Source: Phycisphaerae bacterium
GTDB lineage: Bacteria > Planctomycetota > Phycisphaerae > UBA1845 > PWPN01
Length of the DNA: 39,841 bases
Assembly: GCA_012729395.1 (NCBI GenBank)
Contig: JAAYDF010000204.1
Span: forward strand, 1 to 39,841
Direction of reading: 5' to 3'
Every line of letters begins with the position of its first letter. Within the stretch, counting starts at the first letter, position 1. The position numbers were made by a program, and so were the translations under genes. Below the pieces are notes generated by a model, which saw nothing but the letters and a program-made list of their open reading frames with translations, was not told the origin of the DNA and did not search any database. Positions 1 through 39,841 of the stretch are shown in pieces.

Positions 1-28
1 CGGTTCACCCCCACGGACGTGGGGAACA
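1..28 (-). CRISPR. First visible repeat of a type I-E CRISPR array (array continues left of the window)
   Basis: Read on the minus strand, this 28-base unit has the usual I-E repeat plan: a TGTTCCCC start, a CCCCAC/GTGGGG hairpin with a GTCC loop, and a GTGAACCG end. It sits directly beyond cas2 in the cas transcription direction, so it is most likely the leader-proximal repeat, with spacers lying left of base 1. Only one unit is visible, so repeat length (28 or 29) and array size cannot be judged. The Cas6e gene in the adjacent operon would be expected to cut at the base of this hairpin. Confidence 0.85.
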
Positions 29-37
29 TACTGGATA

Positions 38-319
38 TTACCGTGTTTTCGGGGTTTTTGGCAAGATCAGACCGTCGAAGTCCACCATGATCTTGCTGGT
101 TTCGCCGCAGGTGTGCACCTGGAAGCCCTGTTCGCTGTTGTCGGAGTGGATCAGGACGGCTGCCCCGCCCTTGGTGGATTTGACCACCCGCTGCCAGAGC
201 AGTTGTCGGACGCGGGCCGAGATTCGGCCGACGAACACGCCGGTCTTCGGCTGGATCAGCCACCGGGTCAGTTCACCCCGAAGAGACGGTGGAACCCGTT
301 CCAGAATCATCACGGTCAT
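38..319 (-). CDS. cas2: CRISPR-associated endoribonuclease-fold protein Cas2 (type I-E)
   Basis: This 93-residue protein is the usual length for the I-E (CasCT1978) branch of Cas2, the dimeric scaffold that bridges two Cas1 dimers in the spacer-integration complex. The N-terminal MTVMILERVPPSLRGELTR stretch and the C-terminal VDFDGL strand match that family. The start overlaps the end of cas1 by 47 bases, which implies translational coupling. The stop is 9 bases from the first CRISPR repeat, leaving no room for a separate leader. A second in-frame ATG three codons in (start at 310) is possible. The assignment is firm from length, motifs and position. Confidence 0.95.
   Translation of the reverse strand: MTVMILERVPPSLRGELTRWLIQPKTGVFVGRISARVRQLLWQRVVKSTKGGAAVLIHSDNSEQGFQVHTCGETSKIMVDFDGLILPKTPKTR
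61..96. repeat. Perfect 9-bp inverted repeat inside the 3' end of cas2
   Basis: GCAAGATCA (61-69) and TGATCTTGC (88-96) are exact reverse complements separated by 18 bases. They lie 33-68 bases from the edge of the first CRISPR repeat, where a leader would normally be. This could be a protein-binding or structural element used in spacer acquisition, or chance within coding sequence. Confidence 0.6.
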
Positions 320-1295
320 GGGCGGCCTCCTTGTCCGGGGCGGGAAGATCGGTGGACCTGAACTTCAGGATGGTGCCGATCGGCGTGTCGGCGGAGAACT
401 CCTCGGGGTCCCACAGGCCGGCGGGTTTGGCTTCGTCATCGGCGAATTCATCTTCACCGGCCTGGACCTCTTCGACATCGAGCACCCGGTGGACATCGGG
501 CAGAATGCGTTCGATCAGCCGGTCCTGGTGGAACCGGTCGCGGCAAGCCAGCCTGACCCGGCGTTCAAGCTGCTCATCGCCTTCGGCGGCCATCCGAAAG
601 GCCAGGGGAATGGTCAGTTCGGCCTTGTAGAGGTCGGCGACGTCGTAGACGAACGAAAGCTGTTTGCCGGTGTGGATGAACCCCAAGGCCGGGGAGTAGC
701 CGCCGGACAAGATGGCGGCGTGCACAAGCCCGTAAAGACACGAATTGGCGGCGGAGAGGGCACGGTTGACCGGGTCGGCGGCGTTCCACTGCTCCCGATG
801 GTAGGACCGGCCCTGCCACTCGATTCCGGCGGCTTTGCCCGCCTCGGCATAGGCCTGGCGAACGCGGATGCCCTCCTTGCCGCGTAACTGGCGAAGGGTC
901 AGGTTCGGGTCCACCGGCTCATCAAACCGCAGGCAGTACATCCGGACCACGACCTGCAGGCGGGTCCGCTCATCGCTGACCAGCCGGGCTTGACGGATCA
1001 GATTGCGGCTGTGTCTGGCCCCGCCAAGGCCTTGGGCGTAGAACCGAACGCCGTACTCGCCGGACCAGACGGCCAGGCAGTTGTTATCGGCCAACGTCTG
1101 GATGGCGGCGTGAGTGATCTTGGTGCCGGGTCCAAGAAGCAGTAAGGCCAGGGACGCGGCGGGGACCTGGGTGGTGCCTTCGGCGTCGTGGACGGCGATG
1201 GCCTTCTCGTCCCGGTCGATGACCGCGTGTTCGACGTAGAGGTAGCCGAGTTTGTCGGCGAACTTCGGCAGTTCGTGCAGGTTCCGCATGCCCAT
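273..1295 (-). CDS. cas1: CRISPR integrase Cas1 (type I-E)
   Basis: Cas1 is the catalytic subunit that inserts new spacers at the first repeat. This 340-residue protein lines up with E. coli Cas1 almost without gaps. Its metal ligands fall at the same numbers: Glu141 (LRGKEGIRVR), His208 (GFIHTGK) and Asp221 (FVYDVADLYK). The C-terminal tail of about 45 residues is longer than in E. coli and acidic (EVQAGEDEFADDEA). It lies between cas6e and cas2 in the operon, overlaps cas2 by 47 bases, and follows a G-rich ribosome-binding site. A second ATG two codons downstream (1289) is an alternative start. It appears intact and catalytically complete. Confidence 0.96.
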   Translation of the reverse strand: MGMRNLHELPKFADKLGYLYVEHAVIDRDEKAIAVHDAEGTTQVPAASLALLLLGPGTKITHAAIQTLADNNCLAVWSGEYGVRFYAQGLGGARHSRNLIRQARLVSDERTRLQVVVRMYCLRFDEPVDPNLTLRQLRGKEGIRVRQAYAEAGKAAGIEWQGRSYHREQWNAADPVNRALSAANSCLYGLVHAAILSGGYSPALGFIHTGKQLSFVYDVADLYKAELTIPLAFRMAAEGDEQLERRVRLACRDRFHQDRLIERILPDVHRVLDVEEVQAGEDEFADDEAKPAGLWDPEEFSADTPIGTILKFRSTDLPAPDKEAAHDRDDSGTGSTVSSG

Positions 1296-1361
1296 GCCCC
1301 CAAAATGCTATGAACTTGCCAAAGAACCTATCGGCCAGTTGCGGGGGCCGAATGAGTTGGG

Positions 1362-1970
1362 TCAGGCCGGGGCCAGGCTCAGTAGCCCGAAGCCGAAGGC
1401 CTTGGCCGGACCAATCCCGGCGGCGATGGCGGCGGTGAGCTTCTCGGGGTCGATGACCTGTAAGACGCCCTCGAAGTCCACCGACTGGTGGGTCTGGCTG
1501 GCGGCCTGGTCGCCAGTGCCCTTGCGATACTGGACGCGGGCGGCCCGCGTGCTGTGGAAACGGATCGGGGCAAAGCCGCAGGGTTTGGCCTTGCGGATCA
1601 ACCAGTCGCGATGGTCCTCGTCCCGCATCAGGCCCAGACGCTTACCGTCCCGCTTGACCGTGGCGTTGGCCCGCAGCCGAAAGCGAAGCTTCTGACCGGG
1701 CCGCAGGTCCAGATTATAGCCCTTGGGTCCCTGCACCGAGGCGTAGCCTTCCGGCAGACCATCAAAGTCGGGCTGTTTTTCCGATTGGACCAGTACCACC
1801 GGCGGTTCATCGTCGCGGGTCGGCTCAACGCGGAACAGCACGCGCCCCGGTCCGCCCTCGGCCCGATCGGGGAAGGCCCGCATGATCGTCCGGTGCATCT
1901 CGTAGGTGTTGGCCAGGTCGCGTCGGGCATCGCGGTGGCGGGTGTTCAAGGTCAACTTGGTCAGGTACAT
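1362..1970 (-). CDS. cas6e: CRISPR RNA endoribonuclease Cas6e (Cse3/CasE)
   Basis: The 202-residue product is the normal size for Cas6e, which cuts the pre-crRNA at the repeat hairpin and stays on the crRNA 3' end in Cascade. Starting at MYLTKLTLN places a histidine at position 26 (NTYEMHR), the position of the catalytic His in the Thermus enzyme, with Tyr23 next to it. The C-terminal glycine-rich loop GIGPAKAFGFGLL is the standard Cas6 signature. The frame is open 22 codons further upstream, but the family N-terminus and the 10-base overlap with cas5 support the start at 1970. Confidence 0.95.
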   Translation of the reverse strand: MYLTKLTLNTRHRDARRDLANTYEMHRTIMRAFPDRAEGGPGRVLFRVEPTRDDEPPVVLVQSEKQPDFDGLPEGYASVQGPKGYNLDLRPGQKLRFRLRANATVKRDGKRLGLMRDEDHRDWLIRKAKPCGFAPIRFHSTRAARVQYRKGTGDQAASQTHQSVDFEGVLQVIDPEKLTAAIAAGIGPAKAFGFGLLSLAPA

Positions 1971-2650
1971 GGGCAGGCCTCCTGCGAAACCGGCGGCTCG
2001 ATGAAGTCCATCCGCACGTGCCGGACGGTGAAACACCGGTCGGCAAACGACAGCGGCACGTCATGGCGGACCTCGCCGCTTTCGGGGTCGGTCTCAAGCA
2101 CCAGGCGCAAGCGCTCGGGCTTGTGGCGGCGAGGTGGTTGCCACGGATGACTGACCAGAGCCGGCACCAGGGTTTCATCGGGGCGTAGACCGTCGGGCAG
2201 CCAGACGGGCATGCCGGGTACGAACGACTTACGGCCCAGGTACAGCGGCCAGACCGGGGATCGCAGGGCCTGGTGCAGTTCCTGGAGCAAGGCCGGGTCG
2301 CCGGCCAATCCGACCAGGAAGTCGGCATCGGCCAGGAAGTAGCGGCGCGAGACGACGGTATCGCCGGCCTTACCGTCGGCCTTGACGACCCCGTAGGGTT
2401 GACCGCCTTGGCGGGAGCCGCCGGCGGTATGGAAGTCGCAGGCGATCTGGCCTTCGTGATCGACCCGAACGGCCATCTCCAGGGCGGCCAGGTCAGCCAC
2501 CGGCTGGTGCCGAGGGCGACCCAGGGCGGCGCAGAGCAGGCCGACTACCCCGCTCTTGGATGGTTCCAGACCGGTGTCCCGGTGCGAGAAGCGACTCTGG
2601 GTTCCCCAGCTTTGCATCGGACCGGACAGACGCAGCAAAAGGACGCTCAT
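1961..2650 (-). CDS. cas5e: Cascade subunit Cas5e (CasD)
   Basis: This 229-residue protein begins MSVLLLRLSGPMQSWG, the typical N-terminus of I-E Cas5, which caps the 5' handle of the crRNA and anchors Cse1 in Cascade. The motif SGVVGLLCAALGRPR near residue 33 is also characteristic. The ATG overlaps the cas7 stop as ATGA, so I prefer the start at 2650 over the longer open frame to 2749. The 3' end overlaps the cas6e start by 10 bases. Assignment rests on N-terminal signature, size and operon position. Confidence 0.94.
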   Translation of the reverse strand: MSVLLLRLSGPMQSWGTQSRFSHRDTGLEPSKSGVVGLLCAALGRPRHQPVADLAALEMAVRVDHEGQIACDFHTAGGSRQGGQPYGVVKADGKAGDTVVSRRYFLADADFLVGLAGDPALLQELHQALRSPVWPLYLGRKSFVPGMPVWLPDGLRPDETLVPALVSHPWQPPRRHKPERLRLVLETDPESGEVRHDVPLSFADRCFTVRHVRMDFIEPPVSQEACPCT

Positions 2651-3876
2651 GATCGTGCTCCGTCCTTGGTGAACGCGAGCGTCGCCATCACTTTTTCGAC
2701 CAACTGGTCGATGGTGCCAACTTGTTGATCCTTGAGGGCTGAAAGACAACCGCGATCCTTGACGTCTGTGCCCACTTCGTCGAGGACAAACGCGGGGCGG
2801 GCCTTGACCGCGCCGTCACCAAACCCTTTGGCCAGTTTGCCCCAGTGGTTATCCAATCGCTGGATGGACAGTTTCACCAGGTCGTCGTTGCCTCTGGGTT
2901 GGACGGGTTGGACGAAGGCGTTGGCCAGCGACCAGAGGCCGGTATCCCGCACCACGGCCAGGACGAACGATGGAGGATTGTGGGCGGCCATGCTGTTCTG
3001 TTTGCCGGTGGGAATGGCGGCGACCGACGCCCGAAGGAACGCCTCAACCGTTTTGCGGGCCAGCGCCTCGTCGCCCTGGAGGTTTCTGGGGTCGATCAAC
3101 TGGTCCAGGTCGATGTTGGCGTAACGGTAGAAGCAGGCGGAGTTGAACTCGACGGTGCCGATCATGTCCGCCCCGGCGGTGTCCTCGGGCTTCAGATCAT
3201 CGACGGCGGTGTAGTAGTCCATCTCCACGCTGACCTTGTTGGTCGAGATGGCATGGGCGACCTGGCAGGCGGCGTCGATATTCCGTTCGGGCAGGTCGGC
3301 CAGCATCCGGCCAAAGAGGGCCAGATCGCAGGCCTTGCCGCCATCCAACAGCTTGTCCACCGCCTCGCGGACCTCCTCGGGTACCGTTCCCTTGGCCGCT
3401 GCCTTCTGCTGTTTGGCCGACTTCTTCTTGGCCGCTGCGTTTTCCGGGTCCTCGGGCTTTGCCGCATTGACGGCGGCCTCCAGGGCATCCCAGTGTTTCT
3501 GCACCACCTGGACCAAGCCGGCGATCTCGTTTTCGCCCATGAACAGCAGGTACTGGGTCTTGCCGTCATCACCGACCTTCAGGCTGACCCCGGCCAGTGC
3601 GGCGGTGACCAGCTTCTTGGCCGTCTCAAGGTCCTTGCCCGACTCGGCCAGCCGCCGGGCGACCTCCTCGACCAGCCGCTTGGAGCGATGGGCCAGTTCC
3701 TCACCGCTGAGCAGACCGTCCTGACCGAACTGGCGGCGGATTGCCCGCTTGATGCACTGGCTGGAGATGCGGGCACGGCGGTAGCCGCCGAATTCGCAGT
3801 CCTTGGGGCTGTTGGTGTCGTCCCGGTTCAGGCACGACGGGGCGAAGTTCTGAAGCAGATGGAGTTCGACGAACAT
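2647..3876 (-). CDS. cas7e: Cascade backbone subunit Cas7e (Cse4/CasC)
   Basis: Cas7e forms the six-subunit backbone that coats the crRNA spacer. The start MFVELHLLQNFAPSCLNRDD and the stretch RRARISSQCIKRAIR (33-47) are classic family signatures. At 409 residues it is longer than the E. coli protein (about 363). The extra length includes an Ala/Lys-rich, probably disordered insertion at about residues 138-168 (AAAKKKSAKQQKAAAKG). A strong AAGGAG site lies before the start. It is separated from cse2 by 30 bases and overlaps cas5 by 4 bases. Confidence 0.95.
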   Translation of the reverse strand: MFVELHLLQNFAPSCLNRDDTNSPKDCEFGGYRRARISSQCIKRAIRRQFGQDGLLSGEELAHRSKRLVEEVARRLAESGKDLETAKKLVTAALAGVSLKVGDDGKTQYLLFMGENEIAGLVQVVQKHWDALEAAVNAAKPEDPENAAAKKKSAKQQKAAAKGTVPEEVREAVDKLLDGGKACDLALFGRMLADLPERNIDAACQVAHAISTNKVSVEMDYYTAVDDLKPEDTAGADMIGTVEFNSACFYRYANIDLDQLIDPRNLQGDEALARKTVEAFLRASVAAIPTGKQNSMAAHNPPSFVLAVVRDTGLWSLANAFVQPVQPRGNDDLVKLSIQRLDNHWGKLAKGFGDGAVKARPAFVLDEVGTDVKDRGCLSALKDQQVGTIDQLVEKVMATLAFTKDGARS

Positions 3877-3906
3877 GGAAGTTCTCCTTTTTCAGGGGTT
3901 GATGGT

Positions 3907-4434
3907 TCACTCGGTTCCCGCCGTCGGGACCTGCTCGGGGTGTTCGGCGTTGGCCCAGAAGTCCCGTGCCCAGTGGCGTTGCACGAAGCGGGTGGGATGA
4001 TCCCAGTACTGCAGATCGTAGAGCAGCCGACGCCAGTCGATGGGGATGTCCTTGGACTTCAGCAGCGTGACCGCGTGACGAAGCCGCCCCGGCAGGTCCT
4101 CCTGATCGCTGTCGAGCAGGACCGCGAAACGCCGTTCGGCCCCGTCACCGCCGCTATCGTCCTTGAGCCGCCGAAAGGACGCCCCCAGGTTCCCCTGGCC
4201 CCCGGCCTCCGGATGGATTGCGAACAGCGAGGCGGTGAGTGCACAATCATTCCACCGCCTTGTGAATTCCGGTTCAGGAAGAGAAGGAAGGCGACTGCAC
4301 ACCCAGCCATCGCGCTCGGGACAGAAACCCACGGGCTTGCCCAGCCCGCGACGCAGCCGGGCCAGCGTCGCCCGGTCGTCCTCATGATGCAGTCGTTCCA
4401 GATCGCCGATGAAGCGGTCTTCAAGTTTGCCCAT
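3907..4434 (-). CDS. cse2: Cascade small subunit Cse2 (CasB, Cas11e)
   Basis: This 175-residue, mainly helical, Arg-rich protein fits Cse2, which dimerises along the belly of Cascade and stabilises the R-loop. Supporting features are the segment ATLARLRRGLGKP near residue 22, typical of the family's basic patch, and the C-terminal DWRRLLYDLQYWDHP helix. The position between cse1 and cas7 is the standard one. The start has AAGGAG upstream and overlaps the cse1 end by 14 bases, suggesting coupled translation. Confidence 0.93.
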   Translation of the reverse strand: MGKLEDRFIGDLERLHHEDDRATLARLRRGLGKPVGFCPERDGWVCSRLPSLPEPEFTRRWNDCALTASLFAIHPEAGGQGNLGASFRRLKDDSGGDGAERRFAVLLDSDQEDLPGRLRHAVTLLKSKDIPIDWRRLLYDLQYWDHPTRFVQRHWARDFWANAEHPEQVPTAGTE

Positions 4435-5989
4435 GCTGATGCTCCTTGAATGTTTTGCTCAGGTGGTTCAGTCCCATCTCCAGGGTCTGTCGGCCCATCG
4501 CCACCGCCCGTACGAAACGCGACGAGCTATCCATCAGATCGATGCTGTGGTCGTACGCGGCCCTGGCGCTCGGAACGACCGTCCCCAACACCCACTGGGC
4601 CAGGGCGTGCTGAGTGTCCGCGCCCGTTTCGGCCAGATCGACCAGGAACCGGTGGAATGGCACCTCCAGCCGGGACCAGTAAAGCCGGGACGGGGCGATC
4701 GCATCGGCCTTGGCGGTGATGGCATCACGGTCCTTTTTCCCCAGACTTCCGTCCTCGGTCGTTGGTTTGAGGGTTTCCCTGGCCGTCCGCCAAGCCGCCT
4801 TCTCCAGCGACTCGGCGGCATCCTGTGCCCGTTGCAGGGCAATGGCCAGGGTTTCGACCAGTTCACCGTGCGCCAGATAGGTCAAGGGCAATGGCATGCG
4901 CTCGTGACGGAAGAGCAGAAGGCTGGTGGCTTTGCCGGGTTGGGTGGCCGCACCAAAGACGTCCAGCGCCCACTGTCTGCCGGGAGGCAGTATGCCATCG
5001 GCGATGGCCCTGGCCATCCAGTTGAGGGCGGCAACGGGTCGGTCACTGTCGTGGGCCAACGCCAGCAGGGCGGCTGAATCCCGCCATACCGCCCGCTCGG
5101 CATCCAGCCCCATCACAAGCCAACCCAGTTTCTCGTGCCGGCGGTAGGGCTTCATAGGGTCCGTTTCATCCGCCACCTTCCGGCCCTGGGCGAAGTGGAT
5201 TTGGCGAATCAACCGTCCGTCGCCGTCTTGCGGCAGGATCAGCAGCAGACGACGCGACTGGGCGGTGTAGAGATCGAGGCGACCGGTCACGTGGCCAAGG
5301 CCGATGGCCACTTCGGGATCATCCCTTTCCCAAACGGGCAGATCGTCGTCGGCTGTCTCGGTGGCGGTCAGGTTACACATGAGCGTTTGGAACAGGTTTT
5401 CGCCTCGCACCAGCAGGATCAGCCCCCGTGCCAGGGTGCTGTCTTGACGATTGCCGGTTTTGGTCGGACGCCCATTGATAACGACATCCGGGCTGACCCC
5501 AAGACCCAACGCAAATGCCTGCCGGTAGATCAGCCCTCGGGCCGTCGCCGCGAAATCCAAGGGCAATGGCGGATCGTTGACGGTGTGGTCGAAGAGCGTG
5601 GCGTTGTTGTTGCAGGCGTAGTGGTCGAACAATGCCGCCGCCGGCAGCGGGTCTTTGGTGACCATGTTCCCCGTCTGATAAAAGGGGTGTTGCGGATTGA
5701 AAAGGTCGAACCGGTCGTGCCAACGCTCGAAGTATCCGTTCAGGGTCGAAGTGTCGAATTGCCCCGCCGTCCACAGCCGCTTCCACTCCTTGAGGCTTGT
5801 GGGACCAAAGTTGCGATGCAGGATCGCCAGCAACAGCCGGTGCAGGGCAATTGTCACCAGGGGGGATTCGTCGCGGACCTCGCGGATTTCCGGGGCGCGG
5901 GTCAACACGTCCCGCAGACCCCAGTCCCGCTGGGTGCCGTCGGCCATCAGGCAGGGAATGAAGGGCTCATCGATCAGGTTGAAGTTCAT
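4421..5989 (-). CDS. cse1: Cascade large subunit Cse1 (CasA, Cas8e)
   Basis: Cse1 recognises the PAM, opens the target DNA and recruits Cas3. The 522-residue product starts MNFNLIDEPFIPCLMADG, the typical family opening, and has the family segment FDLFNPQHPFYQTG near residue 95. The start at 5989 is preceded by GGAAAGGA and overlaps the cas3 3' end by 23 bases. An upstream in-frame GTG (6004) exists but lacks a similar site. The length is close to that of the E. coli protein and nothing looks truncated. Confidence 0.95.
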   Translation of the reverse strand: MNFNLIDEPFIPCLMADGTQRDWGLRDVLTRAPEIREVRDESPLVTIALHRLLLAILHRNFGPTSLKEWKRLWTAGQFDTSTLNGYFERWHDRFDLFNPQHPFYQTGNMVTKDPLPAAALFDHYACNNNATLFDHTVNDPPLPLDFAATARGLIYRQAFALGLGVSPDVVINGRPTKTGNRQDSTLARGLILLVRGENLFQTLMCNLTATETADDDLPVWERDDPEVAIGLGHVTGRLDLYTAQSRRLLLILPQDGDGRLIRQIHFAQGRKVADETDPMKPYRRHEKLGWLVMGLDAERAVWRDSAALLALAHDSDRPVAALNWMARAIADGILPPGRQWALDVFGAATQPGKATSLLLFRHERMPLPLTYLAHGELVETLAIALQRAQDAAESLEKAAWRTARETLKPTTEDGSLGKKDRDAITAKADAIAPSRLYWSRLEVPFHRFLVDLAETGADTQHALAQWVLGTVVPSARAAYDHSIDLMDSSSRFVRAVAMGRQTLEMGLNHLSKTFKEHQHGQT

Positions 5990-8723
5990 CGGCGTCCTTT
6001 CCACAATGGGTCTTTTCGATCATGACCCCCAGGTCCGAATGCACCACCAGCCGGTAATTCCCGAAGCAGGCGGTCCCCGCCGCGTCCAGCAGCACGGGCC
6101 GATGGAACCGTAGCAGGGCCGATTTCTGCCAGGCCGGGGGCGGGGATTGGGCCACAAAGTGTTTCACGCACGCCGGGTGGGTCAGGGTAACCGCATTCTG
6201 CAACAGCCGCTTGGCCTGGGGCAGGCTTGGCGGTTGGTCCAAGTCCGTCGGTTCGTTCCCTTCGAAATCCAGACACACCTGGTCCAAGACCTGGTAAAGA
6301 CAGATCAGCGTCACCGACGGCTCGGTCAGCCGGGTGGCGGCCTGCAGGCTGTGGTGCGTTTCCGGATTGTCCTCTTCCAATTGACCGCAAAAGTCCTGAA
6401 GAATGTCGTCCTCACAGGTCGGCGAACGTAGCACCAGACAGTCCGCCTGATGGCGGTGGTCGCGGTCCTGTTGACGCATCGCCGCCAGGCTCTCCTGCAG
6501 CGCCTCCTGCCAAGAGGGCGGGACATCGACTGCGGAGTCTGGGTTATAGACCGCCTCCACCAGCGGTTCCAGGTCGTCCGGTAAACGGATCGAAGACCGG
6601 TCCAAGAGGGCCAACTGGGACCGCAGCAGGATGTACTGGGCGTAGACATATTTACTTGGACCGAAATCCGGTATACCGTCTTTGTTCTCGTCGGGTCGCA
6701 GCAACCACAACCGGGGACGGATCAGCCGCTCGGGGCGGGTCCGCCGATGGCGATGGAGTCGGCCTGCCCGCTGGAGGACCAGGTCCACCGGGGCTAGATC
6801 GCTGACCATCAGATCGAAATCCAGGTCGAGACTCTGTTCGATCACTTGGGTGGCCACCAGAACCGCTGCCCTGGGTCGGCTGGCTTCGCCGGGTTTGCCG
6901 TAGCGGTGGAGGACACGTTCTTCGATCTGGTCGCGCCGACCGAAGGGGAAGCGGGCGTGGAACAATTCAACCTCGATGCCGCAATCGCCCAGCGCCTTCT
7001 GCAACCGAAGGTACGTTTCTTGGGCGGCGTTGACGGTGTTGTGGATGACCGCTGCACAACCGCCATCGGCCAAAGCGATTCGCAGACGTTCAGGCAAGTC
7101 GTCACCCTTTGTCCATTCCAAGTTCAGTTCCATCCGTCGATCCTCCGCAATGGCTATCGGCAGGCTCTGGACCGCACCATCCCGCACGATGGTCATCCGT
7201 GGGTACTGGGCCTCGGTGACGTTGAGCGGGTTGCCGACAAACGTCTCCAGCAATCGACGGCGTCTGGTCGCTGGCAGCGTGGCGCTGAGCAGGATCACCG
7301 AACAGCCCAATGCGGCCAGCCACTCCAGCAGCCGCTCCAGGATCGTGGACATGTAGGTGTCGTAGGCGTGCACCTCATCGAGGATTACCGTCTTGCCGGC
7401 CAGACCGAAGAGACGCACAAAGACATGCTTGGTCTGCAGAACGGCCAGGAGCACCTGGTCGATTGTCCCGACCCCGAACGGGGCGAGCAGGGCCTGCTTT
7501 TTGTTCTGGGCGAACCACGATTCGGCCACCACCGCCGCCGCCACCGCGCCCGGTTCGTCGTCATACAGTGCGGCCAGTCGCATGGCCTCGTACCGGTCCG
7601 AGAGCATGGCATGGCCGTGGAGAAGATGCAGGTTGATCCGTTCGGACGGGTAACGGCCCGACAGGAAGGTCTGGACCCGCTGGAACATCTGATTGCTGGT
7701 GGCCAGGGTCGGTAGGGCCACGTAAAGCCCCTTTTGTTCTGCTGCGTGGGTCCAGTGGTCAGCCAGGAACAGGGCGGCTTCGGTCTTGCCCTCGCCCATT
7801 GGGGCCTCGATCAGCACCAGGCCCGGACCGTCCAGCGTGGCCGCTTGGGCTGCGGCCAGGTCCTGAAGCGGGCGGGGTTCGGCGATCCGGGGGAACAACT
7901 CGGCGAAGGACAGCGGCTCAGAGGCCTCGGGTTGCCACCCGACCCAGCCCAACGTCTCCAGTGCGTCCTTGGCCCGATCAGCCGCCTGGTCGGGATAGCT
8001 TACCGGGTCCCACGTCTCCCCAACGGCCGGGAAAAAGTCGGTGTTGGAGGCGATCCAGTCGGCTACCGCCGTCAGCCCGGCCAGGAACATCAGTGAAGCA
8101 TGGTCATTTTCCGGCGGGTCGTTCGCCGCTGGCAACTCGACCACGCCGACCGCTTGGGCCAGGAGTCGCAGGACCTGCCGACGTACCGCCATCCAGGCCG
8201 AATTGCCCAGAGTACTGCTGGCCAATCGATCCACGTCGATGGTCTGTGGGAATAGGCCGTGGTGACCACCCACCGTGGTGGCCAATCGGCGGGCCAGGGC
8301 GGAGGTGACTGGCGGGGCGATCTGCGGATCACAGAGCAGGTCTTGCAGCACCCGACAACTGACCTGGCCATGACGGGCCTTCGAACCGACAGGGAAATCG
8401 AAGCCGATCTCTTGCAGGGACCGGGCGGCCTGGGGCCGCATGGCCTGGAATACCGGACAGGCCTTGCCCAGGTCGTGCGAGCCAGCCCAGAAGGCGGTCC
8501 ATAATTGTGCCCGCTGATCGGTCAGACCCAAGGCGGCGGCTACACGATGGCGGCAGGGTTCACGTAACACCTTGGTCCACAGTTGCCCGGCCACCGCCGC
8601 CGTATCGATCAGGTGGCACAGGAGCGGGTGAAAGGTCTGGTCATTTTTCGGATCGGACTTGGCCCATAGGATATGCAACGCCGAAGGGACGCTTTGACCG
8701 GAGTGAGCACTCCAGCGGTTCAT
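5967..8723 (-). CDS. cas3: CRISPR effector helicase-nuclease Cas3 (type I-E, HD plus SF2 helicase)
   Basis: This 918-residue protein holds both catalytic modules in one chain, as expected for I-E. The N-terminal HD nuclease has His residues at about 32 and 37, the GSHDLGK motif at about 82-87 and HH at about 154. The SF2 helicase has Walker A APMGEGKT (K at about 313), the DEVH box at about 449-452, SATLP at about 480 and QRAGRLHRH as motif VI. The enzyme unwinds and degrades DNA marked by Cascade. I chose the ATG at 8723; an in-frame GTG at 8777 would add 18 residues. It is the first gene of the operon and appears intact. Confidence 0.95.
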   Translation of the reverse strand: MNRWSAHSGQSVPSALHILWAKSDPKNDQTFHPLLCHLIDTAAVAGQLWTKVLREPCRHRVAAALGLTDQRAQLWTAFWAGSHDLGKACPVFQAMRPQAARSLQEIGFDFPVGSKARHGQVSCRVLQDLLCDPQIAPPVTSALARRLATTVGGHHGLFPQTIDVDRLASSTLGNSAWMAVRRQVLRLLAQAVGVVELPAANDPPENDHASLMFLAGLTAVADWIASNTDFFPAVGETWDPVSYPDQAADRAKDALETLGWVGWQPEASEPLSFAELFPRIAEPRPLQDLAAAQAATLDGPGLVLIEAPMGEGKTEAALFLADHWTHAAEQKGLYVALPTLATSNQMFQRVQTFLSGRYPSERINLHLLHGHAMLSDRYEAMRLAALYDDEPGAVAAAVVAESWFAQNKKQALLAPFGVGTIDQVLLAVLQTKHVFVRLFGLAGKTVILDEVHAYDTYMSTILERLLEWLAALGCSVILLSATLPATRRRRLLETFVGNPLNVTEAQYPRMTIVRDGAVQSLPIAIAEDRRMELNLEWTKGDDLPERLRIALADGGCAAVIHNTVNAAQETYLRLQKALGDCGIEVELFHARFPFGRRDQIEERVLHRYGKPGEASRPRAAVLVATQVIEQSLDLDFDLMVSDLAPVDLVLQRAGRLHRHRRTRPERLIRPRLWLLRPDENKDGIPDFGPSKYVYAQYILLRSQLALLDRSSIRLPDDLEPLVEAVYNPDSAVDVPPSWQEALQESLAAMRQQDRDHRHQADCLVLRSPTCEDDILQDFCGQLEEDNPETHHSLQAATRLTEPSVTLICLYQVLDQVCLDFEGNEPTDLDQPPSLPQAKRLLQNAVTLTHPACVKHFVAQSPPPAWQKSALLRFHRPVLLDAAGTACFGNYRLVVHSDLGVMIEKTHCGKDADELQPDR

Positions 8724-8905
8724 CTGCTGACCGCATCTTGCTTCCACTGCGTCGGAACTGTCGCCAGCCACGCCCACGGCACTCCCACCACCGCCTGATG
8801 TTTTTTGTGCGACCCGCCGCCAACTCTGGGAACTGCGGGTCCTGCCGATCCGCTTACCGTCACCGGGATGGCCACTTCTCGCCCCGTACCCGACCGGTGA
8901 GGGTC

Positions 8906-8935
8906 AGTATACACCGGGAAGCCGGGGTGGATCAA
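8906..8935 (-). promoter_or_regulatory. Candidate sigma-70 promoter for the cas operon
   Basis: On the minus strand TTGATC (8935-8930) and TATACT (8911-8906) are separated by 18 bases, a good housekeeping-type promoter. Transcription would begin near 8899 and leave about 175 bases of untranslated leader before the cas3 ATG. The -35 element overlaps the last codons of the upstream xre gene. The 8724-8931 stretch holds no other gene that I can see. Confidence 0.5.
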
Positions 8936-9300
8936 GTTTTTGGGTTGGAAGCGGTCATACCCGCCGGGGCGGCGGGGTGCGGCCACTGGCTTCTTCCGGA
9001 ATACGGTGTGAAGGCCCTTTTCTGACTCCAGAAGCGCTTTTTCGGAACCCACCCGTACCCTGGGACGGCCCCGGCCCGAAAAAAGCATTCTAGATTAAAA
9101 GAAGGCCCGTGGCGCGGGGGGTAGACTGCCGCCATCGCCACAACCACCGACAAACGCGGTTCGATTGCCCCACTCTCCCACCGGGCCAGGTGCGGTTGCC
9201 GAATGTCCCGCCCCAGTTCCGCCGACAGCTTTTCCGCCGCGTCGCGTTGGGACAATCCGGCTTTCGTTCTCAGGTCCGCCAGCGTCTTCGATTTCTTCAT
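8932..9300 (-). CDS. Xre/Cro-family helix-turn-helix regulator
   Basis: The first 55 or so residues of this 122-residue protein form a clear Xre HTH: LADLRTKAGLSQRDAAEKLS, then a recognition-helix region (RDIRQPHLARWESG) and IEPRLSVVVAMAAVY. The remaining 65 residues (rich in Pro, Arg, Trp) match nothing I know and may be a poorly conserved tail. The start at 9300 follows an AGGGG-type site. It reads in the same direction as cas3 and sits immediately upstream. It could be a local regulator of the cas operon, an element regulator or the remains of a toxin-antitoxin pair; the sequence does not decide this. Confidence 0.7.
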   Translation of the reverse strand: MKKSKTLADLRTKAGLSQRDAAEKLSAELGRDIRQPHLARWESGAIEPRLSVVVAMAAVYPPRHGPSFNLECFFRAGAVPGYGWVPKKRFWSQKRAFTPYSGRSQWPHPAAPAGMTASNPKT

Positions 9301-9315
9301 GCGCCAAACCCCTGT

Positions 9316-9420
9316 TAAACGGCTCGCTGTGTTCTACAAGGCCCTTTAAGCGTCCGGGCCGACCCGTAGGTCGGCCCCGACCGAGAAAACGGCTTCTAGG
9401 ACCGTAACGGCCCGTTTAAG
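9316..9420. repeat. Two related 35-base units flanking a hairpin, upstream of xre
   Basis: Units at 9316-9350 and 9386-9420 share their ends: an AAACGGCT-type left end and a CC..TTTAAG right end that is roughly its inverted complement. They are separated by exactly 35 bases containing a perfect hairpin, GGGCCGACC/GGTCGGCCC with a CGTA loop (9356-9377). The layout suggests operators for the adjacent Xre protein or recombination or replication sites. There is no T-run, so it is not an obvious terminator. Confidence 0.5.
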
Positions 9421-9435
9421 GGGGGGTTTGGGCCA

Positions 9436-9741
9436 TCAGAATATCCCGCAGTTGTGGAAATCGACTTCGCCCAGGTTCGCATCGGTCATCCCCAGTTCCT
9501 CCAGGTAGATCAGCAGGAGCTTGACCGCCCGCATGATCGCCCAGTTGGGATAGGGCCGTCTGGCTACGCGGTCGTCGATGTAGAAGTCCGATGGCTGAAG
9601 AGTTGTTCCTTGAGTTTTTTCTTGTTCAGTCTGAACACCGTAGGGAATTGACAGGGACAGGGACAGTACAGGGACAATAACAATGACAATAACAGGTGCA
9701 AACTCGTTCGCGATTTGCTCGCGAACAAGTTCAGCACGTGT
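9436..9741 (-). pseudogene. Open minus-strand frame without a usable start; possible gene remnant
   Basis: A frame of about 102 codons is open on the minus strand and ends at the TGA at 9436-9438. Its C-terminal half looks like real protein (SDFYIDDRVARRPYPNWA, then AVKLLLIYLEELGMTDANL). No ATG, GTG or TTG occurs before the methionine at 9534, which would leave only 32 residues and has no ribosome-binding site. The upstream half runs through a low-complexity stretch giving IVIVIVPVLSLSLS. It may be a decayed gene whose 5' end was replaced, or a chance open frame. I do not recognise the family. Confidence 0.3.
9623..9696. repeat. Dyad TGTTCAG-T-CTGAACA followed by short direct repeats (GGGACA and ACAATAAC types)
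   Basis: A perfect 15-base dyad lies at 9623-9637. It is followed at 9651-9696 by repeated ACAGGGACA units that grade into ACAATAAC/AATGACAATAAC. GGACAGTACA at 9661-9670 recurs at 10021-10030, at the start of the next gene. This iteron-like texture is typical of plasmid or phage control and origin regions, but no family was recognised. Confidence 0.55.
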
Positions 9742-9981
9742 TCAGAACATGCTTACGCATGTACCCTGCACTGCCCTACCCTGCGGCGGCTGCGCCGCCG
9801 ACTTCTCGACGGCCAAGGTCTTATCTCTGATGGGCGAAGGTCCCGCGTCACGCGCGTGCGCGAAGGGAATCCGGGCGATCAGTACCAGCAGGGCTGGATT
9901 CGCGTGGCAGTTCCAGTATAAGGGACATCCAGATTTGCATGCCGGTTCGCAGCCGGTAATCTGCAGGTCGAGGACCTGCAG
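9703..9981. other. Non-coding zone with a cluster of perfect hairpins (possible origin or control region of the element)
   Basis: The gap between the xre gene (ends upstream at 9300) and the gene at 10030 holds no convincing intact CDS. Within it are GTTCGCGA/TCGCGAAC (9706-9726, arms extend with one mismatch to 9703-9729), ACATGC/GCATGT (9747-9762), GCGGCG/CGCCGC (9783-9798), the palindrome CACGCGCGTG (9849-9858) and CTGCAGGTC/GACCTGCAG with a 3-base loop (9961-9981). GTTCAG occurs twice 11 bases apart (9729 and 9740). Such density of dyads just upstream of replication genes suggests an origin or regulatory zone; this is inference. Confidence 0.5.
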
Positions 9982-10029
9982 CGGCTTTCTCCCGGACTTC
10001 CTGCCGACCGGCCGGAGGAAGGACAGTAC

Positions 10030-10941
10030 ATGGTACAGGACAGATCGGAATGGGTGGAGACAATCGCGGCGGCGATGGCCCGGTTGATCGGTGACGTTCC
10101 AGGGGCCGAAAAATGGCTTCGGCGGGTGATTCGATCGTGGCAGGGATCGCTGGACAGACAGAGCCCTCGTCCGCTCCCTTTCAGCAGTGACTACACCATC
10201 GATGAGGGCGACTATGGTCGGCGGCGTTCGCTTCGAGAGAAGGTCGTGCTGGTCTGCGCGATCCACGATGCCAGGCTTCCGGATGCCGATAGGATCAACC
10301 CCTTCCAGAACCCAGGCAACGATATCCCCAAACTGCTCCAGGGCGTGGCGTATTCCAATCAGGTCGATCAGGTGGCCCGGTTGATTGAGGACGAGGTCCA
10401 GAAGGCAACGGTTGAGGGATATTTTCGGGCTGTGGAACAGGCGGTCCGATCAGCCTGCCTGCCGGAAACAGCGAAGACCAAGGCCAGTCTACCGGATGTC
10501 CAGAAGCGCCTTCTGCGACTGCGTGATGAAGGACTGCCGTACACCTCCAACCGTGATCTCGCACGACGGCTGAACTGCTCTATAGGCCTGATCTCCAGGG
10601 CTGTTAACGGTTCGGAAGTCCTGAAAAACTGGGCGAAGCGGGAGGCTAAGGGGCCGCCGAAGGTTCAGGGATTAAACGAAGTTGTGATGGATCGCGTCCC
10701 AAATCGCACAGCCCCCGATCCTACCGAGGTGGCCGAGGACGATCTGCCGGAGGAAGAGGTCAAGCGGCTCATCAATGAGATGATCGAGAAGGCCGAGAAC
10801 AACCCCGGGACACAGCAAGAATTAAAGAAACTGGAGGGGGAAGACCGCCAGAAGATAGCCCGGCTGTATTTGGAGCAGCAGCAGGATAGGTACTACCAGG
10901 AGGACGCCCCCAGGGGCAACATTATGTTCGAACGCAAGTAG
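10030..10941 (+). CDS. Predicted DNA-binding protein of unknown family in the mobile element
   Basis: This 303-residue protein is not one I recognise. Residues about 170-193 (YTSNRDLARRLNCSIGLISRAV) read as a helix-turn-helix preceded by a helical segment. The C-terminal third is strongly charged (EEEVKRLINEMIEKAEN, then LEGEDRQKIARLYLEQQQ) and probably coiled. There is no membrane segment or catalytic motif. The start has an excellent GGAGGAAGGA site. It is the first gene after the hairpin-rich region and precedes the replication genes, so a role as origin-binding, partition or regulatory protein is plausible but unproven. Confidence 0.75.
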   Translation: MVQDRSEWVETIAAAMARLIGDVPGAEKWLRRVIRSWQGSLDRQSPRPLPFSSDYTIDEGDYGRRRSLREKVVLVCAIHDARLPDADRINPFQNPGNDIPKLLQGVAYSNQVDQVARLIEDEVQKATVEGYFRAVEQAVRSACLPETAKTKASLPDVQKRLLRLRDEGLPYTSNRDLARRLNCSIGLISRAVNGSEVLKNWAKREAKGPPKVQGLNEVVMDRVPNRTAPDPTEVAEDDLPEEEVKRLINEMIEKAENNPGTQQELKKLEGEDRQKIARLYLEQQQDRYYQEDAPRGNIMFERK

Positions 10942-11041
10942 CCAACCCCTTCTTTGCCCCCCGTTCCAGGGGTGTTCATGAACGTTCACGTCATCTAAAT
11001 CGTTGTTATCTGCTAACTTACGCTGCTAGGCGTGAGCAAAA

Positions 11042-11082
11042 GCCTTCCTTTGTCTGGTGCGACGAAGCACCGACAGGAAGGC
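11042..11082 (+). promoter_or_regulatory. Hairpin that hides the ribosome-binding site of the next gene
   Basis: GCCTTCCT (11042-11049) pairs with AGGAAGGC (11075-11082). Internally, GTC pairs with GAC and GGTGC with GCACC around a GACGAA loop; TT and T bulges are the only defects. The 3' arm contains the AGGAAGG ribosome-binding site, which ends 7 bases before the ATG at 11089. Folding would block translation, so this is a candidate translational control element. The rest of the 10942-11088 gap shows only a GTTCATGAAC palindrome. Confidence 0.5.
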
Positions 11083-11088
11083 GAACCG

Positions 11089-11310
11089 ATGACAACCACG
11101 AAGCAAGTGCCCAGCCTCCGGACCCCCGGAGTGATCGCCCGTGAGTTGGGCGTGCCCCTGCACCGGGTTCAGTACATCCTCGATACCCGATGTTACATCC
11201 TTCCGGCGGCACGGGCCGGACGGCTGCGACTCTATGACCTTAAGGCCGTGGCCATGATCCGCGACGCCCTGATCGCCATCGATGCGAAGAAGGGGGTGGA
11301 TCGTGACTGA
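11089..11310 (+). CDS. Small MerR/excisionase-like helix-turn-helix protein
   Basis: The 73-residue product has a single winged-HTH-like fold: TPGVIARELGVPLHRVQYIL (recognition helix), then RAGRLRLYDLKAVAMIRDAL, the pattern of HTH_17/MerR-type small DNA-binding proteins. The start at 11089 is chosen for its AGGAAGG site; a GTG at 11032 in the same frame would add 19 residues that form the hairpin instead. The stop overlaps the next gene's GTG start. It is probably a recombination directionality factor, transcription factor or replication accessory; the sequence cannot separate these. Confidence 0.7.
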   Translation: MTTTKQVPSLRTPGVIARELGVPLHRVQYILDTRCYILPAARAGRLRLYDLKAVAMIRDALIAIDAKKGVDRD

Positions 11311-11665
11311 TCATGACGGGCGAAGAGGCAACAACGCAAACCCCCTGAAAAACGCCACTTTACGTGCCAAACAGGCCGCGAGGAGCCGGGGGCGGTCTCC
11401 AGGCCGGCCGGGACAGGAAGATCGTCTTCCTGCTCGACAAGAGCCAGTTGATGCGGCCGCCGAGCGAAAACTAAAGGACATCCCGCGTCGCTACCGTGGG
11501 ATTTACATCCGGGCCATCAACGGCCGCAGCCGAGCGGCGGCGATCCACGCCCAGTGCCTGGAGTGCATGGGGTGGCAACCCGCCGAAGCACAGCGATGCA
11601 CGTGTCCGGCCTGTGCCCTCTACCCCTACCGTCCGGGAACTGAGAGAAAGGACGGCAACCAATGA
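11303..11665 (+). CDS. Small Cys-rich (probable zinc-binding) protein of unknown function
   Basis: The 120-residue product has a basic, low-complexity N-terminal half. Its C-terminal half carries five cysteines in C-x2-C, C-x-C-x2-C order (CLECMGW, then RCTCPACALYPYRPG), a likely zinc-binding knuckle ending in a distinctive LYPYRPG motif. I chose the GTG at 11303, which lies after an AAGGGGG site and overlaps the upstream stop; an ATG at 11282 adds seven residues. The stop overlaps the next gene as ATGA, so it belongs to the replication operon. I recall similar LYPYRP proteins from phage-like islands but cannot name a function. Confidence 0.6.
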   Translation: MTDHDGRRGNNANPLKNATLRAKQAARSRGRSPGRPGQEDRLPARQEPVDAAAERKLKDIPRRYRGIYIRAINGRSRAAAIHAQCLECMGWQPAEAQRCTCPACALYPYRPGTERKDGNQ

Positions 11666-12444
11666 GGGCAGAGCAGGAAGACGTGGCGGTTCACGTGGCA
11701 GACCACGAACCACGCTACCAGTGGACCGAACGATTGATACGGCGGGACGACCTGACGCCGGCGGCGAAGATGGTGGCGATCGCCTTGCGTGGTCGGTTGG
11801 GCGGAAAGGACCATTGCTGGCCGTCGATCCAAACCATCCAAGCGGATACCAACCTGTCCCGCAACGCGGTGCTGGCCGGGGTTCGGCAACTGGAGCAGTG
11901 CGGGGTCATCACCGTTAAACGGAGGGGACGTGGGCGGGGGAACGTGTACCGGTTCGAAAACTGCACCGGTCTGGAAAACGAACCGGTCCAGAAATTGGAC
12001 CTAACCGGTTCAAAAAACAGACTTCAACCGGTGCAAAAAAAGGACCCTAACCTACTAAGGAACCAGTCCAGGAAAACGAAACGGGATTTCGATGAGCAAG
12101 CAAGGCTTGTCCTGACGGCCTACGCCGAAATCAAACCGCCGGCGCTGGATCAGAGCCGAGGCCGGGCCAAGGGCCATATCGCAAGGCTGCTGGTCAAGCA
12201 CCCGGTCGATAGGCTGTTGCGTGCGGTCGAGAACTACCGGCTGGCGACCGAAATCGCCGCGACCGAACCCCAGTACCGCCGGGGGGCGGGGAACTTCTTC
12301 GGCCGCGATGGCGACTGGGAGACCTACGGCGATCCGGAATGGACGCCGCCGGAACAGCCTTTTGACGACGAGCCGCCGGAGTTGGACCGCCAGGTGATCG
12401 AGGACATGGAACGCCGGGCGACGGGGGGTGGCCAATGGCGATGA
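11662..12444 (+). CDS. Helix-turn-helix replication protein (HTH_36 type)
   Basis: The N-terminal part of this 260-residue protein (about 20-90) matches the HTH_36 domain of plasmid and phage replication proteins: LTPAAKMVAIALRGRLGG, then CWPSIQTIQADTNLSRNAV, a winged helix and KRRGRGRGNVYRF. The middle is low-complexity linker. A second helical region (about 140-200) has RGRAKGHIARLLVKHPVDRL. It overlaps the preceding gene by four bases and the primase-helicase by ten, so all three are probably translated as a unit. A role in origin recognition or helicase loading is the likely reading. Confidence 0.75.
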   Translation: MRAEQEDVAVHVADHEPRYQWTERLIRRDDLTPAAKMVAIALRGRLGGKDHCWPSIQTIQADTNLSRNAVLAGVRQLEQCGVITVKRRGRGRGNVYRFENCTGLENEPVQKLDLTGSKNRLQPVQKKDPNLLRNQSRKTKRDFDEQARLVLTAYAEIKPPALDQSRGRAKGHIARLLVKHPVDRLLRAVENYRLATEIAATEPQYRRGAGNFFGRDGDWETYGDPEWTPPEQPFDDEPPELDRQVIEDMERRATGGGQWR

Positions 12445-14306
12445 CGGCACGAGAATCCCTGGCCCAGTACGTGGCGGTCTGCTGGGAGCCGGACGACCTG
12501 ATCGAACTGCGCCCGTTGCCCCCGGAGCAGGGTCGGCGGGACTGGATCAGGGCGGGCGATCTGGCGGACCTGGTCGAGCGGTTGGTCCAGGAGAATACGC
12601 AAGGAGCCAACCTGTTCGCCGGGGTGCTGCCCCGGACGGCAGAGGGCGGGGGGACCGACAAAGACTGTGGACCGGGCCGGGTGGTCTGGGCGGACTTCGA
12701 CGGTTGCGACCCTCGTGAAGCTTGGCGGCGTGCGGTGGCCACCGGCATGCCCGAGCCGAGCATGGCGATCAGCAGCGGGCACGGAGCCCACCTGTTCTGG
12801 AGACTGACCGAACCGGTGGACCCGGAACGTCTATCGAAGCTGGTGGGCAACGTGGCGGCCATGATCGGCAGCGATCCGACCGTGCGAAACCCAAGCCGCA
12901 TTCTTCGGCTGCCGGGTTTTGTGAATTGGAAAGAGCCGAAGGCGGATGCGGTGCTGCTGTTCGCCGATCCGACAGTCCGCTACCCCATCGGGGTGATCGA
13001 GAAGGTGATCAACAAATGGAAGCTCGGGAAGGCACTGGCAATGGTCCAGCCGTTGACGATCGAACAAGACGCCCCGGACGCGGTCAAACGGGCGCAGGCC
13101 TACGTGGACCGGATCGCAGGGCAGGCCGAAGGCGAACGGAACACCAAGGGCTTTGAGGTGGCGGCGGTCCTGGTCAACGACTTTCGGTTGTCCCCGGAGA
13201 CGGCGTGGCCAATGCTGCGTGAGTGGAACCTTCGCAACCGTCCCCCGCTGGCGGAAAAAGAACTGCGGGCGGTGCTGGCTTCGGGAAGCAAGTACGCCAA
13301 GGGTCAGCCGGGGGCAAAACTGCAGGCCGAACCAACGTTACCGGAAGTCCCCGAGATCGTACGGGTCGAGCACGGCGGCCTGACCGCCATGCAGGAGGAG
13401 ATCGCACAGTATCGCCGGGGTGAACTAGCGAGCATTGAACTGCCTTGGTCAAGGCTGTCGGACTTGGCCCGGCCCCTGCAGCCGGGGACGGTGTTGGTGA
13501 TCGCCGGTCCGACCAATACCGGCAAGAGCCTGTTCGTGATGCGATGTGCGGAGGCCGTGCACCTGGCGGGCTATCCGTGGAAATACCTGCCTCTGGAAGA
13601 CCGGCGGATGGACTTCTTCTGGCGGTGGCTGGCGATCCGCACCAGCAACTTCCGGCTGCTCAATGACGACCCCGAAGCGATTGATCTTCGGGAAGCGGCC
13701 CTGAAGTTGTACGGGGATGAGATCGAGCGGCTCCACGAATTCGTCTGCCAGAACCCCCGCGTCGGCTGGAAGGATGAACACGGCAAGACGATCGTCCCGC
13801 CGTTGCCCTACACGAAGGTCCTGGACTGGATGGCCGAGGCCCTGAAGACCGCACGGGTGGTGTTCGTGGACCCGATCAGCCAGATCGAGTTCGATGGCCG
13901 GGACCCCTGGAAGGCCGAAGCGGATTTCATGCGACAGGCCCTGGCCCTGGCCAACGACAGCGGTGGGACGGTCTGTCTGGTCGCCCACACGATCAAGCGA
14001 CCGGGCAAAGCGGCGAGCCAGCCGCTGACGATCGACGACATCCAGGGTTCGGCGATGATCGGACGCCTGTGCCACGTCGCCCTGTTGATCGATGTGCACG
14101 ATCCGAAAACGTCGAAGGTGCACCGGTTGGCGGATCATCCGGACGAGGTGGAGCACGACCGGACGCTGATCCTGGCGAAGGTGCGAAACGGGCCGGGAGC
14201 ACGGCAACGATTGGCGTTCGCGATGGATCGCGATGCCCCGGTATTTCGGGAGTTGGGACTAATCGTGCCGAAGAAAACGGCGGGAAGGGGGGCGGCAGAT
14301 TCATAG
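12435..14306 (+). CDS. Primase-helicase fusion of the mobile element (AEP-like primase plus RecA-fold ATPase)
   Basis: This 623-residue protein joins two replication activities. The N-terminal half looks like an archaeo-eukaryotic-type primase: the acidic pair in WADFDG (about 85-90), SGHGAHLFW (114-122) and RILRLPGFVNWK (155-166). A helical linker follows (about 236-290). The C-terminal half is a RecA/DnaB-like ATPase with Walker A GPTNTGKS (358-365), Walker B VVFVD (475-479) and LVAHTIKRPGK (516-525), where the helicase sensor lies. Such fusions let plasmids and integrated elements replicate on their own. Overlap with the upstream gene indicates one operon. Confidence 0.85.
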   Translation: MAMTARESLAQYVAVCWEPDDLIELRPLPPEQGRRDWIRAGDLADLVERLVQENTQGANLFAGVLPRTAEGGGTDKDCGPGRVVWADFDGCDPREAWRRAVATGMPEPSMAISSGHGAHLFWRLTEPVDPERLSKLVGNVAAMIGSDPTVRNPSRILRLPGFVNWKEPKADAVLLFADPTVRYPIGVIEKVINKWKLGKALAMVQPLTIEQDAPDAVKRAQAYVDRIAGQAEGERNTKGFEVAAVLVNDFRLSPETAWPMLREWNLRNRPPLAEKELRAVLASGSKYAKGQPGAKLQAEPTLPEVPEIVRVEHGGLTAMQEEIAQYRRGELASIELPWSRLSDLARPLQPGTVLVIAGPTNTGKSLFVMRCAEAVHLAGYPWKYLPLEDRRMDFFWRWLAIRTSNFRLLNDDPEAIDLREAALKLYGDEIERLHEFVCQNPRVGWKDEHGKTIVPPLPYTKVLDWMAEALKTARVVFVDPISQIEFDGRDPWKAEADFMRQALALANDSGGTVCLVAHTIKRPGKAASQPLTIDDIQGSAMIGRLCHVALLIDVHDPKTSKVHRLADHPDEVEHDRTLILAKVRNGPGARQRLAFAMDRDAPVFRELGLIVPKKTAGRGAADS

Positions 14307-14389
14307 GTGGATCGGTGACCGGACCAAGGGCGGAGTATTGAGAATGCGAGCGAGAGTGATTGGACTAGTGTCTTGAGGAGGATGCAAGG

Positions 14390-14686
14390 ATGACGAAGGG
14401 AATGGATCAAGGAAGTGAACTAACGGTGGATGTGGTCAGCAAAAGCAGACAGTGGCCGGAACTGATGGTGACCCGAAGCCAATTGGCCGAGGGGTTGGGA
14501 ATATCGCAGCGGCACCTGGACCGGCTGGAGGAAACAGGAAAGCTCCCGTGTCCGATCCGGCTAGGTCGGTCAGTCCGTTGGCGGACGGCGGACATCGAAC
14601 TGTGGGTGGATGAGGGTTGTCCATGCCGACGGGAATTTGAAGCGATCCAGGCCGAACGGCGAGAACGTAGGAAGAAATCCCATTGA
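14390..14686 (+). CDS. Excisionase/AlpA-like helix-turn-helix protein
   Basis: The 98-residue protein carries an HTH_17 domain at about 25-75: LMVTRSQLAEGLGISQRHLD, then CPIRLGRSVRWRTADIELWV, as in AlpA and phage excisionases. The basic tail (AERRERRKKSH) suits DNA binding. A strong GAGGAGG site precedes the start. The stop overlaps the -35 box of the next gene's promoter. Its place just before the repressor and integrase suggests it controls the direction of recombination. Confidence 0.8.
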   Translation: MTKGMDQGSELTVDVVSKSRQWPELMVTRSQLAEGLGISQRHLDRLEETGKLPCPIRLGRSVRWRTADIELWVDEGCPCRREFEAIQAERRERRKKSH

Positions 14687-14711
14687 CGTAGCGCCAAGTA
14701 GGTGCTATACT
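14683..14711 (+). promoter_or_regulatory. Strong sigma-70 promoter giving a probable leaderless transcript
   Basis: TTGACG (14683-14688) and TATACT (14706-14711) are separated by exactly 17 bases. Transcription would start about seven bases after the -10 box, at or next to the ATG at 14718, and no ribosome-binding site lies between. The regulator and integrase downstream would be expressed from here independently of the replication operon. Confidence 0.7.
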
Positions 14712-14717
14712 GATGGC

Positions 14718-14930
14718 ATGAAACACAGCAAATCCATGATGTTCAGCGACCAGTTGCGGAAGGCGATCGACGAGAGCGGCATGACCCGTTACGCAATCTC
14801 GAAGGCCACGGGAATCGACCAGGCCGTACTCAGCAAGTTCATGGCCGGCGAACGGGGCATGCTACTGCCGAGCGTCGATAAGTTATGCAGTCTGCTAGAC
14901 TTGGAACTGCGCAAGAAGGGAGACCGATAG
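14718..14930 (+). CDS. Cro/CI-like helix-turn-helix regulator
   Basis: This 70-residue protein is almost entirely a lambda-repressor-type HTH: SDQLRKAIDESGMTRYAISK, then IDQAVLSKFMAGERGMLLPSV and DKLCSLLDLEL. The start at 14718 sits at the predicted transcription start of its own promoter; later methionines (positions 7 and 8) are alternatives. It stops two bases before the integrase ATG, so the two are co-expressed. It is probably the element's repressor or an integrase-linked control protein. Confidence 0.8.
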   Translation: MKHSKSMMFSDQLRKAIDESGMTRYAISKATGIDQAVLSKFMAGERGMLLPSVDKLCSLLDLELRKKGDR

Positions 14931-14932
14931 GT

Positions 14933-16489
14933 ATGGCGGATGTTTTCAAGAAGACCTACCGGGACCGCCAAGGGCGAAAACGCAAAACCAGTAAGTGGTA
15001 CGGGTGGGTGCGTGATGCAGACGGTTTTCGGAAACAGGTGCCATTGTGCCGCGACAAGGCTGCTGCACAAGTGATGCTTGGCGATCTGCTGCGAAAAGTC
15101 GAGCACGAGCAGGCGGGGATGGTAGATCGGCATGAGGAGCATCTGAAGACCCCATTGCGGCAGCATCTGGCGGACTACAAGTTATACCTGACGAACCAGG
15201 GGACGACGGTCGAATACGTGCAACTGGTGGCCACCCGGGTCGAGAACATTCTGGATGGCATTGGGGCCAGATACGTGCGGGACCTCCAGCCGGGCTTGGT
15301 TCAGACGTATCTTGCGGAAAGGCGAAAGCCAGACTTGGAGGACGAAGACGAAGAGGGGCTTTCTATCGGTACGTGCAACCATTATGTTCGAGCGATCAAA
15401 GCGTTCTGCACCTGGATGGTCAAGGATGGCCGCATTCCGGTAAGCCCGGTACAAATTCTGGGCACGAAGAACCCCCAGGCTGACCTGCGGCACGACCGGC
15501 GGCATTTGACCGATGAGGAATTGGCGAAGCTTCTGGCGGCTGCGGAAAAGGGACCGAAGAAGCTCTGTTTGACGGGTCCAGAGCGAGCACTGCTCTACCG
15601 ATTGACGGTTTACACCGGTCTGCGGGCAAACGAAGTGCGCTCGCTGCGGTGGCAGGATGTAGACCTAACTGGTGACCCACCAACCGTCACCGTTCGGGCG
15701 GCATACAGCAAACGTCGTCGGCTGGACGTGATTCCAATGCCGGCAGAACTGGTCAGGGCATTGCGGGCATGGTGCCGAGAACACGAAGCAGTCGCTGAGG
15801 AGGCGATCTTTCCAAACCTGACCGAGAAGACGGCTGATCTGTTGAAGTTCGACTTGGCGGCGGCTGGCGTCGCCTATGAGGACGCCTATGGCCGCTATGC
15901 CGATTTCCACAGCTTGCGGCACACGTTCGTTTCCCGGTTGAACAAGGCGGGGGTAAACCCGAAGGTGGTTCAGGACCTGGCCCGGCATTCGGATATCAGG
16001 CTGACCATGAACCGCTACGCCCATACCCTTTTGGAGGACCAAGCCCAAGCGATCAACCGGTTGGACGGTCTGCCGGACCCGAAAGAAACGGAGATCAAAG
16101 CGGCCCTTCGGACGGGCACGGACGATGCCGGGGTGTCTTCACCACAGCTTCCACACCCTGGAGACGTTTCAGTGCGCTGGGAGTCGCTTCAGGACAAGAA
16201 GGAAGTTCGTGATGAACCTGAAGAGGTTTATCGCGAAATGGCCGATTCAGGGCTGAAGGTCAGCCCTATTCGGCCCCAGTCTACTCCTGACTTTTCGAAA
16301 CGGAGAGGGGGGGATTCGAACCCCCGGATCAGTTTATTAACCGATCAACGGTTTAGCAAACCGTCGCTTTCAGCCACTCAGCCACCTCTCCGGTTGTCTT
16401 CAAGTTGTTGCGAGATAGTCGCTTACGAGATAATTGCCGTCTCCGTTCTGCGTATCGGTCGTTCGACGCCAGCCTTTTACCCTTTATGA
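14933..16489 (+). CDS. int: Tyrosine recombinase (phage-type integrase) whose frame runs through the tRNA-Ser attachment site
   Basis: The protein has an N-terminal Arm/SAM-like part, a core-binding domain (about 75-170) and a catalytic domain with Arg231 (TGLRANEVRSL), Lys260, His326-x-x-Arg329 (FHSLRHTF), His352 and the nucleophile Tyr362 (MNRYAHTL). It should integrate and excise the element. Residues after about 390 are not part of the fold. From about residue 457 to 487 the frame is antisense to the tRNA-Ser gene, and the last 30 residues come from the DNA beyond it. So the C-terminus of the 518-residue product depends on integration. Start chosen for GAAGGGAG upstream. Confidence 0.9.
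   Translation: MADVFKKTYRDRQGRKRKTSKWYGWVRDADGFRKQVPLCRDKAAAQVMLGDLLRKVEHEQAGMVDRHEEHLKTPLRQHLADYKLYLTNQGTTVEYVQLVATRVENILDGIGARYVRDLQPGLVQTYLAERRKPDLEDEDEEGLSIGTCNHYVRAIKAFCTWMVKDGRIPVSPVQILGTKNPQADLRHDRRHLTDEELAKLLAAAEKGPKKLCLTGPERALLYRLTVYTGLRANEVRSLRWQDVDLTGDPPTVTVRAAYSKRRRLDVIPMPAELVRALRAWCREHEAVAEEAIFPNLTEKTADLLKFDLAAAGVAYEDAYGRYADFHSLRHTFVSRLNKAGVNPKVVQDLARHSDIRLTMNRYAHTLLEDQAQAINRLDGLPDPKETEIKAALRTGTDDAGVSSPQLPHPGDVSVRWESLQDKKEVRDEPEEVYREMADSGLKVSPIRPQSTPDFSKRRGGDSNPRISLLTDQRFSKPSLSATQPPLRLSSSCCEIVAYEIIAVSVLRIGRSTPAFYPL
16301..16340. other. Probable attachment site (attR) in the 3' half of tRNA-Ser
   Basis: Integrases of this kind usually recombine within the T-arm or anticodon-arm part of a tRNA gene, and this one abuts the tRNA 3' end. 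The exact core cannot be set without the second copy, which I did not find by eye elsewhere in the window (searched for the GATTCGAACCCCC core). Confidence 0.45.
16301..16391 (-). tRNA. tRNA-Ser(GCU)
   Basis: The minus strand folds as a long-variable-arm tRNA. The acceptor GGAGAGG (16391-16385) pairs with CCTCTCC (16308-16302). The anticodon stem ACGGT/ACCGT encloses a TTGCTAA loop with anticodon GCT (reads AGC/AGU). The T arm GGGGG-TTCGAAT-CCCCC is complete, with discriminator G at 16301. CCA is not encoded. Its 3' end faces the integrase, and it serves as the probable attachment site; the gene remains intact after integration. Confidence 0.95.
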
Positions 16490-16577
16490 TATAGCCGAGG
16501 GTCGGCTCGATCAAGCATTTCCCGAATCGCTTCGCACGTTCCCTGGGCGGAAACACGAAGGTCTGCGAGGGGCGTTT

Positions 16578-17699
16578 TCAGCTTACCGCGGCGTGTTCCT
16601 CGGCGGGCACGGTGGTCGGCTGGAACAGATCCCAGGCGAGGATCGCGTCGGCTGGGATATCGGCCTGGGCGGTCAGGCCGACGAGTTCCTTGATTCGGGC
16701 GGGTTCGATTCCGCAGCCGGGGCGTTTGACGGTCAACATGGAGGGGGTGATTCGCGTGCCGGCGGGGATCTGAACGGCTGAGACGACGCTGCCGCGTGAG
16801 ACCTCGCGAACGTCCTGCTCGCATTCGAGCACTTCGCGGCGTCCCCTGCCCAGGGCCCCTTCGGTTTCGCGGGCGGCCGCCACATACTGGGCGAGCTGCG
16901 ACTCTTCGAGCGAGAAGGGATGGTCCGGGCCGGGCATGGTGCAGTCGAGGGTGAAGTGTTTTTCCAGGACGGCGGCGCCGGCGGCGACAGCCAGGGCGCC
17001 GGTGATCCATTCGGCGGTGTGGTCGGAGAAGCCGATTGGCAGGCTGTACCGGCCGCGAAGCTCGCCGATGACCCGCAGGTTTGCCTGGGTCAGCTGGGTG
17101 GGATAGGCGCTGATGCAGTGGAGCAGCACAAGCCGTGAGAGGGCTCCGCGATCGGCGAAGAGGTCGACTGCGGCGTCGATCTCATCCATCCGGCACGCCC
17201 CGGTCGAGGCGATCACGGTCAGTCGCGACTGGATCGCGCGTTCGACCAGCGGGACGTTGACCAGGTCGGGCGAGGCCAGTTTGATGGCCCGGACGCCCAG
17301 TTCGAGCAGGAATTCGAGGTCGTCGATGCTGAACGGCGTGGCGAGGAACTCGATGCCCACGTCGCGGCAGTATTTGAAGAGGTACTTGAACTCGTCGCGG
17401 GTCAGTTCCAACTCCTGGAGCATCTGCCGCTGATCGCAGTGGCCCTGGGCGGCCTGGTAGCCGGCGGTCGGGGCGTCGGAGACCACCAGATTCTCAGCGG
17501 TGAAGACCTGGAATTTGACGGCGTCGACGCCGACGCGCTTGGCGGTATCGACCAGGCTGACCGCCAGATCGATGCGTCCGTTGTGGTTGACTCCGGCTTC
17601 GCCGATGATGTAGGCGGGCTGGCCGGGGCCGATTCGTCGGCCGGCGATGTGAATTTCAGACATGCTCGATTGGTAGAGTGGGTTGCGACCACGATTCAT
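16578..17699 (-). CDS. neuB: N-acetylneuraminate/nonulosonate synthase (NeuB family)
   Basis: NeuB-type enzymes condense phosphoenolpyruvate with an amino sugar to make sialic, legionaminic or pseudaminic acid. The 373-residue protein has the synthase barrel (IIGEAGVNHNG, FQVFTAENLV, LATPFSIDDLEF, HCISAYPTQLTQANL, FSDHT, EKHFTLD) and a C-terminal SAF (antifreeze-like) domain (about 290-365). The start at 17699 has an AGGAGA site and overlaps the cytidylyltransferase gene by 44 bases; MSEIHIAG at 17663 is an alternative. The exact sugar product cannot be told from sequence. It is followed by the tRNA-Ser gene. Confidence 0.9.
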   Translation of the reverse strand: MNRGRNPLYQSSMSEIHIAGRRIGPGQPAYIIGEAGVNHNGRIDLAVSLVDTAKRVGVDAVKFQVFTAENLVVSDAPTAGYQAAQGHCDQRQMLQELELTRDEFKYLFKYCRDVGIEFLATPFSIDDLEFLLELGVRAIKLASPDLVNVPLVERAIQSRLTVIASTGACRMDEIDAAVDLFADRGALSRLVLLHCISAYPTQLTQANLRVIGELRGRYSLPIGFSDHTAEWITGALAVAAGAAVLEKHFTLDCTMPGPDHPFSLEESQLAQYVAAARETEGALGRGRREVLECEQDVREVSRGSVVSAVQIPAGTRITPSMLTVKRPGCGIEPARIKELVGLTAQADIPADAILAWDLFQPTTVPAEEHAAVS

Positions 17700-18426
17700 C
17701 GGGCTTCTCCTGCAGGCTTCGCATGATGCCTTCCGCGATGTAGAGGTCCTTGAGTTCGTCGATATCGACGATCAACTGGGATTTGGGATGGACGACCCCG
17801 CGGCGGTCCTTGCCCAGAAACGCGTGGAAGTCTTCGGCGTGTTCCGGCTGGCGGTACAGCGACTCGCGGGTGACCGCGACCACGGCGCCGTTGGGCACGA
17901 ACATCGGACGAAGGTCCTGGCGGCGGTAGATGGGTTTTTCGCAGTTGAGTTTGACGCGGTCGCCGTCGGCCAGTTGGACCATCCAGTCGGGGTGGAACTT
18001 GCCGACGGGGCTGTAGGTCTGAACGGAACTGCCGCCCTTGTCGATCAGGTGCCGAACGGCCAGATCGATCAGCCCGTCGGGGCGGATCGGAATATTGCCG
18101 TAGAGGATGGCGATCACGTCGGCTTGGTAGCCGTAGAGCTCCAGGGCGCGATCGCAGCCGAATCGTGCGGCGGCGTCGACGGTGGCGCGGTCGTGGGCCA
18201 GGTCATCGGGCCGGCCGACCACCCAGGTGTTGTATTGGCTGGCGATCTGTCGGACCTTTGGATCGTCGCTGGTGACGATCACCTGGTCGATCGACTTGGC
18301 GGCCATGGCCGCTTCGATCGAGTAGGCGATCACGGGCTTGCCCAGCAGCATTCGGGTGTGCTTGCCCGGCAGGCCGCGTGAACCCATTCGGGCGATAATG
18401 ACCGCCAGCGTTTTTGGTCTCGCCAT
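17656..18426 (-). CDS. neuA: Acylneuraminate (CMP-nonulosonate) cytidylyltransferase
   Basis: This 256-residue enzyme activates a nine-carbon acid sugar with CTP for transfer to surface polysaccharide. The nucleotide-binding signature LAVIIARMGSRGLPGKH (about 6-22) and the segments TSDDPKVRQIA and RPDDLAHDRATV are typical. The start MARPKTLAV at 18426 has a GGAG site; the frame is open upstream to 18492 but without one. It overlaps neuB, implying coupled expression. The 18427-18592 gap upstream carries a TCCGATAA motif at 18500-18493. Confidence 0.88.
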   Translation of the reverse strand: MARPKTLAVIIARMGSRGLPGKHTRMLLGKPVIAYSIEAAMAAKSIDQVIVTSDDPKVRQIASQYNTWVVGRPDDLAHDRATVDAAARFGCDRALELYGYQADVIAILYGNIPIRPDGLIDLAVRHLIDKGGSSVQTYSPVGKFHPDWMVQLADGDRVKLNCEKPIYRRQDLRPMFVPNGAVVAVTRESLYRQPEHAEDFHAFLGKDRRGVVHPKSQLIVDIDELKDLYIAEGIMRSLQEKPDESWSQPTLPIEHV

Positions 18427-18492
18427 GAGATGGTAGCTCCGTCGTGAGACAGTATGTCCAGGGCTCGCCCCAGTGCGGGGCCTCTGTAACAC

Positions 18493-18500
18493 TTATCGGA
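18493..18500 (-). promoter_or_regulatory. TCCGATAA motif 67 bases upstream of neuA (recurs upstream of two other genes)
   Basis: The same 8-mer, in the same orientation relative to the next gene, is found at 33679-33672 and 36233-36240. It resembles the -10 half of a FliA/WhiG-type promoter, but no matching -35 half is present here. Confidence 0.3.
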
Positions 18501-18592
18501 ATGGATAAAGGGGGGGCTTGACTTATAAGCAGCCGCCGTCAGCGGTCGGTAAGTGATTGGCGGGCAAGGGGATGTGGTCGAAACAACGCGGC

Positions 18593-18940
18593 TCAAGAAT
18601 TATGGGACGCGGTGACGGTGGTGCTGATGCCTCCGCGCGGGGTGAAGTGTCCTTCGACGGTCATCCGCCGTGGCGAGCAGACCGCGACCAGGTCGTCGAG
18701 GATCCGGTTGACCAGCCGTTCGTAGAAGATCCCCTCATTGCGGTAGCCCTGCAAGTAAATCTTTAGTGCCTTTAATTCGAGGCATTTGGGGCCGGGCACG
18801 TATCGGATGACGATGGTGGCGAAATCCGGATGGCCGGTCTTGGGACAGAGGCTGGTGAACTCCGGCTGTTCGATCAGGATGTCGTATTCCCGATCGGGGT
18901 AGGGGTTCTCGAAGGTTTCGAGCAGTTGTTTGTCCGGCAT
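18593..18940 (-). CDS. queF: NADPH-dependent 7-cyano-7-deazaguanine reductase (QueF)
   Basis: QueF reduces preQ0 to preQ1 in queuosine synthesis. The 115-residue single-domain form carries the catalytic pair Cys32 ([13 protein letters not shown]) and Asp39, spaced seven residues apart as in the B. subtilis enzyme, and the QueF motif [11 protein letters not shown] (53-63). The C-terminal HFTPRGG is also conserved. It lies 11 bases after the Gfo/Idh gene in the lipid A cluster, probably by operon convenience rather than shared function. No other queuosine gene is in the window. Confidence 0.95.
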
Positions 18941-18951
18941 AAGTCTCTGCG

Positions 18952-19968
18952 CTAACTCAGTTTCCAGTTATGTTCTTTGATCGATCGGACAATTCTATCC
19001 GCGGTTTCGACGGCGTCCAGTCCATCCCGGGCCGAGACCACCGGGCGGGAGTTGGTTCGCACGGCCTCGACGAAGGCCAGCAGTTCGGCCCGCAGGGGTT
19101 CTTCATCGGTGAAGCTGAGGGGTTCGATCTTGACGAGCTTGGAATAGTCGCCGCCGGCCAGTTGGGCGAGGTTTTCGAGGTTCTGCTCGCGGGCGATCTT
19201 GAGGACGTCGAGGTTGGCGTCCTTCTTGATCGCCACGCCGGTTTTTTTCTGGTAGTCGAGGCTCAGGTAGGCCTGTTCGGAGAAGACGCGGATCCGCCGT
19301 TCGGTCTTGAGGGCTAGGCGTGAGCCGGTCAGGTTGGCCACGCAGCCGTCGGCGAAGGTCAGGCGGGCGTTGGCGATGTCCTCGTGCGGACCCAGGACGC
19401 TGACGCCGACGGCTTCGACCTGGGCGACCGGCTGACCGGTCAGGCTCAGGACGATGTCGATGTCGTGGATCATCATGTCCATGACCACGCCGACGTCGGC
19501 GCTGCGGAAGGTAAAGGGACTGACCCGCTGGGATTCGATGAAGCGGGGGCGGATGCCCATCTTGTTGATGGCCCGCACGACCGGGTTGAAGCGTTCGGTG
19601 TGGCCGACCTGGACGACGACGCCGTGTTTTTCAGCCAGATCGACGATCCGGCGGCCCTCTTCGACGTTTCCGGCGAGGGGTTTTTCGATGAGGACGGCCT
19701 TGCCGGCCTCGATGAAGGGTTTGGCGGTCTGCAGATGGGCCACCGTGGGCACGGCGATCGAGACCAGGTCGACCTGGTCGATGACCGGCTCGATGTCGGC
19801 GAAGGCTTGGGCGGCGAATTTGCGGGCGTATTCGTTGGCGCGTTCGAGATTGGCGTCGACGACGGCCACGAGCTTGGTCTCAGCCAGTTCGGAATAGATC
19901 CGCACGTGATGGCGGCCCATGTGGCCGACGCCGACGACGGCTGCTCGCAATGGCGTTACGGTGCTCAC
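18952..19968 (-). CDS. Gfo/Idh/MocA-family NAD(P)-dependent oxidoreductase, lipid A cluster
   Basis: The 338-residue protein has the N-terminal Rossmann fold ([17 protein letters not shown], 9-25), the family [11 protein letters not shown] motif (about 95-105) and the C-terminal alpha/beta domain. It begins with GTG overlapping the lpxA stop (GTGA). A dehydrogenase fixed beside lpxA recalls GnnA, which oxidises UDP-GlcNAc at C3 to make amide-linked lipid A. The partner aminotransferase GnnB is not in the window, so this substrate is only a suggestion; another nucleotide sugar is possible. Confidence 0.85.
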
Positions 19969-20804
19969 TTGATGTCCTTGTAGTAGTTTTTCAGGTCGGC
20001 GGCCTGGTCGGTCCGGCAGGATTCGAGGTGGCGTCCGTGCTTGCCGAGGTAGCTACGCCGCATGAAGTCGATCAGGTAGCGGACGTTGGGGTCGGTTCCG
20101 TTGCTCTTTTCCAGTTCTTCGAGGGCGGGCAGGGCCTGGCGTTTGCGGAAGAGCTTGCGGTAGGCCTCCTTGATCGCGTCGATCTGCCGGTCGTCGAAGC
20201 CGTTTCGTCCCAGGCCGGTGGTGTTGACCCCGCGGATCGAGCCGGGATTGCCCTCGAAGATCATGAAGGGCGGCACGTCGTAGACCACGCGGGTCAGTCC
20301 GCCGACCATGGCGTTGCGGCCGACGGTGACCAGGTGGTGGATGGCGGCTCCGCCGCCGACGACGACGGAGGATTCGAGGACCACGTGGCCGCCGATCAGG
20401 GCGTTGTTGGCCACCAGCACGCGGTCGCCGACGTGGCAGTCGTGGGCGATGTGGACGCCGGCCATGACCAGGCACTGATTGGCGAGGGTGGTTTTTCCGC
20501 CTCCCAGTTCGGTGCCCAGGTGCATGGTCACGTTTTCTCGGAAGACGTTGCCGTCGCCGATGATGACCTGGGTGTCTTCACCCTTGTACTTGAGGTCCTG
20601 GGGGACGGTTCCGATCACCACGTTCTGGAAGAACTGGTTGCCGCGTCCGATGGCGGTCCGTCCGACGATGGTGACGTTGTTGTGCAGCACGCAGTCGGGC
20701 CCGATGGTCACGTTGGGTCCGATCAGGCAGTTGAACCCGATCTGGGCGGTTTCGTGGACCTGGGCCTTCGGGTCTATCCGGGCTGTCGGGTCAATTCTGG
20801 TCAT
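19965..20804 (-). CDS. lpxA: UDP-N-acetylglucosamine O-acyltransferase LpxA
   Basis: LpxA carries out the first acylation of lipid A synthesis. The 279-residue protein is a left-handed beta-helix with many hexapeptide repeats (IGPNVTIGPDCVLHNNVTI) and the active-site HIAHDCHVGD stretch with catalytic His121. The C-terminal helical domain begins near RNGFDDRQIDAIKEAY. It lies 45 bases after lpxC-fabZ and is overlapped by the Gfo/Idh start. If the neighbouring dehydrogenase supplies a 3-amino sugar, this LpxA may make an amide rather than ester link. Confidence 0.95.
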   Translation of the reverse strand: MTRIDPTARIDPKAQVHETAQIGFNCLIGPNVTIGPDCVLHNNVTIVGRTAIGRGNQFFQNVVIGTVPQDLKYKGEDTQVIIGDGNVFRENVTMHLGTELGGGKTTLANQCLVMAGVHIAHDCHVGDRVLVANNALIGGHVVLESSVVVGGGAAIHHLVTVGRNAMVGGLTRVVYDVPPFMIFEGNPGSIRGVNTTGLGRNGFDDRQIDAIKEAYRKLFRKRQALPALEELEKSNGTDPNVRYLIDFMRRSYLGKHGRHLESCRTDQAADLKNYYKDIK

Positions 20805-20849
20805 GGCTTTCAGTATCGTTTCGAAAAGGGCCTTGGCCGTTTGGCGGCG

Positions 20850-22169
20850 TCAATCGCCGTAGGCGTCGATGAGCATGAATTTGATGGTGGCCTCAGCGGC
20901 GACCGCGTCGCCGATACGGGCCACGCACCGCACGTGGCCGGTTCGCTGCTTGGCCCGGACGCTGTGAGCTTCGAGGATCAACTGGTCGCCCGGCACGGCG
21001 GGCTTTCGCATTTTGACCTTGTCCATGCTGATCAGGTACGGCAGCTTGCCGGTGTGCTCAAGTTTCTGGCTCAGGAGGAGTCCGGCCAGTTGGGCCATGG
21101 CCTCGAGGATCATCACGCCGGGCATCACCGGGGCGGACGGGTAGTGGCCCTGGAAGAATGGCTCGTTGATGGTGACGTTTTTGACGCCGATGGCCCTGCG
21201 GTCGCCGTCGAGTTCGATCACCTTGTCGACCATCAGGAACGGGTAGCGGTGGGGCAGTATCCGCTGAATCTGACGGATATCGAGCACGGGCCGCGAGGCG
21301 ATGCGGCGATCCAGCTCCAGCGCCTTGACCTTGGCGGCGAGGCGTTTGACCAGGGCGTGGTTGAGCGAGTGGCCGGACTTGTAGCAGACGATGCGGCCGC
21401 GGATTCGGCGGCCCAGCAGGGCCAGGTCGCCGATCAGGTCCTGGATTTTGTGGCGGACGGGCTCATCGGGGAAACGCAGTTCGTTTTCGATGGGGCCCTT
21501 CTCGCCGAGGACGAGGATGTCGCCGTAGGTCAGGTGGCGACCGTAGCCGCCCTGGCGGAGCTGCTCGGCTTCCTTTTCGAGCAGGAAGGTGCGGGCCGGG
21601 GCGATTTCGCGGACGAACTGCTCCGGCGTGAGGTTGATGGCGTAGACCTGGCGGCCGATGATGTTGCCGGAGTTGGAGTAGTCCAGGTCGTAGAGGATGC
21701 TGAGTTCTTCGCCTTCGGTGGGCAGGGCGGCCAGCATGGCTTCGCCTTCGCGCACGGTCACGGCTTCGGTGATCTGGTGGGTCGGGCGCGGGACGTCCTG
21801 TTCCTTGGTGCCGGCCTGCTGGAGGACGCGGACGAAGGGCAGGCAACTGCCGTCGCCGCCCGGCAGTTCCGGGCCGGACATTTCCACCTCGATGTTGTCG
21901 ATGCCGAGCCCGGCGATGGCGGAGAGGCAGTGTTCGACGGTTTCGACGGCGACGGTGCCGTTTCGCAGAGACGAGCGGCGCATCCGGCGGGTCAGGTTCT
22001 CGGACCGGGCGGGGATTCGGATCGGCTGGCCCTGGTCGGTACGGACGAAGACCACGCCGCTGTTGGGCGGCGCGGGGCGAAACCTGACCCGGGCCGGTTC
22101 CGAGGTGAACAGGCCGCGGCCCTCGAAGTCGATGTCATTTGCGATCGTGTATTGCTTGTCTGAGCTCAT
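20850..22169 (-). CDS. lpxC-fabZ: Fusion of UDP-3-O-acyl-GlcNAc deacetylase LpxC and 3-hydroxyacyl-ACP dehydratase FabZ
   Basis: The 439-residue protein joins two enzymes. Residues about 1-285 are LpxC, the committed zinc deacetylase of lipid A synthesis, with ligands His80 (EHCLSA), His240 and Asp244 (HKIQDLIGD) and catalytic His267 (SGHSLNH). Residues about 295-437 are FabZ with LPHRYPFLMVDKV, catalytic His342 (GHYPSAPVMPG) and Glu356 (ILEAMAQ). This fusion is known in Bacteroidetes and some other phyla. The start overlaps the lpxD end by 35 bases and has no clear ribosome-binding site, so translation is probably coupled. Confidence 0.95.
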   Translation of the reverse strand: MSSDKQYTIANDIDFEGRGLFTSEPARVRFRPAPPNSGVVFVRTDQGQPIRIPARSENLTRRMRRSSLRNGTVAVETVEHCLSAIAGLGIDNIEVEMSGPELPGGDGSCLPFVRVLQQAGTKEQDVPRPTHQITEAVTVREGEAMLAALPTEGEELSILYDLDYSNSGNIIGRQVYAINLTPEQFVREIAPARTFLLEKEAEQLRQGGYGRHLTYGDILVLGEKGPIENELRFPDEPVRHKIQDLIGDLALLGRRIRGRIVCYKSGHSLNHALVKRLAAKVKALELDRRIASRPVLDIRQIQRILPHRYPFLMVDKVIELDGDRRAIGVKNVTINEPFFQGHYPSAPVMPGVMILEAMAQLAGLLLSQKLEHTGKLPYLISMDKVKMRKPAVPGDQLILEAHSVRAKQRTGHVRCVARIGDAVAAEATIKFMLIDAYGD

Positions 22170-23193
22170 AGAGTTCGTTCGACAGTTCCTGCACCTTCTC
22201 GGCCAACTCCGGTAGCCGTCGCACCAGGGCGTGGTGCCGGAGGTACTGGCGATGGTCGTAGGCCATCAGGCCGCTGACCATCGCGCCTGGCGGCAAGCTC
22301 TTGCAGATGGAGCAGCCGGCGGCGCCTCGCACCCCATCGCCCACGGTCAGGTGGTCGCTCACGCCCGCCTTGCCGGCCAGCACCACGTACCGACCCAGCG
22401 TCGAGCTTCCGGCGATGCCGGATTGGGCGGCCAGCACCGAGTGCGGGCCTATTCGTACATTATGTGCGATCTGCACCTGGTTATCAATCTTGGTCCCGTG
22501 GCCGATGACGGTGGCGCCGGCCTTGGCCCGGTCCACGCACGAGCAGGCCCCGATCTCGACGTCGTCCTCGATGACCACGGTTCCGATGTGGGCGATCTTG
22601 CGGTGTCGGCCGTCGATCAGGTTGTAGCCGAACCCGTCGGCGCCGATGGCCGCGTTGGGGTGGATGATGACGCGGTCACCGATGGTCACCCGTTCGCGGA
22701 TCACGACGCCCGGCCAGATCACGCCGTCGCGTCCGATTTGCACGTCCGGACCGATCGTCACGTTCGGATGGATGACGGTGTTGGCGCCGATCCGCGTCCG
22801 CGGGCCGATGCAGGCGTGGGCGCCGACGGCGACGGACGGGTCGAGTTGGGTTTCGACGACGGCGGAGGGGTGGACTCCCGGCTGCGGATGCGGCAGCGGC
22901 GGGGCGAAGACGTCGAGCAGGGCCGCCCACGCCAAATCGGGCCGTTCGACCTCGATCGCCGGCCGTTCCACGCGCATGTCCGGCCGGACCAGGACCGCGG
23001 TCGCCTTGGAGGCGGCCAGATCGGCCAGGTACTTTTCGGTGGTCACGAAGCTGATCTGCCCCTCCTGAGCCGTGGCGAGGTCGGCGATTCCGGTGATGAC
23101 CGGATCGGCCGGTCCGGCCAGGCGGCCGGCGACCATCGCCGCCAGTTGGCTGAGGCGATACGTTGGCACGGCTTGGGGGCTTGGCGTGGTCAT
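22135..23193 (-). CDS. lpxD: UDP-3-O-(3-hydroxyacyl)glucosamine N-acyltransferase LpxD
   Basis: LpxD adds the N-linked acyl chain to the lipid A precursor. The 352-residue protein has the N-terminal uridine-binding domain (ITGIADLATAQEGQISFV, about 33-50), hexapeptide repeats (about 105-300) and the catalytic His244 (QIAHNVRIG). A C-terminal helix (LPELAEKVQELSNELYELR) caps the trimer. Its ATG overlaps the ompH stop as ATGA. The order ompH-lpxD-lpxC/fabZ-lpxA is the common envelope operon. Confidence 0.95.
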   Translation of the reverse strand: MTTPSPQAVPTYRLSQLAAMVAGRLAGPADPVITGIADLATAQEGQISFVTTEKYLADLAASKATAVLVRPDMRVERPAIEVERPDLAWAALLDVFAPPLPHPQPGVHPSAVVETQLDPSVAVGAHACIGPRTRIGANTVIHPNVTIGPDVQIGRDGVIWPGVVIRERVTIGDRVIIHPNAAIGADGFGYNLIDGRHRKIAHIGTVVIEDDVEIGACSCVDRAKAGATVIGHGTKIDNQVQIAHNVRIGPHSVLAAQSGIAGSSTLGRYVVLAGKAGVSDHLTVGDGVRGAAGCSICKSLPPGAMVSGLMAYDHRQYLRHHALVRRLPELAEKVQELSNELYELRQAIHDRK

Positions 23194-23810
23194 TGCTGGC
23201 TCTGTTTGAGGCGGAACGACTGGTTGAGCTGGTTGAGGACGGTATCGGTCAGATTGATCTGCGAACTGGCGTAGAGCACCTTCCGCTGCATGATCTTGTC
23301 GCGCACCTCAGCCAGCTTCTCGGATTTGATTTCGATGTCTTCCTGGAAGAGGACCAGGTCGTAGCCCTGTTCCTTTGCCAGTTCTTCGATGGTGGCGAGG
23401 ATTTCGGCGTAGATTTCCTCGGTCATCTGGCGCATCTCGCGGGCGGTCTCTTCGACCCGGACTTTCTTGTAGACGTCGAATTCGACGGTCAGGTTGAGCA
23501 GCTTTTCCTGTCGCTCGAAGTAGTCCTTGCTCTCGGGGTTGAAGTTGGCCAGTTCGGCCTGCAGGGCCTCGATCCGGTCGCGCATGTCCTTGAGCTTGGC
23601 CTCGATCTGCTCCTGGTGCTTGCGGAGCTGGTCGTTGGCCTGCTTGCTGCGCTCGTATTCGGTGAAGACCTTCGAGACGTTCACGACCGCGGTTTTGGTC
23701 GCGTCCGGGCCCGTGCTCGATTGGGCCGTCGTCTGCGGGCCGCTCATCCACAGGACCGCCGCCGCAAACGCCACACCCGCCGCCACTACCATCAACCGGT
23801 CACGCTTCAT
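23190..23810 (-). CDS. Periplasmic chaperone OmpH/Skp family
   Basis: Skp-like proteins hold unfolded outer-membrane proteins in the periplasm. The 206-residue product starts MKRDRLMVVAAGVAFAAAVLW, a signal peptide or membrane anchor, and then has a long coiled-coil (about 60-150, e.g. KQANDQLRKHQEQIEAKLKD), followed by the family C-terminal strand region. I chose the ATG at 23810, seven bases after GGAG; earlier in-frame starts (23816 and 23858) are too close to that site or lack one. It leads the lpx genes, as in many Gram-negative genomes. Confidence 0.88.
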   Translation of the reverse strand: MKRDRLMVVAAGVAFAAAVLWMSGPQTTAQSSTGPDATKTAVVNVSKVFTEYERSKQANDQLRKHQEQIEAKLKDMRDRIEALQAELANFNPESKDYFERQEKLLNLTVEFDVYKKVRVEETAREMRQMTEEIYAEILATIEELAKEQGYDLVLFQEDIEIKSEKLAEVRDKIMQRKVLYASSQINLTDTVLNQLNQSFRLKQSQQ

Positions 23811-23922
23811 CTGCATACTCCAATTCAAGAAGACATACTGGACCGCCACTTGTCGCAAGTTTGAAGTTCGGTTTCCGGGCCTGGAGGTTTGAGCCCCTCG
23901 GCGAGGCCGCGGACCGAAGGCC

Positions 23923-24915
23923 TCATCGTTTCTCCCTCAGTATCACCTCCAGGTAGCTGCAGCCGTCGGAAATCTCGTAGTCCGCCCGTCGCAGTCCCGC
24001 GGGGATCATCACCACGTCGCCGGCTTGGAAGGCCACGCGGTGGCGGTCGTTTCCGATGCGGCCCGCGCCGCCGGTGACGACCCATACCGCGGTGGTCTGC
24101 GTTTCGATCATTCCTGAGGCTCGTGCCGGTTTGAACCGCTTGGCCAGATCGAAGGTCGGAGCGGACGCCAGTCTGGCTTCGGCGTCCGGCGCGACGTGCC
24201 CGACGTTGGCCTGTGCATCGGCTGAGGGGTCGGTGAAATTCAGCGCGTCCAGTGCCTGCTGTACGTGCAGCGTTCGACCCTGGCCTGTTTTGGGGTCCAC
24301 GCGGTTCCAGTCGTAGAGCCGGAAGGTGGTGTCCGAAGGCGTCTGGACCTCGGCGACGACCAGGCCCGCTCCGAGGGCGTGCACCGTGCCGCCGGGCAGA
24401 TAGAACCAGTCACCCACCTTGGCTGGGTGACGGACCATGAGTTCGGCAAGTTTCTGCTCGGCGACCGCCCGCTCCACGTCGTGCGGTCCGACGCCGGCTT
24501 TGAAACCGCGGTAGACGCAGGCGTCCTTGTCGGCGGAGATGACGTACCAGGCTTCGTACTTGGCCCGCACGTCGCCGCCGAGCCGCTGGGCCAGGCGGTA
24601 GTCCGGGTGCACCTGGACCGACAGCACGTCGTTGGCGTCCAGGAACTTGATCAGCAGCGGGAATCGGCCGGCTTCCGGTTCGGCGGAGCCGAGAAGCGCA
24701 TCGCCGAATTCCGCCATCAACTCGTTGAGGGTCCGGCCCGTCAGCGGGCCGTCGGCCACGCGGGATTCGCCTTCGGGCAGGTCGGCCAGGTCCCAACTCT
24801 CCCCGATTGTTCTGTTTTCGGGCAGGTTGCGGCCGAACAGACGCTCGAGGCTCCGTCCGCCCCAGATCCGTTCCTTGTATACCGGCTCGAATTTTACTGC
24901 GGAAATCTCGGCCAT
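23923..24915 (-). CDS. manA: Class I mannose-6-phosphate isomerase
   Basis: This zinc enzyme interconverts fructose-6-phosphate and mannose-6-phosphate. The 330-residue protein (B. subtilis-type length) has the metal ligands Gln101 and His103 (SVQVHPDY), Glu121 (YEAWYVI) and His179 (LPGGTVHALG), and the ending of the active site LYDWNR (about 200-205). I chose the ATG at 24915; a GTG three codons upstream (24924) is possible. It is transcribed toward ompH with a 112-base gap and may supply mannose units for surface sugars. Confidence 0.92.
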   Translation of the reverse strand: MAEISAVKFEPVYKERIWGGRSLERLFGRNLPENRTIGESWDLADLPEGESRVADGPLTGRTLNELMAEFGDALLGSAEPEAGRFPLLIKFLDANDVLSVQVHPDYRLAQRLGGDVRAKYEAWYVISADKDACVYRGFKAGVGPHDVERAVAEQKLAELMVRHPAKVGDWFYLPGGTVHALGAGLVVAEVQTPSDTTFRLYDWNRVDPKTGQGRTLHVQQALDALNFTDPSADAQANVGHVAPDAEARLASAPTFDLAKRFKPARASGMIETQTTAVWVVTGGAGRIGNDRHRVAFQAGDVVMIPAGLRRADYEISDGCSYLEVILREKR

Positions 24916-25177
24916 CTCATGCACGCCAAATAATCCTATGCACCCGCCCAAAGTCCCGACCTCAGAACGGCGTATTATATCCCCGCCGGTTCGCCGCCGA
25001 AAGACCAAACCGACCGCGGGCGGATCGGGTTCGGTCGAGGGGGCGGGTCGACTTCGTTGCGTTGCCGTCGAAAAGGAGTGACTGCGGGAATTAACTTGAC
25101 TGGCTGGTGCGTGCTGGCACAATACGTTTCACACCGTTGTTGAGTTAAGAGACAGTTTTTCAGTTGAGGCAGCACTC

Positions 25178-25309
25178 ATGGCGAGGTTTGCGGGCAGGAT
25201 CGCTCTGGCGGTGTTCCTTGTAAGCTGCGCAGCGGCCTTCATGTTGGTCAGCAAGACGGGCGCGGCGGCTTCGGAGCCCGCCGCCGTCATATCCGCGGCG
25301 CAAAAGTGA
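25178..25309 (+). CDS. Possible small membrane or secreted peptide (43 residues)
   Basis: An ATG frame on the plus strand, convergent with sppA, encodes a short protein with a hydrophobic stretch after a basic start (MARFAGRI, then ALAVFLVSCAAAFMLV), like a signal anchor or lipoprotein signal. The tail is Ala-rich. GAGG lies 9 bases upstream. A TTGACT at 25097 with a weak -10 after it could be the promoter. It may be chance; conservation is unknown. Confidence 0.35.
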   Translation: MARFAGRIALAVFLVSCAAAFMLVSKTGAAASEPAAVISAAQK

Positions 25310-25362
25310 TCGACGGTTGGCCCGGGCCGATGGCGGGTTGACCGAGGGGACTCTCCGTTCCG

Positions 25363-26367
25363 TTACGGCTGCCAGAGGTACATGAAGTGGCCTTGCGAGA
25401 CGAAGGCCTCGGGCAGTCGCAGGTCGATCAGCGGATTGGCTTGGCGTTCGACTTGCGGGTCCGGGATTCGCGAGTAGATTGACCCTCGATAGCCCACCGG
25501 GCGGTGGTACATCACGACCCTGGCGGCGTCCACACCGGCGATCTGCTTGGCCCGATCCAGGGCTTCGTCGAGCGATCCCAATCCGTCGATCAGGCCCAGT
25601 TCGCGGGCGTCGAGCCCGGAGTAGATCGCCCCGTTGGCCAGTTCCTTGACCCGTTCGATTTTCAGGTCGGCCCGCGAGGCGGCCACCACCGCCACGAAAC
25701 CCTCGTAGAACTGATCGATCAGGTGCTGGAACATCTCGCGTTCCCGCGGTTCCATGGGTCGGAAGGGCGAGCCGGCGTCCTTGAGCGGGCCGGACTTGAC
25801 CACGTTGGTATCGACGCCGACCTTTTCGAAGAGGCCCGAGACGTCGAATTTGAGCATGATGACGCCGATGCTGCCGGTCACGCTGGTGGGTTCGGCGCGG
25901 ATCTCGTTGGCGGCACAGGCGACGTAGTAGCCGCCGGAGGCGCCCACGTCGAGGATCTGGGCGATCACCGGCTTGCCCGGATAGCCGTCGGCCCCGTTGC
26001 GGAGCCTGGCCACCTCGTGATAGATGATGTCGCTGGCGGTGACGGAGCCGCCCGGCGAGTTGATCCGGAGCACCACGGCTTTGACCCACGGGTCGGTCGC
26101 CGCTTTTCGCAGTTTTTCGACGGCCAGAGCGGTGGGGTTTTCACCCGCGCCGAGCAGGGAGCTTTCGCGGGCATTGACGATCAGGCCTTCGATATCGACC
26201 AGGGCGATCTTCGGCAGGAGGATGCCCGGGTCTCTTCGCACCGTGGTTTCGGCGAGCTCTTCGCTGGCCGGGATCGGCGTGATCTTGTACGCCGTTGGTC
26301 CGCAGCCGCTGAGCACCGCCGTTACCGCCAGCACCACCATCAGTAACAGGAATGTTCTTCCCGACAT
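25363..26367 (-). CDS. sppA: Signal peptide peptidase SppA-like lipoprotein (peptidase S49)
   Basis: The 334-residue protein has a lipoprotein signal (AVLSGC, Cys22), so it is probably anchored in the membrane with its catalytic part outside the cytoplasm. The S49 Ser-Lys pair is present: Ser144 (VGASGGYYVACAA) and Lys196 (SGPLKDAGSPFRP), plus the family INSPGGSVTASD segment (about 103-113). It would degrade leftover signal peptides or membrane fragments. The C-terminal tail of about 60 residues is not recognisable. It is followed upstream by the MazG-like gene only 9 bases away. Confidence 0.9.
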   Translation of the reverse strand: MSGRTFLLLMVVLAVTAVLSGCGPTAYKITPIPASEELAETTVRRDPGILLPKIALVDIEGLIVNARESSLLGAGENPTALAVEKLRKAATDPWVKAVVLRINSPGGSVTASDIIYHEVARLRNGADGYPGKPVIAQILDVGASGGYYVACAANEIRAEPTSVTGSIGVIMLKFDVSGLFEKVGVDTNVVKSGPLKDAGSPFRPMEPREREMFQHLIDQFYEGFVAVVAASRADLKIERVKELANGAIYSGLDARELGLIDGLGSLDEALDRAKQIAGVDAARVVMYHRPVGYRGSIYSRIPDPQVERQANPLIDLRLPEAFVSQGHFMYLWQP

Positions 26368-26376
26368 CGTCGCTCC

Positions 26377-26670
26377 TTACGGTTTTTCCTGGCAGGTGCA
26401 GATCATCTTGCCGCATCCGGGGCATCCGGTTCCGTACTTGGCCTCGACCGCCGCGTTCATGTCCACCCCGGCCACATTGGCGAGCGTGGCTAGCCAGGCC
26501 AGGACGTCGGCGAACTCCTTAGCCTGCTCTTCGCGGGTGCCTTCGCCCAGGGCCGAGGCCAGCTCGCCGATCTCTTCGACGAACCACAGGAACGTGCCCG
26601 AGACCCCGCGACGGCGGTCTTTTTCGGAGTACATCCGGTCAATCAGCTTCTGAAACTCGCGTATGTCCAT
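26377..26670 (-). CDS. MazG-like nucleotide pyrophosphohydrolase with a Cys-rich tail
   Basis: The 97-residue protein has the MazG helical core with its metal-binding acidic motif (FLWFVEEIGELASALGEG, then EEQAKEFADVLAWLATLAN), which hydrolyses non-canonical or excess NTPs. The C-terminus adds a Cys cluster (GCPGCGKMICTCQ: C-x2-C-x5-C-x-C), a possible small zinc site. The start MDIREFQKL at 26670 is preferred over the longer frame. It is nine bases from sppA and probably in its transcript. Confidence 0.85.
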   Translation of the reverse strand: MDIREFQKLIDRMYSEKDRRRGVSGTFLWFVEEIGELASALGEGTREEQAKEFADVLAWLATLANVAGVDMNAAVEAKYGTGCPGCGKMICTCQEKP

Positions 26671-26765
26671 GAACCACCCGTTTGAAACCTCTGGTCGTGC
26701 GTGCCTGTCATCCGGGAACCTCAATCATTGCGGCTGGACCGTAGGAAAGCAAGCAAGGAGTGCAA

Positions 26766-26792
26766 ACACCGGCCGCGTCGGTCGGCCGGTGT
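26766..26792 (-). terminator. Likely terminator after the PEP-CTERM gene
   Basis: ACACCGGCC and GGCCGGTGT form a perfect 9-bp stem with a 9-base loop, followed on the minus strand by a pyrimidine-rich TTTGCACTCCTTGC tract. It lies about 55 bases after the stop of the PEP-CTERM gene. The 26671-26846 gap shows nothing else of note. Confidence 0.55.
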
Positions 26793-26846
26793 CGGTCTGG
26801 TCATTCCTGAACGGAAGGATGTGGCAGGCGTTGGGCCACCGGAATG

Positions 26847-27377
26847 CTAGCGTGGTTTGCGGACCAAGCCCAGCACGCCCAGTGCCACGAGGGCGACCGT
26901 TGCCGGTTCAGGCAACTCGACGATGCTCAGCGTCAAGCTGTAAATCCCGGTGGAGGAATGGCTTCCGTCAAATTCGGGATCGCCGGCGCCGGTGACCCCG
27001 AGGTAGTAGACGCCGGTCTGCGAGGCGGCGAACTGGATGGCCGATCCGAGCCCGCTGCCCAGGTTATCGTCGAAGACCAGTTGGGTTCCATCCGAGAGGA
27101 ACAGCGCCATCAACGTGTCCGGGGCGGTAAACATGATGCTCATGGGCGTGGTAATGGCGGTGAAGGTCTCGCCCGCGTTCAGGTTGATGGCGAAGAAGTC
27201 CACGTCGTTGGTCGAGTCGAGGGTCAGGACACCCACATCCGACCACGAGGGCGAGCCTCGAGTGATGAGATTCGCCTGGCCGATCGTCTCATTGGGAGAA
27301 GCCTCCATGAACGACGCCAGACAGGGGGAAGCGACAAAAACGGAAAAACACAGCGCAGTTCGTAACGTTGCCCTCAT
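26847..27377 (-). CDS. PEP-CTERM secreted protein with a PPC-like beta domain
   Basis: The 176-residue protein has a signal peptide (about 1-21), a domain resembling the bacterial pre-peptidase C-terminal fold (segments such as NDVDFFAINLNAGETFTA and GVYYLGVTGAGDPEFDG) and a PEP-CTERM sorting end: LPEPATVALVALGVLGLVRKPR in outline (Pro-Glu-Pro, hydrophobic helix, basic tail). Such proteins are cut by an exosortase and attached to the surface or matrix. No exosortase is in the window. There is no enzymatic motif, so a structural or binding role is likely. Confidence 0.88.
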   Translation of the reverse strand: MRATLRTALCFSVFVASPCLASFMEASPNETIGQANLITRGSPSWSDVGVLTLDSTNDVDFFAINLNAGETFTAITTPMSIMFTAPDTLMALFLSDGTQLVFDDNLGSGLGSAIQFAASQTGVYYLGVTGAGDPEFDGSHSSTGIYSLTLSIVELPEPATVALVALGVLGLVRKPR

Positions 27378-27468
27378 CTCTCTCTGCCTCCAAAAATGCC
27401 CGGGGGTCCGGGCGTCTCTCCATGTTCCGGAGCAAATTATACTTCAGAACTCCGTCGCATGCAAGAGT

Positions 27469-27496
27469 TTTTCGGCGGCCTGCCCGGTTGTCTTTA
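27469..27496 (-). promoter_or_regulatory. Weak candidate sigma-28-type promoter for the PEP-CTERM gene
   Basis: On the minus strand TAAAGACA (27496-27489) and GCCGAAAA (27476-27469) are 12 bases apart, one more than the FliA consensus spacing. The site is about 90 bases upstream of the PEP-CTERM start. The -10 half lacks the usual GATAA ending, so this is only suggestive. Confidence 0.3.
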
Positions 27497-27625
27497 GCTT
27501 TTTTTCTAAACGACGGTGGCAGCGGGTATTACAGCCAGACAAATCCTCCGGCGACGGTTGCCGTTTGACCTTGCATCGGCTCGGCGGCGGTCTTAGAATC
27601 GGGTATCCGAACTGGAGGTCCGCCA

Positions 27626-28480
27626 ATGCCGCTGCACGAACGCCTTACGCTCCGCGAATTCCGTCGAAAGGCCCGCGAGGGCGAGAAGATCACGATGCTG
27701 GCCCTCTACGACTATGCCCTGGCCCACCTAGCCCAGGAGGCGGCGATCGACGGGATCATCGTCGGCGACTCGGTGGCCCAGCAGGTCTACGGCCACACCA
27801 ACACGCTCAAGGCGACGATGGACATGATGGTCCGCCACACCCAGGCGGTGCGGCGGGGCGGGCCGAACCTGTTTGTCATTGCGGACATGCCGTACATGAG
27901 CTATCAGCCGAGCGTCGAGGCTGCGGTGCGCAACGCGGGTCGGTTCATGGCTGAGGGCGAAGCCGACGCGGTGAAGTTTGAGGGCGGGACCAACGTGGTC
28001 GAGAAGCTGGCGGCGGTGATCGCGGCTGGGATTCCGGTGGTCGGGCACCTAGGTTTTACGCCGCAGTCCGCCGCGATGGCGGGCGGGACGATCGTTCAGG
28101 CCCGTGAAGCGGATTTTGCCGTCCGGCTGGTCCGAGAGGCGGTCGAACTGGACCGTGCGGGGGTGAGCCTGTTGATCCTCGAGTGTGTTCCCCCAGCGGT
28201 GACCGACGAGGTCGTCAAGCGTTTGAGCATCCCGGTGATCGGGATCGGCAGCGGCCCGTCGTGCCACGGCGTGGTTCTGCTGGCCGGGGACATTCTGGGG
28301 CTGACTCCCGGCCGGAGCCCTGGTTTCGTCAAGAAATACGCCGATCTGGCCGGGCCCGTGGCCGACGCCTTCCGTCGGTACGCCGCCGAGGTTCGTGGCG
28401 GCGACTATCCCGCCGTTCAGCAGTGCTACGGCATGAAGGACCAGGAGCGGGACGCATTTCTCCGGCAGCTTCAGGACTGA
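27626..28480 (+). CDS. panB: 3-methyl-2-oxobutanoate hydroxymethyltransferase PanB
   Basis: PanB makes ketopantoate, the first step of pantothenate synthesis. The 284-residue protein has the expected motifs: MLALYDYALAHLAQEA (25-40), IIVGDSVAQQVYGHTNTL (Asp of the metal site), VIADMPYMSY, KFEGG, VVGHLGFTPQS and the C-terminal GDILGLTPG with FVKKYADL. Length and order are normal. It stands alone on the plus strand, divergent from the PEP-CTERM gene. The family resemblance is clear, though some positions (for instance YGHTNTL for the common GYDST) are unusual. Confidence 0.92.
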   Translation: MPLHERLTLREFRRKAREGEKITMLALYDYALAHLAQEAAIDGIIVGDSVAQQVYGHTNTLKATMDMMVRHTQAVRRGGPNLFVIADMPYMSYQPSVEAAVRNAGRFMAEGEADAVKFEGGTNVVEKLAAVIAAGIPVVGHLGFTPQSAAMAGGTIVQAREADFAVRLVREAVELDRAGVSLLILECVPPAVTDEVVKRLSIPVIGIGSGPSCHGVVLLAGDILGLTPGRSPGFVKKYADLAGPVADAFRRYAAEVRGGDYPAVQQCYGMKDQERDAFLRQLQD

Positions 28481-28691
28481 TATTCCTGTTAGCCTGCTAA
28501 TACCGGTGTGCCAGGACTCTCGGCCAGATCCCTCTGGCTTATAGGACGGTCCCGGTTCGACTTCGCCTCTTGGGGCCGGGACGGTGCCCGGAGTCGGTGT
28601 GTATTTGTAATTATTATTAAGCGCGAATCAGAATCACTTGGGAAATGGTGTTAACAAGCGGGGCGGCGAAGTTAACTGTGCAGTGACGGTG

Positions 28692-28718
28692 TAAAGTCAT
28701 TCCTCAAGCAGCCGAGTG
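28692..28718 (+). promoter_or_regulatory. Sigma-28 (FliA)-type promoter for the chemoreceptor gene
   Basis: TAAAGTCA (28692-28699), an 11-base spacer and GCCGAGTG (28711-28718) match the FliA plan TAAAGTTT-N11-GCCGATAA at 11 of 16 positions, including the conserved TAAAGT and GCCGA cores and exact spacing. It lies 128 bases upstream of the chemoreceptor start. The rest of the 28481-28845 gap holds an imperfect GC-rich hairpin after panB (about 28540-28580) and no gene. Confidence 0.6.
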
Positions 28719-28845
28719 ATTCACTGGCGATCCGACACAACTGGTTGGGGTATCACATCATTGAGGGGGATTGCCGTCGGCAGAGGGACTCGCGCTGCGT
28801 GTGCGCGGAGCCGATGGGTAGTCGATTTGATGGAGGAAACGCACC

Positions 28846-30777
28846 GTGTTCAAGAACCTGAAGCTGTCGATGAAAATGGCGGGAGGATTTGGGGTTCTGG
28901 TGGTGATCGCGGCTGTTCTTGGGTTGACCGGTTGGTGGGGCTTAAGCGGCGTGTCGCAGAACGTGGGTTTTTACGACCAGGGCAACGTCTGTCTTGAGAA
29001 GATCAACAAGTGTGGATACCTGCGTCGGGATTTCACGATTCGCGGGTTCGAGAAATTCGGCGGCGAGGGGAAGGATGCCTCGGAGCAGTGGCTGAGCGTC
29101 TACGACGAGCTGGCCAAGGATCTGCAGTTGCTTACGGTCGAGGAAGGGCTTTCGACGGAGGGTCGTGAGCTGGCCAAGGCCGGACTGGCCAGCGGCGAGC
29201 AGTACAAACAGGCATTCGGTTTGCAGATCTCCAGTCGGAAGGCGAAGGACGATGCCTTTGCCGAGTGGGGCAAGGTCGGCTGGGACGTGACCAAGATCAT
29301 TGAGGAGACGACTCAGCAGGTGATCGCGCCGAAGCGGGATGCGGCTGAGCAGTCGAAGGACGCGGAGGCGATCATCCAATGGTCGAAGATCGCCTCGGGT
29401 CTGGACGAGCAGTTCATCCAGCCGTTTTTGCTGCTTCGGGTCTGCGCGGTTTACCTGCTGGCGACGGATGCGGACAAGCAGTGGGAGGCTTACGGCCAGC
29501 AGTTGACGAAGGTCGGAGAGGGCCTGGCCCAGTGGGGGCGGACGGTCAAGGGCGACGCCGAGCTGGAGCAGGTGGCGACGCGTCTGGGCCAGTGCGTCGA
29601 GCAGTACCAAGCCTCCGGGAAGAAGTATTGGAACGGCGTGCTCGATCAGCGCCGGGCCGACCAGGAGATGGTCACCAGCGCCACGTCGGTGATGGACTCG
29701 ATCGGCGGCCTTCAGACGACGCTCAAGGCGTCGATGGATTCGATCACCGCGTGGGCCAACACCGCGATGACGTTGCTGACGATCGGCGGCATCGTGGTGG
29801 GCGTGGTGATGGCGTTCCTGATTACGCGGAGCATCGTCAAGCCGATCAACCGCGTGATTGCCGGACTGACCTCGGGCGCCGAGCAGGTGGCGGCGGCGTC
29901 GGGCCAGGTCTCCCAGTCCAGCCAGCAAATGGCTGAGGGCGCCAGCGAACAGGCGTCGAGCCTGGAGGAGACCAGTTCCTCGCTCGAGGAGCTGACGAGC
30001 ATGACCAAGCAGAACGCCGAGAACGCCCGGCAGGCCAGTTCGATGTCGACCGAGGTGGGCGAGTCGGCCGGCCGCGGCGGCGATGCGATGACGCGGATGA
30101 GCGAGGCGATCAACAAGATCAAGACCTCATCGGACCAGACGGCCAAGATACTCAAGACGATCGACGAGATCGCGTTCCAGACCAACCTGCTGGCCCTTAA
30201 CGCCGCGGTGGAAGCCGCGCGGGCGGGCGAGGCGGGCAAAGGTTTCGCCGTGGTGGCTGAGGAAGTCCGGAACCTGGCCCAGCGGTCGGCGGAGGCGGCC
30301 AAGAATACCGCTTCGCTGATCGAGGACGCCCAGAAGAACGCGGAGAACGGCGTGTCGGTGTCCGAAGAGGTGGCCTCGATGCTCAAGGAGATCATCGAGG
30401 GCGTGGGCAACGTCACCCGGTTGGTCGGCGAAGTTTCGTCGGCCTCCGATCAGCAGGCCCAGGGCATCGACCAGATCAATACGGCGGTCGCGCAGATGGA
30501 CAAGGTGACCCAGTCGAACGCGGCCAACGCTGAGGAAAGCGCCTCGGCCTCGGAGGAACTCTCAGCCCAGGCGGTGGAACTGACCGAGATGGTGGGGGCG
30601 CTGGTCCAGATCGTCGAGGGCAGCAAAGCCCAGCGAGGTACGGGTCAGGGCAAGGCGCTTCGTCCGGCCGCCGAAGCCAGGAAGACGGTTTCGCCGCGGC
30701 GCAGCGTGGCGTCCCCGAAGGCGACGAGCGGAGTGGGTGAAGACCACCATACCGATCCGGGCATGGGCGATTTCTAG
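28846..30777 (+). CDS. Methyl-accepting chemotaxis protein
   Basis: The 643-residue receptor has a first membrane helix (about 14-33), a large helical periplasmic sensor domain of about 270 residues (long, possibly HBM-like), a second helix (about 306-327), and a cytoplasmic signalling coiled-coil. The highly conserved hairpin tip is [20 protein letters not shown] in type (about 440-460). The HAMP region is short and degenerate ([13 protein letters not shown]). No CheR-binding pentapeptide is at the C-terminus, which is a Pro/Arg/Ser tail. The start is GTG after TGGAGGAAA. The ligand is unknown. Confidence 0.92.
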
Positions 30778-30799
30778 TCTTCCCGAATCACCCCGGACG

Positions 30800-30834
30800 A
30801 AAGGGGCGGAGTTTTTGGCGTCTCCGCCCCTTTT
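30800..30834 (+). terminator. Intrinsic terminator of the chemoreceptor gene
   Basis: AAAGGGGCGGAG and CTCCGCCCCTTT form a perfect 12-bp stem with a 10-base loop, ending in TTTT. It begins 22 bases after the chemoreceptor stop. Confidence 0.9.
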
Positions 30835-30851
30835 GCTTTCGCCTATGAAAT

Positions 30852-30880
30852 AGGGCGCTCGGGTCCAGCCCGAGCGCCCT
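30852..30880. terminator. Second hairpin, probably the terminator of the convergent lipoprotein operon
   Basis: AGGGCGCTCGGG and CCCGAGCGCCCT form a perfect 12-bp stem with a TCCAG loop. It lies 24 bases beyond the stop of the minus-strand operon and is followed on that strand by ATTTC. It could act in both directions. Confidence 0.75.
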
Positions 30881-30904
30881 GTTCCTGTTTTGTGAAAGCG
30901 TGGA

Positions 30905-31069
30905 CTATTCGACCACCGGCCCTTCGTCCACGACCACGTCCTTCTGGATCGTTTCCTGGTGGACGTGGCGTTCGCGTTTGGGCTCGCAGCCGGTGAGGGC
31001 GGCGACGCCCACCACCAGCACGGTCGAGACCACCATCGTCATCATTACGCGGATCAGTTTCTCGGCCAT
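30905..31069 (-). CDS. Small lipoprotein (54 residues), third gene of the LPP20/CsgG-like operon
   Basis: The frame reads MAEKLIRVMMTMVVSTVLVV, then GVAALTGCEPKRERHVHQE and an acidic end (DVVVDEGPVVE). The LTGC lipobox gives a mature lipopeptide of about 27 residues starting at Cys28. AAAGGAG lies upstream at normal spacing, and the gap to the preceding LPP20 gene is 20 bases, so it is the last gene of the operon. I know no named family; size and charge resemble small outer-membrane lipoproteins. Confidence 0.75.
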   Translation of the reverse strand: MAEKLIRVMMTMVVSTVLVVGVAALTGCEPKRERHVHQETIQKDVVVDEGPVVE

Positions 31070-31089
31070 CGTATACTCCTTTCCGTTTT

Positions 31090-32400
31090 TTAGCGACTCT
31101 GGTAGGTGGTGACTCGGATCTGATCGGCGATGACCGACCAGACGCGGGTTCCTGGGATCTCGACGGTCACGCGGACCGTCTCTTCGCCGATCTCGGTGTC
31201 CTTGATGTAGGCCCCGTCGAGGATGGTCCGGAGCTGGGTGCGGATCATGTCGTTTTCCGTCACGAAGTCCCTGACGGTGGTCTCGGAGCGGATGGCGAAT
31301 CCGTCGATGGTCTCGCCGAGCTTCCGCTTGGCGTCGAGCTCAGCGGCGCGGGCGGCCATGAGCTTGGCCTGGGCGGCGGGCTTATCCGACATGATCGGGG
31401 CCTCGCCGACGGCGGAGATGGCTTGGGACCGCCAATCCGGCGGCTGGACTTCCATGGCGGCCTCGGCCGTCTGCATGAACTTGGCCGGCGGGACGCCCAT
31501 GCCGGTGGCGCGGTAGTACTTGGTTTCGGCGCGGGTCGTCACTTCGGTGAAGTCGATTTCCTTGACCCGGTCATCCTTGACGTGACGGTCGAAGGACTGG
31601 CGGATGGTGGCGATCACGGTCTTCCACGGGATTTCCACGGTGACTTCGCAGATCAGTTCGTCGTCGTGGAAGTAGGTCTTGACCTCTTTGGCGCCCTTGA
31701 GGGTGGTGCGGAGTTCGGCCTCGATCTCGTCGTATTCGGTGACGAAGTCTCGCACGAGGGTGTCGGAGGCGATCCGGAAGCCGCGAAGCTGCTCGCCGAG
31801 TTTGCGGTAGGCGTCGAGCGTGGCGGCGCGGACGGCCATCAGTCGGCCCTGCGGCCCGACCTGCTTCCAGAGGTCCGGGATGTAGGGCGAGGGCAGGACT
31901 TCGACCGGCTGGCTGGTGATTCCGTCGGTGATCTCGAGCGGGGCGTCCGGTCGCGGCGCGCCCATGCCGGTGGCCTCGATCATGGTGATGTCGGTCCGCG
32001 TCTCCATCTTCTCGATGTCGGTGGTCTTGACGCGGTCGTCCTTGTAGTGGGCCGAGTGGATCTTCTTGATCTCGGCGACGACCTTCTTGTAGGCCACTTC
32101 GCCCTTGACCTCGCAGGAGCCGTCGTCGAACCAGCGGGGCTTGCCCAGTTCGATGCCTTTGATGAAGGTGTTCATCTCGGTCTCGATGACGTCCGATTCG
32201 GTGACGAAGTCGCGAACGAGGGTTTCGGAGGTGATCTGGAGGCCCATGATTCGTTCGGCCAGCTTGCGGTAGCAGTCGGCTTCCGCGGCCCGCTTGGCCA
32301 GCAGCTTGTTCTGGGCCTGTTTGGCTGCATCCTCCTGGGCCAGGGCGGAAAGCACGGGCATCAGCAACAGCACGCTCAAGGCAAGTCGGATTCGGTTCAT
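31090..32400 (-). CDS. Exported protein with three tandem LPP20-like repeats (FlgP/FlgT-like)
   Basis: The 436-residue protein has a cleavable signal peptide (cut near ALA-Q, about 21) and three copies of one module at about 31-118, 184-270 and 344-430. Each copy carries RAAxxDxxRKLxExxxGFxI and SxTxVRDFVTExDxI, then a beta-rich end with VTVEIPW-type segments. This is the LPP20 domain signature seen in Helicobacter LPP20 and flagellar FlgP. Usual family members have one copy, so three are unusual. The start at 32400 has AAGGAGA upstream. The operon context with a CsgG-like protein suggests an outer-membrane assembly. Confidence 0.8.
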   Translation of the reverse strand: MNRIRLALSVLLLMPVLSALAQEDAAKQAQNKLLAKRAAEADCYRKLAERIMGLQITSETLVRDFVTESDVIETEMNTFIKGIELGKPRWFDDGSCEVKGEVAYKKVVAEIKKIHSAHYKDDRVKTTDIEKMETRTDITMIEATGMGAPRPDAPLEITDGITSQPVEVLPSPYIPDLWKQVGPQGRLMAVRAATLDAYRKLGEQLRGFRIASDTLVRDFVTEYDEIEAELRTTLKGAKEVKTYFHDDELICEVTVEIPWKTVIATIRQSFDRHVKDDRVKEIDFTEVTTRAETKYYRATGMGVPPAKFMQTAEAAMEVQPPDWRSQAISAVGEAPIMSDKPAAQAKLMAARAAELDAKRKLGETIDGFAIRSETTVRDFVTENDMIRTQLRTILDGAYIKDTEIGEETVRVTVEIPGTRVWSVIADQIRVTTYQSR

Positions 32401-32467
32401 CGTATTCTCCTTATGCTTGACAACGAACTGATTCAACCGTTTGACAGCCGGCGGCGGCGCCGCGGCG

Positions 32468-33619
32468 TTACTGGGCCGGTTGCGAGGCCGGCGCTTCGGT
32501 CTCGGTGTTGACCATTCCCTCCGCGGTGGCCTTGCCCAGCGGGTTCTCGGCCAGGGCCTCACGCCGTTTCTCCAGCAGGCCTTTGACCCGCGTCAGGCCC
32601 GCCAGGTACATCTCCTCATCCTTGTCGGCGAAGGCCATCTTGTAGTAGTCGAGGGCCTTGGGCAGGCCGCCCGAGACCTCGTAGGTGACGGCCAGGTTGT
32701 ACATTGCGCGGTGGTCGTCGTCCTCTTCGGTCAGACTCCGCTGGAAGAGCTCGATGGCGTCCTGGTATTCGCCGGAGCGCAGGAGGCGGGTGGCCGACTT
32801 GGCCATTTTCTTTTTCGGGTCGGCCAGCGGCACGTCGTAGGCGACCTTGTGGGGCAGGATCTGGGCGACGAATTCGTCGACCAGTTCGGTGAGCATGGCG
32901 CCGATCGCGTCGGTCTCCGGCTGGAGGTCGGCCTCGTCGTAGTCCTTGCCCATGATGGCGCCGGGCTTGAGGTCCACCGTCTGCGAGCGGTTGGAGGCAA
33001 AGGTGTGGATGGACCGGCCGTTGGCCACGGAGACCAGCTTGAAGTCGACGGCGGTGTTGATCGTCCGTTTGATGCGTTTCTTGTAGGTCGTCGAGGGCGC
33101 CACGCCGTATCCGCCGGGGCGGAACTCGACCGTCTTGACCTGGCCTTCCACCGAATCGATGCTGATCACGACCTTGCCGTAGCAGATGGCTTGGGTTTGG
33201 GCGAGCTTGCCCAGTTGCAGGGCTTGGTTTTCCTCAGCCAGGCCGGCGTCGGCCAGGTCCTTCTCCTTCATGATGGCCGCCACCGATTCCCGGTCGGCCA
33301 GCTTGAGCGGCATGTCGAAATCGCGGGCGTACTCCTGCATCTTGGCGGCGACCGCGGCGATGATGTGGTCGCCCCATTTGCGCTCGCGGTCGGTGTAGAC
33401 GTTCTCCTTGTCCTCGATCGCCTGGGTGAAGGGCAGGATGGCGATGGAGGTCAGGTTTTCCGGCAGTCCGACCTTGGCCGGTTCGGTGTACTCGATGTGG
33501 ATGGTCGGTTTGTTTTTCTTCTTTTTCTTTCCGAAGAAGGCGCCGGCGTCCGCGGTCAGGGCCAGGCTGACCAGCAGGACGAGTGCCAGGTGCGGGAGGC
33601 GGACGGTTGGATGCAGCAT
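32468..33619 (-). CDS. CsgG-like exported protein with C-terminal TPR repeats
   Basis: The 383-residue protein has a signal peptide (about 1-26), a short poly-Lys run (GKKKKKNK), then a CsgG/TolB-N-like alpha-beta domain with SIAILPFTQ (58-66), ADRESVAAIMKEKDL and a KTVEFRPGGYGVAPST region. About 270-340 are TPR helices (SGEYQDAIELFQRS, AMYNLAVTYEVSGG). A Pro/Gln-rich tail follows. There is no lipobox, unlike CsgG itself. AGGAGA precedes the ATG. It heads the three-gene operon, with TCCGATAA at 33679-33672 about 50 bases upstream. The function is probably an envelope scaffold; the exact role is unknown. Confidence 0.75.
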   Translation of the reverse strand: MLHPTVRLPHLALVLLVSLALTADAGAFFGKKKKKNKPTIHIEYTEPAKVGLPENLTSIAILPFTQAIEDKENVYTDRERKWGDHIIAAVAAKMQEYARDFDMPLKLADRESVAAIMKEKDLADAGLAEENQALQLGKLAQTQAICYGKVVISIDSVEGQVKTVEFRPGGYGVAPSTTYKKRIKRTINTAVDFKLVSVANGRSIHTFASNRSQTVDLKPGAIMGKDYDEADLQPETDAIGAMLTELVDEFVAQILPHKVAYDVPLADPKKKMAKSATRLLRSGEYQDAIELFQRSLTEEDDDHRAMYNLAVTYEVSGGLPKALDYYKMAFADKDEEMYLAGLTRVKGLLEKRREALAENPLGKATAEGMVNTETEAPASQPAQ

Positions 33620-33671
33620 CGTGCTTCTCCTTGTCTGAGACGGACATCAGGCCGCTACGGCGCCCATCAGG

Positions 33672-33679
33672 TTATCGGA
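33672..33679 (-). promoter_or_regulatory. TCCGATAA motif upstream of the CsgG-like operon
   Basis: It is located 52 bases before the start codon. The preceding bases AAACCGGC (4 bases away) also precede the copy at 36233 (6 bases away), so the two sites share a longer bipartite pattern. Confidence 0.35.
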
Positions 33680-33747
33680 CGTGGCCGGTTTCCGCAACGG
33701 CAATCCCTCCGGGCCGATGGGCCGCCAGCCGCCGGCGACGGACGGGC

Positions 33748-33776
33748 TTGACACGCGCCGTTCCGGCGGTTACGGT
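33748..33776 (+). promoter_or_regulatory. Candidate promoter for the PRPP synthetase leader
   Basis: A perfect TTGACA (33748-33753) is followed after 17 bases by TACGGT (33771-33776), a weak -10. A transcript from here would carry about 280 bases before the prs start. The 33620-34060 gap has no convincing gene apart from a short frame ending at 33966 (possible leader peptide). Confidence 0.35.
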
Positions 33777-33969
33777 GCATTGGAAGGCGGCTGTCGTGCG
33801 GAGAATGGGTGTGTTGGATCGTGGTAGGACAGGCATGATGCGGGATGGACGGGCCGGTTCGGGCTTGGGCCGACGCCTGCGGGCGTTTGGGCCTCAAGCT
33901 GTGTCGCATGCCGCACTCCGTCACCATCCGCTCCACCTGTCTGGTTTCGATCCCGCTGTACCCTAGGGA

Positions 33970-34030
33970 GATTTGCCTTTCATCGGCAATCGGGCCTCCC
34001 CGGGTGCAGCCAACCTGGGGAGGCCTTTTT
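33970..34030 (+). terminator. Terminator-like hairpin in the prs leader (candidate attenuator)
   Basis: GGCCTCCCCGGGT (33993-34005) pairs with ACCTGGGGAGGCC (34013-34025) with one G-U pair and a GCAGCCA loop, followed by TTTTTCATTTTT. A smaller hairpin, GATTTGCC/GGCAATC (33970-33991), comes just before. No plus-strand gene ends nearby, so this terminator lies within the leader of prs and could stop transcription before it. Alternatively it ends an unannotated small RNA. Confidence 0.75.
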
Positions 34031-34060
34031 CATTTTTCGACCTTTGGAAAGGAGGCGACC

Positions 34061-35170
34061 GTGAGCCATCGTCAGGACCGTGAAACGGCCAAGGCCTTCC
34101 TCTCGCCCGAGCGTTTCGCCCGCGAGCAGACCCGCAAGATGATCTCGCCGCGAGGCCAACTGGTGATCGCAGCGTGCCGCAACGGATCGGAGCTCTCATC
34201 GCACGTGGTGGGGCGGTATGAGCAACTTCTGGCTGAACAGGACAGCGGCAACCACCTGGTGCACCTGGTGGACATCGACAGTCGCTTTTCCGACACGGAG
34301 ACCGTGGTGCGGCTCGCACAGCACGTGGGCGGCTCGGACGTGTACCTTTTCCAGGCCCTGCTCGATCCTCGCAGCGGCGCGCCGATCGACCAGAACTACA
34401 TGGCGTTCCTGATCGCGGCCCGCGCGTTCCGCGAGCACGGGGCGAATCACGTGACCGGCGTCCTGCCCTACGTGGCGTACGCCCGGCAGGACAAGCCGAC
34501 CAAGTTCACCCGCGAGCCGACCACGGCCAAGCTGATGGCCGACCTGAGCGTGGAGGCGGGGATCGACCGGTTGATCGGGTGGCATCCGCACAGCGATCAG
34601 ATCCGCGGCTTCTACGGCGGCATTCCCGTTCACATGCTCGAAGGGCTGACGCTCTTCGAGGACGAGTTTGAGCGGTTCGCCGGGCGCGAGGACGTGGTCG
34701 CGGTCGCTCCGGACGCCGGGGCGGGCAAGCTGGTGACCCATTTCGCCCGCGACCTGAAGCTGACCAGCGCGATCGCCTCGAAGTTCCGGCCGGCGCCGGA
34801 GAAGGCGGAAATTTCGGAGATCATCGGCGATTTCGCGGGCAAGACCACAGCGGTCATTCTCGATGACATGATCAGCAGCGGCGGGACGATCTACGCCCTG
34901 GTGCGCAAGCTGGTCGAGGAAAAGGGCATTCGTACGGTCCATCTGGGCGTTTCGCACAACCTGTGCATGGAGGTCGCCCGCGAGCGCCTGGCCGACATGC
35001 ACGAGCGGTGCGGCCTGGAGGAGATGGTGGTGACCAACAGCATTCCGCAGACCGATGCGTTCGGCGAGTTGCCGTTCGTGAGGATCCGCTGCCTCTCGGA
35101 CGTTCTGGCCCGCACGATCAACCGGGTGCACTACAACCGGTCGGTGAGTGAGGTGTTCGCGCGGAGCTGA
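34061..35170 (+). CDS. prs: Ribose-phosphate pyrophosphokinase (PRPP synthetase)
   Basis: PRPP synthetase makes the shared precursor of nucleotides, NAD, His and Trp. The protein is 369 residues with family motifs SDTETVVRLAQHVGGSDVYL, YARQDKPTKFTREPTTAKL (ATP-binding flexible region), HPHSDQIRGFY (catalytic His), and the PRPP loop AVILDDMISSGGTIY. It is longer and more divergent than typical (about 315), mainly at the N-terminus. The start is GTG at 34061 with GGAAAGGAGG upstream; the frame is open further, but the terminator lies in that stretch. Confidence 0.88.
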   Translation: MSHRQDRETAKAFLSPERFAREQTRKMISPRGQLVIAACRNGSELSSHVVGRYEQLLAEQDSGNHLVHLVDIDSRFSDTETVVRLAQHVGGSDVYLFQALLDPRSGAPIDQNYMAFLIAARAFREHGANHVTGVLPYVAYARQDKPTKFTREPTTAKLMADLSVEAGIDRLIGWHPHSDQIRGFYGGIPVHMLEGLTLFEDEFERFAGREDVVAVAPDAGAGKLVTHFARDLKLTSAIASKFRPAPEKAEISEIIGDFAGKTTAVILDDMISSGGTIYALVRKLVEEKGIRTVHLGVSHNLCMEVARERLADMHERCGLEEMVVTNSIPQTDAFGELPFVRIRCLSDVLARTINRVHYNRSVSEVFARS

Positions 35171-35270
35171 TCGGCGTGGCGGACTTGCGTTGGCGGTGGA
35201 CTTCGGCGGGTCGGGCGGGTACACTGATCGTCTGGTCAATGCGATACGATTTGACGGAGAGTGGCAGGAT

Positions 35271-36182
35271 ATGGCAAATCTGCTGGTGACGGGATCGATC
35301 GGGATCGACAGCGTGGATACGCCGCACGGTTCGCGGCGGGACTGCATCGGCGGCTCGGCTGTGTATTTCGCCCTGGCGGCGAGCAAGCTGAATCCGGTGC
35401 GGCTGGTCGGCACGGTGGGTGACGACTGCCCGCCGCGGTTCTTCGAGGTGCTCAAGGCGCACAACATTGACGCGGGCGGTCTGGAGGTTCGCAAGGGCAG
35501 CCGGACGTTTCGCTGGCACGGGCGGTACAGCGAGGACATGAACAGCCGCGAGACGCTGGAGGTCCACCTGAACGTCCTGGCTGAGAAGGGCCCGACGATT
35601 CCCGAGGCGTTCCGCGACAGCGAGTACGTCTTTCTGGCCAACAACGATCCGGCCTTGCAGCTCGAGTTTCTCGACCAGGTGCGCAACCCGCGGCTGGTCG
35701 TGTTCGACACGATGGACCTGTGGATTTCGCAGCATCGCGAGCGGCTGATGAAGGTTTTCGCCCGGACCGACGGCGTCGTGCTCAACGATTCGGAGTCGCG
35801 TATGTTGACCGGCAAGAGCAACATTTTGACCGCGGCGATCGAGATCAGCCGGATGGGCCCCAAGTACGTGGTCATCAAGAAGGGCGAGCACGGGGTGGTG
35901 CTGTACACCCGCGACGGCCTGCTGGTCCTGCCGGCGTTTCTGACCGAGCACGTGGTCGATCCGACCGGGGCGGGCGACAGCTTCGCCGGCGGGCTGATGG
36001 GCTATCTGGCCAGCCGCGACGCGACGGTCGATGACGCCGACGCCTGGCGCAAGGGGCTGGTCTACGCCACCGTCGTCGCCTCGTTCACCGTCGAGAGTTT
36101 TTCGGTCGAGGGCCTGACCGGCCTGGACAACGGCAGCATCGAAGGGCGCCTGCGGGCCTTCGAGCGGATCATCCAGCCGTAG
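35271..36182 (+). CDS. PfkB-family carbohydrate kinase
   Basis: The 303-residue kinase has the N-terminal sugar-binding signature (IGGSAVYFALAASKL, about 27-41) and the C-terminal ATP/anion-hole signature DPTGAGDSFAGG (about 224-235), with Asp as catalytic base. The segment KYVVIKKGEHGVVLYT precedes it. The substrate (ribose, adenosine, fructose or other) cannot be told. The start at 35271 has an AGGA-type site; the gap to prs is 100 bases. Linkage to prs suggests ribose or nucleoside phosphorylation, but this is inference. Confidence 0.88.
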   Translation: MANLLVTGSIGIDSVDTPHGSRRDCIGGSAVYFALAASKLNPVRLVGTVGDDCPPRFFEVLKAHNIDAGGLEVRKGSRTFRWHGRYSEDMNSRETLEVHLNVLAEKGPTIPEAFRDSEYVFLANNDPALQLEFLDQVRNPRLVVFDTMDLWISQHRERLMKVFARTDGVVLNDSESRMLTGKSNILTAAIEISRMGPKYVVIKKGEHGVVLYTRDGLLVLPAFLTEHVVDPTGAGDSFAGGLMGYLASRDATVDDADAWRKGLVYATVVASFTVESFSVEGLTGLDNGSIEGRLRAFERIIQP

Positions 36183-36232
36183 AAGACCATCGCCCACCGC
36201 CTGCCTAAAACTGGTGGCAAACCGGCGGGTTG

Positions 36233-36240
36233 TCCGATAA
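36233..36240 (+). promoter_or_regulatory. TCCGATAA motif upstream of the TPR lipoprotein gene
   Basis: AAACCGGC precedes TCCGATAA by 6 bases, as in the copy upstream of the CsgG-like operon (4 bases). It lies 54 bases before the start. The rest of the 36183-36294 gap is unremarkable. Confidence 0.35.
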
Positions 36241-36294
36241 AGACAACGCGGAACTACATCGGCAACCGGGACGTAGTGTAGGTTTGGTGAGGTG

Positions 36295-37317
36295 ATGTTG
36301 CGTTACAATGCTATAATCTTAGTTTTATTCATGGCTGTGGCCTCTCTTGCGGGGTGTCAGCAGATCCGGATGCAGCAGGCGACCGAGTTGACGGTGCGCG
36401 GCATTGATCTGCTGGAGGACCAGGAGTACGAAGCCGCCGTCGCCGAGTTTCAGGAGGCGATCGCGCTGAACCCGCAGTTGGCCATCGCCCACTCGCGGAT
36501 GGGGGCGGCGTATCTGGCCATGGGGCGGATCCACCAGGCCCTGGAGTGCTATCAGCACGCGGTCAAGGTCGATCCGTTCAGCTTTGAGGACGCCTTCTGT
36601 CTGGGCCAGATTCACCATCGACTCGGGCAGGTCCGCGAGGCGATCCGGGCGTATCTGCACGCCGCCGACCTGAACGAGAACTCGTTCCAGTGCCAGTTGA
36701 GCCTGGGCGTCTGCCACCTGCAGCTTGGAGCGGTCGATCAGGCCGTCGAGCGATTCCAGGCGGCGCTCGCGATCGATCCGGACAGCGCGTTTGCCTATTC
36801 CAATCTCGGCGCGGCGTACGACATGCAGGGCCATTACTACGAGGCGATCGGGGCCTACAAGGAGTCGCTGGAGCGCGATCCGCGCCAGCCGATGGTGCTG
36901 GTCAATCTGGGCACCACTTACATCAAACAACAGCGGTTCAACGCGGCTGAAGGGGCTTTCGCCCGGGCCGTCGAGTGCGATCCGACGTGCGCCGCCGCCT
37001 ACGAGCGGCTGGGCTATTGCCTGTACCGCCAAGCCAAGCTCGACGAGGCCGAGCATACGTACAAGAAGGCGCTCGATCAGTCGGAGAAACTGGCCTCGGC
37101 CCACGCCGGGTTGGGCGTGGTTCTGATGACGCGTTACCTGCAGGTCCAGAAGGCGGCTGAGACACCCGGTGACAGCGACGAGACGGCCGATCTGCGCCAG
37201 CGCGGCCTGGAGCACTGGCACCGGAGTCTGGAATTGGATCCCGATCAGCCCAAGATCCGCCGGCTGCTGGAAAAGTACTCCCCTAAACTGGCCGCCAAAT
37301 CGCTTCCGACGCTGTAG
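36295..37317 (+). CDS. TPR-repeat lipoprotein
   Basis: The 340-residue protein begins with a lipoprotein signal (VLFMAVASLAGC) and then consists of about eight TPR units, for example EYEAAVAEFQEAIALNP, GRIHQALECYQHAVKVDP and KLDEAEHTYKKALDQSE. It should be a membrane-anchored scaffold that holds partner proteins, similar to the lipoprotein pilotins of pili and secretion systems. I chose the ATG at 36295 after GGTGAGG; a GTG one codon earlier is equivalent. No partner system is adjacent. Confidence 0.85.
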   Translation: MLRYNAIILVLFMAVASLAGCQQIRMQQATELTVRGIDLLEDQEYEAAVAEFQEAIALNPQLAIAHSRMGAAYLAMGRIHQALECYQHAVKVDPFSFEDAFCLGQIHHRLGQVREAIRAYLHAADLNENSFQCQLSLGVCHLQLGAVDQAVERFQAALAIDPDSAFAYSNLGAAYDMQGHYYEAIGAYKESLERDPRQPMVLVNLGTTYIKQQRFNAAEGAFARAVECDPTCAAAYERLGYCLYRQAKLDEAEHTYKKALDQSEKLASAHAGLGVVLMTRYLQVQKAAETPGDSDETADLRQRGLEHWHRSLELDPDQPKIRRLLEKYSPKLAAKSLPTL

Positions 37318-37395
37318 GTCTTTGGCACCGTGGGTTACTGCCGCATTCCCGGTGACCCAAGTCTCGGAAGAGGTGTCTTGACGGCAGCCCGACGA

Positions 37396-37423
37396 TTGAC
37401 AGTATCGAGACCTACGATAGGAT
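37396..37423 (+). promoter_or_regulatory. Candidate promoter of the Rrf2 regulator gene
   Basis: TTGACA (37396-37401) and TAGGAT (37418-37423) are 16 bases apart, placing the transcription start about 30 bases before the ATG. No clear ribosome-binding site precedes the ATG (CACTTACGAACGGCG). Confidence 0.4.
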
Positions 37424-37458
37424 TGAGAGATGAGTAGTCACCTCACTTACGAACGGCG

Positions 37459-37905
37459 ATGATATCTCAGAAGTGTCAATATGCACTGCGGGCGGTCTTT
37501 GAGTTGGCTAGGCAGGCCGGGCAGGGACCCGTCAAGATCGGGCGGATTGCCGAAGCCCAGGCGATCCCGGTCCGGTTCCTCGAAGCCATCCTCAATCAGC
37601 TCAAGCAAGGGGGCTTCGTGAACTCACGGCGGGGCCAGGAAGGCGGCTACTTCCTGGTCCACGACGCTGGGAAACTGACGGTTGGGCAAGTGATCCGGTT
37701 CTTCGAGGGGCCGATCGGCCCGGTCGGCTGCACCGACGGCAAGAACAAACCGCGCTGCCCACTGTGGGGCAGTTGCGTCTTCTTGGGGATGTGGGAGCGG
37801 GTCGGGCAGGCGATCGCCGAGGTTTACGACGGAACTACCTTCACTGATCTGCTGGAGCAGGAGAAGGCCCTCACGTCAGCCGGCTGCAAGATCAAGTCCC
37901 GCTGA
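37459..37905 (+). CDS. Rrf2-family regulator with three cysteines (probable Fe-S sensor)
   Basis: The 148-residue protein has the Rrf2 winged helix (MISQKCQYALRAVFELARQA, then IGRIAEAQAIPVRFLEAILN and GFVNSRRGQEGGYFL). Cys91, Cys100 and Cys106 (C-x8-C-x5-C) match the region where IscR, NsrR and RirA bind an Fe-S cluster, though their usual spacing is C-x5-C-x5-C. It probably responds to Fe-S status, oxygen or sulfur supply. The 108-base gap to thi4 contains a palindrome (37961-37970), so it likely controls thi4-nadA. Confidence 0.88.
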   Translation: MISQKCQYALRAVFELARQAGQGPVKIGRIAEAQAIPVRFLEAILNQLKQGGFVNSRRGQEGGYFLVHDAGKLTVGQVIRFFEGPIGPVGCTDGKNKPRCPLWGSCVFLGMWERVGQAIAEVYDGTTFTDLLEQEKALTSAGCKIKSR

Positions 37906-37929
37906 CCGGCAGATTCCGCAACAGATGAC

Positions 37930-37982
37930 TTGACAGGGGTCTGCACGCATTGTCTACTATGTCAATTGACTACGTGTATAAT
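37930..37982 (+). promoter_or_regulatory. thi4-nadA promoter with a palindromic operator
   Basis: TTGACA (37930-37935) and TGTCAA (37960-37965) are inverted copies; the perfect palindrome GTCAATTGAC (37961-37970) lies just before a consensus TATAAT (37977-37982). No good -35 element is positioned for that -10, which suits a regulator-dependent promoter. There is no TPP riboswitch in the leader. Confidence 0.5.
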
Positions 37983-38013
37983 TCTGCAGAACCCTTGAAC
38001 AGGAGGTTGGCCA

Positions 38014-38835
38014 ATGGGATCGAGCAACGGTCGGTTGTTTCACGAGGTCCGGGAGCACGAAGTGACGCGAGCGATTATCCGGGGGTTCGCCGAGCAGATG
38101 GAGCAATATGCCCAGTGCGACGTGCTGATCGCCGGGGGCGGTCCCAGCGGACTGATGTGCGGCCTTCGACTGGCCGGGGAGGGGGTGCGAACCATGGTCG
38201 TCGAGCGCAACAACTACCTGGGCGGTGGGTTCTGGGTCGGTGGCTACCTGATGAACACGGTGACGGTCCGCGCCCCGAGCCAACGCATCCTGGACGAACT
38301 GGGTGTGCCGTACCGGCAGGTGTCGGAGGGGCTCTTCGCGGTTGGGGGGCCGCACGTGTGCTCGAAGTTGATCGCCTCGGCCTGCGACGCGGGGGTGGCG
38401 TTTCTGAACCTCACATCGGTCGATGACGTGGTGCTCCGCGACGGGCGGGTGGAGGGGCTTGTGGTTAACTGGAGCGCCGTCCACTCACTGCCGCGGCAGA
38501 TCACGTGCGTGGATCCGGTGGCCCTGGAGGCGAAGGTGGTGGTGGATGCCACGGGTCATGACGCGGTGGTTGCCGCGTTTCTGGCGCGGCGCGGGCTGCT
38601 CGACGTGCCCGGCTGCGGCGCGATGTGGGTCGACCAGTCAGAAGATGCCGTGGTAGAACGCACGGGTGAGGTCTACGCCGGGCTGGTGGCAACAGGCATG
38701 GCGGTCTCATCGCTGTATGGGCTGCCCCGGATGGGGCCGACTTTCGGAGGGATGCTGCTGTCGGGCGAGAAGGCGGCCGCCAAGGTCCTGGAAATCCTCA
38801 AGGACCAACCTATCCCGGTCGGGGCCTCAGGCTGA
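38014..38835 (+). CDS. thi4: Thi4-type thiazole synthase (adenosine diphosphate thiazole synthase)
   Basis: Thi4 makes the thiazole half of thiamin from NAD, glycine and a sulfur donor. The 273-residue protein has the FAD/NAD-binding start DVLIAGGGPSGLMCGLRLA (36-54), VVERNNYLGGGFWVGGYL, the conserved VNWSAVHSLPRQITCVDP and VVDATGHDAVV. Cys165 in ITCVDP falls where yeast Thi4 has the suicide Cys205, whereas archaeal sulfide-dependent enzymes have His. AGGAGG precedes the start by 7 bases. A 29-base gap leads to nadA, so the two are probably co-transcribed. Confidence 0.9.
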   Translation: MGSSNGRLFHEVREHEVTRAIIRGFAEQMEQYAQCDVLIAGGGPSGLMCGLRLAGEGVRTMVVERNNYLGGGFWVGGYLMNTVTVRAPSQRILDELGVPYRQVSEGLFAVGGPHVCSKLIASACDAGVAFLNLTSVDDVVLRDGRVEGLVVNWSAVHSLPRQITCVDPVALEAKVVVDATGHDAVVAAFLARRGLLDVPGCGAMWVDQSEDAVVERTGEVYAGLVATGMAVSSLYGLPRMGPTFGGMLLSGEKAAAKVLEILKDQPIPVGASG

Positions 38836-38864
38836 CTCGGAACAAACGGAAAGGAGCGGACGCG

Positions 38865-39794
38865 GTGATCGACAGGACAATTCGCAGCAGTATCGAGCGA
38901 CTCAAGGATGCTCGCAACGCGGTGATCCTGGCCCACAACTATCAGCCGCCGGAGGTCCAGGAGATCGCGGATATCGTCGGGGACTCGCTGGAACTGAGTC
39001 GCCGCGCGGCAAGTACGGCGGCCGAGACGATCGTGTTCTGCGGGGTTCGCTTCATGGCTGAGACCGCGGCGATCCTGAGCCCGGACAGGGCGGTGCTGTT
39101 GCCGGATGAGTACGCCGGTTGCCCCATGGCCGAGATGATCACCGCCGAGGCGCTGCGGACCCTGAGGCGAGAACATCCCCGAGCGATGGTGGTCTGCTAC
39201 GTCAACAGCACCGCCGAGGTTAAAGCCGAAAGCGATATCTGCTGCACCTCGGCCAACGCGGTGCAGGTCGTCCGATCGCTGGCAGACGTCGCCGAGATCA
39301 TCTTCGTTCCCGACCGCCATCTGGGCGATCACGTGAGCCGCCAGGTCGGCCGCGAGCTGATCCTCTGGCCTGGCTACTGTCCCACGCACGCGCGAATTCG
39401 CAAAGCCGACATCGACCGAGCCCGGGCCCGCTACGGCGAGGTGTGCGTGATGGTCCATCCCGAGTGCCAGCGGGACGTGCGCGACGCGGCCGACGAGGTC
39501 CTGTCCACGGGCCAGATGTGCCGGTACGCGCGGCAGTCCTCCCTGCGGCGCTTCGTGGTGGGCACCGAACCGGGCCTCCTGCACCGGCTGGCGCTCGAGA
39601 ACCCCCGCAAACACTTCTACCCAGCCAACCCGCAGGCAACCTGCCCCAACATGAAACGCACGAGCCTGGAGAAGATCCTCTGGAGCCTCCAGGACATGGC
39701 GCCCCGCATCGCGGCGCCCCGCCAGGTCGGGGACCGGGCCCGCAAGGCCCTCGATGCTATGCTTGCCGTCACAGAGTCTTGTTCTCCCACGTAG
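38865..39794 (+). CDS. nadA: Quinolinate synthase NadA
   Basis: NadA condenses iminoaspartate with dihydroxyacetone phosphate to quinolinate, the precursor of NAD. The 309-residue protein has the three cysteines that hold the 4Fe-4S cluster: Cys86 (GCPMAE), Cys172 (GYCPTH) and Cys260 (ATCPNM), close to positions 81, 168 and 254 of the Thermotoga enzyme. The start is GTG at 38865 after GGAAAGGAG. The stop (TAG, 39792-39794) is created by a tandem duplication (see repeat), so the tail differs from the ancestral frame. NadB is not in the window. Confidence 0.95.
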   Translation: MIDRTIRSSIERLKDARNAVILAHNYQPPEVQEIADIVGDSLELSRRAASTAAETIVFCGVRFMAETAAILSPDRAVLLPDEYAGCPMAEMITAEALRTLRREHPRAMVVCYVNSTAEVKAESDICCTSANAVQVVRSLADVAEIIFVPDRHLGDHVSRQVGRELILWPGYCPTHARIRKADIDRARARYGEVCVMVHPECQRDVRDAADEVLSTGQMCRYARQSSLRRFVVGTEPGLLHRLALENPRKHFYPANPQATCPNMKRTSLEKILWSLQDMAPRIAAPRQVGDRARKALDAMLAVTESCSPT

Positions 39795-39811
39795 TCTTGT
39801 TCTCCCACGTA
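39776..39811. repeat. Perfect 18-bp tandem duplication over the nadA stop codon
   Basis: GTCTTGTTCTCCCACGTA occurs at 39776-39793 and again immediately at 39794-39811. The nadA stop TAG spans the junction; with one copy the frame would read on through TAT CGG. Confidence 0.9.
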
Positions 39812-39841
39812 TCGGCTGACTCGCCGAACTGAAACGGTCAC

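Follow-up and report, generated by a model that had tools for sequence, protein, structure and literature searches.

The basal disk of Campylobacter and the H-ring of Vibrio are rings of FlgP/FlgT-type modules, according to a 2025 in situ motor paper (PMC12222027), in which the hallmark of FlgP ring formation is given as a beta-hairpin, inserted between the SHS2 helix and the second strand, and FlgQ of C. jejuni is predicted to be a repeat of two FlgP units. In another source, FlgP usually but not universally carries an N-terminal lipid anchor, and Lpp20 of Helicobacter pylori is described as a lipoprotein of unknown function (PMC11756786). We analysed a stretch of 39,841 nucleotides from a Phycisphaerae MAG of 370 contigs (hereafter the window), which contains an operon encoding a CsgG-like/TPR protein (gene 1), a protein with three LPP20 modules (gene 2) and a tiny lipoprotein (gene 3). 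No description of such a triple-LPP20/CsgG-TPR/tiny-lipoprotein system was found in the open-licence literature.

Gene 2 resembles FlgP (LPP20 family, PF02169) in its exported LPP20/SHS2-like module, but it has three modules per chain, no lipid anchor, no flagellar tie and a hairpin insert that is modelled as helices. Its tandem FlgP-type modules in one chain are shared with FlgQ, which has two modules instead of three and is needed for basal disk assembly, whereas H. pylori Lpp20 (HP1456, 5OK8), the closest fold to the LPP20 module, has only one. The likeness to FlgT (PF16548, PF16539, PF16538) and FlgO lies in a co-inherited FlgT_N-type protein and in the CsgG-like domain of gene 1, which resembles the FlgT middle domain; here, however, the domains are split over several proteins, the CsgG-like part carries TPRs, and the distribution is independent of the flagellum. 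The N-terminal domain of gene 1 is also similar in fold to lipoproteins of the CsgG/PelC/HpaA superfamily, from which gene 1 differs by its TPR fusion and by the lack of an evident membrane channel. Unlike the CsgG secretion channel, the window copy of gene 1 has no lipoprotein signal.

The operon and its three proteins

The three genes lie on the minus strand between 33619 and 30905, as the sequence-only reading had placed them, each with an AAGGAG Shine-Dalgarno-like site 5' of its ATG. Gene 1 (32468–33619, 383 aa) was assigned from Pfam CsgG and TPR matches, a structure model and a lipobox survey; gene 2 (31090–32400, ATG at 32400, 436 aa) from Pfam LPP20 matches, repeat analysis, a model and a signal survey; and gene 3 (30905–31069, 54 residues) from its sequence and a survey of downstream stretches. 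Direct reading of the sequence revealed an inverted repeat followed by a T-rich stretch at 30853–30879 (minus strand), which is probably the terminator of the operon, facing a convergent chemoreceptor gene. On contig C104 of the host genome the operon occurs a second time, again accompanied by a tiny lipoprotein of its own.

The close relatives are from MAGs of Phycisphaerae and other Planctomycetota, and only the operon genes were widely common to the 20 neighbourhoods compared. The window-type gene order is CsgG/TPR, triple LPP20, tiny lipoprotein; in family f4, triple LPP20 and the tiny lipoprotein are followed by a second, divergent LPP20 protein and then by one of FlgT_N type with about 390 aa. 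Parts of both arrangements are combined in distant relatives, the Auribacterota and Theseobacter MAGs, where the order is LPP20 (a short, weak match), triple LPP20, FlgT-like and CsgG-like. In these MAGs the LPP20/FlgT-like cluster is preceded, in divergent orientation, by a GAF/sigma-54 activator gene (L188:1747-3237 and L191:1553-3079), and the cluster may be under sigma-54 control. Elsewhere in the window, outside the operon, a TPR-repeat lipoprotein (36292–37317, plus strand, lipobox LAGC) matches the TPR part of the CsgG/TPR profile, and 26847–27377 encodes a secreted protein that we take to resemble a PEP-CTERM protein, with the C-terminal motif PEPATVALVALGVLGLVRK.

The deduced gene 2 protein matched LPP20 with 44.3 bits (Pfam cut-off 25.9) in three separate stretches, and these repeats share 38–46% mutual identity over 98–129 columns, bearing out the earlier description of three tandem copies in one chain. 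LPP20 was detected in all 27 of 27 aligned relatives at E <= 0.001. The signal is of the signal-peptidase-I type with cleavage at ALAQ; an AQ-type site is present in nearly all triple-LPP20 proteins of the signal survey, and their mature start is not immediately preceded by a lipobox. The credible sequence relatives of solved structure are FlgP-type chains only (five distinct FlgP/lipoprotein chains, E 5e-13 to 5e-7); a ribosomal PDB chain (E 0.17) was taken as a chance match. The model of gene 2 (pLDDT 90.5, pTM 0.59) has a fold nearest that of H. pylori Lpp20 (5ok8_B), with a Foldseek E of 0.013 and a Z of 10.2 at 3.0 A over 94 residues. Weaker matches are Tp0624 (Z 7.0), FlgT (Z 5.2), dodecin (Z 4.8) and, by Foldseek, FlgP of C. 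jejuni (E 0.038). The stretch matching the beta-hairpin insert of FlgP aligns with it without gaps but forms helices in the monomer model. A chain of 1471 residues with six LPP20-type repeats was also observed in a genome lacking FliG_C, FlhA and Flg_bbr_C (G066, L122:7386-11801).

The CsgG domain of gene 1 scored marginally in Pfam (21.5 bits, cut-off 20.8) and is followed by about two C-terminal TPRs (TPR_19, 27.9 bits, cut-off 25), which agrees with the fusion proposed from the sequence-only reading. CsgG similarity at the sequence level is weak, being detected in 4 of 14 aligned family members at E <= 0.01; a match to DUF6340 (PF19867; 25.0 bits) was below the cut-off of 26.4 and, among the same 14 proteins, reached E <= 0.01 in the window's own protein only. 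An Auribacterota CsgG-like relative scored 119.9 bits for CsgG, with FlgT_M and FlgT_C below cut-off and a weak match to FlgO. Gene 1 is predicted to be exported, and the window copy lacks a lipobox cysteine, but a lipobox was identified by pattern in 26 of 29 CsgG/TPR proteins (the window copy counted in the 29). With the gene 1 model (pLDDT 83), Foldseek retrieved the Vibrio LPHT-ring chain 8z5n_0 as the best match (E 9e-7), then HpaA, FlgT, CsgG (4uv2) and PelC (5t0z). With normalisation to the query these matches have low TM-scores (0.30 or less), partly owing to the TPR region, which they do not share, and TPR proteins took up a second-look structure alignment list. Many relatives also encode, away from the LPP20 operon, a second family of longer CsgG/TPR-like proteins (mostly about 400–580 aa, with an extra insert), an example in the host being on contig C352 (G000; L206:3310-4767).

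The 54-residue ORF of gene 3 has an LTGC lipobox and a conserved hydrophobic-acidic C-terminal tail, -VVE. At 29 of 41 loci (counting only loci with matches of 500 bits or more), a lipoprotein that fits a pattern of signal, lipobox and short mature chain with a hydrophobic-acidic end is encoded in the 900 bp that follow the triple-LPP20 gene, compared with 10 of 1794 random 900-bp stretches from the same loci. A stricter tail pattern with an extra hydrophobic position was matched at 18 of 48 loci and misses the window copy. The usual tail is SPGEMVVE, and an EM-SPGEM unit is repeated in some genomes (L143, L146). Typical carboxylate-clamp TPRs carry clamp asparagines; on inspection these are absent from the TPR consensus, and binding of the -VVE tail by such a clamp was set aside.

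Flagellar genes and the distribution of the operon

LPP20 modules related to those of FlgP, CsgG-like fold matches that include FlgT and a co-inherited FlgT_N-type partner support the relation of the operon to FlgP and FlgT that was noticed at the outset. The accompanying proposal was that its parts might form an undescribed flagellar accessory structure, the operon lying beside a chemoreceptor gene with a sigma-28 promoter. The chemoreceptor gene (28846–30777, plus strand) does adjoin the operon and is preceded at 28692 by a sigma-28-like site, TAAAGTCA-N11-GCCGAGTG, that agrees with the consensus at 11 of 16 letters. When the same 300 bp were shuffled, 12/16 was reached in 2.3% of cases; the site is not significant by score and is no more than suggestive. 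As the two units are convergent, the chemoreceptor promoter cannot drive the operon, and the adjacency is not conserved, homologues of the chemoreceptor ORF being found at fewer than 2 of 20 other loci. The sequences upstream of 29 CsgG/TPR operon heads were not enriched in sigma-28 sites (their best scores averaged 9.52, those of shuffles 9.56), and no flagellar gene was found in the flanks scanned with Pfam (one or two genes on each side at some loci).

Among the 114 genomes of the order, 78 had an LPP20-profile match at E <= 1e-10, 73 of them strong (the class used for co-occurrence, which leaves out G390, G034, G443, G039 and G445, whose sole LPP20 match is weak), and 107 had FliG_C. Strong LPP20 and FliG_C occurred together in 67 genomes, LPP20 alone in 6, FliG alone in 40 and neither in 1 (Fisher p 0.42), so the survey gave no association between the two, and the triple-LPP20 gene is absent from 40 of the 107 FliG-bearing genomes. 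Four LPP20-only genomes (G395, G409, G436 and G440) retain both FlhA and Flg_bbr_C; we took their assemblies to be incomplete and did not count them as flagella-less. FliG_C, FlhA and Flg_bbr_C are all missing from G441 (98% complete), which has the complete three-gene operon and two FlgT-like genes, and from G394 (87% complete), which keeps the LPP20/lipoprotein/FlgT-like version. The operon or its variant is thus kept in genomes without these flagellar genes, a finding of the kind that the sequence-only reading had named as refuting its proposal, and a flagellar role is not supported. In a sample of the phylum, 16 of 343 genomes had an LPP20-profile match, 9 with FliG_C and 7 (79 to 92% complete) without FliG_C, FlhA and Flg_bbr_C. 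In two of these marker-less genomes (G048 and G073) a CsgG/TPR-like gene adjoins the LPP20 gene, and in another (G079) LPP20 is accompanied by a weakly related downstream gene at the contig end.

The simplest reading of these data is that the presence of the system is independent of flagella. A flagellar motor accessory of the basal-disk or H-ring type in Phycisphaerae would account for modules that are those of FlgP and FlgT, for FliG_C in 67 of the 73 strong triple-LPP20 genomes and for the adjoining chemoreceptor, but we consider it rather unlikely in view of the many flagellated genomes without the gene, the marker-less carriers in the order and in the phylum sample, and the lack of flagellar genes and of a sigma-28 excess around the operon. 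Since flagella-less relatives keep the operon and many flagellated ones miss it, it probably builds another envelope structure. With 107 of 114 genomes flagellated, most carriers are flagellated as well, and use of the system by the flagellum may occur in those carriers.

Separately, the FlgI (P-ring) profile matched over about its first 230 positions a long ORF (mostly 580–700 aa) in the 41 genomes searched (the host and 40 relatives). Two such ORFs, L235:979-2832 (G000:C218) and L236:1282-3000 (G038:C11), are lipoproteins by their lipobox. This FlgI-like envelope lipoprotein is separate from flagellar FlgI and is the sole FlgI match in G005 and G010.

A co-inherited FlgT-like protein

The FlgT-like protein found with the triple-LPP20 gene matched FlgT_N with at best 28.6 bits, just under the cut-off of 28.8, and FlgT_N was detected in 9 of 13 members of its family at E <= 0.01; no FlgT_M match was obtained with Pfam in the members searched. 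With a 13-row profile, the family was identified in 77 of the 114 genomes of the order. In the 73 genomes at least 90% complete (picked by completeness irrespective of contamination), 51 had both the triple-LPP20 and the FlgT-like gene, none had LPP20 only, 1 had the FlgT-like gene only and 21 had neither; the corresponding numbers for all 114 genomes were 69, 4, 8 and 33. When the five genomes with weak LPP20 matches were counted in, the tables became 51/4/1/17 and 69/9/8/28, respectively. The Fisher p value of 2e-17 for this co-occurrence overstates the evidence because the genomes are related and the counts are not independent events. The losses are scattered over several families, and within one genus (g30) two genomes (G032 and G035) have both genes and a third (G455, 97% complete, FliG_C present) has neither.

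The FlgT-like gene is often on another contig than the LPP20 gene (e.g. C260 in the host, G000), and no general conserved neighbour of the unlinked gene was found in 20 neighbourhoods. The co-occurrence is therefore not a side effect of gene order, and these data support the assignment of the FlgT_N-type protein to the same system as the triple-LPP20 protein, as its third protein.

Possible structures and their relation to motor rings

We propose, with moderate confidence, that the system is a flagellum-independent, periplasmic scaffold or ring linked to the outer membrane and made from modules of the FlgP/FlgT accessory-ring type. A new scaffold was one half of what the sequence-only reading had suggested, and it is the half we prefer. 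As the structural subunit, the triple-LPP20 protein would contribute three FlgP-type modules per chain, and both the family to which it belongs and its fused repeats suggest oligomerisation and assembly into a ring or disc. As this chain has no lipid anchor of its own and a short lipoprotein is encoded in the same operon, we propose that it is anchored in trans, the tiny lipoprotein holding it at the outer membrane by means of a lipid and the conserved tail. The CsgG-like/TPR protein, which in most relatives is a lipoprotein, may act as an assembly or docking factor, and the often unlinked FlgT-like protein may complete the structure.

It is less probable that the operon serves exopolysaccharide or protein secretion, with gene 1 forming an outer-membrane ring of CsgG/PelC-like lipoproteins that offers TPR docking sites and the LPP20 protein a periplasmic collar. 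PelC and CsgG are indeed among the best folds for gene 1, and the second operon copy of the host is divergent from a gene for an outer-membrane efflux protein (OEP, L043:12451-14733), but no conserved transporter or synthase gene adjoins the operon across loci. In addition, the gene 1 model contains a long hairpin (144–165/176–197), and on inspection this region (residues about 155–190) is rich in charges (e.g. KKRIKR), unlike the membrane-spanning hairpins of the kind found in CsgG; we regard the secretion role as improbable. A general scaffold for maintenance of the outer membrane that lacks ring symmetry, like Lpp20, LipL46 and Tp0624, appears marginally less probable still, for although the best gene 2 fold is that of H. 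pylori Lpp20, Tp0624 is also matched and FlgT-like proteins match LipL46 with E values of 5e-9 to 2e-8 (short of the curated cut-off), it leaves by itself the strict FlgT-like co-inheritance and the fused triple architecture unexplained. The crateriform pits of planctomycetes were set aside as the candidate structure, the gene being present in only 16 of the 343 sampled genomes of the phylum.

The flagellum-independent scaffold or ring can be extended, more tentatively, to a statement about ancestry: Phycisphaerae and scattered relatives (Auribacterota, Theseobacter) might possess an outer-membrane ring or disc machine independent of flagella and anchored in trans by a -VVE-tailed lipoprotein that docks on the ring, and this machine could be a sister to the rings recruited by flagellar motors or the pool from which they were drawn. 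According to the 2025 in situ motor paper, the origins of the FlgP/FlgT-type proteins added to motors remain unclear (PMC12222027). With the same modules persisting without flagella, together with a strict partner and a simple predicted tether, an origin of such rings before or outside the motor becomes testable, and previously unnamed planctomycete genes gain a concrete hypothesis.
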